A stretch of 64,000 bases of DNA, taken from assembly GCF_002954265.1 (NCBI RefSeq), contig NZ_PPSL01000005.1, forward strand, positions 310,001 through 374,000. Direction: 5' to 3'. Positions 1-64,000 of the stretch are shown here, one piece after another. Made by a program: the position numbers and the translations under genes. Source of the DNA: Flavipsychrobacter stenotrophus. GTDB lineage: Bacteria > Bacteroidota > Bacteroidia > Chitinophagales > Chitinophagaceae. A model generated the notes under the pieces. It searched no databases. It saw nothing but the letters and a program-made list of their open reading frames with translations, and was not told the DNA's origin. Position 1 is the stretch's first letter; every line of letters starts with the position of its first letter.

Positions 1-686
1 GGACTCACCTGTATATCTATCGTATCATCTATCACCGGGTAAACATACACTGATGCAAACGAAGTATGCCTGCGTGCATTACTATCAAACGGAGAAATAC
101 GTACCAACCGGTGTACACCACTTTCTGCTTTCAATAGTCCATAGGCAAACTCGCCGTCAAACTCCAGCGTAGCTTGTTTGATACCGGCACCATCTCCATA
201 TTGCGTATCCACTTCCAGCACCTTCCAGCCTTGCTTCTCGCCATACATGCGGTACATACGCAGCAGCATCTCAGCCCAGTCCTGGCTTTCTGTACCACCT
301 GCACCACTATTGATGACCACCATACAGGTCATCTCATCCTCCGGCTTGTCCAGCGTACTCTTAAACTCTAGTTCGTCTATTGCCTTCAGTGTGCTGGCAT
401 AGGTTTCTTTAACTTCCTCCTCGGTCGCTTCGCCTTCTTTCCAGAAGTCAAACAGCACCGCGCAGTCGTCTATCCTGGCATTTACGCTATCGTAAAGCCC
501 TATCCAGTAATTATTGATCTTTACTTCCTTAAGTATTCCTGTGGCGCGTACATTATCGTCCCAGAACCCAGGCGATAACGTTAACTGCTTGTCGCTTTCC
601 TGCTTGGCCAGCCTTTCTTCTATGCGCAAAAAACGGTGCAAATGCGCTATTCGCGCCTGCATGTCTTTCAATTGTTCCTGTGTCAT
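1..686 (-). CDS. prfB: Peptide chain release factor 2 (5' part, runs off window start)
   Basis: Release factor 2 reads UGA and UAA stop codons and triggers peptide release on the ribosome. The minus-strand frame opens with ATG at 686..684 (MTQEQLKDMQARIAHL) and stays open to base 1, about 228 codons. It contains the release-factor core: NSGAGGTESQDWAEMLLRMY near residues 120-140, and SGVHRLVRISPFDSNARRHT near 190-210. The GGQ motif, expected further on, lies outside the window. In many bacteria codon 25 or so is an in-frame UGA bypassed by +1 frameshifting; here the frame reads straight through the equivalent site (LHRFLRIEERL). The gene is absent from a simple complete-ORF list only because it is truncated by the window edge. 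Confidence 0.93.
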   Translation of the reverse strand, partial: MTQEQLKDMQARIAHLHRFLRIEERLAKQESDKQLTLSPGFWDDNVRATGILKEVKINNYWIGLYDSVNARIDDCAVLFDFWKEGEATEEEVKETYASTLKAIDELEFKSTLDKPEDEMTCMVVINSGAGGTESQDWAEMLLRMYRMYGEKQGWKVLEVDTQYGDGAGIKQATLEFDGEFAYGLLKAESGVHRLVRISPFDSNARRHTSFASVYVYPVIDDTIDIQVS

Positions 687-831
687 TGCTATTGCAAATG
701 TAAGTGAATACCTATTATGTTACTATTAGCCTTTAATGCTTCCCTCACTTGTTTTCATCCATTCACCGCCTCTATAATATTAATAGTATATCGGCGATCT
801 GTGCAATCTGCCTGATCTGTGATTCAGACAT

Positions 832-857
832 AAAAAAACGGGCGGCAAGGCCACCCG
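832..857 (-). terminator. Intrinsic terminator after the DUF6580-like gene
   Basis: On the minus strand CGGGTGGCC pairs with GGCCGCCCG-like bases around a short loop (839..857), followed by seven T (838..832). It lies 23 bases past the stop codon of the membrane protein gene at 881. Confidence 0.75.
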
Positions 858-880
858 TCAAGTATTTTCTATTCAACTAT

Positions 881-1435
881 TTATAATTCCGCTTTCTTCA
901 GCTTATCGGCAAACAAACGCTGAGCAAGGAAGAAACCACCAAACAATAAAATACCACCTACCATATCGCCGGCAATGGTATTACGGAAGAATGGTATCGC
1001 ATCTACATACGTCTTTGTTAACCCGCCAAGGCTATAACCATTATATCCCGACATAAAATAACCAAAGTTAGAAACCAGGAAGAACATGCCTGATGCGCCA
1101 AATACATACGCCAAAACGCTTACCGGCTTAGGCTGCTTCATGGCAAAACCCAGCATAGTAGCCAACGCAAGTGCTGCATAGTTAAAGAACTGACCAGGAT
1201 AAAAACCTGGAGTATTAGTAAATAACTGGAAATAAGTATCGGCTATGAACTGGCCTGCCAATGGCACCATCAGCGCCAATGTCTTCCTGTCCTTAATGAT
1301 AGCGCCGCTAAAAAGGCCCAGAGCTGCCATCGGTACAAAGTTATAGAAATGCATATTTGCATTTACTATACGCAATATAGTAGCACTTACTACCAGCGTT
1401 ATTGCTATTAAACTGTTTATATCGGTACGTTTCAT
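881..1435 (-). CDS. Small polytopic membrane protein, DUF6580-like
   Basis: A 184-residue hydrophobic protein with about five predicted membrane segments. The conserved start resembles the DUF6580 family, named as putative transport proteins of unknown substrate: LRIVNANMHFYNFVPMAALG near residues 20-40, then a GAIIKDRK-type loop. I chose the ATG at 1435 (MKRTDINSLI) because the longer frame adds a ten-residue hydrophobic lead with no support. It is monocistronic, flanked by its own terminator and 207 bases from the next gene. The fold recalls S components of ECF-type vitamin transporters, but no energy-coupling subunit is nearby, so that is only a thought. Function unknown. Confidence 0.75.
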   Translation of the reverse strand: MKRTDINSLIAITLVVSATILRIVNANMHFYNFVPMAALGLFSGAIIKDRKTLALMVPLAGQFIADTYFQLFTNTPGFYPGQFFNYAALALATMLGFAMKQPKPVSVLAYVFGASGMFFLVSNFGYFMSGYNGYSLGGLTKTYVDAIPFFRNTIAGDMVGGILLFGGFFLAQRLFADKLKKAEL

Positions 1436-1642
1436 TATTGTGATTGTAAGAACAAAAATACACAACTATAGCTAAATAAAAAGCAGCACGGCTATTATTA
1501 ATGGATATAGTGCAATATGCCGACAACTTCTGCGTCTCTCCCCCTCATTTTTCTATTCAGCGCATCACCACGCTCCAACCCCAGCTTTTGACCTTCTACT
1601 TTAGCCTTTCTAATCTCTTAACTATCTATTATCTATTATCTA

Positions 1643-2611
1643 CTACTTCGTCGTCAACCTATAGACCACTCCTCCATCACCTGCCACCAGCAGATCGTTA
1701 TTCGGACAAACGGCAATGCTGCGCAACGCCAGTGTTGTAAACCGGTCATATTCCGACCAATGATGGCCACTATCTTCAGTATATACCACAGTCCCGTCGT
1801 CGCACGATGCCCAGCCCTTATTCTTGTCTTTAAATACAATGCTTAGCATCCTGTAGCGGGGTAAAGTAATATCATTGCCATTGCGGCGCTTGTCCCAATG
1901 TGCACCACCGTCATCACTATGATATACGCTACCCGCATAACCACAAAGCCACATATCATTCCCTTTTATATCAAGACAGGTAAATTTATCATCTGCAGGA
2001 TCTTGGTAACTCCAGTTATTACCCCTGTCTGTAGTTTTCAAAACAGCGCCATACCCAATTACATACCCTGTATCTCGCCCGGCCATATATATATTGGCCG
2101 TTCCAAATGCAAGCTCCAGCTTATCTATGATAGTATAATTCCTGTCTACCCTTGTTATTGACCCAGAAGAGTTGAGATGCGTGCTAACGAATATTCCTGT
2201 ATCAGGGGTAGGGAATGAAGCCCCTACGTAATATTCCCAGTCACCAATACGGTTAAATTGAAAGGTCTGCCCGGAATCAGTAGAATGAAGCACGTCCCCA
2301 TCAATACCACACAGGTAAATTACCCCTTCAGCCGAAAAACTGAACCCATACATTCCTTTGGCTGCATCAGGATAAGAATTTGCCGCCCAGCTATATCCTC
2401 CATCTGTAGATCTGAGTACGGTAGAATTCAAGAACAGCTCCCCGCCTGCTATCAGGCAAATATCATTGGAAATGAACTTTATATTATTCAACCGGCTGGT
2501 TGTGTTACTCGTCACCTGCTGAACCTTCTGCCAATGCAGCAGATCTTTCTTGCAGGAGCAGAAAGAAAATAGCAACAGTGCTACAATTACAGAGTTCAGG
2601 TACTTCAACAT
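1643..2611 (-). CDS. Lipoprotein with BNR/YCF48-like beta-propeller
   Basis: A 322-residue protein with a lipoprotein signal (hydrophobic residues 8-17 then FCSC near 18-20), so it is probably anchored in the outer membrane or periplasm. The mature part repeats a motif of the BNR/Ycf48 kind about every 40-45 residues: LRSTDGGYSW, LHSTDSGQTF, LKTTDRGNNW, YHSDDGGAHW, VYTEDSGHHW. Each is a propeller blade with an Asp-box-like turn. Proteins of this kind are widespread in Bacteroidota and often of unknown role; sialidase activity cannot be inferred from Asp boxes alone. It lies downstream of, and is separated by a terminator from, the protease gene at 2699. Confidence 0.8.
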   Translation of the reverse strand: MLKYLNSVIVALLLFSFCSCKKDLLHWQKVQQVTSNTTSRLNNIKFISNDICLIAGGELFLNSTVLRSTDGGYSWAANSYPDAAKGMYGFSFSAEGVIYLCGIDGDVLHSTDSGQTFQFNRIGDWEYYVGASFPTPDTGIFVSTHLNSSGSITRVDRNYTIIDKLELAFGTANIYMAGRDTGYVIGYGAVLKTTDRGNNWSYQDPADDKFTCLDIKGNDMWLCGYAGSVYHSDDGGAHWDKRRNGNDITLPRYRMLSIVFKDKNKGWASCDDGTVVYTEDSGHHWSEYDRFTTLALRSIAVCPNNDLLVAGDGGVVYRLTTK

Positions 2612-2650
2612 AAAATGTAAATTTCGTTAATTACGAGAAGTTGCCAAAAA

Positions 2651-2677
2651 TAAAAAAGCAGCCCGTTAGAGGCTGCT
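2651..2677 (-). terminator. Intrinsic terminator after the serine protease gene
   Basis: Minus strand AGCAGCC (2677..2671), seven-base loop, GGCTGCT (2663..2657), then six T. It closes the sigma factor/protease operon; the plus-strand side also carries a weak T run. Confidence 0.8.
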
Positions 2678-2698
2678 TTCTAAAAAATATTATTGAGT

Positions 2699-3787
2699 TC
2701 ATTTTTTATAAACTTTCACCGAGAATGTGTAATTTTCCATCTTGCTTATCTGCTCTTCGCGGCTCATACGGCTTAATTTATTATTTTTAGGCAGGCGCAG
2801 CTTGTTCCCGGTAGGCATTTTCTCTATCAGATCTAGTAATTCGTCAGTACTCACTGCATAAGTATTAGATTCCTTTGGAGTGCTGATTGCTGTAAGAATA
2901 CCCAACACATTACCCTTAGCATCTATAACCGGTGAACCGCTCTGTCCATGACCTGCAGGCAATTCCATAGTATATTGCTTGCTGTTACCGTGGTAGCCGT
3001 TTCTTGCGCTTATATAACCTTCACTGTATACAATATCTTCTTTAGGATAGCCAACAGTATATATCTGCGCGCCCAGTGCTGCTTTCCTGGCAGCCAATGT
3101 ATAAGGCACTTCATTCTTGGCAAACTGGAAGTTCTTTCTTTCTACTTTCAAGATGGCCAGGTCCGACTCAGCACTGTAATTAACTACAAATGCTTTATAA
3201 TAGATACCATCATTGCTCTGTATGTATACCGAATCTCCCTCACCATTACCATCGTTGATAACGTGGTAAGCAGTAACAAAATAACCATCATTGGTCAATG
3301 CGAAACCTGTTCCCGTCCTGCGTACATCAGATGTAGGCACTATTGGTGACTTCTTATTGATCACAGAATCCTGAACAATTTTCTTCAGTCTATTCTGGTC
3401 GTTGGCTATCGCCTTTACTGTATTACTGATGTTAGTGTAGTTATCGTCACTCTTTTTAGAAGAGTTCATTATTGAGTAACTGATAAAAGACGTCATCAGA
3501 GCCACTGTTGCAGCCACTGCTGATGTGCGCCAGAAATGCGCCGGTAATTGAATGGTACGTCTTGTCTTAGTAGCAGCAGTTTCCTTGTGTATGTCACTCA
3601 GCATTGCACGGAACCTCTTTTGGCTGCCATTGCTCTGCAGGGAACTGATTAGATTAAGATTGTCATTAAACTCACTGGCAAATACTTCATCTGTTTCCCT
3701 TCTGCTCTTTAGCTCCACCAGCTCCTGTGAGGACAATTTCCCCGCCAGGTAGGCTTCTGCTAATTCCCAATTATTATTAGTGTTCAT
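2699..3787 (-). CDS. Membrane-anchored trypsin-like serine protease with anti-sigma-like N-terminus
   Basis: A 362-residue protein. Residues 1-85 are cytoplasmic and helical (WELAEAYLAGKLSSQELVEL), like the zinc-less N-termini of Bacteroidota anti-sigma factors. One membrane span follows at about 87-107. Residues 150-320 form a periplasmic S1/HtrA-type protease with a full triad: H175 (FVTAYHVI), D209 (AESDLAIL) and S283 (GHGQSGSPV). No PDZ domain is evident; the last 45 residues are basic. It starts 6 bases after the stop of the ECF sigma factor gene, so both are co-transcribed. I infer that the protein holds the sigma factor at the membrane and that its outer protease part senses or transmits envelope damage. 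The protease call is firm; the anti-sigma role is inference from position and N-terminal character. Confidence 0.85.
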   Translation of the reverse strand: MNTNNNWELAEAYLAGKLSSQELVELKSRRETDEVFASEFNDNLNLISSLQSNGSQKRFRAMLSDIHKETAATKTRRTIQLPAHFWRTSAVAATVALMTSFISYSIMNSSKKSDDNYTNISNTVKAIANDQNRLKKIVQDSVINKKSPIVPTSDVRRTGTGFALTNDGYFVTAYHVINDGNGEGDSVYIQSNDGIYYKAFVVNYSAESDLAILKVERKNFQFAKNEVPYTLAARKAALGAQIYTVGYPKEDIVYSEGYISARNGYHGNSKQYTMELPAGHGQSGSPVIDAKGNVLGILTAISTPKESNTYAVSTDELLDLIEKMPTGNKLRLPKNNKLSRMSREEQISKMENYTFSVKVYKK

Positions 3788-3793
3788 AAGTTA

Positions 3794-4375
3794 TTATTTA
3801 GCCTGCACGCTGTAAAACAATTTTCGCAGCCGCGTAAGGCACTTATATTTTTGAGTTTTCGCATTCTCCGGATTGGTGTATCCAAAATCTGCTGCTATTT
3901 CCTGCATGCTCTTATCTTTATGATAATACGCCTTCAGTAGCGACCTGCAAGGCTCCCCTATCTGGTCAAGCGCGGTATCTAACTGGTTAAAATGTACCTC
4001 GCGCTCATGGTGCACATTTATGTCTTCCTCATACGCTATCCCCACTTCAGCCCCGTCATCTTCAGTATTGTCATACAGTCTGCCAGGGCCTTTCTGCTGC
4101 TGTTGTAATCTCTTGTACCAAAGGTGTTTACTTATGGAAAATAAATAAGTACCAATAGCACAGGTCAGCGCAAAATCTTCGTTTTGTACTTTGCTGAACA
4201 ATACAACCATCGCTTCCTGAAAGAGGTCGGCAGCATCATCGGTAGAACCACCGTTTTTTATTAACCAGCTATTGATAATGGGAAATTGCTGCTTATAAAT
4301 CTGCTCGGTAGCCACCCTCTCGCCTTTGGCCAGTGCTCTCAGTAACTGTTGATCGTTATTTGTGGCGCTATACAC
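3794..4375 (-). CDS. ECF-type RNA polymerase sigma factor
   Basis: A 193-residue sigma-70 family protein with only regions 2 and 4. Region 2 is seen near residues 20-95 (DDAADLFQEAMVVLFSKV), region 4 near 130-185 with a helix-turn-helix (MQEIAADFGYTNPENAKTQK). The reading frame starts with GTG at 4375; a stop codon lies two codons upstream and no ATG is available nearby, so GTG is the best start. It is the first gene of a two-gene operon with the anchored protease, the usual arrangement of an ECF sigma factor with its membrane regulator. Target genes are not visible; a self-directed promoter upstream could not be identified with confidence. Confidence 0.9.
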   Translation of the reverse strand: MYSATNNDQQLLRALAKGERVATEQIYKQQFPIINSWLIKNGGSTDDAADLFQEAMVVLFSKVQNEDFALTCAIGTYLFSISKHLWYKRLQQQQKGPGRLYDNTEDDGAEVGIAYEEDINVHHEREVHFNQLDTALDQIGEPCRSLLKAYYHKDKSMQEIAADFGYTNPENAKTQKYKCLTRLRKLFYSVQAK

Positions 4376-4606
4376 AGATTAATACTTATTTAAGGAAAAA
4401 GTAACCCAAGGTCACCTAAAAGATTTGTAAATGATTTGTTAACCAACCAATTTCAGTCGATAATCACGATAAAGATAAACCATTGCTTAAATAAATTCAC
4501 TCAGGCTTCTTCAAAATTTTGTTACTTTTTTCTGCAGTCCATACAGCAATAAAAGGTGAGTTAAATTCAAATATATCACACCCATAGGCCACGACTTACG
4601 ACTAAG

Positions 4607-5953
4607 TTATACCATTTGCCTTGCCTTCATCTCCAGATACTTATTAATAACATCCACATTCAAATTCTGCGGTGTGGTGAGAATAGACAAAATACCGTGC
4701 TGCCTTAAAACTTTTACTATCTGGCGTTTTTCGTAGGCAAACTGGTCAGCTATAGTTTTTATATAAATACCTTCTATATCATCAGGGGTAGATTCATGTA
4801 TTTCCTCAAGCAGTGTATTCTGGAAGAAGATCACACATATAAGATGATTCTGTGCTATTTTCTTCAGAAATGGCAGCTGTCGTTCCAATGAAGAATAGGT
4901 CTCAAAATTGGTAAAGAACAATACCAGGCTGCGCTGTGTAATACGCTTATGTATGGTCACCCATACTGCCTCATAATCGCTTTCTTTAAAATCTGTTTGT
5001 TGCTTATAGAGGGTTTCTAATATATGGTGCAGTTGATTATTCCTCCTGTCTGCCGCTACAATATCATTTACCTTGTTCGAAAACGTAATGATGCCTGCCT
5101 TATCCTGCTTCATCAATGCAACGTTCAGCATGGCCAGACAAGCGTTTATAGAATAGTCCAGCAATGTCATCCCTTCAAAAGGCATCTTCATGTTGCGCCC
5201 CTTATCTATCAGGCAGTAGATCTGTTGCTGGCGGGCATCGGTAAATGTATTCACCATCAGGCTATTGCTGCGCGCAGTCGCCTTCCAGTTTATAGTACGC
5301 ACATCATCACCCGGCACATAGTCCTTTATCTTTTCAAACTCCAGGCTATGCCCCAGCCTGCGCACCTTCTTCAGTCCGGCTACCGTTTGTGTATTGGTAG
5401 CCATAAATTGCAACTGGTATTTCTTCAGTTGTTGGAACGCAGGATATACCTTCACCATCTCAGGTTCAGCCAGTATTATGCGTCTCTGTAACAGCCCCAG
5501 CGGACTGGACACATAACAGATAAGATCACCAAAATGATACTCCCCTCTGCTTAGTGGCTTCAGGTTGTAGTTAGCCACAGCTTTCGATTGCAGCGAAATA
5601 GCAATATCCAGATGAAAATCCCTTACCTGGAATTGCACCGGCAACTCATCAATAAGAAAGCCATGCACTCTAAAAGGATATTCATTCTCCATCTGAATGA
5701 CCACCTCATTATCATCCCCTATGCTGAACCTCGAAGCCATCTCACGGTGCCCCGTTAAGCCGCCCTTCATAAAAAACAACAACACATAGTCAACAATAGT
5801 AAAGAAGAAGACAAGCATAGTAACAGTAAATACCAGCCTGAACAGAAACGTAAAAAAGAAAGACACAAAGAACAATACCACACAACTACTCAGCATCAGG
5901 TACCACCTGTTGCTGATCTGCAGATCACCTATATATTTCCTTATCACTCCCAT
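4607..5953 (-). CDS. DUF58 domain protein of the MoxR cluster
   Basis: A 448-residue protein with two N-terminal membrane segments (about residues 18-62) and a cytoplasmic DUF58 region whose signature EFEKIKDYVPGDDVRTINWK lies near residues 205-225. DUF58 proteins have a von Willebrand A-like fold and partner MoxR AAA ATPases as presumed chaperone or assembly systems. Here it follows moxR on the same strand, but 305 bases of repeat-bearing sequence separate them, unusually far for this pair. ATG at 5953 is the only sensible start. Target of the system is unknown. Confidence 0.88.
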   Translation of the reverse strand: MGVIRKYIGDLQISNRWYLMLSSCVVLFFVSFFFTFLFRLVFTVTMLVFFFTIVDYVLLFFMKGGLTGHREMASRFSIGDDNEVVIQMENEYPFRVHGFLIDELPVQFQVRDFHLDIAISLQSKAVANYNLKPLSRGEYHFGDLICYVSSPLGLLQRRIILAEPEMVKVYPAFQQLKKYQLQFMATNTQTVAGLKKVRRLGHSLEFEKIKDYVPGDDVRTINWKATARSNSLMVNTFTDARQQQIYCLIDKGRNMKMPFEGMTLLDYSINACLAMLNVALMKQDKAGIITFSNKVNDIVAADRRNNQLHHILETLYKQQTDFKESDYEAVWVTIHKRITQRSLVLFFTNFETYSSLERQLPFLKKIAQNHLICVIFFQNTLLEEIHESTPDDIEGIYIKTIADQFAYEKRQIVKVLRQHGILSILTTPQNLNVDVINKYLEMKARQMV

Positions 5954-6258
5954 TTATATTATACCCTCACTATTTATCCTCGCTACTATTAATTCACCAT
6001 CAATTCAATTCGCCTCTCCGATGTCATCACACACCCACGCGATAGCGTGGACATTAACGCTCCCTCTCCTATGGTTGCCCCGCTGCCCGCCCGCTGTCGG
6101 TCTCTGACCGACGGCCATCGGGTCGGTTCTCTTTAAGTAGGTATCCACATCTCCCTCTCCTTTGGAGAGGGTCGGGGTGAGGCTTAAGCCGCATTCCATC
6201 ACATTCCTTCCACATCAAACAATTGAGCCATTCAGCCATTACGCAATTGAGCCATTGA
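5954..6258. repeat. Non-coding spacer between moxR and DUF58 gene with dispersed repeats
   Basis: No gene is supported here. The spacer holds a copy of a dispersed element (6109..6134, ending GGTCGGTTCTCTTT) that recurs at 34355..34380 and 35162..35185. It also holds a CTCTCC/GGAGAG hairpin (about 6155..6170) leading into GGTCGGGGTGAGG, and post-stop words of the kind AATGGCTCAATTG (6215..6258) directly after the moxR stop codon. It splits an operon that is normally tight. Confidence 0.6.
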
Positions 6259-7242
6259 TTAACGCGGTATCTCCAATCTCCCTATTACCTCTTTCAGCAC
6301 ATCATCTGTAGTAGCCCCTTCCATTTCCCTTTCCGGTGTCAGGCTTATACGGTGGCGCAAAACAGGATTCACAGCCTGTAATATATCTTCAGGTATCACG
6401 AAGTTTCTACCCTTCAGTACCGCAAATGCCTTGGCTATCTGCATCATAGCGATCGACGCTCGTGGCGATGCACCAAGGTATATGCTTCTATCATTACGCG
6501 TCTCATATACTATACGCGCTATAAAAGCCACCAGCTTAGATTCTATATGTACACTGCGTATCACCTGCCTTGCATTCAGCAACATGTCAGGCGTAATAAC
6601 AGGCTCCAGGCTGCTGAGTAGGTCCGCCATTATGCTTTCATCATGGCGCTCCAGTATCTGTATCTCTTCCTCAAGTGTGGGATAGCCTACTACTATCTTC
6701 ATCATAAACCTGTCCAGCTGTGCTTCAGGCAGGCGGTAAGTACCTTCATGCTCTATCGGATTCTGCGTAGCTATCACCATAAACGGACTCTGCATCTTAT
6801 GCGTCTGTCCATCTATCGTCACCTGCCTTTCTTCCATCACCTCAAACAGGGCCGCCTGTGTTTTTGCAGGGGCACGGTTTATCTCATCTATCAGTACAAT
6901 ATTGCTGAACACCGGCCCTGCCCTGAACTGGAAAGAACCCGCCTGCTGATTCAACACACTCGTTCCCAACACGTCACTTGGCATAAGGTCGGGCGTAAAT
7001 TGTATACGCGCAAAGCGGGTATTGATCAGCTTTGCCAGCATTTTAGCAGTAAGCGTTTTAGCCACACCCGGCACACCTTCTATAAGTATATGGCCATCGG
7101 CTAGCAGTCCGGCTAGCAATTGCTCCACCATATCATTTTGCCCTACTATCACCTTGTGTATACGCTCCTGCACCAGTTCTATCATCTCAGATAGCGGACC
7201 GGCATCATGCTGTGGTATAGTGTTCGATTCTAAGTCTTCCAT
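6259..7242 (-). CDS. MoxR family AAA+ ATPase
   Basis: A 327-residue AAA+ ATPase of the AAA_3/MoxR family. Walker A is GVPGVAKT at 56-63 and Walker B VLIDEINR at about 116-123; sensor 1 (ATQNPIEHEGTYRLPEAQLD) follows near 158-177, and the C-terminal lid domain carries GASPRASIAM. MoxR proteins act with DUF58/VWA partners, probably remodelling envelope or metalloprotein complexes. It lies 12 bases after the DUF4350 gene and is third from last in the cluster SpoIIM, DUF4129-like, DUF4350, MoxR, DUF58. Confidence 0.95.
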   Translation of the reverse strand: MEDLESNTIPQHDAGPLSEMIELVQERIHKVIVGQNDMVEQLLAGLLADGHILIEGVPGVAKTLTAKMLAKLINTRFARIQFTPDLMPSDVLGTSVLNQQAGSFQFRAGPVFSNIVLIDEINRAPAKTQAALFEVMEERQVTIDGQTHKMQSPFMVIATQNPIEHEGTYRLPEAQLDRFMMKIVVGYPTLEEEIQILERHDESIMADLLSSLEPVITPDMLLNARQVIRSVHIESKLVAFIARIVYETRNDRSIYLGASPRASIAMMQIAKAFAVLKGRNFVIPEDILQAVNPVLRHRISLTPEREMEGATTDDVLKEVIGRLEIPR

Positions 7243-7254
7243 TATCTATAGAGT

Positions 7255-8658
7255 TTACTTTTCGTTTGTATAAAATTGTTGAATGGCCCTGTATAGCTGA
7301 TAAAGATAGGCATCATCAATTATTGCTGTGCCCAACCTTACTTCATGCACCATATTTATCAGTTCATTTACCATATCTATCGGCTTCCCGGTTTTCATAG
7401 CCAGCTGTTGCACAAATTCTTCATTCAACCTGCTGGTATTCAGGTAGCAGTTCATGCGCACCCACTCCAGGTATTGCTGCACCATCTTCTCTGCCAGGTT
7501 GCTGTTATTGCCGGTGTTGTAATATAGACGGCCTACTGTCTCTACAAATGATACCGAATCATTCCGCAATGGCGCTACTATGGGTACTATGCGCTGTCTG
7601 CGTTTCATCTGAAATAGTATATACACCACGGCTACAAAAAATGCCAGTAACAATGCCCAGCGTGTCGATTCATAGTTCCATAATGCATTCGACGATGTCT
7701 CGATTCCTGAATGTTCAAAAAAATCGTCCCAGTATATCTTGTTCACGTCTTTAGGAAATGTCCCCCAGATAGATGCCAGGTAATTAATGTTGTTATCCTG
7801 TAGCAGGAAATAATTGCTCATTACCAACGGTGCTGCATGTAATGTTATATGCCCTCTGCCAACTGCTATTTTTAAGCAATTGGGCTTACCATTTGCATAG
7901 CTCAAAGTATCAGAAAGTGTATAAGACAGCTCTTCGTCATTTTCATAATTCGCTGCCTCTGCCACCTCCTCACTTATTTGCTCGTTCAACGAGTCAGTTG
8001 CCATCGCAGCACCCTCTCCGTCTTTACTGTACAAGCTAGAGGTAGTATCAGTTGTAGCAACTGTATCTGCCTTTCGCGCCTCAATGGCATGCTTTATATT
8101 AGCTCCATGAGAGTAAACACCACTCATGTCTTCAAAATATCCGGTAATTGACCGCCCATTATATCCATACCTGCTCACCATATTCCCGGGCAGAGACAAT
8201 ACTCTTCTATTCTCCGCAAATTGCTTCGTCTCCACATGGATACTTCGCTCAAATCCACCTTCCTTTACCTGATTGAAACTCTTTAATATTTTTCTGTCAA
8301 AATCGCTGCTGAAAATAATTATCTCATTCCCTTCTCTGGCAAACGCCTGTAGCTGTGTCCATTCCTTTTCCGATACATTAAAACTTAGCCCCGTCAATAT
8401 CATCAGGCTGGTACCGTTCGAATTGTACATCATGCCTTGCTCCATGGTGCTGAATTGCATGGTACTACTCAGGTCCTTCACATCGGCATTAGGGAAAAAC
8501 AACTTTAGTGAATTATGTGACAGGTAAGTACCATAGGGCTTCTTACTGTCCTTTTTCAGTGTGATCTTCCACTTCTCTTTTTCCAACTGATCTTTACAGC
8601 TGCTCAGGGAAAGCAGAGCAATGCAGAGGAACGATATGTACAATGTATACTTCCTCAT
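7255..8658 (-). CDS. DUF4350 domain lipoprotein of the MoxR cluster
   Basis: A 467-residue protein with a lipoprotein-type signal (LLSLSSCKD, Cys near 21). It has a long exported region similar to DUF4350 (residues about 40-300), one membrane span near 330-350 (WALLLAFFVAVVYILFQM), then a cytoplasmic tail ending in a helical domain. DUF4350 proteins accompany MoxR/DUF58 systems in Bacteroidota and Actinobacteria. The start codon overlaps the stop of the upstream gene in an ATGA arrangement at 8655..8658, pointing to translational coupling. Biochemical role unknown. Confidence 0.82.
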   Translation of the reverse strand: MRKYTLYISFLCIALLSLSSCKDQLEKEKWKITLKKDSKKPYGTYLSHNSLKLFFPNADVKDLSSTMQFSTMEQGMMYNSNGTSLMILTGLSFNVSEKEWTQLQAFAREGNEIIIFSSDFDRKILKSFNQVKEGGFERSIHVETKQFAENRRVLSLPGNMVSRYGYNGRSITGYFEDMSGVYSHGANIKHAIEARKADTVATTDTTSSLYSKDGEGAAMATDSLNEQISEEVAEAANYENDEELSYTLSDTLSYANGKPNCLKIAVGRGHITLHAAPLVMSNYFLLQDNNINYLASIWGTFPKDVNKIYWDDFFEHSGIETSSNALWNYESTRWALLLAFFVAVVYILFQMKRRQRIVPIVAPLRNDSVSFVETVGRLYYNTGNNSNLAEKMVQQYLEWVRMNCYLNTSRLNEEFVQQLAMKTGKPIDMVNELINMVHEVRLGTAIIDDAYLYQLYRAIQQFYTNEK

Positions 8659-9347
8659 CTGCCCAATTGCTTTTTTACATTATTGAACAGATCTACGTAC
8701 TGGTTATAGCTCGTGGCACTAAGCGGGTAATTACCGTAGTGCACATACTCATACTGTCTTGATATTTGCTTGAATGACTGCTTGTAGGCTGTGTGCTGCA
8801 GTTCTTTATAGTATTCAAAATTGGTCTTGTCTTCCCTGTACTTGATCAGTTCACTTTCCTGCAGCATCTGCAACAACCACATGTAGCTATAGCGCACAGC
8901 CAGTTTCAGATCATTGCTACTTACTGCTTTTTGCAGCAACACCTCCCAATCCGATATACCCATTTGTTCATCACCTTCCGTTTCTCCAGTGGGCAACGCC
9001 TTTTTCTTCCTGCTGAAGAGTATATTTTCATTACTCAGCAGTAGCTTGTACACCACGTATACCACCACTCCCGCCAGTAAAATCCATATCAACCGCCACA
9101 CATTTTTATCGCCCAGAAACTCGGCAATACTTTTTAGTATTTTCTCAAATGCACCCGGCTTACTCTCCTTTACCACTTCTGTCTTCTCCAGATCATTCTT
9201 ATAACCAAAGTCCTTATCCCTGGTCATCTCCTCCCATTGTTCTTGCACTACGGGCGTCGCAGATTCACTTGCCATGGTCTGCAGCGATGCAAAGACAATG
9301 AACAAACATAACAGCGATATAAAAAATGAATTAAACCGTTTGGGCAT
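8655..9347 (-). CDS. DUF4129-like membrane protein of the MoxR cluster
   Basis: A 230-residue protein with a signal peptide (about 1-26), a short exported stretch, one membrane span near 84-102 (LIWILLAGVVVYVVYKLLL), and a C-terminal cytoplasmic domain with LAVRYSYMWLLQMLQE and an amphipathic helical tail. This layout matches DUF4129 C-terminal domain proteins, standard members of MoxR/DUF58 clusters. It overlaps the SpoIIM-like gene by 17 bases upstream and the DUF4350 gene by 4 bases downstream. Confidence 0.78.
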   Translation of the reverse strand: MPKRFNSFFISLLCLFIVFASLQTMASESATPVVQEQWEEMTRDKDFGYKNDLEKTEVVKESKPGAFEKILKSIAEFLGDKNVWRLIWILLAGVVVYVVYKLLLSNENILFSRKKKALPTGETEGDEQMGISDWEVLLQKAVSSNDLKLAVRYSYMWLLQMLQESELIKYREDKTNFEYYKELQHTAYKQSFKQISRQYEYVHYGNYPLSATSYNQYVDLFNNVKKQLGR

Positions 9348-10281
9348 TCCTCTTGCTCACTTTTATAGGGTAAATAACATAGTACCAGGTTATGAAGCTG
9401 GCAGACAATATCAATATAGCCAGGCTCAGCCACACAGGCATATCTGTATGCCGGGTCACAAAGCCTTCAAAAAATGCCGCGACAATAAATATGGGTATCA
9501 GCGATATCATGATCTTGACACTATCCTTCGCTGCTGCCTTTAGCGACTGCATTCTGGTATACGTTTTAGGAAACAGCATTGCATTGCCCAGCATCAGCCC
9601 GCCGGCACCTGCTATGACTATAGATGATAACTCCAGCGTACCATGTACAAATATCACCAACACCGATCTGAAACCTAAATTATGATGGAAGAACATATAC
9701 TCAAACACACCCACCATCAATCCATTTTTAAACAGCAAATAAACAGTGCCCAGCCCGGCGGTAATGCCAAAGAAGTAGGTAAGAAATGCCACTCTTATAT
9801 TGTTAAAAGCTATGTATAAAAACATCACAAACTCATTCTCTCCCGCATATACATTAAACGGATGGCCGTTAGCAATGTTTTGCTCGGTCATATCTACATA
9901 GCTGTCACCCAGCACAGCCCTTACAAAAGTCTGATCAAGGTAGGCAGAGAACACACCAATAAGGATGAACGAAAGAAAGAATAAGAAAGCATAAAGCAGT
10001 ATGCGATGATTGCGCCTCACCGCCAGCGGCAGTTCGGTGGTCCAGAAAGTAACGAACCGGTTACTCTTCTCTTTTTTATTCTTATAGATCGACAGGTATA
10101 TATTGGCAGCCATGCTGTTGATATACCTTATCGTATTGCTTTTGGGGTAAAAAGTCTTGGCATACGAGAGATCATCTACCAGGTAGGTAAAATGCCTGGC
10201 TATCTCATCCGGATCATCCGTCGGCTCCTGGTAAGATCTCCACCTGTCAAGGTTGCGTTTTATAAATTGTCCCTCTCTCAT
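9331..10281 (-). CDS. SpoIIM-like (stage II sporulation protein M family) membrane protein
   Basis: A 316-residue protein with about six membrane segments, of the SpoIIM family that in non-sporulating Bacteroidota heads the MoxR cluster. The family core lies around residues 80-310; family-like stretches include FNNIRVAFLTYFFGITAGLG and VFVHGTLELSSIVIAGAGG-type helices. I chose the ATG at 10281 (MREGQFIKRNLDRW) over a start at 10326 because a plausible promoter -7 box lies at 10300..10307, between the two. In many relatives an RDD-family gene sits next to this one; here it is 25 kb away (35412). Confidence 0.85.
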   Translation of the reverse strand: MREGQFIKRNLDRWRSYQEPTDDPDEIARHFTYLVDDLSYAKTFYPKSNTIRYINSMAANIYLSIYKNKKEKSNRFVTFWTTELPLAVRRNHRILLYAFLFFLSFILIGVFSAYLDQTFVRAVLGDSYVDMTEQNIANGHPFNVYAGENEFVMFLYIAFNNIRVAFLTYFFGITAGLGTVYLLFKNGLMVGVFEYMFFHHNLGFRSVLVIFVHGTLELSSIVIAGAGGLMLGNAMLFPKTYTRMQSLKAAAKDSVKIMISLIPIFIVAAFFEGFVTRHTDMPVWLSLAILILSASFITWYYVIYPIKVSKRNAQTV

Positions 10282-10299
10282 AGGTTTATAAAGAAAAAA

Positions 10300-10332
10300 T
10301 AAAGCTACAATATTTTGCCTTCGCAAAACAAA
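10300..10332 (-). promoter_or_regulatory. Probable Bacteroidota-type promoter of the MoxR operon
   Basis: Minus strand TTTG at 10332..10329 and TAGCTTTA (7 of 8 matches to TAnnTTTG) at 10307..10300, 21 bases apart. That is the spacing expected for the -33/-7 elements of the Bacteroidota primary sigma factor. It lies about 20 bases before the chosen SpoIIM start. Confidence 0.5.
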
Positions 10333-10400
10333 TAAATTCGTCGGACCTTACCTAAATACCCACTTCACAATAAAAGAAGCTAAACTTTCCTTGAAAGCCG

Positions 10401-11309
10401 TCAAAACAAGGTCGCCGCCCCCTCGTCATATATTCTTGGCAGCGGAATCTTAGTGCCGGCGTGTTTGTTGAGTTCTTGTATAAAATACCTGATCAGTTCC
10501 GGCGAATGGAGTTCTTCATGCTGGTGCATAAAGAAGTAGCAGGTTTCAAGGCCTTGATCCATCCATTGTTTTATACGTTGTACCCATGCATCTATACGTG
10601 TGTAATCTGTAGGGTGCAGACCATTGCCCACAAAGCGAATGAAGCACTCCGGAGTGCTGAGATGCATGTGAACGCAATCGCGTCGGCCGGAGGCATCGGT
10701 AATGATGAGTCCTTTCTTCTGCTTTACCATAAAACTGTATAGCTCCTTATCATAGCCGCCATCGTGGTCGTACCAATCTTCATGTCGTAATTCCAGAAAC
10801 ACGTCTATATCCTGTGGCAGGTCGGCAATAAAGTCTTCTATTGCATCGCGGTGGCTGAGGCCCATCTGCGGGTGTGGCATCAGAAATACAGGCCCGAGAT
10901 GGCGGCCAAAGGCTTCGACAACATTGAGGAATGCATCTACCTCGTGCCTGGCATCTTTTAGCCTGCGGAAGTGGGTAATGGATTGTGTGAATTTCGGACA
11001 GAACAGGAAGTTTTCAGGCACTGTTCTTACCCATTTTTCTACCTGCTCACGCGAATGCACATTGTAATAAAATCCATTAAATTCAATACTATTGAACTGG
11101 GTGGCATATTGCGCCAGAAAATCTTTTTCTTTGGTTCCTTTAGGGTACAGCTTACCTACCCATTCTTTAATACCCCACTTGGGACAGCCTATGTAAAATT
11201 TTGTGTTGCCTTTGCCTTTCTTAAGTATGTTCCTGTTTGTCTCCGGGTCGGGAGGCAGGGTAAAGTCTATATGATCAAGTTCGTTATCCGGCACTTTTCC
11301 AAAATCCAT
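10401..11309 (-). CDS. DUF72 (YecE-like) domain protein
   Basis: A 302-residue TIM-barrel-like protein of the DUF72/YecE family. Diagnostic stretches are FYIGCPKWGIKEWVGKLYP near 37-55, FNSIEFNGFYYNVHSREQV near 70-90, FLFCPKFTQSITHFRRL near 100-118, and FLELRHEDWY near 170. A late FFMHQHEE segment replaces the FNNH-type motif. The function of the family is unknown; links to iron-sulphur or nucleic acid metabolism have been suggested. It is a single gene, 119 bases upstream of the MoxR operon start and in the same direction. Confidence 0.9.
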   Translation of the reverse strand: MDFGKVPDNELDHIDFTLPPDPETNRNILKKGKGNTKFYIGCPKWGIKEWVGKLYPKGTKEKDFLAQYATQFNSIEFNGFYYNVHSREQVEKWVRTVPENFLFCPKFTQSITHFRRLKDARHEVDAFLNVVEAFGRHLGPVFLMPHPQMGLSHRDAIEDFIADLPQDIDVFLELRHEDWYDHDGGYDKELYSFMVKQKKGLIITDASGRRDCVHMHLSTPECFIRFVGNGLHPTDYTRIDAWVQRIKQWMDQGLETCYFFMHQHEELHSPELIRYFIQELNKHAGTKIPLPRIYDEGAATLF

Positions 11310-11334
11310 GAAGCCTCTTTTTTGTGTTGCTTAA

Positions 11335-11844
11335 TCAGTCATCTATCCCCAGATCCATGCCATAAAGTATTCTGGGCATCATGCCAGAGAATATGCGTTT
11401 GTTGTTGGCGGGGTCGAAGAACTCTACGAATACCGTTTCGCCGCCTATCCCTGTGCTTTGCACATCAACTATGATCTCTTTAAGGAATTTGTTTTTGCCC
11501 CTCTCTACTACTGCACGGCCGGCAGTAAGGAGGAACGGCCCAATCAGATCTTGCATAAACGGCTCCATGCCGTCGCGGTATTCTGTATGAGTACCAGGCA
11601 TGAGCCCATAATTGTAGTCTCCGGCTGTATCCAGCTTGCAGACACTTATATGCGTACTATCTCCGGTCTGGCGCAATAATGCCAGTGCTTTGTTGATATC
11701 CCTTATGGCGAACGATACTCTATACCCCTCAAAAAAAACATGCACCTGTGGCCTTGTCCAAAGGTTGCGTATTTTGGTAATGTGCTGCGCATAAAGCGAA
11801 GTAGACAGCACCATTGCCAGTAAAAAGAATACGTACTTTTTCAT
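11335..11844 (-). CDS. Small secreted protein, function unknown
   Basis: About 169 residues with a clear signal peptide (MKKYVFFLLAMVLSTSLYAQ). The mature part is mixed alpha/beta with no motif I recognise. The ATG at 11844 is chosen over the upstream start because the signal peptide begins there. It lies 25 bases before the DUF72 gene on the same strand and may be co-transcribed. Probably periplasmic. Confidence 0.65.
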   Translation of the reverse strand: MKKYVFFLLAMVLSTSLYAQHITKIRNLWTRPQVHVFFEGYRVSFAIRDINKALALLRQTGDSTHISVCKLDTAGDYNYGLMPGTHTEYRDGMEPFMQDLIGPFLLTAGRAVVERGKNKFLKEIIVDVQSTGIGGETVFVEFFDPANNKRIFSGMMPRILYGMDLGIDD

Positions 11845-11907
11845 TGTGTTATTTCTACCCTGTAAAGTACAGAAAACCCTTAATTTTAGCGTCACAAAAT
11901 AATCTTA

Positions 11908-12927
11908 ATGAAAAGCTTTGCCAGTGATAATTATGCCGGTGTGCTCCCTGAAATGATGGAAGCCCTACACAATACCAATACAGGCCATGCACGCTCTTAC
12001 GGGGCAGATGATATAACTAAGCGCACCACAGAACTAATGCGCAAGGTTTTTGCAGCCGACTTATCGGTATACTTTGTGTTCAATGGCACCGGGGCTAATG
12101 TGCTCAGCATCAGCAGTGCTACCCAATCTTATAACTCGATACTTTGCTCCGACACTTCCCATATCTATTGCGATGAATCATCAGCACCGGAGACTTTTAC
12201 AGGGTGCAGATACTTCGCTATTCCGGCTAATGAACATGGTAAGCTAACACCTGACGCTATAAAGGAAAGACTGATTCGCAAGGGAGATGTACACTACGCG
12301 CAAACAGCAATGATCTCTATTACGCAGACTACAGAATATGGTACGCTGTACACACCCGAAGAAATAAAAGCGATCAGTGATCTGGCACATGAACATGGCC
12401 TGTACCTGCATATGGACGGTTCAAGGTTTTTTAATGCGGCAGCTGCGCTTGGTTGCGAGCTGAAGGATATAAGCAGCGCAGCGGGTGTGGATATATTATC
12501 TCTGGGTGGTACAAAGGCAGGCATGATGTATGGTGAGGCCGTTATTGTCTTCAATAAGGAACTGGAGAAGCACATAGCATTCAAGCATAAACAAGTGATG
12601 CAATTAGCGTCTAAAACACGCTTTATAGCGGCACAATTTGAGGCTATGCTCACTAATGAACTGTGGCGTAAAACAGCAGCACATGCCAATGGTATGGCGC
12701 AGTTGCTACATAGCGCATTATCAACATTCGCTGATGTGAAATTTACCCGCCCCGTACAGGCCAATGCATTGTTTGCAGAGATACCGCGCCACTGGTATGA
12801 ACCACTACAGCAGCACTTCCCATTTTATGTATGGAAGGACAGTACACATGAGGTGCGAATGATGTGCTCATGGGATACGGAGGAAGAGGATATAGCGAGA
12901 TTTAAGGAGGCGATAAGTAAGTTATAG
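11908..12927 (+). CDS. ltaE: Low-specificity threonine aldolase (PLP enzyme)
   Basis: A 339-residue fold-type I PLP enzyme of the beta-eliminating lyase/threonine aldolase family, cleaving threonine or allo-threonine to glycine and acetaldehyde. It shows MKSFASDNYAGVLPEMMEAL at the start and the active-site HMDGSR (D170, R173). The PLP lysine is K203 in LSLGGTKAGMM. The residues after the lysine are GMM rather than the GAP seen in many family members, so substrate preference could differ. Length is typical. It is transcribed alone, divergent from the secreted protein gene, and has its own terminator. Confidence 0.88.
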   Translation: MKSFASDNYAGVLPEMMEALHNTNTGHARSYGADDITKRTTELMRKVFAADLSVYFVFNGTGANVLSISSATQSYNSILCSDTSHIYCDESSAPETFTGCRYFAIPANEHGKLTPDAIKERLIRKGDVHYAQTAMISITQTTEYGTLYTPEEIKAISDLAHEHGLYLHMDGSRFFNAAAALGCELKDISSAAGVDILSLGGTKAGMMYGEAVIVFNKELEKHIAFKHKQVMQLASKTRFIAAQFEAMLTNELWRKTAAHANGMAQLLHSALSTFADVKFTRPVQANALFAEIPRHWYEPLQQHFPFYVWKDSTHEVRMMCSWDTEEEDIARFKEAISKL

Positions 12928-12968
12928 TTGCCTGAACCTTGATGGCAATGATTGAATGATGGACTATG

Positions 12969-12999
12969 ATGCCCGTTGGATATTTCTGACGGGCATTTT
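12969..12999 (+). terminator. Intrinsic terminator after ltaE
   Basis: ATGCCCGT (12969..12976) pairs with ACGGGCAT (12989..12996) and is followed by a T-rich run. Confidence 0.85.
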
Positions 13000-13040
13000 T
13001 TATTTTTCATAATAAAGACTCAAGCAGAACCAACCTGATG

Positions 13041-13064
13041 GTTGTTGGTCATAAGACCAACAAC
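13041..13064. repeat. Perfect 10-bp stem hairpin GTTGTTGGTC/GACCAACAAC
   Basis: GTTGTTGGTC, loop ATAA, GACCAACAAC. It lies between the ltaE terminator and the terminator of the convergent gene, with no T run, so it is not a standard terminator. Function unknown. Confidence 0.6.
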
Positions 13065-13120
13065 GCCAGAAGGGAAAAGTATGCGACACCAACAAGAATA
13101 AGCTTGGTGGCATTGCCTAA

Positions 13121-13155
13121 AATAGAAAAGCCCCGAATATCGGGGCTTTTCTATT
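13121..13155 (-). terminator. Intrinsic terminator after the T9SS cargo gene
   Basis: A 16-bp perfect stem, AATAGAAAAGCCCCGA against TCGGGGCTTTTCTATT, with a three-base loop. T runs are embedded on both strands. It sits 21 bases past the stop of the gene at 13176. Confidence 0.85.
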
Positions 13156-13175
13156 GAATGATATATAACTATTGA

Positions 13176-14477
13176 TTAGTGAGCTACTACTATCTGCTTA
13201 ACGATCTGGCCGTTAGTACCGCTGATCTTTACAACATAGTTACCTGTAGCGAAATTCTGCGTAGGTATGCTAGCTGTGTAAGAAGCTGTAGAAGGAACTG
13301 ACCACTGGCGAACCACACTACCGTTCATATCAAAGATAGAAACAGTGAATGCCTGAGCATCGTTCCAGTTAACCTTGAAGTTAACAACATTCTGAGCCGG
13401 GTTAGGGAAGATATTCACTTCACCGTTAGCAGTTACATTGTTTACAGCAGAAGTACCACCTGTGTAAGTTTCGTAGTAGTAGTTAGCAGCACGATCGCCG
13501 TTAGCATGCTCCCAGAAACCTGCAACGTTCCAAGACTCAGCAACTGTATTAGTCAGCTGGTTGAAAGAGTTGTAAGAGTAAGTATGCTCCTGGTTGTTCT
13601 TCCAGAAACCACCACCTGTAGTATCCCAAACCTGATCGATCTCCATCTGAGGCATCATGCTTACGAAACTGCTGTAGTTGTTAAGGGTAACATTTTCCCA
13701 TGCAGCTGTAGTAGTGTTATAAGTCTGGTACAAAGATGTTGTACGGTCGTTACTTGCATCGTAAGTGTAGTTATACATGTAAGAAGGCACCCATGTAGCA
13801 CCGTTCCAAACACTATAAGTAGTGCTGGCAAGCATGTTACCGGTAGTGTATGTATAGTCAAACTTATAAGCGTAAGAATAGGTCATTGTTACATTGCTGT
13901 AAGTCTGTCCGATCTCCTGAATGAGATTACCACCTACACTGTAGAAGTAAGTCTTCTGAGAAGAAGCGTCGAAAGACAATGTAGTGCTGTTCCATGTCTG
14001 GTGCTGATCAGAATACAAGCGGTTACCCAATGTATAGCTGTAAACATTCCTGGAAATATTTACCCAGTTAGTACCGCCCCATACCTGAGCTACAGAAGTA
14101 TCAACATTGTTGCTACCATCGTAAAAATGCAAAGTTTTAGTTGCGTTCTCCCATGCAGTACCATTCCAGAAAGTACGTGTCTGGCTGATAATGTTGTTAT
14201 TAGCATCAAACTGCTGATAAACAGTAGAATCACTTGTATAAGTAGTATCTCCCAACAATACTTTCCAAGAAGTAGCAGTATTGTATTTCAACGTGTGCAT
14301 CAAATCACCACCTCTAGGGTTAGTGTATGCATAAGACGTACTGTCGTTAAGCAAGAAAATAGCACCATTGTTATACCAACCCGCCTTGGCAGCCAGCCTG
14401 GATGATGTCTGTGCCTGTACATTCTGTACAAGAAGAACAGGTATTGCAAGTGTGAAGAGTAGCTTCAATCTTTTCAT
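13176..14477 (-). CDS. Secreted protein with T9SS type A sorting domain and Trp/Tyr-rich repeats
   Basis: About 433 residues. Signal peptide MKRLKLLFTLAIPVLLVQNV is followed by a repetitive body. Units of about 45-50 residues contain WNGTAWENA, WGGTNWVNI, WNGATWVPS and similar Trp pairs, alternating with Tyr-rich strands of YD-repeat flavour. The last 75 residues form a type A T9SS C-terminal sorting domain (VNIFPNPAQNVVNF; NGQIVKQIVVAH), so the protein is exported by T9SS and probably attached to the surface or released. The start at 14477 is chosen because the signal peptide begins there. Role unknown; adhesion is a guess. Confidence 0.85.
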   Translation of the reverse strand: MKRLKLLFTLAIPVLLVQNVQAQTSSRLAAKAGWYNNGAIFLLNDSTSYAYTNPRGGDLMHTLKYNTATSWKVLLGDTTYTSDSTVYQQFDANNNIISQTRTFWNGTAWENATKTLHFYDGSNNVDTSVAQVWGGTNWVNISRNVYSYTLGNRLYSDQHQTWNSTTLSFDASSQKTYFYSVGGNLIQEIGQTYSNVTMTYSYAYKFDYTYTTGNMLASTTYSVWNGATWVPSYMYNYTYDASNDRTTSLYQTYNTTTAAWENVTLNNYSSFVSMMPQMEIDQVWDTTGGGFWKNNQEHTYSYNSFNQLTNTVAESWNVAGFWEHANGDRAANYYYETYTGGTSAVNNVTANGEVNIFPNPAQNVVNFKVNWNDAQAFTVSIFDMNGSVVRQWSVPSTASYTASIPTQNFATGNYVVKISGTNGQIVKQIVVAH

Positions 14478-14877
14478 AAATGGCAATTTAAATATTGTAA
14501 TAGTTGTGTACAAAAGAAAAACTGTACAATGATAGTAATAATTTTCTGTAAAGTGCAACTTTTTTGAAAAATTTGTTCAATCTGTTATTCTTTGTTGGGA
14601 AATAAGGGGTTAGGGGCCTATTTGGTATTCACATGGGTTAATATTATTGTTTATAAAGAGGTATTTGTTGATGAGGTTTGTGCTCATTAAAATGATCCGA
14701 TTTTTAGAATTCGTAGAATAAACAGATCGTAAAAAAGAGTCGCCCGACGGCTGGTGGTCGGGAGACACAACAGCGGCAGATGGGCACTATTCAGCAGAAA
14801 GGTTACTCGGTGCGGCGCCAAAGAAAAAAGCCTTCCGTATATCGGAAGGCTTTGGAAAATATAGAATTGTTACAAAA
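14478..14877. other. Intergenic stretch without a gene
   Basis: 400 bases with no supportable coding frame. It should hold the promoter of the T9SS cargo gene (A/T-rich bases 14480..14640) and, at the other end, the terminator of the RelA/SpoT-like gene. An imperfect CCCGAC/GTCGGG hairpin lies near 14743..14764. Confidence 0.5.
14829..14853 (-). terminator. Intrinsic terminator after the RelA/SpoT-like gene
   Basis: AGCCTTCCG pairs with CGGAAGGCT across a short loop. On the minus strand the stem is followed by TTTTTTCTT. Confidence 0.8.
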
Positions 14878-16632
14878 CTATTTAAGGGTAAGGTGAGACG
14901 CGATCGGCTTCTCGTTCTTGCTGATAGAATTGTAAGTAGGAATAATGAACCTGGCACTGTAGTCGTTATCAGAGATAAACTTCAGCACATACTCTACCGC
15001 AAAGGCCGGATCGTTCTTCTTACCTACCAACAGATACTCAAGATAGAAAAGGCAAATACCAGAATCAAATGAGCCGCCATTGTCTTTACCTATCCACTTT
15101 TCAGCAAACAAGATGATATCGTTCTTATTGTCTACAACCCTTTCGTGGAGTTGTTTCAGAGAATACACTTTCAGGTATTTCAATCTTTCTACATCACCTT
15201 CTACATCTACTTCATTATTCAAAGTAGCACCTGCACGACGGGCTATCTCACTATCTACTTCTTTTATCAACTTACTCGCGGCAACATATTGCTTCAACGT
15301 AGCATCTGTCATCTGTGAGTTTTCATCCATTACAGCCGCCTTGATCGGTTCTGGTTCACGCTCATAAAATGGCACCTCTTCGCTGTTTATATTAGCCTGT
15401 GTGCCGTTTCCTACACCATTAATGTACGTGTTATTAGTAGCAACGTTCACTGTATTGGCTGCAACGTTTACTGTTTCGGCAGACAAAGCAGGTATTTCAT
15501 CTTCTACTTGATGCACCTGCTCTATTACAGGCACATGGCTGACATGGTTAACTACTTCCTCAATTTTATTTTCCACAATCTGCGGCAAAACAGGCTGAGC
15601 TATTTCGTGCGGCTGTGTTGCCGTATTAATTACAGGCAATATCTCTTCTATTGCCGGTGCAACATACTGCTGAATAGGTTGTGTAGGTATTACTACCGGT
15701 GCTACATATTTTTCTACAACGGGCATTACCTGAGCAACAACGGGTGCAACAGGCACAGGCGGTGGCGCAGGTATTGGTTGTGGTGCAGGCGTAGGCAAAG
15801 TAAGATCAAAAGGCCCCTGCATGCCATTTACCGGTGCGGCTTGCTGCTGTGGTATGTATTCATTTACAGGTGCTGCTGCAACCGGCTGCGGTGCGGGCTG
15901 TGCAACCGGCTGTGGCTGCGCTACTACCTGAGGCGCGTATTGCGCTGCCGGCAATGGAATTTCATTGACTACAGGCTGCGGAACAGGTGCAGATTGGCGG
16001 ACAGGAGCGGGTTGAGGTGCAATTGCCGCTACCTCTTCGTTCTGCTCATATGCTGCCTGTTCTACCCAATTGTATTTAGCATTCAGCTGACTGCGTATCT
16101 TCAGAAATTCCAGATCGGCCATTTCAAGCAGGGCACCAACCCTGTAGAAATCACGCTTCATTTCCTCCGGGAAAGTAGCATTATCATATCCAAGCTCCTT
16201 TTCTATACCAGCCCATGCATCCTGCAGCATAGAGCATACGTGGATCTCAAACTTTTTCGTTCCAGACCTGCGGTACTCTATCAGCTCCTGACGGGCAGGC
16301 TTTAAACCTGCTGTCAGCTGTATATGTTTGTATGAAAAGCTATCGAGCTTTATTTTCTTTTTGTCTTTTGAGCGCTCATTCATCACATCAAATTCCGACC
16401 CTACGATCTCAGATATTTTACTAACTGAGTCTTCGAAGTAAGTAATGACCCTGATGACAGGAATATATATATTCTCGCCTGAGCTACTATGCTGGTGATC
16501 CATCCGCGACTCTATCCGGTAATATGGTACATTGTTCTGGATAATGATCTCCTTAACCAACTCTTCCATTTTCATCATGAACGCACTATTGCTTTCGATT
16601 GATGATTGATATTTCTTTGACGGCATACTCAT
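14878..16632 (-). CDS. Degenerate RelA/SpoT synthetase-like domain with Pro/Gln/Val-rich linker
   Basis: A 584-residue cytoplasmic protein. Residues 25-185 align by eye with RelA/SpoT (p)ppGpp synthetase domains of the soluble type: IRVITYFEDSVSKISEIVGS (60-79), an EYRRSGTKKFEI stretch (119-130), then LQDAWAGIEKELGY (136-149). A helical tail follows (RVGALLEMADLEF). Key catalytic positions are altered. The GYxSxH motif reads SYKHIQ (100-105); the ExQxR motif reads EIHVC (129-133), keeping only the Glu. The usual DLxGIR acidic residue is absent (IPVIRV). Residues 205-395 are low-complexity Pro/Gln/Ala/Val, and 415-584 form a helical domain I do not recognise. Start at ATG 16632; a TTG at 16647 is possible. 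I infer a non-catalytic, perhaps nucleotide-binding or scaffolding, paralogue. Confidence 0.8.
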   Translation of the reverse strand: MSMPSKKYQSSIESNSAFMMKMEELVKEIIIQNNVPYYRIESRMDHQHSSSGENIYIPVIRVITYFEDSVSKISEIVGSEFDVMNERSKDKKKIKLDSFSYKHIQLTAGLKPARQELIEYRRSGTKKFEIHVCSMLQDAWAGIEKELGYDNATFPEEMKRDFYRVGALLEMADLEFLKIRSQLNAKYNWVEQAAYEQNEEVAAIAPQPAPVRQSAPVPQPVVNEIPLPAAQYAPQVVAQPQPVAQPAPQPVAAAPVNEYIPQQQAAPVNGMQGPFDLTLPTPAPQPIPAPPPVPVAPVVAQVMPVVEKYVAPVVIPTQPIQQYVAPAIEEILPVINTATQPHEIAQPVLPQIVENKIEEVVNHVSHVPVIEQVHQVEDEIPALSAETVNVAANTVNVATNNTYINGVGNGTQANINSEEVPFYEREPEPIKAAVMDENSQMTDATLKQYVAASKLIKEVDSEIARRAGATLNNEVDVEGDVERLKYLKVYSLKQLHERVVDNKNDIILFAEKWIGKDNGGSFDSGICLFYLEYLLVGKKNDPAFAVEYVLKFISDNDYSARFIIPTYNSISKNEKPIASHLTLK

Positions 16633-17317
16633 TATATTAAAGTACAATAATAAGTAGATTTTCGAGTAATAGGTAAAAAAAGGGGGCAGTTTAACAACCG
16701 ATTAAGGAAATAGATTCTTAGTACGTCTGGAAACAACAGAAAGTTATCCACATTTAATTCACAGGAAGATGGCGAAAATTAGGTTCACATAAGTAATGGC
16801 TCTTCATAATTTTACGAATGAACATTATAATTAATTTTAGATAAATTGCATAATGTGGTCGTCTGAACTGCCTGCGGGTGATAATGGCTATCTGATCTCT
16901 CACCTGCCGGCCACAGTAACCACAAGAAAATGCCCACGACTTTTACGATAAATAACGAGGTATTATTTATACACCAATACGAAAACGCCCTGTGCGAATG
17001 CCGCCCTTCGACATGTTTAGACGATATTCGGGGGTGTGCTTGCGGAGCACCAAATAATGGATGTGTGGCTACAAGGGTCCCTGAATAGCATCTCGAAGTT
17101 GTCGTTATGACGATGCACCTTGATAGTTCTGCATAGCGTTCCTTTACACTGGGGTAAGAGGCGGCCGCTCTGTATGCTATATGCCTGTTATGAACGTGTG
17201 CTAACTGCGGCGCGCAAAAGAGCATTACAGCACCCATATATTACATAGCGCTAATAAGATAAGGCTATGGAACAATTTTAGTACTTTTACGCCTTTATTA
17301 ACCTTAACTGTTCCGGC
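16633..17317. other. Long intergenic region, nothing recognised
   Basis: 685 bases between divergent genes. A 141-codon minus-strand frame at 16812..17237 exists but has no start context and is rich in rare residues (Cys, His, Trp). Local hairpins include GGTG..GCT/AGC..ACC near 17033..17051. The first 170 bases are A/T-rich and should hold the promoter of the RelA/SpoT-like gene; the last 60 hold a weak TACTTTTA box at 17282..17289 for the exporter. Confidence 0.4.
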
Positions 17318-19687
17318 ATGTGGCATAATATAGCCGCTTTTATTATAAAATTTCGTATTGCATTATTAGTAATCCTCCTATCTATCACCGGCATAATGGG
17401 CTATTATGCTATGCAGGTGAAGTTGAGTTACGAGTTTACCAGTGCGGTACCTACCGACAATCCTAAGTATATAGAGTACCAGAAATTCAGAGCTGAGTTT
17501 GGGGAGGATGGTAACCTGATGGCGATTGCGGTGAAGACAAAGGATTTCTTTGCTCCCGAATTCTTTAATGACTATGCATTGCTGGTTAAAAAAATAGCTA
17601 AGGTAAATGCCGTAGAAAATGTGTTGAGTGTGCCTGGTGCAATAGCCCTGGTAAAGGACACCGTTACCCAAAAGCTGAAAGCGATGCCTATAGCCGGCAC
17701 ACCACCCTTCAGTAACGTAGATAGTATCAAACAAACGTTTTTAAGCCTGCCATTTTACAAAGGACTTCTTTATAACCCTGATTCTAATGCCTACCTGATG
17801 ACGGTGTGGATACAGAAGGATGTACTGAATTCTAAGGGCCGTGCCGATGTGATCAATGAAATTGTAAGACTGGGCAACGAGTTTGGCGTGAAGCATAATA
17901 TAGAAATGCACTATTCAGGTTTGCCACTGATCCGCACTGAAATGGCTATGCGTGTACAGCACGAAATGCGCCTTTTCCTCATACTCTCCTTTGTACTTAC
18001 CGCTGTTATCCTGGCCTTATTCTTCCGCTCGGTGGCGGCAGTAATAGCGTCTATGCTGGTAGTGGCCATAGGGGTTATATGGTCTGTAGGAACTATAGAA
18101 TTACTGGGCTATAAAATAACATTGCTTACTGCACTCATTCCGCCGCTGGTAGTGGTGATCGGCATCCCCAACTGCGTATATCTGCTCAATAGGTATCACT
18201 TTGAATATGCCAAAAACCCTAACAAAATGCGCTCGCTATTGCGCATGGTTGACAGAATGGGCATAGTAACTTTCTTTACCAATCTTACGGCAGGTATTGG
18301 GTTCGGCGTATTCTTCTTCACTAAAAGCGTTTTACTAAAGGAATTCGGACTGGTAGCGGGAATCAACATCCTTGGCCTGTTCTTTATTTCGCTTGTATTC
18401 ATACCGGCATTGTTCAGCTTCCTGCCGCCGCCTAATGTGCGCCACACCAGCTACCTGGAAAGCGGATGGATAAACAAACTGCTGGAAAAGATAACCAAAT
18501 GGGTGTTCAGCCACAGAACGTGGATATATGCGTTTACAATAGTGGTCTGCGTATTTTCGGTATGGGGCGTAATGCGTCTGAAGAATGATGCACACATTGT
18601 AGATGATCTGCCAAAATCTGATAAAATTTACCTTGACCTGAAATTCCTGGAGAATAATTTTAAAGGTATAATGCCGCTGCAGATAGTGATAGATACCCGT
18701 AAGAAAAACGGAGTAGCATCGCTGGAAGTATTAGGCAAGATGGACAAGCTTTGCAAGTACCTGGAAACCTACCCGGAAATAGGTCGTCCATTAGCAATAA
18801 CTGAGGGCATTAAATTTGCCAACCAAGCCTATTTTGGTGGCGACCCCATTTATTATGAAGTACCCGAAGATCCTATACAGGCGGCATTTGTACTCCCCTA
18901 CCTGCGTACCAAGGGCGGAGATAATAATAGCATGTTCTCTAAGCTGTTGCACTCTTTTGTAGACAGCACCAAGAGCAAGGCTCGTATCAGTGTGAATATG
19001 GCCGATATAGGCTCTCACCGACTGCCCATAATGCTGGGTAAGATAAAGCCTGAAGTAGATAAGATATTTGATTCAACCAAGTATAAAGTAACCTTTACCG
19101 GAACTAGTGTAACCTTCCTTGAAGGAAGTAAGTTCATAGTAAACAGTCTCCGTGATAGTTTGATACTGGCGTTCCTGTTCATCTTTGGTTGCATGGTAGC
19201 AGTATTCCGCTCGTGGAGAATACTCGTGATATCAATTATCGTCAACATCGTTCCGTTATTAATAACAGCAGGCCTGATGGGCTGGATGGGCATCCGTATA
19301 AAACCATCTACTGTACTTGTATTTAGTGTGGCATTAGGTATTACTATTGATGTTACTATTCGCTTCCTGGTAAACTTTAAGCAGGAACTGGCGCAGCATG
19401 ATGACAGTATTGCAGACACAGTACACCGTACCATACGCGATACAGGACTAAGTATCATCTATACTTCATTGATATTGGTAGCCGGCTTTGGCGTGTTTGC
19501 ATTGTCTCAGTTCGACGGGACCAAATCGTTAGGCTATCTTACTTCTATCACATTATTGCTCGCAATGGTAACCAACCTTACCTTGCTGCCTGCTTTACTG
19601 CTTTGGATGGATAAGGTGATAGAGAAGAAGAACAATGCAGTTTCCTTCCTGATGGGAGAAGATGAGGATGATGTGATCAAGATGTAA
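17318..19687 (+). CDS. MMPL/RND-superfamily exporter
   Basis: A 789-residue inner-membrane protein with the duplicated MMPL architecture. Each half has one membrane helix, a large periplasmic loop, then a bundle of five helices: about residues 12-30, 215-370, 400-420 and 620-775. Sterol-sensing-like helices include LVVVIGIPNCVYLLNRYHFE and, in the second half, VFSVALGITIDVTIRFLVNF; the acidic residue pattern suits a proton-driven pump. Related proteins export lipids or hopanoid-like hydrophobic compounds. It lacks an adjacent adaptor or outer-membrane channel. Transcribed alone, with a terminator at 19762. Confidence 0.88.
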   Translation: MWHNIAAFIIKFRIALLVILLSITGIMGYYAMQVKLSYEFTSAVPTDNPKYIEYQKFRAEFGEDGNLMAIAVKTKDFFAPEFFNDYALLVKKIAKVNAVENVLSVPGAIALVKDTVTQKLKAMPIAGTPPFSNVDSIKQTFLSLPFYKGLLYNPDSNAYLMTVWIQKDVLNSKGRADVINEIVRLGNEFGVKHNIEMHYSGLPLIRTEMAMRVQHEMRLFLILSFVLTAVILALFFRSVAAVIASMLVVAIGVIWSVGTIELLGYKITLLTALIPPLVVVIGIPNCVYLLNRYHFEYAKNPNKMRSLLRMVDRMGIVTFFTNLTAGIGFGVFFFTKSVLLKEFGLVAGINILGLFFISLVFIPALFSFLPPPNVRHTSYLESGWINKLLEKITKWVFSHRTWIYAFTIVVCVFSVWGVMRLKNDAHIVDDLPKSDKIYLDLKFLENNFKGIMPLQIVIDTRKKNGVASLEVLGKMDKLCKYLETYPEIGRPLAITEGIKFANQAYFGGDPIYYEVPEDPIQAAFVLPYLRTKGGDNNSMFSKLLHSFVDSTKSKARISVNMADIGSHRLPIMLGKIKPEVDKIFDSTKYKVTFTGTSVTFLEGSKFIVNSLRDSLILAFLFIFGCMVAVFRSWRILVISIIVNIVPLLITAGLMGWMGIRIKPSTVLVFSVALGITIDVTIRFLVNFKQELAQHDDSIADTVHRTIRDTGLSIIYTSLILVAGFGVFALSQFDGTKSLGYLTSITLLLAMVTNLTLLPALLLWMDKVIEKKNNAVSFLMGEDEDDVIKM

Positions 19688-19761
19688 TCAATTTGACAAT
19701 TCGGCAATTTGGCAATGCGATAATATTCATGCCGTTGTATTTGCCTGATCAATAGTTTATG

Positions 19762-19800
19762 AAATACCCACTGATCTACAATGATTAGTGGGTATTTTGT
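19762..19800 (+). terminator. Intrinsic terminator after the MMPL exporter
   Basis: AATACCCACT (19763..19772) pairs with AGTGGGTATT (19786..19795), followed by TTGTTTC. Confidence 0.8.
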
Positions 19801-19873
19801 TTCTACTATTTTCTTGCCGTATATCTGGTTCACGGAAAGGCTAACAATGGTTGGAAAGAAATTTAGGTGATAA

Positions 19874-20398
19874 TTATACAACCCCTGATTCCAGCAGAGC
19901 CTTGCGCTGTGGTAAGTCTGCATGTATTGCCTGTTGTATGAGGTCCAGCAGCTTTTGGTTGTTTACGTTTACATTATCCATCCAGATATTCAGTTCCTGA
20001 AAACCCAGTTCTTTATTGAACTTTACAACAGACCTGTATAACCGCCCTTTACTGCGAGCGAGAGAATACACTTCATCAACCTTCAGGCAAACAAAGTGCT
20101 GCTTATTTATCCGGGCCGGATAGGCATCTTGAATGATGTCCCAATTGATAATTTTATCGCTGAGGTTGCGAACGAAAATGCCTGTTTCGTTGAGTATGAT
20201 CTGAGGCCTGCGGTCGAGAATAAATGAAAGCCCTAGTGGGTATCCTAAACCAAAGAACCCAATACACAATAGAAACTTTAACCTTTCCCTTTCCTCACCC
20301 TTTACTAAGAAAAATATGGACGGAATAACAAACAGTGAAGACATCAAGATAAACTTAACTCCCTTCCATGCAGATTTGTAGATCTTTATTTCATTCAT
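19874..20398 (-). CDS. Two-helix membrane protein, STM3941-like
   Basis: A 174-residue protein. Two membrane helices (about 14-32 and 42-60) are followed by a beta-rich cytoplasmic domain beginning LDRRPQIILNETGIFVRNLS. That pattern resembles the STM3941/PH-like membrane family of unknown function. It lies 14 bases after ubiA and is the last gene of the DUF1573-ubiA operon. The family assignment is by eye. Confidence 0.65.
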   Translation of the reverse strand: MNEIKIYKSAWKGVKFILMSSLFVIPSIFFLVKGEERERLKFLLCIGFFGLGYPLGLSFILDRRPQIILNETGIFVRNLSDKIINWDIIQDAYPARINKQHFVCLKVDEVYSLARSKGRLYRSVVKFNKELGFQELNIWMDNVNVNNQKLLDLIQQAIHADLPQRKALLESGVV

Positions 20399-20412
20399 GG
20401 TAAACCAGACGC

Positions 20413-21309
20413 TTATAGCATTTTACCGATGTAAATGGAAAGTATAGTAATAGCCGAAAAAACAACACTGGCAATGCCGTTGGTATTGCCGAAAGCAATG
20501 TTGATCTTACTCAGGTCTGTGGGCTTTACCAGTAGGTGCTGGTAGGTAAGTGCACCTATATAGAAAGCGGCACCTATCCAGTATACAAAGTTGAAGTGGC
20601 CATAAACCCCGGCATACCACACAAAACACGCAGATACAACATGCAACAATGTAGAGACGATCAACGCATTGCGCACACCGAGTGCAGCCGGTATAGAGTG
20701 CAACTTCTGACTTCGGTCGAAAGACTCATCCTGCAAGGCATAAATGATGTCGAATCCCGATACCCAGGTAAAGACCATAAATGAGAAAAGGATAGGCAAC
20801 AGATCGAACTTGCCTGTAACTGACAGGTAAGCCCCTATTGGCGAAAGAGAAAGACCAACACCTAATACCAGGTGACATAGTGCGGTAAAACGCTTGGTAT
20901 AGCTATAGAACAGGATAACGAACAGTGCTACAAATGACAAGTAAAAACAGGCCTCGTTAATAAACCAGGTAGTAGCTACAAACAATACACAATTGAGAAT
21001 GGTAAAGGCCAGCGCATGGTTAGGCTTTATAACACCCGCGGGTATCTCTCTGACAGCAGTACGGGGATTAAGCGCATCAAAGCGACGATCGAGATAGCGA
21101 TTGAAGGCCATAGCGGCACTACGTGCAAAAACCATGCACAGCAACATTTTACCGAAGCCGGCCAATTTATTATACGGTTCTGTAACCGTAGTAATGGCCA
21201 GCACAAACCCTATTATTGCAAACGGCAAAGCGAAAACAGTATGACTGAATTTTATCAGGGATAGGTAGCTCTTTACTTTAGCTATTGGCGATATGCTCAC
21301 TGTATTCAT
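20413..21309 (-). CDS. ubiA: UbiA-family polyprenyltransferase
   Basis: A 298-residue integral membrane prenyltransferase with eight to nine helices. Both Asp-rich motifs are present: NRYLDRRFD at 70-78 and GFDIIYALQDESFD near 185-198, which bind the polyprenyl diphosphate via magnesium. It joins a polyprenyl chain to an aromatic acid. Bacteroidota respire with menaquinone, so the real role may be in menaquinone synthesis (an MqnP-like enzyme of the futalosine route) rather than ubiquinone; no other pathway gene is here to decide. It starts 3 bases after the DUF1573 gene. Confidence 0.88.
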   Translation of the reverse strand: MNTVSISPIAKVKSYLSLIKFSHTVFALPFAIIGFVLAITTVTEPYNKLAGFGKMLLCMVFARSAAMAFNRYLDRRFDALNPRTAVREIPAGVIKPNHALAFTILNCVLFVATTWFINEACFYLSFVALFVILFYSYTKRFTALCHLVLGVGLSLSPIGAYLSVTGKFDLLPILFSFMVFTWVSGFDIIYALQDESFDRSQKLHSIPAALGVRNALIVSTLLHVVSACFVWYAGVYGHFNFVYWIGAAFYIGALTYQHLLVKPTDLSKINIAFGNTNGIASVVFSAITILSIYIGKML

Positions 21310-21312
21310 AAA

Positions 21313-21840
21313 TTATCTTACTTCTGCCTCTACTGTAATAGATACGGCCTCTGGCAATGCATTGGAGTGTACTACAATGTTCTTTTCTTCGTGGCCTGCA
21401 TGGCCTTCGCTATTGTACAATATCGTTATCTCCCCATCACTGCCGGGGGCAATTGATTCCAGCGGGAAGTTAGGCGTAGTACAACCGCAGGTAACGTCGG
21501 TCTTAGCGATCATCAACGGATTTTGTCCGGTATTCTTAAAACGGAAAACGTGGGTAACAATGCGGCCAACACTTACAGAGCCAAAGTTGAACTTAGTTTC
21601 ATAGAATTGCATAGTGGTCTTTGGCATTTCTGCTACTATCTGGCTGCGGCTGCGTGTTTGTTCGGGATAAATTTCACCGCGGTACACTTCACCATCTCTT
21701 GAATAAAAGACACCTTCACCACCACTATGAAATTTCCTGAACATGGCATTCTTACTTACACCGGTCAGTTCAACAATGGTCAGCGTAAAAATTGACAATG
21801 TAAGTATGGTCAGTAAAACGTATTTATAATTAGTATCCAT
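21313..21840 (-). CDS. DUF1573 domain exported protein
   Basis: About 175 residues with an N-terminal membrane anchor or signal (residues 6-28). The DUF1573 domain spans about 75-170 and includes FNFGSVSVGRIVTHVFRFKN and the Cys pair in TDVTCGCTTPNFP. DUF1573 is an Ig-like fold of unknown role, very common in Bacteroidota. The ATG at 21840 is chosen because a signal begins there; the longer frame adds 12 unlikely residues. First gene of the operon with ubiA. Confidence 0.85.
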   Translation of the reverse strand: MDTNYKYVLLTILTLSIFTLTIVELTGVSKNAMFRKFHSGGEGVFYSRDGEVYRGEIYPEQTRSRSQIVAEMPKTTMQFYETKFNFGSVSVGRIVTHVFRFKNTGQNPLMIAKTDVTCGCTTPNFPLESIAPGSDGEITILYNSEGHAGHEEKNIVVHSNALPEAVSITVEAEVR

Positions 21841-21928
21841 GAGGGATATCTTAAGTTTACAGCAAATATATGCCAAAACGCCTTAGCCGTGTAGCAAACA
21901 CGTGCATAACTGGTTATCAATAACTAGC

Positions 21929-22351
21929 TTATAACATCTTTTTAAGGGTGCAGTCTATGTCGGCAGTCACTTTATGCCGGTCTTTATCAAGGGGTTGAAG
22001 GCTGCCATCGGCATTTAAGACATAGTGCATCGCCTTTTCTTCATTGTCGTAGTTAAGGATGATCATCAGTACTTTACGGCCTTCAAATATGTCTTTAGCT
22101 ATGATCCATTCACCACTGATGCGGGAGGTAACATCTGTGCCCCCCTTGCTTACATACTTGTCGCGCAGAGAAAATTCTCCGGTGGTATCGGTCCCGTATT
22201 TCAGATCCAGGCTCGTTTCTATGATCTTACATTCTTCGCAGGGCAAATTACCTTTGTACGTTCCGGCAACCATTTGCTTCTGAACTTCCTGCGCCACAAC
22301 GAAATAGGAAAACAAAAAACTTACAGTAATTAGAAGAATATGCTTGATCAT
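21929..22351 (-). CDS. NlpE N-terminal-like envelope protein
   Basis: A 140-residue protein with a signal peptide (about 1-20). It matches the NlpE N-terminal domain: MVAGTYKGNLPCEECKIIET near residues 27-46 contains the CxxC pair, followed by a beta-barrel-like pattern (GEFSLRDKYVSKGG; GEWIIAKD). In enterobacteria NlpE is an outer-membrane sensor of copper and envelope stress. This one lacks a lipobox and the C-terminal OB domain, as do most Bacteroidota relatives, so metal binding or stress sensing is inference. Confidence 0.8.
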   Translation of the reverse strand: MIKHILLITVSFLFSYFVVAQEVQKQMVAGTYKGNLPCEECKIIETSLDLKYGTDTTGEFSLRDKYVSKGGTDVTSRISGEWIIAKDIFEGRKVLMIILNYDNEEKAMHYVLNADGSLQPLDKDRHKVTADIDCTLKKML

Positions 22352-22501
22352 TGTATTATCTGTTGATTACCAGTTTAGTAAGCCTCTTGCAAATATCATG
22401 GATTTCAGGGAATAAACAATGTGTGGAAAATTGCACCGATGCAGCTTGCTAAGTCATTCTGATGGCGTGCACTAAAAGATGACGAAAATCATACATAAGG
22501 G

Positions 22502-22534
22502 TTGAATGCATCGACCGAAATATGTTTAAATTTG
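22502..22534 (+). promoter_or_regulatory. Bacteroidota-type promoter of trhO
   Basis: TTG at 22502..22504 and a perfect TAnnTTTG box (TAAATTTG) at 22527..22534, 22 bases apart. It argues that translation starts at 22567 rather than at an ATG at 22522, which would lie upstream of the -7 box. Confidence 0.6.
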
Positions 22535-22566
22535 CGTTTTTCTCACTTTTAAAAGGAAGGTACACA

Positions 22567-23649
22567 ATGCCAGTGTTACACAACCGGGTTAATAATGAGG
22601 AACTGAAGCAGTTAATGCTTAGCGAAAAAGAACCCCGCACAACAGTTTCTTTCTACAAGTATTTCAACATTGCCGATCCTGTTGCGTTCCGCAACGAGAA
22701 CTACATTAAGTTCAACGAATTGAAGGTTTTCGGCCGTATCTACATTGCCCATGAGGGTATTAACGGACAGGTAAGCGTCCCGGCCGGCAATTATGAGGCT
22801 TTTAAGGAGGCTCTATATGCAGCAGCTCCTGAGCTGAACGGCGTGCGCATGAATATTGCTGTTGATGATGACGGTAAGTCTTTCTGGGTACTGCGTATGA
22901 AGGTGCGCCCGAAGGTGGTTGCCGATGGTATTGACGACCCTGCTTTTGATCCGTCGAAAACAGGAAAATACCTGAAAGCAAAAGATTACAATGAACTGGC
23001 AGAAAAGCCGGATACCATCATTGTAGATATGCGCAATCACTATGAATATGAGGTAGGCCACTTTGAGCGGGCCATAGAGATACCTTCAGATACTTTCCGC
23101 GACCAGTTGCCTATGGCGGTAGATATGCTCAAAGACAAAAAGGACCAGAACATCATTATGTATTGCACCGGCGGTATACGCTGCGAAAAAGCCAGTGCCT
23201 ACATGCTGCATAATGGATTCAAAAATGTGTTTCATGTGGAGGGCGGCATTATTGAATATGCCCGCAAAGCCAAAGAACAGCAGTTGCCTGTAAAATTCAT
23301 CGGTAAGAACTTCGTGTTTGATGAGCGTCTTGGCGAGCGCATAACAGAAGACATCATAGCCGAGTGCCACATTTGTGGTAAGCCATGCGATACGCATACC
23401 AACTGCGCCAACGATGGCTGCCACCTGCTGTTTATACAATGCCCTGAATGCGCCGCTCAGTATGAAGGCTGTTGCAGCGAATCGTGCATGGAAGAGAAGA
23501 ACATGTCTCCCGAAGAGCAGAAAGCACTGAGAGCGGGCCGTGAAAATGGCACCATGATCTTCAATAAATCTAAAGATCACCCGCTCAGAAAGCACAGGGA
23601 AGAATGGAAAGCCGAGCAACTAAAGAGACAGGCAGAACACGAACAATAA
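22567..23649 (+). CDS. trhO: tRNA uridine(34) hydroxylase TrhO (rhodanese family)
   Basis: A 360-residue enzyme hydroxylating uridine 34 of certain tRNAs (5-hydroxyuridine formation). N-terminal acylphosphatase-like domain (residues about 15-115), then a rhodanese domain (about 135-235) with active-site C200 in [17 protein letters not shown]-terminal Cys-rich tail follows (CHICGKPC...[16 protein letters not shown]), as in the long form of the family. ATG at 22567 ([10 protein letters not shown]) is preceded by a clear AAGGAAGG Shine-Dalgarno, rare in this window. Own promoter and terminator. Confidence 0.95.
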
Positions 23650-23664
23650 CTTTTGAAATGATAG

Positions 23665-23697
23665 AATGCCCCGGTTTATGAAACCGGGGCATTTTTA
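23665..23697 (+). terminator. Intrinsic terminator after trhO
   Basis: AATGCCCCGGTTT, loop ATG, AAACCGGGGCATT, then TTT. A 13-bp perfect stem. Confidence 0.9.
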
Positions 23698-23844
23698 ATT
23701 CTTGACCGTCTGAACCTTGATAAGCGTGATGAAAGGATCGAAGGATAACTTTTATTCGACTCAAAGAGAATCAACATTGTTGCTACCTATTATGCCAACT
23801 GCCAATAAAATGCGACTTTTGACCCGCAATTATTAAGCATATCT

Positions 23845-26800
23845 ATGAAATTACTTATAAACCTATTGGTTTTCTGCGGCCTTTTGTTGGGCACACATCT
23901 GCAATCACTGGCTCAGCAAAAAGAGAAAACACTGCTGTGGCGTATCTCAGGCAATGGGTTACAGCAGTCGTCTTACCTCTTCGGCACAGTTCACCTCAAA
24001 GCAAAGAAACTATTCAACTTCCCGGACTCTCTTTACGCCGCCATTGACAATACCGAAGTATTTGCATTGGAGGTAAATCCCGACAGTATGAATAACATGG
24101 TATCAGCATATGCCAATAAGCTCCTGAACAAAAAAGAGGATACCAAAGACACAAAGAAAAAAGAAAAGACGCTCAGGGAGATACTTACTCCCGCCGAACT
24201 AAGGACACTAAGGGAAAGCCTGCCTGCTGATAGCGATATAGACCCCGATGAACTAACAGTAAAGCAGGCATACCTGATGAAGGACAAGCTGCTTACACAA
24301 AAGCCAAGGAAAGACGACCTGCCAACTTTTATGGATGCATTCCTCTACTCGATTGCTAAAGACAAAGGCAAAGCAGTAGCCGGCGTGGAGCACATAGAAG
24401 ATCAGCTGAACCTGCTGGAGACAATGGACTTCAGCGATGCGGATCCTAAAAAAATTGCTACCTACGTAAGCAATGGCTCATCGGTTCAGGACAAAATGAT
24501 ACAGGTGTATATTAGTAAAGACCTGGAAGAGCTGCAAAAGATATCAGACATCATACCCGAGAAGCAGGCAGACCTGTTGTTTACAGCCCGAAATAAGAAT
24601 ATGCTGAAGAGTATGGATAGTATTATGCGGCTGCACACTCTTTTCTGCGCTGTAGGTGCATTGCATCTGCCCGGCAAACAAGGACTTATCGCCTTGCTGC
24701 GCGCCAAAGGATATACCGTAACCCCTGTTATCTCAGAACACTTTATCAATGGTGCCGACTACACATTCAAAACGGGTGGCAGCAATTGGGTAGACATTAC
24801 CAGTGCACAGGATGGCTACACCATTAAAATGCCCGGACAGCCCAACGAAGTAAACACCGGTAGCGGAACCGTAGTAATGAAACTCTACTACGACTTAGGC
24901 ACCTCTATGTGCTATGTAACCAATCATACCAACATCCCCCAGTCCACATCAATATCAGAAGACGAACTGATGGATGCCGCAGCGGCCAAAATGACCACTG
25001 ATGGCAAGAAAATAGGACACAAAGATATTACAGTGGGAGAGTTGAAGGGTCGGGAATACTCTTTTACAGGCAAATCTGAGATCAAGTACCGAGTGCAGAT
25101 GCTGGCTAATAAAACAGACATGTATATGTTGATGGCCTATTCGCAAGCAGCTCTAAAAAATACAGACTCCTTCTTCAGATCTTTCCGGCTTATTCCTAAG
25201 ATGAGTTCGGCCAACAGGTCTACTGCTTTCGACGACATTTTCCTTACCGTGTCGCTGCCAGACAATAAGCCTACCCGCGACGTTTCTTATTCACAAGACT
25301 CCACCGATAAGCAGACCATGTATACTATCGTAGACCCTACTATAGGTAACTATTATTTTATTGTTTGCAGCGAACCTAAGATCGGCTACAACTATAACAA
25401 CGACACCGTTTTCTTATATAATATCAAAACTTATCTGGATAGTAAGAATATTACCGCAACGATCGAGAACAACAGATACCGGGGGTACAAAGTTTACGAC
25501 TATGTGACCAGTGCTTTTTCGGGCATGAAGATAAAAGGCAAGTTGCTATTCTGTGGCAACAGGCAATACAGTATACTGGCCCAATCGCCCGACAATGAAC
25601 AAGGTTTGGCCGCCGCAGATTCTTTCCTGCAAAGCATAAAGATAAAACCAGCTTACCCCGATGCTATACACAAAGAGGTTAGTGACAATGAACAATTCAG
25701 CTGTTTTGTGCCATCACCGTTGATTAGGAAAACGATAGAAAATGATAACGATGACACAACACAACCAGCTGCAACTACATACAAAAGTTATGACCAAATC
25801 ACGCTCATGACTTACCTTATTTCAGCTCAACAAATAAGTCCCTATTACTGGAAGTCCAATGACACCTCTATGCTCAAAACACTGCTCTACCAGAGCAAGG
25901 TAAAGTCGGACTCAACACCGGTTTATTCTTATTCAAGCACGAATGGGTTGCCATATGGCGAGCTGATAACTTACAAGAAGTACTCAGAAAAGATACACCG
26001 GGTAAAAGTAATTGCTGATGGCCGCACTTTATATACATTGGACTGCACATACCCGATATCGCTCAAAGACAATAAGCGTATCGACTCTTTCTACTCAACA
26101 TTCCGGGTGTTAAAAAAAGATAAACAGGCACTACAAACCTCTCCCGACCTGTTGCTTGCAGACCTGCATAGTAAGGACTCCCTTACGCGCACCCGTGCAC
26201 TAACGGCACTAGGTGAAGTTACCTTCACCAAAGCCGACGCACAGGCGCTCATAAAGGCTGTAATAACTGAGTACCCGGCCGATACAAATAATCCACTCGC
26301 TACCGTCACCACATTCAGGTTATTCAATATTCTTAAAGAATTCGGATCAGATATACCCATGCAACAACTGGAGCAACTGTATAAACACCCTATGATCATT
26401 GACCGGGGACAACAGTTCCAGGTTTTAAATATGATGGCAATGCAGAAAGACAGTATCGCCGCATATGCAAAGGTCAAAGAATTGTTACTTAAATCACCAC
26501 CAACAAAGGGAGGAGCATATGCTGTGACGGCTCGTTTCAACCAACATCCTCAGTTATCAAAAACGCTGTTTCCTGAATTGTTGCAGCAATGTGCTGATAG
26601 TGTAATGGGCTATATGGTATGCAACCTTGCTTGCAGGTTAATAGACAGCAACTACCTCCTTAAAAAAGACCTGGATCGTTATATACCGTCTATCATTAAT
26701 AAAAGTAAGGAACTAAGGAACAATAAAAGCCACTGGACAAGCACCAACGTCATAGATCTGCTCTCTCGTCTCGGCACCAAAGAGGCCATGGACGAAATTA

Positions 26801-27315
26801 AGCAATACCAGTATGCGTTTGAAAATTACCTGAGGTATGCCGCTATAGACGTACTGGTAGACAGCCAGCAACGCCCCGATCCTGCGGCACTTGATAGTAT
26901 TGCTTCAGACAAATATTACAGGCTGCGATTGTACAATCTGCTCAACGACAAAAATGTGGCTGGCTACTATCCCGCTAAATATCTTACACAGCAGTATTTC
27001 GCGGAGTCTTACATTAGTGAAGTTGATGATGATGACTACTATGGTAACATTAGCTATATAGGTATGAGAACAGAATTATACAAGGGCAAAAAACAAAAGT
27101 TCTACTTGTATAAGGCAGAATATACCGATGGCGATAGCACCACTTATTATATGGGAGTTGCGGGTCCATTCAGCAACGACCCCACGCAAGTGACAATCGA
27201 TTATGATGAGAGTGCCTGCGGTTTTTCTGCTGATCCGCTCGACATGAAACAATTGGACAACCAACTGAAGGTCTACCTCATCAAAAAGAAGATCAACGAC
27301 AGCAGGCAGGAGTAA
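23845..27315 (+). CDS. Very long TraB/GumN-domain exported protein with HEAT-like C-terminus
   Basis: A 1156-residue protein with a signal peptide (1-24). Residues about 28-300 form a TraB/PrgY/GumN domain: SSYLFGTVHLKAKK near 40-54, TEVFALEVNPDS near 69-80, and closing CAVGALHLPGKQGLIALL near 265-285. Typical bacterial members end there, at about 290 residues. Here some 850 more follow: three tandem beta-rich modules (about 310-750; FRSFRLIPK, FLQSIKIKP and FYSTFRVLKKD are their ends), a HEAT-like helical region (about 760-1000; LLLADLHSKDSLTRTRALTALG) and a last beta region. TraB proteins are suspected metalloprotease-like enzymes using the GTVH histidine and late GALH motif; both are present. 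Substrate unknown. Confidence 0.8.
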   Translation: MKLLINLLVFCGLLLGTHLQSLAQQKEKTLLWRISGNGLQQSSYLFGTVHLKAKKLFNFPDSLYAAIDNTEVFALEVNPDSMNNMVSAYANKLLNKKEDTKDTKKKEKTLREILTPAELRTLRESLPADSDIDPDELTVKQAYLMKDKLLTQKPRKDDLPTFMDAFLYSIAKDKGKAVAGVEHIEDQLNLLETMDFSDADPKKIATYVSNGSSVQDKMIQVYISKDLEELQKISDIIPEKQADLLFTARNKNMLKSMDSIMRLHTLFCAVGALHLPGKQGLIALLRAKGYTVTPVISEHFINGADYTFKTGGSNWVDITSAQDGYTIKMPGQPNEVNTGSGTVVMKLYYDLGTSMCYVTNHTNIPQSTSISEDELMDAAAAKMTTDGKKIGHKDITVGELKGREYSFTGKSEIKYRVQMLANKTDMYMLMAYSQAALKNTDSFFRSFRLIPKMSSANRSTAFDDIFLTVSLPDNKPTRDVSYSQDSTDKQTMYTIVDPTIGNYYFIVCSEPKIGYNYNNDTVFLYNIKTYLDSKNITATIENNRYRGYKVYDYVTSAFSGMKIKGKLLFCGNRQYSILAQSPDNEQGLAAADSFLQSIKIKPAYPDAIHKEVSDNEQFSCFVPSPLIRKTIENDNDDTTQPAATTYKSYDQITLMTYLISAQQISPYYWKSNDTSMLKTLLYQSKVKSDSTPVYSYSSTNGLPYGELITYKKYSEKIHRVKVIADGRTLYTLDCTYPISLKDNKRIDSFYSTFRVLKKDKQALQTSPDLLLADLHSKDSLTRTRALTALGEVTFTKADAQALIKAVITEYPADTNNPLATVTTFRLFNILKEFGSDIPMQQLEQLYKHPMIIDRGQQFQVLNMMAMQKDSIAAYAKVKELLLKSPPTKGGAYAVTARFNQHPQLSKTLFPELLQQCADSVMGYMVCNLACRLIDSNYLLKKDLDRYIPSIINKSKELRNNKSHWTSTNVIDLLSRLGTKEAMDEIKQYQYAFENYLRYAAIDVLVDSQQRPDPAALDSIASDKYYRLRLYNLLNDKNVAGYYPAKYLTQQYFAESYISEVDDDDYYGNISYIGMRTELYKGKKQKFYLYKAEYTDGDSTTYYMGVAGPFSNDPTQVTIDYDESACGFSADPLDMKQLDNQLKVYLIKKKINDSRQE

Positions 27316-27621
27316 AATTGATCCCCGTAATTGAACAACACAGCTAAACGGTAACGGTCCGCGAACCTTTATCATTAATTTGTCGTGAGTTCAACAAATT
27401 ATAGATGTTATGCGATAGCCTTGAAGACAAAGTCTTTAACGCCATGTCATGATGCCGAAGGCATCAGATGTCTCTAGCAAAATCAGCTAATTATTTCGAA
27501 ACGATGCCGAAGGTATCGGATGTCCGATTAAGCAAGTTTCTCTTGCCTCAATGACCTGAATACATGCGTATATTGGGCACGTTAAAAACAATAAAGTAAG
27601 GGAATTTAGGGGCCGGCTAGT
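27316..27621. repeat. Intergenic stretch with two GATGCCGAAGG(C/T)ATC repeats
   Basis: 306 bases without a gene. It holds two direct copies of a small hairpin-forming repeat, GATGCCGAAGGCATCAGATGTC at 27451..27472 and a variant at 27503..27524. No terminator for the TraB gene was seen. Confidence 0.6.
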
Positions 27622-27819
27622 TTAGATACTCCTGCTGAGTTCCAGTATGCGGGCAATCACTTGCGGGCGAGGACTCAGCAGATCTTTGTCTGCATCTTTG
27701 AATATCTGCTTTTCCAGGTTGAAGCCGGGAATAAGGTCTTCTGCACCTAACATGTCTATATGAGCAGGATATGTGTATTGGTGCTTGTCTGTAAGTTTCT
27801 GATGTAAAGTTTTATTCAT
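27622..27819 (-). CDS. Small hypothetical protein (65 aa)
   Basis: A 65-residue reading frame with balanced composition (MNKTLHQKLTDKHQ at the start, PQVIARILELSRSI at the end), unlike the random frames nearby. No signal, no cysteine, mostly helical. I do not recognise it. It is isolated between repeats and could be a real small protein or chance; composition favours real. Confidence 0.45.
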   Translation of the reverse strand: MNKTLHQKLTDKHQYTYPAHIDMLGAEDLIPGFNLEKQIFKDADKDLLSPRPQVIARILELSRSI

Positions 27820-27894
27820 TTATAATACGTTTTTTATAGCGTGTGTACAGAAAAAACGAAATATCGTTTGCTTTATTGTACGAATTCTGAAAAT

Positions 27895-28058
27895 TTAGGA
27901 ATGATGACCAAATAAAGTTTGCTAAGTTCATTAGGTATTTTTCTTTTATACAAGGCGCAAAATCTGCGAATAGTGAACTATTTAAGGACTTTTGCAACGT
28001 AGTAGAAACGACAAAGAACAATTAAATTGGTGGACTTTATTTGGTCATCATTTCTAAA
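27895..28058. mobile_element. Inverted-repeat element, MITE-like candidate
   Basis: The 19-base AATGATGACCAAATAAAGT (27900..27918) recurs as a perfect inverted copy at 28034..28052, and similarity extends to about 36 bases with a few mismatches. The enclosed 115 bases show no convincing gene; a 69-codon frame overlaps it but is Phe/Asn/Lys-rich and ordinary for A/T-rich DNA. The shape suits a non-autonomous transposable element or the two ends of a decayed one. No target-site duplication could be confirmed. Confidence 0.45.
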
Positions 28059-28155
28059 GTTAAAATGGATATAATAGCCAACCCGAATAGCACTTATTGC
28101 ATTTTCAATAGGTCGGGGCGAATTAGTTCGGTAATTTCACGGTATAAATTATAAC

Positions 28156-29070
28156 ATGAAAACATTTGGTATAGTAGGCGGAACAGGGTTTGTAGGCAAA
28201 TATGTTACAACGCTGCTGGTGGAAAAAGGATTTAATGTTATCATTTTCACCCGCGATACCAATAAAAAACAAGGCAGCGCGCAAGTAAGCTATGCAAAAT
28301 GGGATGCCGGGAAGGGCATTTGCGACATGGATGCCATAAAGAAGGTGGATGGCGTAGTACATCTTGCTGGCGCAGGCATTGCAGACAAAAGATGGACAGA
28401 AGAGCGTAAACGCGAAATACTGGATAGCAGGGTAAAAAGTACCGACCTGCTGGTGCAGAGCCTAAATACCCACGGACAGCAATGCAAAGTATTTGTAGCT
28501 GCATCAGCCATTGGCATTTATGGAGCCGACGATAGTCGCCATACCCCGTTTACCGAAGACAGTCGCCCCTCCGATGATTTTTTAGGAACTACCTGCCGAA
28601 TATGGGAAGATGCTTCTCAGAAAGCTGCCTCAATAATGCGGACAGTGATCATTCGCATAGGAATTGTTTTAGGTAAAGAAGGGGGCGCCTTCCCGCAGTT
28701 TGCACAACCCATGACTTTCGGCGTCGTGCCTATCTTAGGTGGCGGTAATCAGGTAGTAAGCTGGATTGAAGTAGAAGATCTGGCAAGATTGATCATATTC
28801 GGGCTGGAACATGATCATATGTCGGGCGTTTACAATGGCGTGGCGCCAAAACCGGAAACCCACAAAGACCTGATGAAAACCATAGCCAAAATAAAGGGAG
28901 GGCTAAAAATACCGGTACCCGTTCCATCTTTTGTGATAAAGGCCATGCTGGGCGAGTTTAGTATTGAAATACTAAAAAGCACCACGGTAAGCGCACAAAA
29001 AACACTGATCTCCGGCTTTAAATTCAACTACTCTGAACTGGACGGTGCTGTGAGGAGGATATTGGCGTAA
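28156..29070 (+). CDS. TIGR01777 family NAD(P)-dependent epimerase/oxidoreductase
   Basis: A 304-residue short-chain/extended SDR protein of the TIGR01777 (YfcH) family. The Rossmann motif is GIVGGTGFVGKYV at 5-17. The diagnostic HLAGAGIADKRWTEERKREI lies near 74-93, VAASAIGIYG near 114-123, and the late IGIVLGKEGGAF and GGGNQVVSWIEVEDLA follow. The usual C-terminal DUF1731 extension is present. Substrate unknown. The 336-base gap upstream (27820..28155) is mostly the inverted-repeat element. Confidence 0.92.
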   Translation: MKTFGIVGGTGFVGKYVTTLLVEKGFNVIIFTRDTNKKQGSAQVSYAKWDAGKGICDMDAIKKVDGVVHLAGAGIADKRWTEERKREILDSRVKSTDLLVQSLNTHGQQCKVFVAASAIGIYGADDSRHTPFTEDSRPSDDFLGTTCRIWEDASQKAASIMRTVIIRIGIVLGKEGGAFPQFAQPMTFGVVPILGGGNQVVSWIEVEDLARLIIFGLEHDHMSGVYNGVAPKPETHKDLMKTIAKIKGGLKIPVPVPSFVIKAMLGEFSIEILKSTTVSAQKTLISGFKFNYSELDGAVRRILA

Positions 29071-29118
29071 GTAGCACCACGTTAACTATTGTAGATAATA
29101 ATTGCGAATCAACATCTC

Positions 29119-30189
29119 CTAAATAAACCGCTGCGGCGCATCGCTCTTGTCCAGCGTAAAGCCGAATGATGAACCAACCCCCGGCTTGCTGCGTACGTTT
29201 ACGGTCTGGCCATGTGCTTCGACAATATGCTTTACTATTGCTAGTCCCAGGCCTGTACCACCTATAGCCCTTGCCCTACTCCGGTCAGCCCGGTAAAAGC
29301 GCTCAAAAATGCGGGGAAGATGCTCTTCGGCAATGCCGGGCCCATTATCAGATATCTCTACGTAGATCGACTTATCATCAACCACATAACAGCCCGATGT
29401 AATGGTACCATTATCATTACCATACTTTATGGCATTTTCAATAAGGTTCACCAGTACCTGCTTTATCTTGGGCATATCTGCATGCACCCATATAGGGCGC
29501 TCTGTGCCTTTTTTAAACAGCAGTTCTATATTACGTTCTTTAGCTTTCAGCGAGAATTCTTCGTACACATCGCTTATAAGATCCTGTATCACGAACGACT
29601 CCTGTATAATAGGTATCTTACCCGATTCCAGCTTCGATATTTCATCCAGATCATCGACAAGCCTTACCAATCTGTCAATACTCTTTGAGGCATTGGAGAG
29701 GAACTTGCGATTCACATTCTCATCTTCAAGAGCGCCACCCAATAAAGTGTCTACATAACCCTGAACCGAGAAAATAGGTGTACGCAATTCATGCGCAAGA
29801 TTCATCAAAAACTCTTTCCTGAATTTTTCATTATTCTGCAATACCTCTATCTCTTCTTTTCTTTGCTTTGCCCATTTCTCCACATCTTCACTCACCTCTT
29901 CTATCGACTTCTGCGGGAGAATATGTTTGTAAAATATCTCTTCCTTCTTGGTAGCCTTAGTCTGGTAAATGAACTTATAGATGAGCTTTATCTTGCGGTA
30001 TATAAACCGCTGCAAAGTATAGTAATAAAGGCTGTAGATGATAATAAAGGTCACGCAAAACACTGTGAGCGGGGTATACCACTTAGGGTGTACCAGCAAG
30101 CTCAGCAGTGCATTGATAAAGGATATGATCAGTGCCGTAAAAAACGATAAGGAACGGGGCGTGATGTTTTTAGTATCCAGTGCAGACAT
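29119..30189 (-). CDS. Sensor histidine kinase, PhoR-like
   Basis: A 356-residue membrane kinase. Two N-terminal membrane helices (about 14-34 and 40-60) with almost no periplasmic loop, a linker of 60 residues, the dimerisation domain with phosphoacceptor H133 (LAHELRTPIFSVQGYVDTLL), and an ATPase domain with N box (VNLIENAIKYGN), G1 (ISDNGPGI) and G2 (GGTGLGLAI). It lies 9 bases after the PhoB-like regulator gene and is its cognate kinase. The short sensor region suggests it responds to membrane partners, as PhoR does to phosphate transport; no transporter gene is here to support phosphate. Confidence 0.92.
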   Translation of the reverse strand: MSALDTKNITPRSLSFFTALIISFINALLSLLVHPKWYTPLTVFCVTFIIIYSLYYYTLQRFIYRKIKLIYKFIYQTKATKKEEIFYKHILPQKSIEEVSEDVEKWAKQRKEEIEVLQNNEKFRKEFLMNLAHELRTPIFSVQGYVDTLLGGALEDENVNRKFLSNASKSIDRLVRLVDDLDEISKLESGKIPIIQESFVIQDLISDVYEEFSLKAKERNIELLFKKGTERPIWVHADMPKIKQVLVNLIENAIKYGNDNGTITSGCYVVDDKSIYVEISDNGPGIAEEHLPRIFERFYRADRSRARAIGGTGLGLAIVKHIVEAHGQTVNVRSKPGVGSSFGFTLDKSDAPQRFI

Positions 30190-30198
30190 GATACTAAA

Positions 30199-30885
30199 CT
30201 ACTCTAATTCAAACTTATAACCAACTCCCTTTACAGTTGTTATCAGATCTATACCTGCTTTCTGCCTTATTTTACGAATGTGTACATCTATCGTGCGGTC
30301 GCCAACTATTACATCAGTACCCCACACACGCTGTAGTATTTCATTTCTAAGGAATACACGCCCCGGCTTAGATGCCAGTAAAGAAAGCAATTCAAATTCC
30401 TTCTTAGCCAGTAGTATTTCTTCGCCCTTATAGTAAACAGAAAATTTGGTCTTATTTATCTCCAGGTCACCGAAGGTAACTTTCTGTTCCTGGTTCTCAT
30501 CTTTGCGGAATCTACGCAATGTGGCTGCTATGCGCGTAGCTAATACTTCGGGCTTTATAGGCTTGGCAATAAAATCATCTGCGCCTATTTTCAGCCCTTC
30601 TATTTCATATTTTTCATCGCTCAATGCTGTAAGGAAAATGATGGCAGTGTCCTCAAATTCAGGCAACATTCTCAATTCCTTTACCGCTTCCAGTCCATCC
30701 TTATTAGGCATCATTATGTCCATAAGAATAAGATCCGGCTTAAACTCTTTTGCCTTACGGATAGCTTCTACACCATCATTGGCAGTATTAATTAAATACC
30801 CCTTATTTCTTAAATTGTAACTAATGAACTCTACAATATCCGGTTCATCATCAACTATCAATATCTTCCCTGGAAATACGTCCAT
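30199..30885 (-). CDS. Response regulator, OmpR/PhoB family
   Basis: A 228-residue two-domain regulator. Receiver: acidic pair in ILIVDDEPDI, phosphorylation site D56 (DLILMDIMMP), and the conserved Lys in FIAKPIKPE. Winged-helix output domain at about 130-228 (LAKKEFELLSLLASKPGRVF; GDRTIDVHIRKIRQK; VKGVGYKFE). I chose the ATG at 30885 over a GTG at 30894. First gene of the pair with the kinase downstream. Confidence 0.93.
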   Translation of the reverse strand: MDVFPGKILIVDDEPDIVEFISYNLRNKGYLINTANDGVEAIRKAKEFKPDLILMDIMMPNKDGLEAVKELRMLPEFEDTAIIFLTALSDEKYEIEGLKIGADDFIAKPIKPEVLATRIAATLRRFRKDENQEQKVTFGDLEINKTKFSVYYKGEEILLAKKEFELLSLLASKPGRVFLRNEILQRVWGTDVIVGDRTIDVHIRKIRQKAGIDLITTVKGVGYKFELE

Positions 30886-31020
30886 AATTATCACTTAGAT
30901 ACAGGGGCAATATTAGCACTCCCCCCCAGAACAAAAAAGAATACTGCATTATAAAATTGTTAAGGAAAAACCCCGGTCAATTTTACAATGCAGTATCCGC
31001 TTATTAAACTAAGCTACAGA

Positions 31021-31956
31021 TTACTTAAGCGTTACGTTGCCGCTTCCTACTTTATAACCTTCGCTGTATATTTCTATCATGTAGTTGCCACGGGCGAAGT
31101 CGCCTTCCTGATTCCAATCAACAACTACATCTTTAACAGGCTGTTCCTTGATCAATGAAATTTCTTTCATGATAGAGAAACTGATCTGGTCACCTTTGCT
31201 GGTAGTCATTTTGCCAGAGCCATTGGTAGTAGTGCTCAGTATAGTGCCATCAGGACCAACTATGCGCAGGAACAGTTGCTTAGTGCCGCTTTCTGCTATC
31301 CTGTTCTCGTCAATGTCAAATTTCACGCGCAATACATCTACTTTCTTAGCCTTTGAAGTTTCCTTCTCCTTGCCATTTTTCTTCTTGTGTATCGGCTCCA
31401 TGCGAATGTTGGATGCATGTAGTACAGAACCTATCTTCTTGATAGCAATATTCTGTGTTACTGTGGAATCACGCTCCTTGGTCAACACAACATTCTTGTT
31501 GGTCAAAACGCCATTCTCTTTTTCCAGTTCGGCAATACGTGCTTCGTACTGAGCTGTCTTGTCGTTCAACTGGTTGATCATAGCACGAGCTTTCTTCAAC
31601 TCAGATGCATTAGCCTTACTGTTGCCCAGCAAAGATTTGATCTTCTGCTGCATAGCCAGCATTTCTTCCTTATCTTTCTGCATGTTGCTGTCCAGCTTAG
31701 CATTTTGTGATACTAATTGGTCTATCTTAGCTGATGCAGCATCGAAATCTGATTGTAAAGAAGCTCTGTCTGTTCTTACTGAATCCAACTGGCCCTGCAT
31801 ACGTTTGCTGTTAAGGTCGTTTTCTTCAGACATTTTATTCTTGCTTACAAACAGGAAAATGCATGCTACAAGCAAAACAGCTATAATTACCCAATAAATA
31901 ATGGGCTTATTTTTGTTGCTTTCTTCCGGTGCGCCGGCTTGATTAAATTGACTCAT
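31021..31956 (-). CDS. Membrane-anchored coiled-coil protein, function unknown
   Basis: A 311-residue protein. A cytoplasmic N-terminus of 18 residues precedes one membrane helix (about 19-38, IIYWVIIAVLLVACIFLFVS) and a long coiled coil (about 42-165). A C-terminal beta-sandwich-like domain (about 175-311) contains VLRVKFDIDEN and the closing GNYMIEIYSEGYKVGSGNVT. Similar proteins occur across Chitinophagaceae as hypotheticals. Topology puts the coiled coil in the periplasm. It is divergent from the exonuclease gene. Confidence 0.75.
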   Translation of the reverse strand: MSQFNQAGAPEESNKNKPIIYWVIIAVLLVACIFLFVSKNKMSEENDLNSKRMQGQLDSVRTDRASLQSDFDAASAKIDQLVSQNAKLDSNMQKDKEEMLAMQQKIKSLLGNSKANASELKKARAMINQLNDKTAQYEARIAELEKENGVLTNKNVVLTKERDSTVTQNIAIKKIGSVLHASNIRMEPIHKKKNGKEKETSKAKKVDVLRVKFDIDENRIAESGTKQLFLRIVGPDGTILSTTTNGSGKMTTSKGDQISFSIMKEISLIKEQPVKDVVVDWNQEGDFARGNYMIEIYSEGYKVGSGNVTLK

Positions 31957-32019
31957 AATTCTACTTTTGGTTTTAAAGTGGATCTAATTAATTTGGTACA
32001 AATATATACATAGTTTGCA

Positions 32020-32745
32020 ATGGAGCAACTGACAGGGATTTTGTTCATCGATATAGAAACTGTGCCAATTGAGCAGAATTATATCCATTTAACAGAAAGT
32101 TTGCAGAAAGAATGGATCAGAAAAACGAAGATCCTAAAAAACGTTTCCGACGAAAACCCAGATCCGGCGGCACTCTTCAGCGACAGAGCGGGTGTTTTCT
32201 CCGAATTTGCCAAGGTGGTGTGCATAGGCATTGGCAGCCTTTATGAGGATGGCGGAATGTGGAAAATGCGCCTTAAAGCGTTGGTAAATGATGATGAGAA
32301 GATTTTGTTAAATGACCTTTGTAACGTCATAACACGGTTTTCAGCAGCCCATAAAGACTTCCGTTTCTGCGGTCATAACATAAAGGAATTTGACATTCCC
32401 TTTCTGTGCAGGCGCATGATCATCAATGCAATGAGTATACCGAATTGCATGCAGGTACAGGGCAAAAAGCCATGGGAAGTAAATCATATTGATACCATGG
32501 ACATGTGGCGTTTTGGTGATTATAAGAACTTTACTTCCCTCTCTTTACTGGCAGCTGTTTTGGGCATACCCTCCCCAAAAAGTGACCTCGACGGCAGCAT
32601 GGTGGGCACAACTTACTGGAACGAAAAAGACCTGGCCCGTATAGGCCGATACTGCCTGCAAGACGTTTATACATCAGCTAAAGTATATTTGCGGCTGGCA
32701 GGTATCCATAACATCGACCCACAGCCTATCTTTGTGAACGAATAA
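32020..32745 (+). CDS. 3'-5' exonuclease, DEDD/PolB-like
   Basis: A 241-residue RNase H-fold exonuclease. Exo I is FIDIETVP with D11 and E13, Exo II is CGHNIKEFDIPFL near 118-130, and Exo III is YCLQDVYTSAKVYL near 210-223, giving the DEDD set of metal ligands (DEDDy versus DEDDh unclear from reading). It resembles the predicted PolB-related exonuclease family. It ends 3 bases before holA, an operon suggestive of DNA replication or repair. Confidence 0.85.
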   Translation: MEQLTGILFIDIETVPIEQNYIHLTESLQKEWIRKTKILKNVSDENPDPAALFSDRAGVFSEFAKVVCIGIGSLYEDGGMWKMRLKALVNDDEKILLNDLCNVITRFSAAHKDFRFCGHNIKEFDIPFLCRRMIINAMSIPNCMQVQGKKPWEVNHIDTMDMWRFGDYKNFTSLSLLAAVLGIPSPKSDLDGSMVGTTYWNEKDLARIGRYCLQDVYTSAKVYLRLAGIHNIDPQPIFVNE

Positions 32746-32748
32746 AGT

Positions 32749-33744
32749 ATGAACGCAGAATACAACAGGATCATCCAATCCCTCAAAATGAGGCAGTACG
32801 CTCCCTTCTATCTTATAGACGGGGAAGAGCCTTATTATATCGACTTACTTACAGAACATTTCGAGAACGATATCCTACTCCCCCACGAGAAGGATTTCAA
32901 TCTCATAACTCTTTATGGAAAGGATGTCGCCTGGGCCGATGTGGTCAACGCCTGCCGCAGATTTCCCATGTTCGCTGAAAAGCAGGTGGTCATCCTTAAG
33001 GATGCGGCTTCTCTGAAGGATTTCGCATCATTGATGGGCTATTTCGAAAAGCCATCACCCACCACTGTCCTCCTCATAGAGTACCGCTTTAAGAAAGCAG
33101 ACGGCAAGACCAAAGCAGTAAAATACGCCAAAGACAAAGGGCTATACTTTAACTCTGAAAAGATAAAAGACGCCTCAATGCCCGCCTGGATACGGGACTA
33201 TGGCAAAGAAGTAGGATTTACAATCGGCGAACGCGAGTCCGAGATTCTGGCTACTTACCTGGGTAACGATCTGCAAAAGGTGGTGAACGAAATAAGTAAG
33301 GTGCGCATCAACGTACCCGATGAAAAGGAGCTGACTGCCGCCATGATACAGAAGTACATTGGCATCAGCAGGGAGTACAACATCTTTGAATTCCCCGATG
33401 TGCTTACAGGCAAGGATATGGATAAGCTGTACCGCATGCTCAACTACTTCCTGAACAGCCCCAAGGCAGCACCAATGCCCCTGTTGATCGGTTCTTTCTA
33501 CAGCCACTTTAGCAAGTTATATATGGCAACCTTTCTTGTGGGCAAACCTGAGAAAGACATTATTGCAGCACTGGGCTACTACAAGTTAAAAGAGACCATG
33601 GCCGCTGTGCAGATCTGGCCCCGAGCACGTGTAGAACGCGCCCTTATGCTGCTCGGCAAGTACAGCACCATGGCGGTTGGCATCAAAAGCAACAATGATG
33701 ATAAAGAGTTGCTGAAGGAATTGATAGGACAGTTGCTGAATTAG
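32749..33744 (+). CDS. holA: DNA polymerase III delta subunit
   Basis: A 331-residue clamp-loader delta subunit that opens the sliding clamp. Typical stretches are YLIDGEEPYYIDLLTEHF near 21-38, RRFPMFAEKQVVILKDAASL near 65-84, LATYLGNDLQKVVNEISKV near 165-185, and the C-terminal collar domain (MPLLIGSFYSHFSKLY). Length is normal. Co-transcribed with the upstream exonuclease. Confidence 0.93.
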   Translation: MNAEYNRIIQSLKMRQYAPFYLIDGEEPYYIDLLTEHFENDILLPHEKDFNLITLYGKDVAWADVVNACRRFPMFAEKQVVILKDAASLKDFASLMGYFEKPSPTTVLLIEYRFKKADGKTKAVKYAKDKGLYFNSEKIKDASMPAWIRDYGKEVGFTIGERESEILATYLGNDLQKVVNEISKVRINVPDEKELTAAMIQKYIGISREYNIFEFPDVLTGKDMDKLYRMLNYFLNSPKAAPMPLLIGSFYSHFSKLYMATFLVGKPEKDIIAALGYYKLKETMAAVQIWPRARVERALMLLGKYSTMAVGIKSNNDDKELLKELIGQLLN

Positions 33745-33870
33745 TAGATAGCTCTACAAGATGTGCCTGACCTTGGTCATGGCGAGGCACGAAGCCATCT
33801 CACAGCGACTGTAGTATTCTGCCGAGACACCAAGATGTGGCACACGCCAAAGGTGTGCCACATCTCCTTC

Positions 33871-34158
33871 CTCGTCCGCGTTTGTAACGCGGATGCACCG
33901 GCAAGGCGTTTGTAACGCCCGAAAACACACCTCAAAAACATATCCACAAAAAATCACCCCACCCTCCTCGTCCGCGTTTGTAACGCGGATGCACCGGCAG
34001 GGCGTTTGTAACGCCCGAAAACACACCTCAAAAACATATCCACAAAAAATCACCCCACCTTCCTCGTCCGCGTTTGTAACGCGGATGCACCGGCAGGGCG
34101 TTTGTAACGCCCGAAAACACACCTCAAAAACATATCCACAAAAAATCACTCCCCCCGA
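33871..34158. repeat. Three tandem 96-bp units with paired TTTGTAAC hairpins
   Basis: Units begin at 33871, 33967 and 34063, each starting CTCGTCCGCGTTTGTAACGC. Each holds two hairpins, CCGCGTT-TGT-AACGCGG and GGCGTT-TGT-AACGCC, separated by GATGCACCGGCA(A/G)G, then an unstructured tail ending near CATATCCACAAAAAATCA. Copies differ at only one or two bases. A partial fourth unit lies at 34396..34488. Confidence 0.92.
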
Positions 34159-34240
34159 ATGTCATTATAAGTGGACAATTGCTGGCGCCAAGCTCTTTGC
34201 AGATGACATTGGTTTCAGGCAACCCGCCCAGGTTAGTCTT

Positions 34241-34286
34241 TGCGAGGAACGAAGCAATCTCGCATCTGGATGTATTCGTTTTGTAT
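34241..34286 (+). repeat. Dispersed repeat, copy 1
   Basis: TGCGAGGAACGAAGCAATCT followed by CGCATCTGGATGTATTCG. Other copies are at 35022..35071 (same strand) and 44188..44241 (opposite strand). Confidence 0.85.
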
Positions 34287-34395
34287 TAAATATTCTACGT
34301 ATTGAAAAGAATACATTTACAGAACTTGTCAATGGCAGCCGCGCCGAACCACGACATTCGGCATCGGGCCGGTTCTCTTTGAGACAATTTGCACC

Positions 34396-34488
34396 CTCGT
34401 CCGCGTTTGTAACGCGGATGCACCGGCAGGGCGTTTGTAACGTCGGAAAACACACCTCAAAAAACATATCCACAGAAAATCACCCCAC
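34396..34488. repeat. Detached fourth copy of the 96-bp unit
   Basis: Same sequence as the tandem units but with the second hairpin broken (AACGTCGG instead of AACGCCCG) and one added A. It is 237 bases past the array. Confidence 0.85.
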
Positions 34489-34648
34489 TCAAACCCTTTA
34501 CCACAGCACCATACAGCCTACGCAGACGTACACTTTTGTGAATATCTTTATTTTAAAAATCCATTTTCCCATATTAATTTGCACTCGAATCAGGTGAAAC
34601 CCTGTATACGCTCTTTGACTTTATGAACCCAATCACCCCAACCCGCAG

Positions 34649-34668
34649 GGGCTGAAGATCTTCAGCCC
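34649..34668. repeat. Perfect 20-bp palindrome
   Basis: GGGCTGAAGATCTTCAGCCC, extendable with a bulge to GCAGG/CCTGC. It could be a hairpin or a dimeric protein site; no T run follows. Confidence 0.7.
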
Positions 34669-35021
34669 TGCATCTGGCATCCTCGTTTTCCTGAAATCCT
34701 TACCATCCTGCCTGTCCCAACCGGAGGTCGGGAGTTCAAACAAGTGTGTAAACCTATTTAGGAACGAGACACAAACAAAAACTAGCAGAAAAAGTGGCAG
34801 GAAGTGGCAGAGAGTGGCAGAGAGTGGCAATTTGTTGAAATCCCTTATAGCCCATACCCACAAGGCATTTCAGACAAAAACCAAACTACAAAACTGCCAC
34901 TTTTACGAAAAACTGCCACTTTTCAAAAACGCCCAATACACCACCCCGGCGGGTCAATGCGAGGTGTTATTCGGGTAGCCCCGCAATCATAATCCAGTGA
35001 CAGGTTGTAAAAGAGGTGGGT

Positions 35022-35071
35022 CATTGCGAGGAACGAAGCAATCTCACGTATGGACGTATTCGTTTTGTATA
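35022..35071 (+). repeat. Dispersed repeat, copy 2
   Basis: CATTGCGAGGAACGAAGCAA followed by TCTCACGTATGGACGTATTC and GTTTTGTAT. Nearly identical to the copies at 34241 and 44188. Confidence 0.85.
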
Positions 35072-35411
35072 CATGAAACCGCAAAACCACCCGCACTGGA
35101 AAAACCATTAGAAAAAGCAGAATAAAGTGCAAGTTTTTCGCCGATGTCGGTCTTCTGAGCAACAGCCATCGGTCCGGTTCTCTTTGTGACACGCAGTCAA
35201 ACTCACATAATCGGGCACGATCGGGCATTCCAAATTCACATAAATATTTAATAGTGAACCACTTACCACTTTTCTATGCCCGATTATATTTTCATCTCCA
35301 TCGGGCATACCCCCAATGACAACCCATACAAACAACAACACAAAATCTTCACCGCACTCAATAACAAATGAATTTGTAATTTAGTCCCTTAGTAAAAAGT
35401 CACTGTAACCC

Positions 35412-36194
35412 ATGCCCATTATTACTATATCCACACCATTTAATATAGACCTCGAATTCAAGGTCGCCACTTTCGGCAAGCGCGTGCTGGCATGGCTGGT
35501 AGATATACTCGTCATCTTTACCTACTACTACCTTACCATAGAATTCATCGTCCCGCTATTCCCCGATAACGACAAACTGAAATTCGTTCTCGAAATGGCA
35601 TTATTCTCTTTACCCGTACTCTCCTACCAGTTGGTATTCGAAATTCTGTTCAATGGCCAGACCATCGGCAAGCGGGTAGCAGGCATTAAGATCATCGACT
35701 CACAGGGTAAAGAACCTACCTGGGGGCAATATATCATACGTTTCGTACTCGGGCTGGGCAATTATTTCATATATATCATGCCCTTCCTCATCATGCAGGA
35801 TCCCCGGCTCATATTTTCACTAATGTTCTTTTACATCCCCGATGTGATCACATTTATGGTCACTCCCCGCTCACAACGCGTAGGAGATCTTGCCGCAGGC
35901 ACGGTAGTAATAGATGCGGGCTACAAGCCAAATATCAATGAAACGATATATAAAGAGATAGAAGTAACCAATTACACGCCACTCTTTCCACAGGTTATGC
36001 GCCTTACAGATAGAGATATAAACGGCATCCGCAATTTGCTAGATGTAAAGCGCGAACGCAAAGAAAACGACGATTATATGCTGAAAGTTGTCGCTAAGAT
36101 CAAATCCGTCCTCAGCATAGACACCCACATCGGCGGCTACGATTTCTTAGAACAATTACTATACGATTACAACTACCTGGCAGGCAAAGGCTAG
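35412..36194 (+). CDS. RDD family membrane protein
   Basis: A 260-residue protein with an RDD domain (about 15-170). The Arg-Asp start appears as GKRVLAWLVDILVIFTYYYL, followed by the second helix and the typical NGQTIGKRVAGIKIID; four membrane segments in all. The C-terminal 80 residues are cytoplasmic and helical, as in RDD proteins that accompany MoxR/SpoIIM clusters in Bacteroidota. Here it is alone, flanked by repeats on both sides, while the rest of that cluster is at 4.6-10.3 kb. Confidence 0.88.
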   Translation: MPIITISTPFNIDLEFKVATFGKRVLAWLVDILVIFTYYYLTIEFIVPLFPDNDKLKFVLEMALFSLPVLSYQLVFEILFNGQTIGKRVAGIKIIDSQGKEPTWGQYIIRFVLGLGNYFIYIMPFLIMQDPRLIFSLMFFYIPDVITFMVTPRSQRVGDLAAGTVVIDAGYKPNINETIYKEIEVTNYTPLFPQVMRLTDRDINGIRNLLDVKRERKENDDYMLKVVAKIKSVLSIDTHIGGYDFLEQLLYDYNYLAGKG

Positions 36195-36532
36195 TTGCAT
36201 CTAAACATTAAAATAAACCTGAGGTATAGTAGACGAGATTTGTATCGCACACGCTCCTCCTTTTGAAGGAGGAGTACCCAACCATTTCGGCTTTTTCAGG
36301 CGAAATGACGGGGGGAGGTGGTTATCTGCATATCAGATGTATTTTAAAAACCAAGGTTATGAGTCCAGTAATTAAGTAATAACTAACCCTTTGCAGAGGG
36401 TTGCTGTGCTACTATACCAATTAATATACCCACACTAAAGCACTTTGGGGTTTTGACTTTTCACTTTTAACTTATAATAACCATTCACTAACAATCGCAT
36501 TTCCCTACCTTTGCGGTCCGTAATAAATAATT
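36195..36532. repeat. Intergenic stretch with hairpin repeats and tatC promoter
   Basis: 338 bases. It holds GCTCCTCCTT/AAGGAGGAG (about 36252..36274), CATTTCG/CGAAATG (about 36283..36307) followed by GACGGGGGGAGGTGG, a repeat-like block of the same style as that in the 5954..6258 spacer, and then A/T-rich promoter DNA. Confidence 0.55.
36506..36513 (+). promoter_or_regulatory. -7 promoter box of tatC-rpiB
   Basis: TACCTTTG, a perfect TAnnTTTG match 20 bases before the GTG start. No clear TTTG -33 element is seen at the right distance. Confidence 0.5.
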
Positions 36533-37384
36533 GTGAGCGTATTTAAAAAAACAGCAGAACCCGTTAATCCCAATGCCGAAATGGGCTTTTTAGACCATAT
36601 CGAAGCATTACGTTGGCATATTGTGCGTTCGGCTGTCGTTATTGTCATCGCAGCTATTGCCGTATTTATCAAGATCGAATGGATATTCGATCGGGTAATT
36701 CTCGGGCCCGCCCACAACGATTTTGTCAGCTACAAGTGGTTCTGCGCACTCGGCAGATTTTTCCATTACGATTCTTTTTGCCTCAGCGATATTAAGATGG
36801 AGTTCCAGAATACGGCCGTTACCGGCCAGTTCATGATGGGAATGTCCTCTTCAATGATGATCGGCTTTATTATCGCCTTCCCTTATGTACTTTGGGAACT
36901 ATGGCGCTTTATAAAGCCTGCCCTTAAAGACACCGAAGTAAGAGCTGCAAAGGGAATCGTATTCTGGTGCTCATTATTATTTTTCTCCGGTGTTATGTTC
37001 GCCTACTTCATCATTGCGCCATATACCATCAACTTCTTCGGCAACTACCAGTTAAGCCCTAAGTTCAAAAACGTAATTACTATAGATAACTATTACGATA
37101 CCATTAGTAACCTTACCCTGGCTCTGGGCCTGGTGTTCGAACTGCCAATGGTGGTGTATTTCCTCTCCCGCATTGGCATTCTTACGCCAACATTTATGCG
37201 CGAGAAAAGGAAATATGCCGTACTCATATTATTCCTGTTGGCAGAGATCATTACCCCTCCCGATCTCTTTAGCTGCCTGCTGGTATTCTTCCCGCTATAT
37301 GCCTTGTTCGAAATATCCGTGTTCATCAGTGCGCGCGCTATGACAGCAAGACTCAATAAAAAAGCAACCGAAAACAACGACTAA
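36533..37384 (+). CDS. tatC: Sec-independent protein translocase TatC
   Basis: A 283-residue six-helix membrane protein, receptor of twin-arginine signal peptides. Conserved start MGFLDHIEALRWHIVRS (17-33), central FPYVLWELWRFIKPAL and the late ELPMVVYFLSRIGILT are present. A 30-residue insertion in the first periplasmic loop (SYKWFCALGRFFHY) is typical of Bacteroidota. The start is GTG at 36533, dictated by the promoter box 20 bases upstream. One base separates its stop from rpiB. No tatA gene is in the window. Confidence 0.95.
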   Translation: MSVFKKTAEPVNPNAEMGFLDHIEALRWHIVRSAVVIVIAAIAVFIKIEWIFDRVILGPAHNDFVSYKWFCALGRFFHYDSFCLSDIKMEFQNTAVTGQFMMGMSSSMMIGFIIAFPYVLWELWRFIKPALKDTEVRAAKGIVFWCSLLFFSGVMFAYFIIAPYTINFFGNYQLSPKFKNVITIDNYYDTISNLTLALGLVFELPMVVYFLSRIGILTPTFMREKRKYAVLILFLLAEIITPPDLFSCLLVFFPLYALFEISVFISARAMTARLNKKATENND

Positions 37385-37385
37385 T

Positions 37386-37832
37386 ATGCAAACTACTTTC
37401 GATCGTTCATTGCCCCTGGCTATAGGCTGCGACCACGCAGGTTTTGAATACAAGGAAGCTATCAAAAAAATGCTCACCGAAGCTGGTTGGCAGGTAGAAG
37501 ACAAGGGTACCTACAGTGCGGATAGCACCGACTACCCTGACTACGCTCACCCGGTAGCCAACATGATCGAAGAAGGTAAAGCTACAGGTGGCATACTTAT
37601 CTGCGGTAGCGGTAATGGCATCTGCATGACTGCCAACAAACACCAGGGTATCCGTGCGGCACTTTGCTGGCTCGAAGAACTGGCATCATTGGCCCGTCAG
37701 CACAACAACGCTAACATCATTTGCTTACCGGCCCGCTATGTAAGCCTGGACCTGGCAGAAAAGATGGTCAATACTTTCCTTTCTACCGCCTTCGAAGGTG
37801 GCAGGCATGAAAAAAGAGTAGAGAAGATCTGA
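37386..37832 (+). CDS. rpiB: Ribose 5-phosphate isomerase B
   Basis: A 148-residue enzyme interconverting ribose 5-phosphate and ribulose 5-phosphate. Phosphate-binding start AIGCDHAGFEYKEAI, catalytic Cys region ICGSGNGICMTANK near 72-85, RAALCW near 90, and HNNANIICLPARYV near 105-118 are all conserved. Second gene of the tatC operon; its end converges with the NHL gene 12 bases away. Confidence 0.95.
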   Translation: MQTTFDRSLPLAIGCDHAGFEYKEAIKKMLTEAGWQVEDKGTYSADSTDYPDYAHPVANMIEEGKATGGILICGSGNGICMTANKHQGIRAALCWLEELASLARQHNNANIICLPARYVSLDLAEKMVNTFLSTAFEGGRHEKRVEKI

Positions 37833-37844
37833 TTGATCAGTAAA

Positions 37845-40018
37845 TTATTTCGCTAAAAGGAATTGCGCCGTTCGGTTACCGGATGGCGTAATTAATTGAA
37901 GCACATAAGTACCCATCGGCAACCCGGCAGGCAGGGTTAAAGACTCATTGATAACGCCTGTAGAAGTAGAAAAGGTTTGTGTTCCTACTCTACGGCCCAC
38001 AACATCGTATACAAGCACCTGCACATCGCCCGGCGTTTTACTGTAAGAAACAATATGCAACACACCGGTAGATGGATTAGGGTAAATACTTAGCGCCCCA
38101 CTCATATCTGCAACAGGCACCGGAAATTTGTAACGGGTATCTATCCTTCGTATACGATTGTTACCATAGTCAGCAAAATAAACCCTGCCTGAGTCATCAA
38201 TTGACAACCCCATAGGCCGCCACATGTAAGCCGCCGTGGCTGGGCCGCCATCACCAGAAAACCCGGTAGAGTCGCTACCTGCAATTGTTGTAAATATACC
38301 GTCCGCACTCACTTTTCTTATATTGCTTCTAATGTCCGTAAAGTATATGTTTCCTACAGTATCTACCACTATCTTATTATTTACATTAGCCGTAAAATAT
38401 GCTGCGGTTGCAGGCCCGCCAACACCCGGCACACCCACAATACCAGGACCTGCTATTGTAGAAATCGTACCGTCCGGAGCTACTTTCCTTATATCATGTG
38501 TTTCCAGAATATACAAATTGCCTGTCAGGTCGCAGGCTACACCCCAGGGTGCTACATGAGCGTTTATCGCCAGTCCGCCGTCGCCATTATCACCAGTTGT
38601 TACTCCATTACCCGCTACTGTTGTAATGATGCCGTTATTATCCACTTTCCTCACCCTGCCTTTATCAGCTATGAATAGATTCCCATCCTTATCTAATTTC
38701 AGCGACCTGAATGTTCCCGCTAACCGCGCATCGGTTGCAGGCCCACCGTCTCCAGAGAAACCCATTGAATCCGAACCGGCATACTTAGATACTAAACCAT
38801 TGGCAGCCACCTTCCATACCTTTCCAAATCCCATCATAAAGAGATCTCCGGTTTTACTGGCACACACGTCCCATGTGGATATGCCTGAGCTATAAGTGCT
38901 TATGACTCCGTCTTTATTCACTTTGCGTACCCTGGGGCCTCTACCTGCCATCTCGCTGATGAACATATTTCCAACCCCATCAAAAGTTACCGACGATGGG
39001 TTTTCAAGAACAGCATTCTCTGCCCTGCTGCCGTTACACAGAGTATTCAATGAAGGGTTAACAACGTTGTAGATCCTGCCCGACTCTATCTTATGAACAG
39101 AATAGTTATCACAAATATAAATGACGCCATTGTGATCTGCCGCTATTCCTATTGCGCCTATGGCTACAGCCGTTGCAATAGCGCCATTAGAGCAAATATT
39201 CGTATCTCCTCCGGCAACTACAGTTACCGTGCCAGCGCCATTAATACTGAGTATCCTCTTGCTGGTGCTTACCAGGATATCATTGTTATCCCCCATATCT
39301 ACACCATGTACATACTCACCTGTTGCAGCGTGTATTGAGTCACAGGTTACAACTCCCAAAATATCCCGCTTGAATAAACCAAGGCCATTAACTGCAAATA
39401 GATTACCCATGGCATCAACACAAACATCTTCCGAATACACAGACATGACCGTACTGATCATTCCTGCACCATTTACTTTCCTTATCCTGCTGTTGCGGGT
39501 ATCGGCAATAAATATATTGTCATCCTTATCTATCGCTATGCCCCTGGGGCCGTTGAGCGTTGCAGTAATTGCCGGTATATTATCACCATTGTACCCAAAC
39601 GTATCAGTACCGGCAAACCGCGACACGATACCTGCAGGCGACACCTTAAACACACAGTCAAGGCCAGCATCAGAAATGTACATGTTATTCTTGCTATCAA
39701 AAGCTACATCAGCAGGATATGCGAATGGCGTGGCCGTAGCTTGCCCACCCAGATCGGGCAACTCAAAAACTGACAATCCATTACCGACTACAGTACTAAT
39801 GCGGCCTGCGGCATCTATCTTTCTTATCCGCGCATGGTCTACATCTGAGATATACAGATCTCCATTGTGCCAGGTAACGCTGAAAGGACTTAACAAAGCA
39901 CTATCCAGGGGACCGCCATCACCCCCCCCCCGCCAGCCACGGTAGTGATGATCTGTGCGTGAGCAACGATGGAAACACAAATAAAGGCTAAAAGGGCAAA
40001 TGTAGATTTTCTATTCAT
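37845..40018 (-). CDS. NHL-repeat secreted protein with T9SS sorting domain, frameshifted at a poly-G tract
   Basis: The gene begins at ATG 40018 with a signal peptide (MNRKSTFALLAFICVSIVAH then AQIITTVAGG). After 30 codons it meets ten consecutive G on the minus strand (39931..39922), which shift it out of frame with the remaining roughly 690 codons. Eight or eleven G would restore the expected VAGGGGDGGPLDSA. Downstream are at least eight NHL propeller units (ITTVAGNGV, GFSGDGGPATDARL, GFSGDGGPATAAYM) and a type A T9SS domain (LSIYPNPSTGVLHI ... AQFLLAK). The product would be exported by T9SS and probably displayed on the cell surface. The shift is either phase variation or an assembly error. 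The frame downstream is otherwise intact. Confidence 0.82.
39922..39931 (-). repeat. Homopolymer tract of ten G (coding strand)
   Basis: C10 on the plus strand, within codons 31-34 of the NHL gene and immediately after the signal peptide. A slippage-prone contingency tract or a sequencing-length error. Confidence 0.8.
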
Positions 40019-40252
40019 AGTAGCAGTAATTGACGGTTAATATCTGGTTCACAGACCTACCTGTGTATATAGACGTATAAATATGCCAATAACTTGGGCT
40101 GCACCAATAGAATTTGAGAAACCCTCGCTACAACTACGAGTTATACACCCGGCGACTGCACGTTTTAGAGATGGTATGGGTAACCTTATGTTCACCACGG
40201 ATGTCCCAGTTGAGGATTAGGTAGTATTATCTTTTGAGAAATGAAAGAAGAA

Positions 40253-41086
40253 TTACATAGGCACATCGATCCTGATCTGCTTGGAGTAGATCTTGCCTTT
40301 TTCGTCTTTACCATCAATCTTCCACATAACGGAGCGGAGGGTAACAACGAGAGGTTTCTGATTAGCAGCACGTACATTCTTGCCAAGTACGGTCATCCAT
40401 TCGTCGATCTTCTTCTTGCTCAAGTGACGCTGGCGGCCGGCTTTGGCTACTGCATTGCGAATATCATTGGCATCTGCATCTTCAAACTTCAGATCATTTT
40501 CGCCCAGGCCTTTTACGGGATAAGCACCATTACCGCCATTGACCTGTTGCCAAGGCGTGGTTACACTCAGGTCTTCTAAAGGTAGATTACCGTTTTTGCC
40601 TTTAAGCAAAACTACTGACTGGTAGCGCTGAGAAACTTTAGCAACGTTACCGGTTGTGCGCATAACATTGCCATTTATGTTGCCACTTGTCCAGGTATAA
40701 ACTGCGCCATTGGCATTCATTAGGTTGGGCTTACCGGCCTGTTTAGCATCAAGGCCAGGCAGCATAATTGTTACTTCTTTAAACTCTGCCTTTAAACCCG
40801 GTCCGGATGGGATAGGTGCTGCGGCTGGCGGAGTGGCTATTGCAACTGCGGCTTTCTGCGGCGTATCTGCCTTTGGTTCTTCTTTAGCGGTATCAGGAGG
40901 TATATTAGAAGGTATCACCGGAGTGAGGTCGGTGACTAGGTCCTGAAGCCTTTGAGGATCGGACTCAGTTACAATTGTAGATGAGTCGCCCAGCTTAATG
41001 GGACCATGATTTTTAGTGGGCACATCTTTGCACGAAAAAATAAAAATACAACCGAACAACAGAAGATGTTTACTGCAGATATTCAT
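40253..41086 (-). CDS. Lipoprotein, function unknown
   Basis: A 277-residue protein with a lipoprotein signal (LLLFGCIFIFSCKDV, Cys near 19). A Pro/Ala/Thr-rich spacer (about 45-95) is followed by a C-terminal globular part (about 100-277; VTIMLPGLDAKQAG, MRTTGNVAKVSQRYQ, VTLRSVMWKIDG). I do not recognise the family. It is divergent from the TolC gene. The spacer suggests it reaches away from the membrane. Confidence 0.7.
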   Translation of the reverse strand: MNICSKHLLLFGCIFIFSCKDVPTKNHGPIKLGDSSTIVTESDPQRLQDLVTDLTPVIPSNIPPDTAKEEPKADTPQKAAVAIATPPAAAPIPSGPGLKAEFKEVTIMLPGLDAKQAGKPNLMNANGAVYTWTSGNINGNVMRTTGNVAKVSQRYQSVVLLKGKNGNLPLEDLSVTTPWQQVNGGNGAYPVKGLGENDLKFEDADANDIRNAVAKAGRQRHLSKKKIDEWMTVLGKNVRAANQKPLVVTLRSVMWKIDGKDEKGKIYSKQIRIDVPM

Positions 41087-41456
41087 TCACCCAATTTTAC
41101 TTGCGAAAGTAAAAGATATAAGTGAATAATACAGTATTGTATGGGCTTAGGCGCGAAAATATTCAACAATAATAAAGGCAAACATCACGGTTGACGAAAT
41201 TTCCCCGCAATAGTTTAAAGCGCATTTCTGCTCAAAGCACAAAATCTACAAATTATTGTTAAGATAAATACAAAGCAAATATGCATAACTTTATATAGTG
41301 TTGTAACAGTGGCAGATAAATATTAAAATGGGCGAACCTCAGTACGCATCAATAAAATCAATAAAAGTACCTACACGGATATAGATGGTATAGGTAACTT
41401 TGCACCTTGTTTTTATGCAGATAGTATAGAAACAGTAATTAACCGGATACTCACTC
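41087..41456. other. Intergenic stretch upstream of the efflux operon
   Basis: 370 A/T-rich bases between divergent genes; no gene, repeat or clear TAnnTTTG box seen. Promoters of both flanking genes should lie here. Confidence 0.4.
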
Positions 41457-42821
41457 ATGTTATACCGAACAACACTTTTTCTTTTACTGACATTCCTGCT
41501 CTGCAACAGTACCCGGGCGCAGTTGAAAGGCTCTAATGATACCCGCCACCTACCCGGCAGTACTGATACAACCACATATAGCTACTCACTGGAGCAGTGC
41601 ATTAGCTATGCACTGAAGAACCAACCAGCGGTAAACCAGAGTCGTCTTGATGAGGAGATAGCACACGCTAACAGATCGATAGCACTGTCGGGCTGGCTGC
41701 CACAGGTAATCGGCGGGGCCAACCTGCAGCACTGGCTACAATTACCAACATCGTTCCTTCCTATTAATGGTGTGTCCACCCCGGTACATACAGGGGTAGC
41801 CAATACATCTAATCCGAATATCGCCGCCACGTGGAATTTGTTCAGTAATGACGTACTCCTTGCAGCAAAAGCCGCCAATACCAACATAGACCTGGCCAGA
41901 GCAACTACAAGGGAAACGAGAATACAACTGGTTACAGATGTGAGCAAGGCATTTTATGATATCCTATTATCGGTGGAGCGCATTAATGTATATAAGGAAG
42001 ATACAGCCAGGCTCAGGAAGAACCAGCAGGACGCCTACCACAGGTACGTAAGCGGCATATCTGATAAGGTAGATTATAAGCAGGCAACCATTTCACTGAA
42101 CAACTCCATGTCTCAACTGAAGACAGCCAGCGAAGAAGTAAAAGGAAAGTATGCCGCACTGAAACGACTAATGGGCAGCCCCGCAGAGCAAAAGATAACC
42201 GTAAACTTTGACACAGCGGTGATGATGCAGGGCATATATACCGACACAGATGCTGTCTTACACATAGAACGACGGGTGGAATACCAGCAACTGCAACTAG
42301 TAAGGAAGATACAGCATCTGAATACATCGTATTACAAAACCAATTTCATCCCTACCCTATCGGCATTTTACAACTATAACTACCAGTTTCAGAGTAAGCA
42401 ATTTTCTGACCTCTACAATCAGGCATATCCTAACTCATACGTAGGCCTGCAGTTGAGTGTACCATTATTTACCGGTTTTAAACGACTGAACAACATTCAT
42501 AAATCGAAATTACAGGAAGAGCGTATAGACTGGGATGAGGTAAATCTGAAACTGGCGGTATACACAGAATACCAGACATCGCTGGCGGCCTACAAGAGTA
42601 ACTTATACAACCTTAAAGCGCAGTCGGAAAACGTGGCAATGGCGCGGGAAGTGTACAACATAGTGAAGCTGCAATACTCAGAAGGTATAAAGGCTTACCT
42701 GGATGTGATAGTGGCAGAATCGGACCTGCAGGAATCGGAGATCAATTACCTCAATGCACTATTCCAGGTGTTGGGAAGTAAGGTGAACCTGGAGAAGGCA
42801 ATGGGAGAGATTAATCCTTGA
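41457..42821 (+). CDS. TolC-family outer membrane efflux channel
   Basis: A 454-residue protein with a signal peptide (1-22). Two repeats of the outer-membrane efflux protein fold cover about 45-240 and 260-450: long coiled-coil helices (LEQCISYALKNQPAVNQSRL; YSEGIKAYLDVIVAESDLQE) and short barrel strands (YVGLQLSVPLFTGFKRLNNI). It is the first gene of the tripartite pump operon with adaptor (42968) and RND pump (44295), and would form the exit duct across the outer membrane. Confidence 0.92.
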   Translation: MLYRTTLFLLLTFLLCNSTRAQLKGSNDTRHLPGSTDTTTYSYSLEQCISYALKNQPAVNQSRLDEEIAHANRSIALSGWLPQVIGGANLQHWLQLPTSFLPINGVSTPVHTGVANTSNPNIAATWNLFSNDVLLAAKAANTNIDLARATTRETRIQLVTDVSKAFYDILLSVERINVYKEDTARLRKNQQDAYHRYVSGISDKVDYKQATISLNNSMSQLKTASEEVKGKYAALKRLMGSPAEQKITVNFDTAVMMQGIYTDTDAVLHIERRVEYQQLQLVRKIQHLNTSYYKTNFIPTLSAFYNYNYQFQSKQFSDLYNQAYPNSYVGLQLSVPLFTGFKRLNNIHKSKLQEERIDWDEVNLKLAVYTEYQTSLAAYKSNLYNLKAQSENVAMAREVYNIVKLQYSEGIKAYLDVIVAESDLQESEINYLNALFQVLGSKVNLEKAMGEINP

Positions 42822-42967
42822 ATTTGACAATTCGGAAATGATGTTGACGTTGAGATCCGATCAGTACAGAAATGAATGCGGCAATGTCATGGAATGCGAC
42901 AATGTGGTGGTGTCTAGATAATAATAAGGGCAATTATGATTGCGAAATGATAAAAGAAATTAAGAAG

Positions 42968-44128
42968 ATGAACAGGTCAGTTTTACATACAACAATATTT
43001 ATAGCGGGAATGGCAGCCTTGGCAGCTTGTGGAGAGAAGAAGGCAGATGTACCTAATCCTGCTAACATACCGGTGCCGGTTAATATCTACGAAGTACATG
43101 CAGAAAAGGCGGTGTACTATGATATGTATCCGGGTACTGTAGTAGCGCTTAACCAGGTGGACCTCCGCTCGCAAACCGAAGGATATGTAACGGGTATCTT
43201 CTTTAAAGATGGTGACCATGTAACCAAAGGACAGAAACTGTACCAAATAGATGTGAGCAAATACCAGGCAACAGTAAGCCAGAGTAATTCGGCACTGATG
43301 GTTGCCAAATCGAACCTGGACCAGGCGCAGAAAGACGCCGACCGTTATACCTACCTTAATGAACACGATGCTGTAGCAAAGCAAACACTGGATCATGCAA
43401 TGACCGCATTGCAGAATGCAAAGAACCAATATGCGGCAGCCAAACAAGATGTAGTAAAGACGCAGACAGACTTGAACTACTCTATTATCAAAGCACCATT
43501 TGATGGCACAATAGGCATATCGCAGGTTAGGCAGGGAGCATCAGTATCGGCAGGATCTACTATTCTCAATACTATATCGACTAACGATCCTATGGCCGTG
43601 GATATACTGATCAATGAGAAGCAGATACCCCACTTTGTGAGCATGCAAAAACAAACTGTAAATAATGCAGATTCACTATTTACTTTATTGATGCCCGATA
43701 ACAGTTTATACGGTGGTACAGGGCAGATAAGCCTAATAGACCGTGGTGTAAATGCACAAACAGGCAGCATAACTGTCCGTATTGCTTTCCCTAATAAGGG
43801 TGGCTTACTAAGAGCCGGCATGAGCAGCAAAGTAAGAGTGCGCAACCAGGACACCGCAATGCAGGTGATCATACCTAATAAGGCAGTAGTAGAACAGATG
43901 GGTGAGTACTTTGTATACGTAGCAAAAGACACGGTGATCAGGTCGGCAACAGACACTACAGTCAAAAAAGCAGAAGCACCAAGTCCACATGCAGTGCAAC
44001 GCAAAGTGACACTGGGTGTTGCAATAGCCGACAGGATAATAGTAAAAAGCGGACTGAACGAAGGCGACCGCGTAATAGTAGATGGCGTGCAGAAACTACA
44101 TGACGGGTCGCTGATAAAGCAACCCTAG
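42968..44128 (+). CDS. RND efflux periplasmic adaptor lipoprotein (AcrA/MexA-like)
   Basis: About 386 residues. A lipoprotein signal (MNRSVLHTTIFIAGMAALAAC) is followed by the membrane fusion protein domains: lipoyl halves (VDLRSQTEGYVTGIFFKDGD near 65-85 and KAPFDGTIGISQVRQGASV near 165-183), a hairpin between them, a beta-barrel and the membrane-proximal domain. The start at 42968 is picked because the signal peptide begins there; an ATG at 42947 is possible. It links the TolC channel to the RND pump. Confidence 0.9.
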   Translation: MNRSVLHTTIFIAGMAALAACGEKKADVPNPANIPVPVNIYEVHAEKAVYYDMYPGTVVALNQVDLRSQTEGYVTGIFFKDGDHVTKGQKLYQIDVSKYQATVSQSNSALMVAKSNLDQAQKDADRYTYLNEHDAVAKQTLDHAMTALQNAKNQYAAAKQDVVKTQTDLNYSIIKAPFDGTIGISQVRQGASVSAGSTILNTISTNDPMAVDILINEKQIPHFVSMQKQTVNNADSLFTLLMPDNSLYGGTGQISLIDRGVNAQTGSITVRIAFPNKGGLLRAGMSSKVRVRNQDTAMQVIIPNKAVVEQMGEYFVYVAKDTVIRSATDTTVKKAEAPSPHAVQRKVTLGVAIADRIIVKSGLNEGDRVIVDGVQKLHDGSLIKQP

Positions 44129-44187
44129 TATTATCTTACGATAATACTTACGCGACCCCGCCCTCATTTGCTTAGAAGGTTTATAAA

Positions 44188-44241
44188 ATACAAAACGAAT
44201 ACGTCCAGATGCGAGATTGCTTCGTTCCTCGCAATGACGTG
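44188..44241 (-). repeat. Dispersed repeat, copy 3, inside the efflux operon
   Basis: On the minus strand it reads CGTCATTGCGAGGAACGAAG, then CAATCTCGCATCTGGACGTA and TTCGTTTTGTAT, the same element as at 34241 and 35022. It fills the 166-base gap between adaptor and pump genes. Confidence 0.85.
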
Positions 44242-44294
44242 CATAAGGAGGTTAAGGCTTAATATAGAATTACTCTTTGAATTGAATATAGATT

Positions 44295-47200
44295 ATGATA
44301 GCTGATGTATTTATAAAAAGGCCGGTAACCGCAATAGTCATCTCTCTGGTGCTGCTGATGGTGGGTACAATATGTATCCTGAACCTGCCGGTGGGACAGT
44401 ACCCCGAAATAACGCCGGCTACAGTGCAGGTAACGGGTCAGTTTACCGGAGCAGATGCACTGACGGTGGAGCAGACAATGGCCACACCAGTAGAGGCGCA
44501 GATAAACGGCACGCCGGGGATGAACTACCTGCAAAGCAATAGCACCAGCAATGGTGCCATGACTGTGAATGTGATCTTTGGGATAGGTACTAATATAGAT
44601 GTGGCAACACTGGATGTACAGAACCGTGTGAGCATTGCTACGCCACAGCTACCCGATGTAGTAAAGCGCCTGGGACTTACGGTAAGAAAAAGAAACCCAA
44701 GCATACTGATGCTGGTGGCATTGTACTCTCCAAAGGGATCTCATAACGTAACCTTCGTAGACAACTACACCAACATATTTGTACGCGATGCATTGCTGCG
44801 GGTAAAGGGCGTAGGAGATATATTCAGCCGTACCGATGACTTTAGTATGCGTGTATGGCTGAAGCCTGATAAGCTGGCAGAATACGGGCTATCGGCAAGT
44901 GATGTGACCAGTGCACTAAGCGAACAGAATGTGCAGGTAGCAGCAGGATCGGTAGGCGTACCGCCACAGCAAAGCACGCAGGTATTTGAGTACAGCCTGA
45001 TGGTGAATGGCCGACTGAATAAGGTTGCAGATTTTGAAAACATCATCATTAAAACAGTGCCCGGTACCGGCCAGCTGCTCTATCTTAAAGATGTAGCACG
45101 TGTGGAGCTAGGCAAATTCGCCTACGCAAGTAATTCATTTGTAGATGGTAAACGTGCATCTTACCTTCTGGTCTACCAGGCACCGGGCAGCAATGCACTG
45201 GAAACTGCTGAAGGTGTATACGCCAAGCTGGCAGAAATGAAGAAGACATTTCCCGGCGATATAGATTATAGTGTACCGTTTGAATCTGTGACAGTAGTTA
45301 AAGTATCTATGCACGAGGTGGTGCTCACCTTACTTGAAGCACTGGGACTGGTAGCGATAGTGGTATTCCTCTTCCTGCAAAACTGGAGAGCAACGTTGAT
45401 ACCAATACTGGCTATACCTGTGTCTATTATAGGTACGTTCATATTCTTTATACCGCTGGGCTTTACTATCAACACCCTTACCATGTTCGGATTCATACTG
45501 GCCATTGGTATAGTGGTGGATGATGCGATAGTAGTAGTGGAGGCTGTGCAGCACTATATGGACCACAAAGACATGTCGGCACGGGAAGCTACCACCCAGG
45601 CCATGAAAGATATATCTGGCCCGGTAATAGCCATTGCATTGATACTTGCAGCGGTGTTTGTGCCTGTAGGATTTATACCGGGTATAGTAGGAAGATTGTA
45701 CCAGCAGTTTGCTGTAACAATTGCTATCTCTGTGATACTATCGGCATTTGTAGCCCTATCACTTACACCGGCATTATGTATACTGTTGCTCAAGAAATCG
45801 ACAGTTAATAAAGAAGCCCGCGGACTCAACGGACTGTTCTATAAATTCAACAATTGGTTTGAACGATTCTCTGATAGGTATACCAGCGGTGTAAAGCATT
45901 CTATAAAGGCATCTAAACTGGTCATCATCATACTGGTGTGCATATGCGCGGGCACTGTGTTACTGTTTAAAGCAAAACCAACAGGCTTCATCCCTACAGA
46001 AGATGAGGGACGTATATTTATCACTTACGAATTGCCTGAAGCATCATCAACAGCACGATCGCTGGAAGTAATGCAGAAAGTGATGAAAGCAGTTGGCGAA
46101 ACACCAGGTGTGGGCCACTACGCGGCATTGGGCGGACTGAATGTGGTGACGTTCTCCACTAAGTCTAACAGCGGCAGTATCTTCTGCCAGTTGAAACCAT
46201 GGGATGAGCGTACAAAGGCTGATGAGCAAGTACCTAACATCATAGATGTATTGAAACAACGCATTGCTGCCGCAGGTGTGAAGCAAGCCAATGTGGTAGT
46301 TATATCACCACCACCCATACCGGGCCTTGGGCAAACAGCGGGATTTGCCATGCAGATACAACAAAGAGAAACACCGGATGATGTGAGAGCATTTGAAAAG
46401 GTGGTGAAGAACTTTGTTGCAGAAGTGCAGAAAGATCCGGCCATAGGCAATGCATTCAGCTTCTATGGGGCGCATACGCCAAGTTATAGCCTTACTGTAG
46501 ACCGGGAGAAGTGTAAGAAAATGGGTGTGTCTATATCAGAAGTATTCAGTGCTATTCAAACATACATGGGTAGTTTCTATGTCAATGACATTAGCCTGTA
46601 CAGCCGCAACTTCCACGTGATGGTGCAGGCAGATACCAACTACAGGGTGAACATTACTGACCTTGACAAGTACTACGTGAAGAACCAGGCCGGACAGATG
46701 TTGCCTATGAGTACATTAGTTACTTATGCGCCAATAGAAACAGCACCGTTGATATCGCACTTTAATATCTTCAGATCGGCAGAGGTAGATGGTACGCCAA
46801 AGAAGGGATATAGCAGCGGACAGGCATTGGATGCGCTGAAAAAAGTAGCAGCTAAAACATTACCTAATGGTTATGGCTATGAGTTCTCGGGGCTGAGTTA
46901 TGAAGAGGAGAAGGCGGGCAATTCGTCGATCTATATCTTTATGCTTTCGATAGTGTTTGTATTCCTGTTCCTTGCCGCATTGTATGAGAGTTGGTCGGTA
47001 CCGTTCTCTGTGTTATTTGCGGTACCCGTTGGTGCATTCGGAGCTATTCTAACTCTGACATTTGTGCCAAGTCTTACAGATAATGTTTATGCACAAATAG
47101 GGTTGATAACGTTGATAGGCCTGTCGGCAAAGAACGCGATCTTGATAGTAGAGTTTGCTAAGGAGCGTGTAGACTCGGGTGAGGAGTTGATACGATCTAC

Positions 47201-47480
47201 GCTTGAGGCCGTGAGGCTTCGTCTGAGACCGATCATCATGACGTCACTGGCATTTATACTGGGTGTTATGCCATTGGTACTTGCTGAGGGAGCAGGTGCA
47301 GTAGCAAGACGTACGATAGGCTTTACTGTATTTGGCGGTATGCTCGCAGCTACATCGCTGGCCATCTTTATAGTACCGGTATTGTTTGTGGTGATATGCA
47401 GGATATCTTACGGCAAGAAAGCCCTGGAAAGAAAAGAAAAAGGTGAAGGGACTGGAGTAGATGAAGTGATAGTGAATTAG
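44295..47480 (+). CDS. RND multidrug efflux pump (AcrB/HAE1 family)
   Basis: A 1061-residue inner-membrane proton-driven pump with twelve helices and two large periplasmic loops. Signatures: GQYPEITPATVQVTGQFTGA near 38-57, SNSTSNGAMTVNVIFGIGT near 81-99, and the proton-relay helix with two Asp in GIVVDDAIVVVEAVQHYM near 400-417. The second-half helix reads GLSAKNAILIVEFAKE. Substrates cannot be read from sequence; hydrophobic drugs or bile-like compounds are usual for HAE1 pumps. Last gene of the operon, with a terminator directly downstream. Confidence 0.95.
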   Translation: MIADVFIKRPVTAIVISLVLLMVGTICILNLPVGQYPEITPATVQVTGQFTGADALTVEQTMATPVEAQINGTPGMNYLQSNSTSNGAMTVNVIFGIGTNIDVATLDVQNRVSIATPQLPDVVKRLGLTVRKRNPSILMLVALYSPKGSHNVTFVDNYTNIFVRDALLRVKGVGDIFSRTDDFSMRVWLKPDKLAEYGLSASDVTSALSEQNVQVAAGSVGVPPQQSTQVFEYSLMVNGRLNKVADFENIIIKTVPGTGQLLYLKDVARVELGKFAYASNSFVDGKRASYLLVYQAPGSNALETAEGVYAKLAEMKKTFPGDIDYSVPFESVTVVKVSMHEVVLTLLEALGLVAIVVFLFLQNWRATLIPILAIPVSIIGTFIFFIPLGFTINTLTMFGFILAIGIVVDDAIVVVEAVQHYMDHKDMSAREATTQAMKDISGPVIAIALILAAVFVPVGFIPGIVGRLYQQFAVTIAISVILSAFVALSLTPALCILLLKKSTVNKEARGLNGLFYKFNNWFERFSDRYTSGVKHSIKASKLVIIILVCICAGTVLLFKAKPTGFIPTEDEGRIFITYELPEASSTARSLEVMQKVMKAVGETPGVGHYAALGGLNVVTFSTKSNSGSIFCQLKPWDERTKADEQVPNIIDVLKQRIAAAGVKQANVVVISPPPIPGLGQTAGFAMQIQQRETPDDVRAFEKVVKNFVAEVQKDPAIGNAFSFYGAHTPSYSLTVDREKCKKMGVSISEVFSAIQTYMGSFYVNDISLYSRNFHVMVQADTNYRVNITDLDKYYVKNQAGQMLPMSTLVTYAPIETAPLISHFNIFRSAEVDGTPKKGYSSGQALDALKKVAAKTLPNGYGYEFSGLSYEEEKAGNSSIYIFMLSIVFVFLFLAALYESWSVPFSVLFAVPVGAFGAILTLTFVPSLTDNVYAQIGLITLIGLSAKNAILIVEFAKERVDSGEELIRSTLEAVRLRLRPIIMTSLAFILGVMPLVLAEGAGAVARRTIGFTVFGGMLAATSLAIFIVPVLFVVICRISYGKKALERKEKGEGTGVDEVIVN

Positions 47481-47501
47481 TCAGGTATCGTAACTTTCTT
47501 T

Positions 47502-47530
47502 ATAAAGGCACCTGTAGGTGCCTTTATATT
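47502..47530 (+). terminator. Intrinsic terminator after the efflux operon
   Basis: ATAAAGGCACCT, loop GT, AGGTGCCTTTAT, then ATTTT. A 12-bp perfect stem. Confidence 0.85.
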
Positions 47531-47639
47531 TTGGACCAATTATAGCTTACATAAATGCTAAGGGCTATATAGACCACCTTTTTCCGGAAGTTAATAAACA
47601 GATGCACTGAAAGTAAAAGGCTTTTACTATTTTTAAGCC

Positions 47640-48662
47640 ATGTCGGGTCATCACCATGCACGAAAAGAAAACATATGCCTCAATTGCGGGGCTACACTAT
47701 ACGGACACTTTTGTCATGTATGTGGCCAGGAGAACAATGAGCCAAGGGAAAATGCGTGGCACATCGTCCGTCACTTTTTTGAGGATATAACCCACTTCGA
47801 CGGCAAGTTCTTCGACTCGCTGAAGTATGTAATAACCAGGCCGGGCTTTCTTGCCAAAGAATATACCAAGGGGCGCAGGGTATCTTACCTGAACCCTATC
47901 CGTATGTACCTGTTGTATTCAGCCATCTTTTTCCTCATTACCTTCAGCTTACTTATGAAGCACGAGCATACTACACCTGAGGTAGCACGCTTTCGCGATA
48001 GTATAGAACAGCATAATGAAGGTAAGATGCTTGGCTACAACAAAGCGACAGTGCCCGGCACTGATCAAACGGCCGATTATCTCAGTTTTGGCAGAGTATA
48101 CCCGCGAGATGGGGCCCGTGTATTCGATTCTATTCAGCGTACACTACCCGATACCTCAGCACGAAAGGTACATGGCATGGAGGATTTCTTTTACAGGAAT
48201 GTAGCCAAACTATCTACTGCTTATCACAGAGATCCTAACAGGTTTATGGAGCAGCTCAATGAGCAGTTCACACATTCGCTATCCAAGATATTTTTTATCT
48301 CACTGCCATTATTCACGCTACTACTCTGGCTCATGTACCTGCGGCGAAAGGAACAGTTCTTTGTTGCCCATGCCGTATTTACGATACATTTCTATTGCAT
48401 GGTGTTTGTATTCGGTCTGCTGTTGCAGTTGATAAACCAGATCGAAGTTGAAAGCGACGCCATGGTAACCGTACTGCAGGGATTCGGGCTGTCGGTTTTC
48501 CTTGGTATGTATGTCTATCTGTATGTGGCCATGTATCGCTTTTACAACCAGGGCTGGTTCAAGACGGCAGTAAAGTGGCTGATACAGTCGATATTTTTCA
48601 CTGCAGTTTTAGTAGTGGTTACCGTGCTCATGTATATTAAGGCGATGTCCAACCTGGGGTAA
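47640..48662 (+). CDS. DUF3667 domain membrane protein
   Basis: A 340-residue protein. The N-terminal zinc-ribbon-like motif CLNCGATLYGHFCHVCGQEN (14-33) is followed by WHIVRHFFEDITHFDGKFFD and ITRPGFLAKEYTKGRRVSYL, the DUF3667 signature. Four to five membrane segments follow (about 90-110, 220-240, 255-275, 285-305, 315-335). Family function unknown. It is a single gene. Confidence 0.88.
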   Translation: MSGHHHARKENICLNCGATLYGHFCHVCGQENNEPRENAWHIVRHFFEDITHFDGKFFDSLKYVITRPGFLAKEYTKGRRVSYLNPIRMYLLYSAIFFLITFSLLMKHEHTTPEVARFRDSIEQHNEGKMLGYNKATVPGTDQTADYLSFGRVYPRDGARVFDSIQRTLPDTSARKVHGMEDFFYRNVAKLSTAYHRDPNRFMEQLNEQFTHSLSKIFFISLPLFTLLLWLMYLRRKEQFFVAHAVFTIHFYCMVFVFGLLLQLINQIEVESDAMVTVLQGFGLSVFLGMYVYLYVAMYRFYNQGWFKTAVKWLIQSIFFTAVLVVVTVLMYIKAMSNLG

Positions 48663-48732
48663 TAGTGCTATTTGTGCAATTGGCATAACTTTATTGGACA
48701 CAAAACGATTGAACTATTGAGTCAGCATTCTT

Positions 48733-49338
48733 ATGATCCTTCCACCATCCTTTTACACCCGTACAGATGTAGTTAAAATAGCTAAAGAGCTGTTGGGAAA
48801 AGTTATCGTGACCAATATTGGTGGCATAGTAACATCGGGGATGATAGTGGAAACCGAAGCCTATGCAGGTGTACATGACAAGGCATCTCACTCCTATGGC
48901 GGAAGGAATACTGAAAGAACGAAGGTGATGTTTATGAATGGTGGTGTTGCTTATGTTTATCTGTGCTATGGCATTCATCACCTGTTCAATGTGATCACTA
49001 ATGTGGAGGGTACGCCAAGTGGAGTATTGATACGCGCAGTTGAACCACTTGAGGGCGTTGAGTATATGCTGGTGCGCAGAAAGAAGGAAAAATTGACACC
49101 TGCACTCACCGCAGGGCCCGGCGCATTGAGTGCCGCATTGGGCATTAATACAGCCCTTACCGGCACATCTTTATCGGGCACAGATATCTTTATTGAGGAC
49201 AGAGGAATAAAATTGCCCAAAACTGATATTGTGATTGGCACGCGTGTGGGTGTAGCCTATGCTGCTGAAGATGCCATGCTACCCTACCGGTTTTCAATAA
49301 AGGGCAATAAGTATGTGAGCAAGGGGAAGGGATTGTAA
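48733..49338 (+). CDS. DNA-3-methyladenine glycosylase (AAG/MPG family)
   Basis: A 201-residue base-excision repair enzyme removing alkylated purines. Conserved: LLGKVIVTNI, the catalytic Glu in GMIVETEAYAGVHDKASHSY (36-55), VYLCYGIHHLFNVITN near 76-91, GPGALSAALGI near 125-135, and the closing TRVGVAYAAEDAMLPYRFSI. Length is typical of the bacterial family. Confidence 0.94.
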   Translation: MILPPSFYTRTDVVKIAKELLGKVIVTNIGGIVTSGMIVETEAYAGVHDKASHSYGGRNTERTKVMFMNGGVAYVYLCYGIHHLFNVITNVEGTPSGVLIRAVEPLEGVEYMLVRRKKEKLTPALTAGPGALSAALGINTALTGTSLSGTDIFIEDRGIKLPKTDIVIGTRVGVAYAAEDAMLPYRFSIKGNKYVSKGKGL

Positions 49339-49372
49339 GGTACTTTATCGGGCCTTACAAAAGCCCTGCCGT

Positions 49373-49400
49373 TGCATCCGCGATACAATCGCGGACGAGC
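49373..49400 (-). repeat. Variant single hairpin of the 96-bp repeat family
   Basis: Minus strand CTCGTCCGCGATTGTATCGC then GGATGCA. It equals the start of the 96-bp unit except that a T/A base pair of the stem is replaced by A/T. Confidence 0.75.
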
Positions 49401-49410
49401 GTTAAAATAT

Positions 49411-49435
49411 AAATGCCGGACACAAGCCCGGCATT
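49411..49435. terminator. Bidirectional terminator between glycosylase and thiolase genes
   Basis: AAATGCCGG pairs with CCGGCATTT; A/T-rich flanks on both sides suit convergent transcripts. Confidence 0.7.
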
Positions 49436-49492
49436 TATTCACCATCTGTATCATTAATTCATTAAGCTATTCAGCCATTGAGCCATTTATTG

Positions 49493-50698
49493 TTACACTC
49501 TTTCAATGATCACCGCATAACCCTGCCCAAGTCCTATGCACATGGTGCACAACGCATAGCGCTTGTTCTGCTTGTGCAGTTCTATCGCGGCTGAATTGAT
49601 GATACGGGTACCGGACATTCCGAGTGGATGACCGATAGCTATGGCACCACCATTTACATTTACGCGCGCATCATCATCTGCTATGCCCAGGTTGCGGAGC
49701 ACTGCAAGGCCCTGTGCTGCAAAGGCCTCATTGAGTTCTATGATGTCTATATCGTTTATAGTCAGCCCCGCTCTTTTTAGGGCCAGTTGTGTAGCGCTTA
49801 CAGGGCCTATACCCATTATGCGTGGCTCTACACCGGTAACACCGCTGCTTACTATTCTGGCTTTGGGTGTTATGCCATATTGCCTTATAGCCTGCTCAGA
49901 CACTACATACAATGCCGCAGCACCATCATTAAGTCCTGAGGCATTACCGGCAGTAACAGAACCATCTTTTTTGAAGGACGGCTTCAGTTTACCAAGGACC
50001 TCAATTGTTGTGGTAGGCTTAATGAATTCATCCACACTGATAACTGTTGGTGCGCCTTTCTTTTGTGCTATTTCTACAGCAACTATTTCTTCTGCCAGTC
50101 GGCCCGAGGCCTGTGCTGCAGCAGCCTTCATTTGTGAGCGATATGCAAATGCATCCTGATCAGCACGGCTGATGTTGTACATTTCGGCAAGGTTCTCTGC
50201 GGTCATTCCCATGGCGTCTGTACCATACATCTGGTGCATTTTAAGGTTGACGAATCTCCAGCCAAAGCTGCTGTCATACATCTGCGCGTCCTGACCAAAA
50301 GCCTGGGTAGTTTTACCAATTACCCATGGGCCACGCGTCATATGCTCCATACCCGCGGCTATGAATACCTCGCCATCTCCGGCTTTTATTGCTCTTGACG
50401 CATTGATAACAGCCGACATGCCTGAAGCACATAAGCGGTTAACCGTTTCGCCGGGAACTGTATATGGCAAGCCAGCCAGCAGTAAAGCCATACGGGCCAC
50501 ATTGCGGTTGTCTTCTCCTGCCTGGTTGGCGCAACCCATGATAACGTCATCGATTGCCGATGCCGGAATGTTGGGATTACGTTCCACAAGTTTCTGCAAA
50601 ACCCATGCACCAAGATCATCTGATCTCATGCCTGATAGCGCTCCCCTGAAATTGCCAATCGGCGTACGTAACCCGTCTGCTATAAATGCTTCTTTCAT
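49493..50698 (-). CDS. pcaF: Acetyl-CoA acyltransferase, 3-oxoadipyl-CoA thiolase type
   Basis: A 401-residue thiolase. The acyl-accepting Cys is C90 in VNRLCASGMSA; the other active-site motifs are NEAFAAQ, GHPLGMSG and CTMCIGLGQG. Overall similarity is closest, from memory, to PcaF/PaaJ enzymes (GCANQAGEDNRNVARMALLL; FGWRFVN; YALCTMCIG), which split 3-oxoadipyl-CoA into succinyl-CoA and acetyl-CoA in aromatic acid breakdown. No other phenylacetate or protocatechuate gene is adjacent, so general fatty-acid or acetoacetyl-CoA thiolysis remains possible. Confidence 0.85.
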   Translation of the reverse strand: MKEAFIADGLRTPIGNFRGALSGMRSDDLGAWVLQKLVERNPNIPASAIDDVIMGCANQAGEDNRNVARMALLLAGLPYTVPGETVNRLCASGMSAVINASRAIKAGDGEVFIAAGMEHMTRGPWVIGKTTQAFGQDAQMYDSSFGWRFVNLKMHQMYGTDAMGMTAENLAEMYNISRADQDAFAYRSQMKAAAAQASGRLAEEIVAVEIAQKKGAPTVISVDEFIKPTTTIEVLGKLKPSFKKDGSVTAGNASGLNDGAAALYVVSEQAIRQYGITPKARIVSSGVTGVEPRIMGIGPVSATQLALKRAGLTINDIDIIELNEAFAAQGLAVLRNLGIADDDARVNVNGGAIAIGHPLGMSGTRIINSAAIELHKQNKRYALCTMCIGLGQGYAVIIERV

Positions 50699-50865
50699 TA
50701 TGTTATATCGGTTTGGAAAACAGGCTGTAAAGGTATTATTTTTCCCATAGCCAAATTGAGTTCATTGTTCGGCAAAAACATTAAACATCACTTTCACATC
50801 ATGTCTTTTTTTATTATTTACTGTTGCATACTGATTATTATCATTTATTTAGCTATTAAGTACCT

Positions 50866-50873
50866 TACCTTTG
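50866..50873 (+). promoter_or_regulatory. -7 promoter box of the PAS protein gene
   Basis: TACCTTTG, a perfect TAnnTTTG match 39 bases before the ATG at 50913. It rules out a start at 50871. Confidence 0.5.
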
Positions 50874-50912
50874 CCAGCAGTTTTTTGTAGAATTAGATTC
50901 AGTGCACACACA

Positions 50913-51902
50913 ATGGTAGATCATTACAGGAAGGGAGATTATAGTTTTTCGCATTTTGCGGAGAATATTGAGGATTATGCAATTATATTATTGAATGCAG
51001 ATGGCATTGTAGAAGATTGGAATAAGGGTGCGGAAAATATTAAAGGCTATAACGCAACTGAGATTATAGGCGAAAATTTCAATGTATTCTACACAGCTGA
51101 AGACCGTAAAAATAAAGTTCCCGAATACCTGCTTGATCTGGCTAAAAAGAATGGCAAAGTCAAAACTGAAGGGTGGAGAGTAAGAAAAGACAGCACTAAA
51201 TTCTGGGGAAGTATATCTATTACTGTTACAAAAAATGACCATGAGCAGGTAGATGGGTTTATAAAGATCACCAGAGACCTTTCTGAACGAAAGAAATCGG
51301 AAGATCTGCTGAAACAAAAAAATGCTATGCTGCTTGAGGCTGAGCGAGCTGCAAGAATGTGCTCATGGACCTGGGACCTGGAAAGTGACATTTTTGGCTG
51401 GTCGGAATCGGCATTTGATATTTTTAACATCAATCTAGACTACAGGCTCAATTACGAGAAGTTCATAAGAGTTATATATAGTGAAGACAGAGCATTTGTC
51501 AAACAGACAGTTGGAGACATCTTACGCACTAAGCAGTTTAAAGAGTTTTCTTTCAGAATACTTGCAGCCAATAAAAAAGTGAAGGATGTGACTTGTATTG
51601 CCAAGATCACCTTTGACGAAGAAGGCGTACCGTTAAGAGCAATAGGCACACTGCAGGATGTGACAGAGAAGCACAATTACATAAGACATATAGAAGCTAA
51701 GAACAGAAAGCTTGAAGAAATAGCCCAGATGCAGTCTCATAGCGTACGCAGCCATATAGCCAATATACTGGGTGTATGCGAGATCTTTGATTTCGATAAT
51801 GTCAATGAAAATGAAAAGACGGAACTGGTGAAAGAACTGGGAGAAGCAACAAAAAAGCTGGATAATATTACCCGGGATATTGTGATGAAAACCTACGAAT
51901 AA
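50913..51902 (+). CDS. PAS-PAS protein ending in a histidine phosphotransfer helix, no ATPase domain
   Basis: A 329-residue cytoplasmic protein. PAS 1 (about 10-120; FAENIEDYAIILLNADGIVE, GYNATEIIGENF), a short coiled coil, PAS 2 with PAC (about 140-260; FRILAANKKVKDV; GTLQDVTEKHNYI), then a dimerisation-type helix pair (about 268-329) with QSHSVRSHIANILGVCEIF. The family usually has a phosphoacceptor His there; the gene stops before any ATPase domain. Such stand-alone proteins are common in Bacteroidota. The start at 50913 follows the promoter box. Signal sensed unknown. Confidence 0.8.
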   Translation: MVDHYRKGDYSFSHFAENIEDYAIILLNADGIVEDWNKGAENIKGYNATEIIGENFNVFYTAEDRKNKVPEYLLDLAKKNGKVKTEGWRVRKDSTKFWGSISITVTKNDHEQVDGFIKITRDLSERKKSEDLLKQKNAMLLEAERAARMCSWTWDLESDIFGWSESAFDIFNINLDYRLNYEKFIRVIYSEDRAFVKQTVGDILRTKQFKEFSFRILAANKKVKDVTCIAKITFDEEGVPLRAIGTLQDVTEKHNYIRHIEAKNRKLEEIAQMQSHSVRSHIANILGVCEIFDFDNVNENEKTELVKELGEATKKLDNITRDIVMKTYE

Positions 51903-51954
51903 GGCTATCACCATGCCGCATTGCATACCTCTTCTATAACAGCTACCTAATATT

Positions 51955-52656
51955 TTAACCTTCCAGATGAATGGAAATAACTATCATGCGGGTAAGCAAT
52001 GTTTGTATGGCATTGGTAAGAGGTAAGCTATGATCCTGAAATAACTGATTGCGCATCCCCTGGCTAATCTTGATCTCGGGAGAAAAGATAAAAGTATCAT
52101 TAAAAAACTCAAAGCCAACCCCTACTTCGTATCCATAATCGACCGGGCTTACCTTTAGGAACTCATCTGTTCTTCTTGACCTTGCATTTGCGGCCAGATC
52201 ATAGTCGAATTTACCACCAATAAGCGCATAGAACCTAAAATTATTGATACGGTCGCTCTTAAATTTCAACTGCAAAGGTAAGTGCATGTATATAGCCTCT
52301 ATACCCTTGCTGAGTGCGCTATCTTTAGGAATACCGTATTTGTAATCCAACCTTTTTTCTGCAAACGCTAGTGACGGCACAAAACGCAGATCAACAAAAT
52401 TTGTGAGCTTCAGATTAGCTAACAGGCCAAGGTTAAAACCAGGCTGCCACTTAGGCTGTATACTTTTAAACGTATCGGTAGCGGCAAATGCCTCCGTATA
52501 GTTGATCTGGTAAACAGAGTAATTAAGGCCAAAAGTGATGCCGAAGTAGTATTTTTTATCATCATGATCGGGCATACTCATAGCCACCCTCTGGGCCGAA
52601 GCCGCAAAAGAAAGCAGTAGTGCAAAAAGTGCTAATAATTTCTTGCCGAAGCTCAT
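51955..52656 (-). CDS. porT: PorT-like outer membrane beta-barrel protein of the T9SS
   Basis: A 233-residue protein with a signal peptide (1-21), then the PorT/SprT-like MPDHDDKKYYFGITFGLN near 28-45, and beta strands ending KISQGMRNQLFQDH and a C-terminal strand. PorT is an outer-membrane protein required for T9SS function in Porphyromonas; this agrees with the two T9SS cargo proteins in the window. Family assignment rests on the N-terminal motif and length, so related OmpW/PorT barrels of other function are not excluded. Confidence 0.75.
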   Translation of the reverse strand: MSFGKKLLALFALLLSFAASAQRVAMSMPDHDDKKYYFGITFGLNYSVYQINYTEAFAATDTFKSIQPKWQPGFNLGLLANLKLTNFVDLRFVPSLAFAEKRLDYKYGIPKDSALSKGIEAIYMHLPLQLKFKSDRINNFRFYALIGGKFDYDLAANARSRRTDEFLKVSPVDYGYEVGVGFEFFNDTFIFSPEIKISQGMRNQLFQDHSLPLTNAIQTLLTRMIVISIHLEG

Positions 52657-52785
52657 GAACCAGTGATTATTTCAAATTAAACGCAAAATACAAACTTAGC
52701 GTATGCTAATGCCCTTTAAAAATCAGCACTTTCGGTGAAATAACAAACTTTTACAAAAAATAATACTTAAAGTAGATTTTTTTAC

Positions 52786-52793
52786 TAGCTTTG
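52786..52793 (+). promoter_or_regulatory. Orphan -7 box upstream of the small-RNA candidate
   Basis: TAGCTTTG, a perfect TAnnTTTG match. The predicted start of transcription is near 52800; no matching TTTG -33 box is obvious. Confidence 0.45.
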
Positions 52794-52895
52794 TTATTCA
52801 GAAGTGAATAATATTAGCCAAATAGCTATTGATGATAATTTCCTGACACCCTGAAAACTCAGGATTTAGCCCCCGCTCTTCGGGGGCTTTCTTTT
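52794..52895 (+). ncRNA. Candidate small RNA or leader RNA
   Basis: About 90-100 bases with serial stem-loops: TTATTC/GAATAA (52794..52811), TAGC/GCTA (52815..52828), TCCTGA/TCAGGA (52841..52864), then the terminator hairpin AGCCCCCG/CGGGGGCT (52868..52888) and a T-rich run. The first stem begins so close to the -7 box that its 5' arm may be only partly transcribed. With no open reading frame inside, it is either an independent small RNA or an attenuator of the acyltransferase gene that starts 90 bases further on. I do not recognise a known RNA family. Confidence 0.5.
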
Positions 52896-52897
52896 TA
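52868..52897 (+). terminator. Strong intrinsic terminator ahead of the acyltransferase gene
   Basis: AGCCCCCG, loop CTCTT, CGGGGGCT, then TTCTTTTT. No plus-strand gene ends nearby, so it must end a short RNA or act as an attenuator. Confidence 0.85.
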
Positions 52898-52978
52898 TTA
52901 TTGTTATAAAAAGTAGCCCATACTGTCAATCTTAGGCGAGCGCAGTATATTTAATGAAAAATTGTAAAATACCCGTAA

Positions 52979-54061
52979 ATGAAATATGTTAAAGGATTAG
53001 ATACACTCAGAGCACTCGCTATTTTTTTTGTTATTATGGAGCACTGGGGGCACGGCTATCCAGCTAACAGTATTCCCAATTATCTACTCACTATCTTTCT
53101 TGAAAATGGCGCATTTGGAGTAAACCTCTTTTTTGTACTGAGTGGATTTCTTATTACGTCAATATTGCTCAACGAAAAGACAAAGCTTGTAGCCGGGAAA
53201 CAACTAACTGTCATAAAGAATTTTTTTGTTCGAAGGTCGCTTCGCATATTTCCAATATATTATCTTGTTATTCTTGTATGCTATTTGTTGGGCTATACTT
53301 TCGTTCGGGACAATATATTTTATTACGCGACGTACACATCAAATCTACTACCTTATAGAACCGGGAAAGCAAATGTTTTATCGCATACATGGTCACTGTC
53401 AGTGGAAGAGCAATTTTACCTCATATGGCCGTGGTTGATCATATTCATTAATTGGAAGTACATCAAATATGTTTTTATAGGTTCAATAGCTTTAGGAATA
53501 GTAAGCCGGTTTGTGGTTGTATATGTGTGGCACCACCACTATCCGGTACTTGTATTCAACTGCCTGGACGCGTTTGGTATCGGTGGGGCGTATGCTTATA
53601 TAAGACTGAAAGAAAACTGGCGTAAAACTTTTGAAAAAAACTTCCTTATAGTTTTCCCACTACTGCTATATGTTGTAATAAAAACTGCTTCATTTAATGG
53701 CAATCCACTTAGTGTTACTTATAAATCTGTATTGGATAGTGTGATAGCGCTGGCACTGATCATGTTCACTCTGAAAAATAAATCTGAGTGGATACGCAAA
53801 TACATAATGGAAAACAAAGTCTTTAATTTTATTGGCAGGATAAGCTACGGCCTCTACTTATACCATTTTACCTTTGGATACGCTGCAGACACGTGGGTGG
53901 CTGACTACATGATGAAGCACCCCGACACATCACCATTTATCAACAACGACTATTTCGTTTTCTGTGCGAAACTCGTCATTCTCGTTTCATGCTCATGGCT
54001 ATCGTTTATAATTATTGAGAAACCTATTCTTACGCTAAAGAAGAAATTCGAATATACATAG
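52979..54061 (+). CDS. Acyltransferase 3 family membrane protein (OafA-like)
   Basis: A 360-residue integral membrane O-acyltransferase with about ten helices. Conserved family motifs: GLDTLRALAIFFVIMEHWGH (5-24, with the likely catalytic His), FGVNLFFVLSGFLITSILL near 45-63, RRSLRIFPIYYLV near 84-96, and SLSVEEQFYLIWP near 139-151. Such enzymes acetylate or otherwise acylate surface polysaccharides. No glycan genes are adjacent. Preceded by the candidate RNA and terminator. Confidence 0.92.
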   Translation: MKYVKGLDTLRALAIFFVIMEHWGHGYPANSIPNYLLTIFLENGAFGVNLFFVLSGFLITSILLNEKTKLVAGKQLTVIKNFFVRRSLRIFPIYYLVILVCYLLGYTFVRDNIFYYATYTSNLLPYRTGKANVLSHTWSLSVEEQFYLIWPWLIIFINWKYIKYVFIGSIALGIVSRFVVVYVWHHHYPVLVFNCLDAFGIGGAYAYIRLKENWRKTFEKNFLIVFPLLLYVVIKTASFNGNPLSVTYKSVLDSVIALALIMFTLKNKSEWIRKYIMENKVFNFIGRISYGLYLYHFTFGYAADTWVADYMMKHPDTSPFINNDYFVFCAKLVILVSCSWLSFIIIEKPILTLKKKFEYT

Positions 54062-54084
54062 TTATTTAAGCTCTTCCCTACATA

Positions 54085-54124
54085 AAAGCCACTGCCCGTT
54101 AGATAGCTAACGGGCAGTGGCTTT
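54085..54124. terminator. Bidirectional terminator between acyltransferase and SNF2 genes
   Basis: AAAGCCACTGCCCGTTAG, loop ATAG, CTAACGGGCAGTGGCTTT: an 18-bp perfect stem between convergent genes. Confidence 0.85.
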
Positions 54125-54148
54125 ATAAATGTATAATGAACACCGCCA

Positions 54149-57100
54149 TCAACTAAATAAGAATGCAATATCGTCTTTGGTTAATCGCTTCATAAATGCG
54201 TTATCATCAGACACCAGCTCATTTGCAAGGTTGCGTTTCTGCTCCTGCAGTTGCAGCATCTTTTCCTCCAATGTGTCTTTACAGATCAACCTGTATGCAA
54301 AGATATTTTTGGTCTGGCCGATACGGTGAGTACGGTCAATGGCCTGTTGTTCTACTGCGGGGTTCCACCACGGATCTACTATGTATACGTAATCTGCTGC
54401 TGTAAGGTTCAAACCAATACCACCGGCCTTCAGTGAAATAAGGAATACCCTGCACTCGTGATTGTTCTGGAATTCATTGATAGCATTCTCACGTTCTGTT
54501 GCCGAGCTACTACCGTCGAAGTACACATATGGAATATTTTCCTTTTCCATATTCTCCTTGATCAGGCCCAGCATACCCAGGAACTGGGAGAAAATGAGCA
54601 CCTTATGATCGCCTACGTTCTCAGTGATCTCGCGAGATAGCTCATCCAGCTTAATAGAATGATTGGCAAATTTTTCTTCGTCGTTCATGATAGCTGGTGA
54701 ATCGCATATCTGCCTGAGTTTGGTAAGTCCCTGCAAAATGTGCATCTGCGACTTTTCCATACCCTTCTCTTCAATGATGCCCAGTATCTGCGAGCGATAA
54801 GTATTGCGGTAGGCGTCATAGATCTTGCGCTGTTCCGGCCCCATCTCACAGTATAGGATCATCTCTGTCTTTTCAGGAAGATCTTTGGCCACCTGCTCTT
54901 TAGTGCGGCGCAGGAGGAACGGATAGGTCAACTTACGTAGCTGGCCCTTTACTTCTTCCTCACGGAATTTATCAATTGGTGTAGCAAACTCACTCATAAA
55001 GAACTCTCTGCTACCCAGCATACCGGGGTTAAGGAAGTTCATCTGTGCATAAAGGTCGAATGTATTGTTCTGCAAAGGTGTACCACTCAATGCCAACCTA
55101 TTCTTACAGTTAAGTAACAGGGCAGCCTTGGCTACCTGCGACTGTGGATTTTTGATAGACTGCGACTCATCAAGTACGACGTAGTCAAACTCTATCTCCT
55201 TGAACATCTTAATGTCGCTGCGCATCGTACCATAGGTAGTGATGATGACGTCAAAATTTTCGAATGCAGCAATTGACGCCGCACGCTTAGGACCATGGTG
55301 TATGGTCTTGGTGAGCGTAGGTGTAAATTTATCTATTTCCTTTTCCCAGTTAAACATAAGCGTAGTAGGACATACTACCAGATATTTAGGATGGTCGTGC
55401 GTGTTCTTATAATGCTGGAAGAATGTAAGGGTCTGTACTGTTTTACCAAGACCCATGTCATCGGCAAGGATACCACCCCAGCCGGCTTCATTGAGGAACT
55501 TCAGCCACTGGAAACCAGCTAACTGATAAGGACGCAGCACAGCCTGCAAGTGTTCAGGTGGCTTCAATTCACTGTAATCGTTCTCCAATATATTTTCCAG
55601 CCTTACCTTCTTTATTTCCAGCTCTTCGAGCAAAGAATTTTCATCGATCTCAGAAAGCAGATCATCTAATACACTGAAGTGATATTTTTTCAATCTCACC
55701 TTATTGCCCTTAGTCTCACCAACCTTCAGCAACAGTGTATATTTCTTCAACCAGTCTTCCGGCAGTAACCCTATTGAGCCATCGCCAAGACGAACGAAGT
55801 TTTGCTTCTGACCCAATGCACGTTTTACATCAATGATAGATACAGACTGATCGCCAAACTTCAGTTCAACAGAAGCATCGAACCAATCTATACCACTGCT
55901 TACCTGCACCGTAGTTTCAGGCTTGTGTGTGTTTACCCTCAGGTTCTTCAACCTGTCGAAACCACGCACATCAATATCCCACTCTTTGGCCTGCTCTGTA
56001 AAGCGCATGAACCAGTTGTTAGACAAAACTGCGGTACCCGGCAGGTAATAATAATTTTCTTTTTTATTGAACTGAATATCTGAGTGCAGTGTCTTGAGGC
56101 GCTCCAGCATTTCCAGCTCCAACTCTTCATTGCGCTTTACTATTCTTACTATTCCCTTTATTGGTTGTATAACATCACCAAAGAAATCGGGGGCTATCTC
56201 TACATTATCATAAGCAAACATAGGCTGCATGATAAAAATATTATCACGCTCCTGAAGATATAATCTTGTATCTGGCTTTACTTTTTCTACGTGTTCTATC
56301 AACTCTTCTGAGAAGTGTACATGGACCATTTTGTTCCACACCATTACCTTCTCATTAAGGAAATCATTCCAGTCACCTGCATTTACTGTTATAGCGCCAT
56401 CGGGCTGAAAAAGCTCCGTAAGCTCTATTTCTTTTAATGTACCCAGGCTGTATATCTTGTTATCATGGATAACAAGCGCAGAGTTCAACTGTTTTACCTC
56501 TTTATAAGCAACCGCGTTATTATCAACAATCCATTCAAGATTGATGCTGTATTTCTTACCCTTTTTCTTTATTTCAAGCTGGGGATGTACCAAAGTGTCG
56601 GAGAACGAAACCTGCTCCAGGCCTGCCGAAGAAATAGGTTTACCGGCTTTCTTGAGGTATACCAATGGATATGCAGAATAACGATTCAGTAATTTCTGGT
56701 ACTTAGGTAACAGGTATTCCCATAGTTGCTCGCGTACATCTTGTGGTGGTATGTTATTGAGCAGGTTATCATGCTCTGGCAGGAAATCGCCAAACGGCAT
56801 GTTTTTACGCGCGTACTTTATGAGTTCTTCACTCATAAACTTGCGCACCACCGGTAGCATTTCTCTTTCATTTTCCCTGTAGCGAAGCGGGTTGATATAC
56901 TGCTGCAACTCCAGCTTATCTATCTTACCGGTCATCTCCTTTTCTTCCTCATCGGTGGTGCCTGAAATGAGTAGTATATCTACATAAGGGAACTTAGTAT
57001 GCGAAGTATCCAGCAGCAATCCAAGGCGCTTCTGCTCTACGGCAATGGTTGGTATCTCTACCACCTCCACCTTTACCGGCTGTGCTACTACCGCTACTTT

Positions 57101-57883
57101 CTTTATGCTCGAATCAAGAACCCTTAAAAATGGCTTGCCATTTTCATAGACCCATGAGAATTTGCCCTTGAGATCATCGTTAAGTGAATAACCGTATTGC
57201 TCCAGCAGTTTATTTTTCTGCACATCCCAGTTTTGCATAGCCTGGAAAAACTGCGGACCATTCTTCTTTAAAACCTGAAGGAAGACAGTTGCTTTATGCA
57301 CACAGAGCGGAAATTTCTTTTCATCACATCCGCAAGAGGTATCAAAATAGCGCTCTTCGTTCTGCTTGATCTTTACATGGAAAATAGCATTACCATCTTC
57401 TACTTCCGCTTCAATCTTTTCGTTCTTACCCGATGTTAGATTGGCCTTATTATCAGCAGCCCAGTTTTCAGCGGTATCAATATCATGAGGAGAAGTGAAT
57501 ATCTGTAATACCTGGCGGCTCACCTGCCTCATACGCACTATAGTGTGCTTCTGATCATAGTTCACGTCGGTGTTTTCAAAGAAACCACTTTGTATAATAT
57601 CATTAAGCTGAAACAGCGCCGCTACTTCGTGGCGGCATATCTCACCCAGATTGTATGGGCACTGGCAACGCACAGATAATTCCTGGTGCTGCAGGTACTT
57701 ATTGATGGTAACTGTATAGTAGTTCTGGTAAAGATCGTTGCGCACACGAAAGCGCACTTGCTCTATGAGGTGATCCACATCGAGCATTTGTACGCCGGAG
57801 GTGTAAAAGATCTTTTTACCTCTACGAATTACTTCTTCAGTACCATGATTGTAAACAAACTTGAGAATTGCAGGTAGAGACAT
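54149..57883 (-). CDS. SNF2-family helicase-like ATPase with two SWIM zinc fingers
   Basis: A 1244-residue protein. Two SWIM fingers of identical spacing lie near the N-terminus: C73-x-C75-x7-C83-x-H85 and C184-x-C186-x7-C194-x-H196. A long middle region (about 200-780) contains the bacterial SNF2-associated domain. The SNF2 motor occupies about 787-1240: motif I GGILADDMGLGKTVQTL, motif II VVLDESQ (DESQ rather than DEAH), motif III ALSGTPLQNN, and motif VI QAIDRTHRIGQT. Such proteins translocate on duplex DNA and may remodel nucleoprotein. It has its own promoter and no partner gene. Confidence 0.92.
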   Translation of the reverse strand: MSLPAILKFVYNHGTEEVIRRGKKIFYTSGVQMLDVDHLIEQVRFRVRNDLYQNYYTVTINKYLQHQELSVRCQCPYNLGEICRHEVAALFQLNDIIQSGFFENTDVNYDQKHTIVRMRQVSRQVLQIFTSPHDIDTAENWAADNKANLTSGKNEKIEAEVEDGNAIFHVKIKQNEERYFDTSCGCDEKKFPLCVHKATVFLQVLKKNGPQFFQAMQNWDVQKNKLLEQYGYSLNDDLKGKFSWVYENGKPFLRVLDSSIKKVAVVAQPVKVEVVEIPTIAVEQKRLGLLLDTSHTKFPYVDILLISGTTDEEEKEMTGKIDKLELQQYINPLRYRENEREMLPVVRKFMSEELIKYARKNMPFGDFLPEHDNLLNNIPPQDVREQLWEYLLPKYQKLLNRYSAYPLVYLKKAGKPISSAGLEQVSFSDTLVHPQLEIKKKGKKYSINLEWIVDNNAVAYKEVKQLNSALVIHDNKIYSLGTLKEIELTELFQPDGAITVNAGDWNDFLNEKVMVWNKMVHVHFSEELIEHVEKVKPDTRLYLQERDNIFIMQPMFAYDNVEIAPDFFGDVIQPIKGIVRIVKRNEELELEMLERLKTLHSDIQFNKKENYYYLPGTAVLSNNWFMRFTEQAKEWDIDVRGFDRLKNLRVNTHKPETTVQVSSGIDWFDASVELKFGDQSVSIIDVKRALGQKQNFVRLGDGSIGLLPEDWLKKYTLLLKVGETKGNKVRLKKYHFSVLDDLLSEIDENSLLEELEIKKVRLENILENDYSELKPPEHLQAVLRPYQLAGFQWLKFLNEAGWGGILADDMGLGKTVQTLTFFQHYKNTHDHPKYLVVCPTTLMFNWEKEIDKFTPTLTKTIHHGPKRAASIAAFENFDVIITTYGTMRSDIKMFKEIEFDYVVLDESQSIKNPQSQVAKAALLLNCKNRLALSGTPLQNNTFDLYAQMNFLNPGMLGSREFFMSEFATPIDKFREEEVKGQLRKLTYPFLLRRTKEQVAKDLPEKTEMILYCEMGPEQRKIYDAYRNTYRSQILGIIEEKGMEKSQMHILQGLTKLRQICDSPAIMNDEEKFANHSIKLDELSREITENVGDHKVLIFSQFLGMLGLIKENMEKENIPYVYFDGSSSATERENAINEFQNNHECRVFLISLKAGGIGLNLTAADYVYIVDPWWNPAVEQQAIDRTHRIGQTKNIFAYRLICKDTLEEKMLQLQEQKRNLANELVSDDNAFMKRLTKDDIAFLFS

Positions 57884-57917
57884 TCAATGATATGCCGGAT
57901 TGAGAAATGGCAATCTG

Positions 57918-57949
57918 CAAAAGTACCGAAAAAAGTACCTTCGACCCAA
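57918..57949 (-). promoter_or_regulatory. Bacteroidota-type promoter of the SNF2 gene
   Basis: TACTTTTG (perfect TAnnTTTG) at 57925..57918 and TTG at 57949..57947, 21 bases apart on the minus strand, about 35 bases before the start codon. Confidence 0.6.
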
Positions 57950-58092
57950 GAAAAATATTAATAAACGCTGTGTTAAATATATTGCTCCACTTATCCGTAA
58001 CGCTTATCAGACATATGTCTCAGCCAATGCCTCAGCAAAGTATCTCGTATATCCCTTTGTGTACAAGATCAAAATTGCACAATTGCCCATAA

Positions 58093-58130
58093 AAACAAAG
58101 AACCGGTTCCTTTTGTGGAAACCGGCTCTT
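58093..58130 (-). terminator. Intrinsic terminator after the PorP/SprF gene
   Basis: Minus strand AAGAGCCGGTTTCC, loop, GGAACCGGTTCTT, with one or two bulges, then TTGTTTTTA. Confidence 0.75.
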
Positions 58131-58158
58131 GAATATTGTCAATGTATTTTGATAACGA

Positions 58159-59199
58159 TTAGTACAGTTTAGGGCAAGACCAGTTGTATGCCGGAGCGCG
58201 CTCGTGACGGTTGATCACGCCGAAGTAAAGCAATGATATTTCGTAAGCACCCAATCCCTTTGTAGCAGGAGTGAAAGTAGATACGTTAACGTCGTAGCTT
58301 AACCCAATACGCATTTTAGACCATTCTATAGCTATGTAAGGAGCCAATGCATCGTTGTAACGGTACCAGCCACCTAGGTAAAGAACAGTATTACGCTGAT
58401 AGTCCAGATCGTGACCCGGATTCATAACGAATCCTACCGCCGCACCTAACAGAACTTCTGTAGCTGAAGCCTGACTTTGGTACAACGCACTTGCATACAA
58501 AACAGTATTCTCATTCAGATCGAACGAACCACCCAGGTAAGCTGTAGTACGGGCGTGGATCTGGTGATTATCATTCAGGAACGTCTCCACTGGCTGCGTC
58601 ATGTGGTAATAAGACAAACCAGCATAGGCAGATGCATGTTCAGAAACCTTACCGGTATACATCAGACCACCATTGAAATCGGGATAAGAAAGATCGGCGT
58701 TAGTGAAAGTTTCGTGTGTTGTATATGGCGTACCACCCGTAGATGCACTAAACTGATCTTCGAAAGTCAGTTTTGAGAAATCGAGATGCTTCTGAACAAG
58801 ATACCCCTGCAAACCAAAAGACAAGTGCTGCAATTTATCGCGGCCAAAACCTTTGTGGTAGGCCAAAGAAAGAGCAGCAGTAGTATTTTGCAAACCACCT
58901 GTACCCGACTTATCGTACAATACCAACATACCGATACCCAATGCATCGCCTTCCGGTAATTTACCCTTAAGCATAGCCATATCATAAGATACTGTACCTG
59001 TTATATATGGAGTCGACGATACCGAAGACCATTGGTTACGATAATTGGCTGCAAAGCGAAAGTCATCGGGTACCAACCCTGTTTGCGCAGGGTTCAGAGT
59101 GAGTGGGGAAGTAAAGTATTGCGTAAAATGCACATCCTGCGCCAAAGCACTGCCAGCAAGCATTAACGAAGCACCTAACCCGAGTAGTGATTTTTTCAT
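58159..59199 (-). CDS. PorP/SprF family T9SS outer membrane protein
   Basis: About 346 residues. Signal peptide MKKSLLGLGASLMLAGSALA, then the PorP/SprF start QDVHFTQYFTSPLTLNPAQT and a barrel of roughly 14 strands (FRFAANYRNQWSSV; GIGMLVLYDKSGTGGL; FGLQGYLVQKHLDF; closing AYEISLLYFGVI). PorP/SprF proteins act with T9SS and gliding components, often as surface anchors for large adhesins. Here it stands alone, without an adhesin gene. The start at 59199 is chosen because the signal peptide begins there. Confidence 0.9.
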   Translation of the reverse strand: MKKSLLGLGASLMLAGSALAQDVHFTQYFTSPLTLNPAQTGLVPDDFRFAANYRNQWSSVSSTPYITGTVSYDMAMLKGKLPEGDALGIGMLVLYDKSGTGGLQNTTAALSLAYHKGFGRDKLQHLSFGLQGYLVQKHLDFSKLTFEDQFSASTGGTPYTTHETFTNADLSYPDFNGGLMYTGKVSEHASAYAGLSYYHMTQPVETFLNDNHQIHARTTAYLGGSFDLNENTVLYASALYQSQASATEVLLGAAVGFVMNPGHDLDYQRNTVLYLGGWYRYNDALAPYIAIEWSKMRIGLSYDVNVSTFTPATKGLGAYEISLLYFGVINRHERAPAYNWSCPKLY

Positions 59200-59292
59200 T
59201 TTTGTTAATTTTAATCTAAAGCCAAAATACAGAAGCAAATTAATCCAATTATTCTATCTAAACAAGACATAGACAAAATTCTTTTGGTTGGG

Positions 59293-59943
59293 TTACGCCT
59301 GCCTTTTCTTGCCAAACGATAAATCTCCCGCGTCGCCAAGACCCGGAACGATATATCCTTTTGGTGTTAATTCATCGTCAATTACTGCGGCCCATATATG
59401 TGCATTGGGAAATTTAGCGGCAACAGCCTCAACACCAACTGTGCATGCTATTGCTGTAACTATATGAATTTCAGATGGTTGATCGAACTCCAATAATGCT
59501 TGTATTGCTAATATAAGCGAAGCGCCGGTTGCCAGCATCGGATCTGCAATGATCAATGGACGCCCTTTAAGTGCAGGGCTGGTAATATACTCCTGCTCTA
59601 TGCTGAAAGCATCCTCTTTATTGTGTTTGCGATAGGCACCAATAAAACCACAATCTGCCTTATCAAAGAAATTCATCATACCTTGATATAATGGCAATCC
59701 CGCACGCAGTATTGTAGCAATTACAGGCTGCGTTTCCAATACCGAACAAGTGGTCTGGGCCATTGGCGTTTGCACCGTTATTTGCTTGTACTTCATTAGT
59801 TTACTGATCTCATAGGCTGTCACCTCACCTATGCGCTCCAGGTTGCGGCGAAAGCGCGCCCTGTCGGTTTGCACATCCACATTACGCATATCGCTCACCC
59901 ATTCTGAGACAAGGGAATTAGAAACGCTCAGATTAGTTATCAT
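59293..59943 (-). CDS. upp: Uracil phosphoribosyltransferase
   Basis: A 216-residue pyrimidine salvage enzyme making UMP from uracil and PRPP. Conserved RAGLPLYQGMM near 80-90, the PRPP loop LIIADPMLATGAS near 130-142, and the uracil-binding end GYIVPGLGDAGDLSFG. The ATG at 59943 (MITNLSVSNS) is chosen: the longer frame adds 33 residues unlike the family. A TACTTTTC near-match to the -7 box lies at 59969..59962. Confidence 0.94.
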   Translation of the reverse strand: MITNLSVSNSLVSEWVSDMRNVDVQTDRARFRRNLERIGEVTAYEISKLMKYKQITVQTPMAQTTCSVLETQPVIATILRAGLPLYQGMMNFFDKADCGFIGAYRKHNKEDAFSIEQEYITSPALKGRPLIIADPMLATGASLILAIQALLEFDQPSEIHIVTAIACTVGVEAVAAKFPNAHIWAAVIDDELTPKGYIVPGLGDAGDLSFGKKRQA

Positions 59944-60023
59944 ACTTATTCTAAATTTCCCGAAAAGTACCGCAAAAAAGTGAAATGTTGATGAGTTTGC
60001 TGAAAGTTGACCTGTTTTACCCA

Positions 60024-60057
60024 CAAAAAACAAGCCCGACATCTCTGCCGGACTTGT
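60024..60057 (-). terminator. Intrinsic terminator after the alcohol dehydrogenase gene
   Basis: Minus strand ACAAGTCCGGCAGAG..., pairing with CGGGCTTGT, followed by TTTTTTG. The stem has one or two mismatches. Confidence 0.65.
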
Positions 60058-60078
60058 TGATATGTAGATCGAATTGTA

Positions 60079-61167
60079 TTACTTCAGCGATTGCATGTCT
60101 ATTATATAACGGAATCTAACCTCTTCATCTTTTATTTTATCGAACGCGTCGTTAATGTCTTCCATGTCGATCAGCTCAACATGGGGAAGAACATTGTTGG
60201 CAGCACAGAAATTAAGCACTTCCTGCGTTTCTGCGACACCCCCTATTAGCGACCCACCAATTGACCTGTTCTTCATAGCGACTTCATTGTTATCGGTCTC
60301 CTCCTTATATGGGCCTAACAATCCAACTGTTACAAGGCTGCCGTGCACATTGAGTAGCTTCACATATGGATTTACATCAAAAGCATAAGGTATTGTAATT
60401 AAAATGAAGTCAAATGTAAGTTCACGTTCCTTCATAGCATCATCGTCGCCTGAGATCAGTACATCATCGGCACCCAAGGCACGTGCCGCTTCGCGTTTTT
60501 CTTCCTTTGTAGTAATAGCAGTTACCGAGGCGCCCATTGCCTTTGCAAGCATTACTGCCATATGGCCTAGTCCGCCTATACCTGCTATACCCACCTTGGT
60601 GCCCAACTTTACTCCTGCTTTTTTGAGCGGTGAATAAGTAGTTATACCTGCACAGAGTATAGGTGCCGCTGCTTTAATATCAAGCGACGGAGGTATGGAT
60701 AATACAAAATGTTCCTTGGCAACCAGGTGAGTAGAATAACCTCCGAATGTATTGAATCCTTCCGCCGGCTTCAAATAACCGTTGTAGGTCATAGTAGCAC
60801 CATGTGGTCCCTGGCAATACTGTTCCTCACCGCTTGTGCAAGGCTTACAATGGTGACAGCTGTCTACCATGCAACCAACCCCAACTATGTCGCCTGTTTT
60901 ATGATTGGTGACTTCGGGGCCTATTTCAATTATCCTTCCAATGACCTCATGGCCCGGCACACATGGATAAATTGTGTTCTTCCAGTCATTATTCACCTGG
61001 TGAATGTCGGAATGGCATACGCCGCAATAAAGCACTTCAATAAGTACCTCATCCCGTTGAGGCTTGGTTCGCTCAATATCCATTGGCTGGAGGGTCTTAC
61101 CTCCAATAAGAGAGCCTGTTGCTCCGTATCCCTTTGCTATAAAACTGTTGCCGGTAGTTGCATCCAT
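60079..61167 (-). CDS. Zinc-dependent alcohol dehydrogenase, YahK/cinnamyl-alcohol type
   Basis: A 362-residue medium-chain dehydrogenase. Catalytic zinc ligands C48 (VLYCGVCHSD), H73 and E74 (CVPGHEVIG); structural zinc C104, C107, C110 and C118. The cofactor motif GIGGLGHMAVMLAK lies near 195-208 and suits NADP. The pattern matches the CAD/YahK branch that reduces aldehydes with broad specificity. Transcribed alone between upp and the pirin gene. Confidence 0.92.
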   Translation of the reverse strand: MDATTGNSFIAKGYGATGSLIGGKTLQPMDIERTKPQRDEVLIEVLYCGVCHSDIHQVNNDWKNTIYPCVPGHEVIGRIIEIGPEVTNHKTGDIVGVGCMVDSCHHCKPCTSGEEQYCQGPHGATMTYNGYLKPAEGFNTFGGYSTHLVAKEHFVLSIPPSLDIKAAAPILCAGITTYSPLKKAGVKLGTKVGIAGIGGLGHMAVMLAKAMGASVTAITTKEEKREAARALGADDVLISGDDDAMKERELTFDFILITIPYAFDVNPYVKLLNVHGSLVTVGLLGPYKEETDNNEVAMKNRSIGGSLIGGVAETQEVLNFCAANNVLPHVELIDMEDINDAFDKIKDEEVRFRYIIDMQSLK

Positions 61168-61350
61168 GATTTAAACGTGGTTTGTATTTATGTTGTAAAT
61201 ACAGTGCCAGATTCGCCTGGTGTGCAAATTGCTGCTTTGTGCCACAAATAGTGGGGAGCAGGCAACAATTTTGTACAATGACCTCCACAAGATATTATTC
61301 CATGCAGAGGCGAATGAAATAATAAAAACATATACTTGTATTGGTTTTAT

Positions 61351-61382
61351 CACTTTTGCAATAAAAATACATGTACGTACAT
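61351..61382 (+). promoter_or_regulatory. Possible promoter and operator of the pirin gene
   Basis: CACTTTTG (7 of 8 matches to TAnnTTTG) at 61351..61358, followed by the perfect 12-base palindrome ATGTACGTACAT at 61371..61382, 28 bases before the start codon. The palindrome would lie just past the transcription start, a usual place for a repressor. Confidence 0.35.
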
Positions 61383-61409
61383 TTGTTTTAGTATTAAAGA
61401 CGTAATCTC

Positions 61410-62387
61410 ATGGAAAGGAAAGACTTTATAAAGAAAGGCATACTGGGCACTATCGTTTCGTTTGTAGCCGGTTCATTTGGCAACAAAGTAAATGCTGCCT
61501 ATAAACTGGTAAACAGCCGCTACCGTGGAGTGGAAGGAGTACTCTCCCCTACCAATACCCATATGGTGGGCAATGGATTTAAGGTGATGAACTTCTTTCC
61601 TAACGGTAAAGGTTTTGAAGAGCGCATGAGTCCCTTCTTTCTACTCGACTTTAATGCTGAAGTTAATTTTCCGCCATCAGACATTTCGCAGGGTGTGGGC
61701 GTGCATCCACATAGAGGCATTGAGACGATCACTTTCGCATATAAGGGCGGCGTAGAACACCATGATAGCAAGGGCAACCATGGCATAATAGGCAAAGGCA
61801 ATATACAGTGGATGACCGCTGGCGGTGGTGTGCTACACAAAGAATATCACGAGAAGAACTTCAATAAAAATGGCGGTGCATTCGAGATGGTACAGCTTTG
61901 GATAAACCTGCCGAAAGCGCACAAGATGACACCGGCTAAATACCAGAGTATTGCCCATAACAGCAAGCCTAAACACACCCTACCCAACAATATGGGAGTG
62001 ATACATGTGGTAGCAGGTGAATACAGCGGCGTAAAAGGGATTGCCAGCACTTTCTCCCCTATTCACATGTATGACATGCACCTGAATGATAATGCAGATT
62101 TTACATTTACGCTACCAGGAAACTACAACACGGGTATATTGGTAGTAGATGGGTCAATAATAATAAACAACACGGCAGCGCCAGAGAATCATTATGTGCA
62201 GCTGAAAAACGAAAATGGTGACATACATATAAAAGCGAATGCCAAAACTACATTGCTCCTGCTAAGTGGCGAGCCATTGAACGAACCATTTGTAGGGTAT
62301 GGCCCATTTGTAATGAATACCGAAGCAGAGATACACCAGGCTATAGAAGATTATAATCAGGGAAAATTTGGTTTTTTGAAGGATTAG
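61410..62387 (+). CDS. Pirin family cupin protein with an N-terminal export-like signal
   Basis: A 325-residue protein. Residues 1-29 look like an export signal (MERKDFIKKGILGTIVSFVAG), with an RKDF start recalling twin-arginine signals but lacking the second Arg. The pirin N-cupin follows at about 50-170: HPHRGIETITFAYKGGVEHH carries the metal-binding His, and GNIQWMTAGGGVLHKEYHE the remaining ligands. A C-terminal cupin spans about 195-300. Pirins bind iron and some act as quercetinases. Export of a pirin is common in Bacteroidota annotation but not well understood. Confidence 0.88.
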   Translation: MERKDFIKKGILGTIVSFVAGSFGNKVNAAYKLVNSRYRGVEGVLSPTNTHMVGNGFKVMNFFPNGKGFEERMSPFFLLDFNAEVNFPPSDISQGVGVHPHRGIETITFAYKGGVEHHDSKGNHGIIGKGNIQWMTAGGGVLHKEYHEKNFNKNGGAFEMVQLWINLPKAHKMTPAKYQSIAHNSKPKHTLPNNMGVIHVVAGEYSGVKGIASTFSPIHMYDMHLNDNADFTFTLPGNYNTGILVVDGSIIINNTAAPENHYVQLKNENGDIHIKANAKTTLLLLSGEPLNEPFVGYGPFVMNTEAEIHQAIEDYNQGKFGFLKD

Positions 62388-63056
62388 TTAGTCGATCAAT
62401 CCGAGTTGTATTGCCACCTTTACCAGGGCAGCGGCATTCTTTACGCCCAGCTTCATCATCAGGCTTAGTCTGTGATTATCTACAGTGCGCTTGCTTACAA
62501 ATAGTTTATCAGCTATTTCCTGGCTGGTGAGGTCGGCAGCTATATACTGCATTACTTCTTTCTCCCTGCGCGAAAGAATCGGATCGGCAGATATTTGCTT
62601 CTTTGCCTGAAGTGTATCTCGTATCAACTTGTCTTTAAGCAATGGTTCAATGTAGTGTTCGCCTGCGTAAACTGTTCTTATTGCATCCAGCAATATCTCC
62701 TTTCGCGTAGTCTTTAATATGTAGCCGTTTGCCCCTTTGCGTAGCATCGTCTTTATGTAATAGACATTGTCCTGATTGGTAAGCGCCAATATCTTTATAG
62801 ACGGATATTGGATCAAAATCTGGTCGATAACCTCATCGCCCGTTTGTCCGGGCATCTGTATGTCCAGCAACAGCACATCAGGCTGTATGTATGTAAGCCC
62901 ATGTAATAATTCCCTTCCATTAGCATAGCTGCCTGCTATCTCAATACCTGTGGCTGGTGTAAGTATATGATGCAAACCATCTATTACCAGCGGATGGTCA
63001 TCGGCTATGGCAATTTTTATAACTCTACCTATATTCTCGCTAGTTTTCTCTGTCAT
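62388..63056 (-). CDS. LuxR/NarL-type response regulator
   Basis: A 222-residue regulator. Receiver domain with acidic pair IAIADDHPLV, phosphorylation site D65 (VLLLDIQMPG) and conserved Lys in YILKTTRKE; a C-terminal LuxR helix-turn-helix at about 158-218 (LSRREKEVMQYIAADLTSQE; VSKRTVDNHRLSLM). It lies 12 bases after the kinase gene and forms a two-component pair with it. Its stop codon directly abuts that of the convergent pirin gene with no base between. Confidence 0.95.
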   Translation of the reverse strand: MTEKTSENIGRVIKIAIADDHPLVIDGLHHILTPATGIEIAGSYANGRELLHGLTYIQPDVLLLDIQMPGQTGDEVIDQILIQYPSIKILALTNQDNVYYIKTMLRKGANGYILKTTRKEILLDAIRTVYAGEHYIEPLLKDKLIRDTLQAKKQISADPILSRREKEVMQYIAADLTSQEIADKLFVSKRTVDNHRLSLMMKLGVKNAAALVKVAIQLGLID

Positions 63057-63068
63057 TGTTTCTTGTTA

Positions 63069-64000
63069 TTATTCATTTCCCTGCGGGAGGTCAAATTCTA
63101 TAAACACCGAAGTTCCCTTGCCATATTCTGACTGTATAATGATCCTCCCGTCGAGACTACTTACCCTTGTTTGCAAATTATACAAGCCAATGCCTGTTGT
63201 TACGTTGTCCTTATCAAAGCCCACGCCGTTATCCTCAACTGTTACCGACAGCACATTATCATTCAGCATTAGTTGTACCAATACCTCTGTGGCTTTTGCA
63301 TGCTGCAAAATATTCTTTACCAGCTCCTGCACTATCCTGTATACGTTCAACTTAAAATTCTCTGAAAGGCTATCGAAAGCCCCGTAACTCTGGAAGTCCA
63401 TTCTCAGCCCACCACCTTCCTGTATATTATCACAATACACTCTTAATGCCTCGGGCAAGCTTTGTTTTAACAATACTTCGGGCATAAGATTATGTGCAGT
63501 TTTTCTTATTTCATCGCCCATCTGCCCAAGTATGTCTATAGCTATACGATAATCGGGCGTTCCGCCTCCCTGCCCACCGTCATCCCCCATAGCGCTAAAC
63601 CGCATCATTGCAGCACTTAGCATTCCACCTATGCCATCATGCAATTCACGGGCTATACGGGTGCGCTCATTATCTTCGCTATGTACAGCGGCCTTCAGCA
63701 CCTCTATTTTATGCTCCTGCTCCAGCAGCCTTATTTGCTCAGACTGCAATTGTCGCCGCTGCATCGATATCCGGTAGAAACCTACCGACAGTAACAGTAT
63801 AACCAAAACACCACTACAGGCAATTGCCATCCATATACGCTGATTGTTTATTTTGTTTTGCTGTAGTGCTATTTGCTTATCTTTTTCAGCCGTTTTAAAG
63901 TTGATATCGAGTTGGTTAATTTCTTTTGCCTTTTCAGCATTCATCAGGGTGTCCTTCAACGCAATGAGCGTGTCCATACAATCCAATGCCTTCTTGTATT
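63069..64000 (-). CDS. Sensor histidine kinase, NarX/HisKA_3 type (5' end beyond the window)
   Basis: The frame is open from the stop at 63069 to base 64000, so the true start is outside. The visible 310 residues begin with a TPR-like helical pair (YKKALDCMDTLIALKDTLMN) and a coiled coil, then one membrane helix (IWMAIACSGVLVILLLSVGF). The HisKA_3 dimerisation domain has its His in IARELHDGIGGMLSAAMM, and the HATPase domain follows (QELVKNILQHAKA; VEDNGVGFD; GIGLYNLQTR). The upstream part is probably a set of TPR repeats in the periplasm, a common Bacteroidota layout. Cognate of the LuxR-type regulator. Confidence 0.92.
   Translation of the reverse strand, partial: YKKALDCMDTLIALKDTLMNAEKAKEINQLDINFKTAEKDKQIALQQNKINNQRIWMAIACSGVLVILLLSVGFYRISMQRRQLQSEQIRLLEQEHKIEVLKAAVHSEDNERTRIARELHDGIGGMLSAAMMRFSAMGDDGGQGGGTPDYRIAIDILGQMGDEIRKTAHNLMPEVLLKQSLPEALRVYCDNIQEGGGLRMDFQSYGAFDSLSENFKLNVYRIVQELVKNILQHAKATEVLVQLMLNDNVLSVTVEDNGVGFDKDNVTTGIGLYNLQTRVSSLDGRIIIQSEYGKGTSVFIEFDLPQGNE

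What the first reader, a model, noticed from the sequence alone, without database searches (positions are those of the whole stretch)
14878..16632. Degenerate alarmone-synthetase fold fused to a Pro/Gln linker and a helical domain
Residues 25-185 keep the scaffold of soluble RelA/SpoT synthetase domains (IRVITYFEDSVSKISEIV; LQDAWAGIEKELGY). The catalytic motifs are changed: GYxSxH becomes SYKHIQ, ExQxR becomes EIHVC, and the acidic residue before GIR is missing. A 190-residue low-complexity linker then joins a second helical domain. Loss of several key residues while the fold is kept suggests a repurposed nucleotide sensor or a scaffold. The homology is read by eye; the loss of function is inference.
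Basis: partly seen in the sequence, partly recalled or inferred. Interest (0 to 1): 0.7.

Follow-up and report, generated by a model that had tools for sequence, protein, structure and literature searches.

The report
Dead alarmone synthetase kept as adaptor
A bacterial gene carries a stress-signal enzyme whose active site has been dismantled but whose second half has become its most conserved part, which suggests that an enzyme related to ones carried by phages was turned into a binding or scaffolding protein.

Summary
The 584-aa protein (14878-16632, minus strand) has an N-terminal RelA/SpoT synthetase fold (Pfam PF04607, phrog_9640, AlphaFold2 plus Foldseek to RelQ/RelP) with a dismantled active site, a disordered Pro/Gln/Ala/Val-rich linker and a helical domain. 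One part of the reading is wrong: the helical domain is not a new fusion. It is the ancestral C-terminal half of a two-domain small alarmone synthetase (SAS) family found in phages, a prophage and plasmids (phrog_9640). There the halves lie 11 residues apart; here 130-448.

The protein belongs to a monophyletic set of 35, conserved in a few Chitinophagaceae genera (11 of 11 genomes of its genus). All 35 lack both ATP-site lysines and the ExQxR arginine; 34 lack the Mg aspartate and the G-loop serine. dN/dS is low. Conservation is inverted: among active-type relatives the C domain is less conserved than the N domain in 231 of 231 pairs; here it is more conserved in 555 of 561. I read it as a retained, dead SAS used as a two-headed adaptor whose C domain binds a fixed partner. 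Catalytic loss and domain origin are well supported; partner and process are unknown.

The parts
14878..16632 (-). whole ORF, 584 aa pseudo-SAS (stop codon included)
   Evidence: 35 distinct homologues, own copy included, aligned
16066..16605 (-). N-terminal RelA/SpoT-synthetase-fold domain (aa 10-189), catalytic residues lost
   Evidence: PF04607; phrog_9640 positions 24-205, E 3.6e-32; Foldseek to RelQ/RelP; residue tables
16087..16167 (-). retained post-catalytic helix, first part of the 42-residue helix 156-197 (aa 156-182)
   Evidence: R, F, R, E and D of this helix kept in 35 of 35; helix 156-197 in the model
15319..16077 (-). Pro/Gln/Ala/Val-rich linker (aa 186-438), disordered in the model from about aa 198
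   Evidence: P+Q 27%, P+A+V+Q 57% (row L001 = own protein); block pLDDT 38-60 over aa 191-420; 130-448 aa in the 35 family members, 11 aa in active-type relatives
14881..15333 (-). C-terminal helical domain (aa 434-584), the most conserved part
   Evidence: A2: mean column identity 81%; homologous to the C-terminal half of active-type SAS; block pLDDT 84-98 over aa 441-570
16744..16752 (+). single exact DnaA-box-like 9-mer TTATCCACA upstream of the gene; possible regulatory site, weak
   Evidence: only exact match in the 64-kb window, where 0.7 is expected by chance; exact 9-mer in 12 of 34 upstream regions of the family versus 2 of 169 control upstream regions

Best explanation
The gene encodes a pseudo-enzyme derived from a two-domain small alarmone synthetase of the kind found in phages, a prophage and plasmids (phrog_9640). 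Catalytic residues are lost: both ATP-site lysines and the ExQxR arginine in every homologue compared, the Mg aspartate in all but one, and the guanosine-site loop is altered or gone. The fold, the long helix after the active site and the C-terminal domain are held by purifying selection. I infer that it now works as a two-headed adaptor: the C domain docks on a conserved cellular partner, the N domain still self-associates or binds a second partner through its retained helices, and the 130-448-residue disordered linker lets the two heads act independently instead of being locked 11 residues apart as in the active-type enzymes. Shown: homology, loss of catalytic residues, purifying selection, single origin, ancestral C domain, lengthened linker, inverted conservation. 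Inferred: lack of activity, direction of descent (mobile enzyme to host gene), adaptor role, self-association. Unknown: the partner and the process.
For: Fold. Loss of catalytic residues, 35 pseudo copies against 53 active-type relatives that keep each of them 53 of 53: ATP-site Lys47 to Glu/Asp in 33 and Val/His in 2; Lys55 deleted in 35; ExQxR Arg148 to Cys/Ser in 35; LQHAW His153 to Asp in 35; His160 lost in 35; Mg Asp71 lost in 34 (L041 has Asp there, L047 Glu); G-loop Gly115, Ser118, His120 lost in 34 each. Glu134, Arg176, Glu186, Asp189 kept in 35 of 35 and 53 of 53. Selection, 12 pairs: dN/dS 0.012-0.090 in the N domain (6 pairs with finite dS), 0.008-0.041 in the C domain (8 pairs), 0.077-0.338 in the linker (6 pairs). 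Single origin: 35 rows on one branch, support 100/100. C domain ancestral: L065 E 1.7e-28 at its own C terminus; phrog_9640 positions 222-342 E 3.2e-9; hhalign 99.6%. Linker: 11 aa in 21 of 23 measured viral copies and in L065, against 130-448 in 35. Conservation at near-equal N-domain identity: pseudo family N 54%, C 77% (C higher in 555 of 561 pairs); active-type N 56%, C 21% (C higher in 0 of 231 pairs). The own genome keeps a long RSH with intact motifs, so alarmone synthesis need not depend on this protein.
Against: No partner, expression, activity or binding data. Self-association is assumed from the known RelQ tetramer and from helix conservation; no complex was predicted. Some acceptor-site residues survive in part of the family (G-loop Tyr in 19 of 35, Glu of ExQxR in 29 of 35, Gln in 17 of 35), so weak nucleotide binding is possible. 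8 of 35 genomes of the second genus, 3 of them among the 25 good assemblies, lack the C domain, so it is not strictly indispensable there. The tree is unrooted, and of the three cellular active-type relatives used only L061 was seen among phage-like ORFs; the surroundings of L064 and L065 were not examined. So capture from a phage is a guess. The C domain has no solved structural neighbour (best E 1.8). The C alignment of active-type copies is harder and those copies were chosen by their match to A2, so their 21% is rough.
Confidence: 0.6

Rival explanations
1. It is still a nucleotide sensor: the former guanosine pocket or the inter-subunit cleft binds (p)ppGpp, GTP or another ligand and the signal passes to the C domain.
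For: G-loop Tyr kept in 19 of 35 (own copy included) and Glu of ExQxR in 29 of 35. RelQ binds pppGpp in an allosteric cleft formed by alpha1, beta1 and alpha4 (PMC5794853, passages).
Against: The G-loop pattern is gone in a well supported nine-row branch. ATP-site Lys is replaced by an acid in 33 of 35; LQHAW His (by my alignment by eye the place of RelQ Asn148, which contacts allosteric pppGpp) is Asp in 35 of 35. Mean net charge of the N domain is -5.0 against -1.8 in active-type, though the ranges overlap and the window's own N domain is -2. A flexible 130-448-aa linker is a poor relay between sensor and C domain.
Confidence: 0.15
2. It is a decoy or dominant-negative that poisons incoming phage- or plasmid-borne SAS relatives by mixed oligomers or by competing for their C-domain target.
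For: Active-type relatives occur in phage and plasmid records (53 viral loci; 28 phage and 62 plasmid records match L065). L065 matches a PADLOC candidate defence family, PDC-S33, E 1.3e-17. The non-catalytic helix is kept.
Against: Extreme conservation of the C domain is the opposite of an arms race; in CapRel the phage-sensing C-terminal region is described as the least well conserved part (PMC9712102, passages). The window protein itself has no PADLOC match at E up to 0.1.
Confidence: 0.1
3. It binds RNA (tRNA or mRNA) and acts in translation or RNA modification.
For: A truB-like gene (tRNA pseudouridine-55 synthase; named from its recalled sequence motif, not from a family search) lies directly upstream on the same strand in 22 of 35 loci. 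RelQ has an RNA-bound state and some toxSAS bind tRNA (PMC5794853 and PMC11782079, passages).
Against: Both domains are acidic on average (N -5.0, C -5.1). No truB neighbour in the window or in the nine loci that I take for its genus (L020-L025, L032-L034; some with little upstream sequence), nor in L036, L047, L049. The 110-222-bp gap carries a separate promoter-like element (18 loci).
Confidence: 0.15
4. It is a decaying pseudogene or a chance resemblance.
For: Loss of catalytic residues.
Against: Open frame in 35 distinct homologues, dN/dS far below 1, confident fold.
Confidence: 0.01

Closest known systems
phrog_9640 (phage protein family, function not given; matched by active-type two-domain SAS)
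   Same: Both halves match in order: N domain positions 24-205 (E 3.6e-32), C domain positions 222-342 (E 3.2e-9). L065, an active-type protein, matches positions 6-341 of 365 with E 1.4e-89.
   Different: Catalytic residues lost, 130-448-aa linker instead of 11, C domain conserved instead of variable; carried on host chromosomes in a fixed set of genera.
RelQ/SAS1 (YjbM) and RelP/SAS2 (YwaC) small alarmone synthetases
   Same: Synthetase fold.
   Different: ATP/Mg site lost, altered G-loop, extra C domain and linker; 14-20% identity in the structural alignments to the SAS chains listed.
CapRel (toxSAS with C-terminal pseudo-zinc-finger sensor)
   Same: Synthetase domain plus C-terminal domain; Foldseek match 7ztb E 2.6e-4 over 183 columns.
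   Different: Active toxin whose sensing C-terminal region is variable (PMC9712102, passages); here catalytic residues are lost and the C domain is conserved and has no PDB structural match at E under 1.
Degenerate synthetase or hydrolase domains in long RSH proteins (RelA HD; SpoT synthetase of Moraxellaceae)
   Same: Loss of one RSH activity while the protein is kept (PMC3153485, passages).
   Different: Those keep the other enzyme activity; this protein has only a synthetase domain.

Membership tests
RelA/SpoT synthetase fold (PF04607) | profile score at or above the curated cut-off | tested here: met
   26.9 bits for the whole protein (cut-off 27, missed by 0.1); 29.8 for the N domain; 30.2 in the genome search. 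At E up to 1, 22 of 35 members match.
RelA/SpoT synthetase fold (PF04607) | three-dimensional fold | tested here: met
   of 39 PDB matches at E up to 0.001, the best 37 are SAS chains and the other two CapRel (predicted model)
active (p)ppGpp/(p)ppApp/tRNA pyrophosphokinase | ATP-site Arg/Lys/Ser/Lys, Mg Asp, GYxSxH G-loop, ExQxR | tested here: not met
   both ATP-site Lys and the ExQxR Arg lost in 35 of 35; Mg Asp, G-loop Gly, Ser and His lost in 34 of 35 each; the first ATP-site Arg kept in 12 of 35. Roles from PMC11782079 and PMC5794853 (passages).
active (p)ppGpp/(p)ppApp/tRNA pyrophosphokinase | enzyme activity | not testable with these tools
   no biochemistry available
phrog_9640 two-domain SAS | N synthetase domain and C helical domain in one chain | tested here: met
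phrog_9640 two-domain SAS | short fixed spacing between the domains (11 aa in 21 of 23 viral copies and L065) | tested here: not met
   130-448 aa in 35 of 35
toxSAS toxin-antitoxin module | active toxin with adjacent or fused antitoxin | tested here: not met
   catalytic residues lost; no PADLOC match for this protein; window neighbours include a secretion-tail protein and an MMPL transporter; a dedicated antitoxin search was not made
RelQ-like oligomer | tetramer with central cleft | not tested
   no complex prediction was run

The most novel reading that the evidence does not exclude
A pseudo-alarmone-synthetase family: an SAS of phage-borne type was captured by one bacterial lineage, lost catalysis, and its former regulatory C domain became the main functional part, joined by a long disordered tether. 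It would be a core adaptor that controls growth, translation or replication without making any alarmone, possibly under DnaA-box control.
Probability: 0.3. Interest if true: 0.8.

Novelty: new variant of a known kind. Interest (0 to 1): 0.58.

Why it matters
Small alarmone synthetases are studied as enzymes and as phage-defence toxins. A lineage in which the catalytic residues are gone but the protein is under strong purifying selection would show that the accessory C domain has a target of its own. It gives a direct way to find that target: pull down with the frozen C domain, whose relatives in phages are listed without a function (phrog_9640). It also warns against counting every PF04607 hit as an alarmone producer.

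Tried and rejected
New fusion of a helical domain: rejected, the C domain is ancestral. Note a circularity: A5, used, holds the 24 of 53 viral copies chosen because they matched A2; the tests by phrog_9640 and L065 do not depend on that choice. In one search A2 matched 1 of the 20 RelA/SpoT-like proteins given; in the viral set 29 of 53 did not pass 1e-4.

Origin of replication: TTATCCACA upstream suggested oriC or DnaA control. Only 3 exact boxes lie in 400 kb of the contig, with no cluster of three within 400 bp and no sign change of GC skew at the gene that lasts; dnaA lies 152 kb away. oriC rejected; DnaA control left open. A tandem form, up to 1 mismatch, was found at 20 places in 11 of 17 genomes, 8 of the 20 upstream of this gene; 6 of 17 genomes, own genome included, had none; the reversed-pattern control gave 3 places in 2 of 17 genomes. 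Other places lay beside mutS-like and other genes.

C domain against Pfam, PDB sequences and PDB structures: nothing convincing. NCBIfam: nothing for this protein. Rfam at gathering threshold, window 12000-22000: nothing. Single-sequence search of viral contigs: no relative; of phages: 3 records, about 20% of the query covered. Foldseek against viral models gave 6 matches at E up to 0.001, the best named RelA/SpoT.

Literature: no report of a pseudo-SAS was seen in the listings (open-licence PMC papers only; listings cut to 10-20 rows). PMC4255298 came up for 'lacks catalytic residues'; the passage concerns WhiA, not RSH.

Rows dropped before counts: of the loci held, L042 (first part of the frame missing), L050 (fragment) and L055 (active-type) were left out and duplicates merged, giving 35. 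Of 53 viral copies, 3 with ORFs under 300 aa (L129, L137, L164) were left out and of the tree; 24 of 53 went into A5. L009 was left out of A2 because it is truncated. In one search one of 24 viral spacings could not be measured.

Full report
What is there. The minus-strand ORF 14878-16632 encodes 584 residues. Residues 38-151 match PF04607 RelA_SpoT at E 6.4e-6, 26.9 bits against a cut-off of 27; the N domain alone scores 29.8. PHROG 9640 matches the protein at E 2.4e-40, the N domain at 3.6e-32 and the C domain at 3.2e-9, in the right order. By sequence alone solved structures are reached only weakly (3l9d, E 0.9, 0.073). A full-length AlphaFold2 model from 62 sequences gives confident N and C domains and a linker with block pLDDT 38-60 over aa 191-420. 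Foldseek against solved structures puts small alarmone synthetases first (2be3, 5ded, 5dec, E about 3e-7), with CapRel at 2.6e-4.

Where it occurs. All 11 genomes of the window's genus that were searched have it (79 genomes searched, 11 matched, all of this genus). The C-domain profile matched 19 of 394 genomes of the family, in 3 of 101 genera, 1 of 295 genomes drawn from the class, the own one, and 27 of 35 genomes of a second genus, 22 of 25 among good assemblies. A scan of genome contigs gave 36 loci: 35 in records named Flavipsychrobacter, Taibaiella, Chitinophagaceae, or only Chitinophagia, Bacteroidia, Sphingobacteriales or Bacteroidetes, and one active-type relative in a deltaproteobacterial bin (its ORF shows GYMSLH and EIQVR).

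Active site. I compared 35 distinct pseudo copies with 53 active-type relatives (50 of 53 viral-contig copies plus L061, L064, L065) (full counts in 101). Positions kept in 53 of 53 active-type rows: ATP-site Arg45 (12 of 35 pseudo copies keep it), Lys47 (Glu 21, Asp 12, Val 1, His 1), Lys55 (deleted in 35), Mg Asp71 (34 lost; L041 has Asp, L047 Glu), G-loop Gly115 (34 lost), Tyr116 (19 keep it), Ser118 (34 lost), His120 (34 lost), Glu144 (29 keep it), Gln146 (17 keep it), Arg148 (Cys 23, Ser 12), His153 (Asp 35), His160 (Lys 29, Arg 5, Ala 1), Lys165 (none keeps it). No copy keeps Lys47, Lys55 or Arg148. Kept: Glu134, Arg176, Glu186, Asp189 in 35 of 35 and 53 of 53; Tyr135, Phe178, Arg180 in 35 of 35 but only part of the active-type rows. 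The roles of such residues in other SAS are taken from PMC11782079 and PMC5794853 (passages); the mapping is mine.

The second domain is ancestral. L065, a 356-aa frame with intact motifs from the same class, matches the pseudo-family C-domain profile over its residues 220-353 with E 1.7e-28 (1 of 20 proteins given matched). In viral contigs 24 of 53 copies match it with E below 1e-4. Profile-profile comparison gives 99.6% probability (chosen rows, see Tried and rejected). In the active-type proteins the distance between the domains is 11 residues in 21 of 23 measured viral copies (13 and 19 in the others) and 11 in L065; in the pseudo family the linker has 130-448 residues, median 263, median P+Q 22%, 7-44%. 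So only the tether is new.

Selection has moved. Within the pseudo family the mean pairwise identity over 561 pairs is 54% for the N domain and 77% for the C domain, C above N in 555 pairs. Among active-type viral copies it is 56% and 21% over 231 pairs, C above N in none. The two sets have nearly the same N-domain identity, so age alone does not explain it; the C alignment of the active-type set is harder and may exaggerate. dN/dS over 12 pairs is 0.012-0.090 (N, 6 with finite dS), 0.008-0.041 (C, 8) and 0.077-0.338 (linker, 6). Several dS values exceed 1, so the ratios are rough, but none is near 1.

Descent. A maximum-likelihood tree of 88 N domains puts the 35 pseudo copies on one branch (100/100, length 1.04) and the 50 viral copies on another (99/90). 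Active-type relatives occur in phage and plasmid records (53 viral loci; L065 matches 28 phage and 62 plasmid records, most over part of its length), for example beside terminase and portal genes in a Bacteroides finegoldii plasmid record. L061, from the window's own family, lies between ORFs that I read by eye as phage tail proteins. They also occur in cellular genomes whose surroundings I did not examine (36 of 395 genomes of the phylum match L061, the own genome and some long RSH included). Capture from a mobile element is the simplest reading, but the tree is unrooted.

Own genome. The only other PF04607 match is a 755-aa long RSH which shows GRPKAINS, YDLFAIR, GNGYEALH, VEVQIRS and the hydrolase HD motif. 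Alarmone synthesis therefore need not depend on the pseudo protein.

Neighbourhood. In 22 of 35 loci a truB-like gene lies directly upstream on the same strand, with gaps of 110-222 bp in the 18 loci measured. The 13 others are the window, L020-L025 and L032-L034, which I take for the same genus, and L036, L047, L049; some hold little upstream sequence. Upstream regions share a block ending in a TAnnnTTG element that resembles the Bacteroidetes -7 box (recalled), often with TGTGGATAA, the complement of the DnaA box TTATCCACA (box recalled): exact in 12 of 34 family upstream regions against 2 of 169 control upstream regions (Fisher p 5e-9, not corrected for relatedness). The gene is not at oriC.

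Function. A protein without catalytic residues under strong selection, with its most conserved part in a domain that varies in its active relatives, is best explained by a new fixed partner of that domain. The long tether uncouples the two heads. I call it an adaptor; whether the N domain self-associates as RelQ does was not tested. Sensor, RNA-binding and decoy readings are given as rivals. Against a plain charge argument: the mean net charge of the N domain is -5.0 against -1.8, but the ranges overlap and the window's own is -2. For the decoy: L065 matches a PADLOC candidate defence family.

Novelty. The fold and degenerate RSH domains are known (PMC3153485, passages). An SAS lineage that has lost its catalytic residues as a whole, is conserved across genera and is inverted in its conservation was not seen in the searches. 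I rate it a new variant of a known kind.

Noticed in passing
window 16744-16752 and upstream regions of 33 relatives among L020-L054: DnaA-box-like TTATCCACA (exact) upstream of this gene in 12 of 34 loci against 2 of 169 control regions; in several relatives it sits just before a conserved promoter-like block.
   Followed up: partly
phrog_9640; L113-L165; L166:2995-4068: phrog_9640, listed as unknown function, is matched over nearly its full length by L065, which has intact SAS motifs; a relative lies in a B. finegoldii plasmid record next to phage terminase and portal genes.
   Followed up: partly
L026-L031, L035, L037-L046, L048, L051-L054: truB-like gene directly upstream of the pseudo-SAS gene on the same strand in 22 of 35 loci.
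   Followed up: partly
L065 (active-type relative): Matches the PADLOC candidate defence family PDC-S33 (E 1.3e-17), while the window protein does not.
   Followed up: no
L062: A relative with intact GYxSxH and ExQxR motifs in another genus of the family has its reading frame interrupted by a stop; described only.
   Followed up: no
genome G991, contigs C49 and C188: Two copies of the C domain in one genome, one divergent; duplication or contamination.
   Followed up: no
window 13176-14558: Protein with a Por secretion C-terminal sorting domain next to the gene; its cluster recurs in 9 of 35 loci.
   Followed up: no
window 19874-20398: 174-aa ORF with no Pfam match at E up to 1.
   Followed up: no
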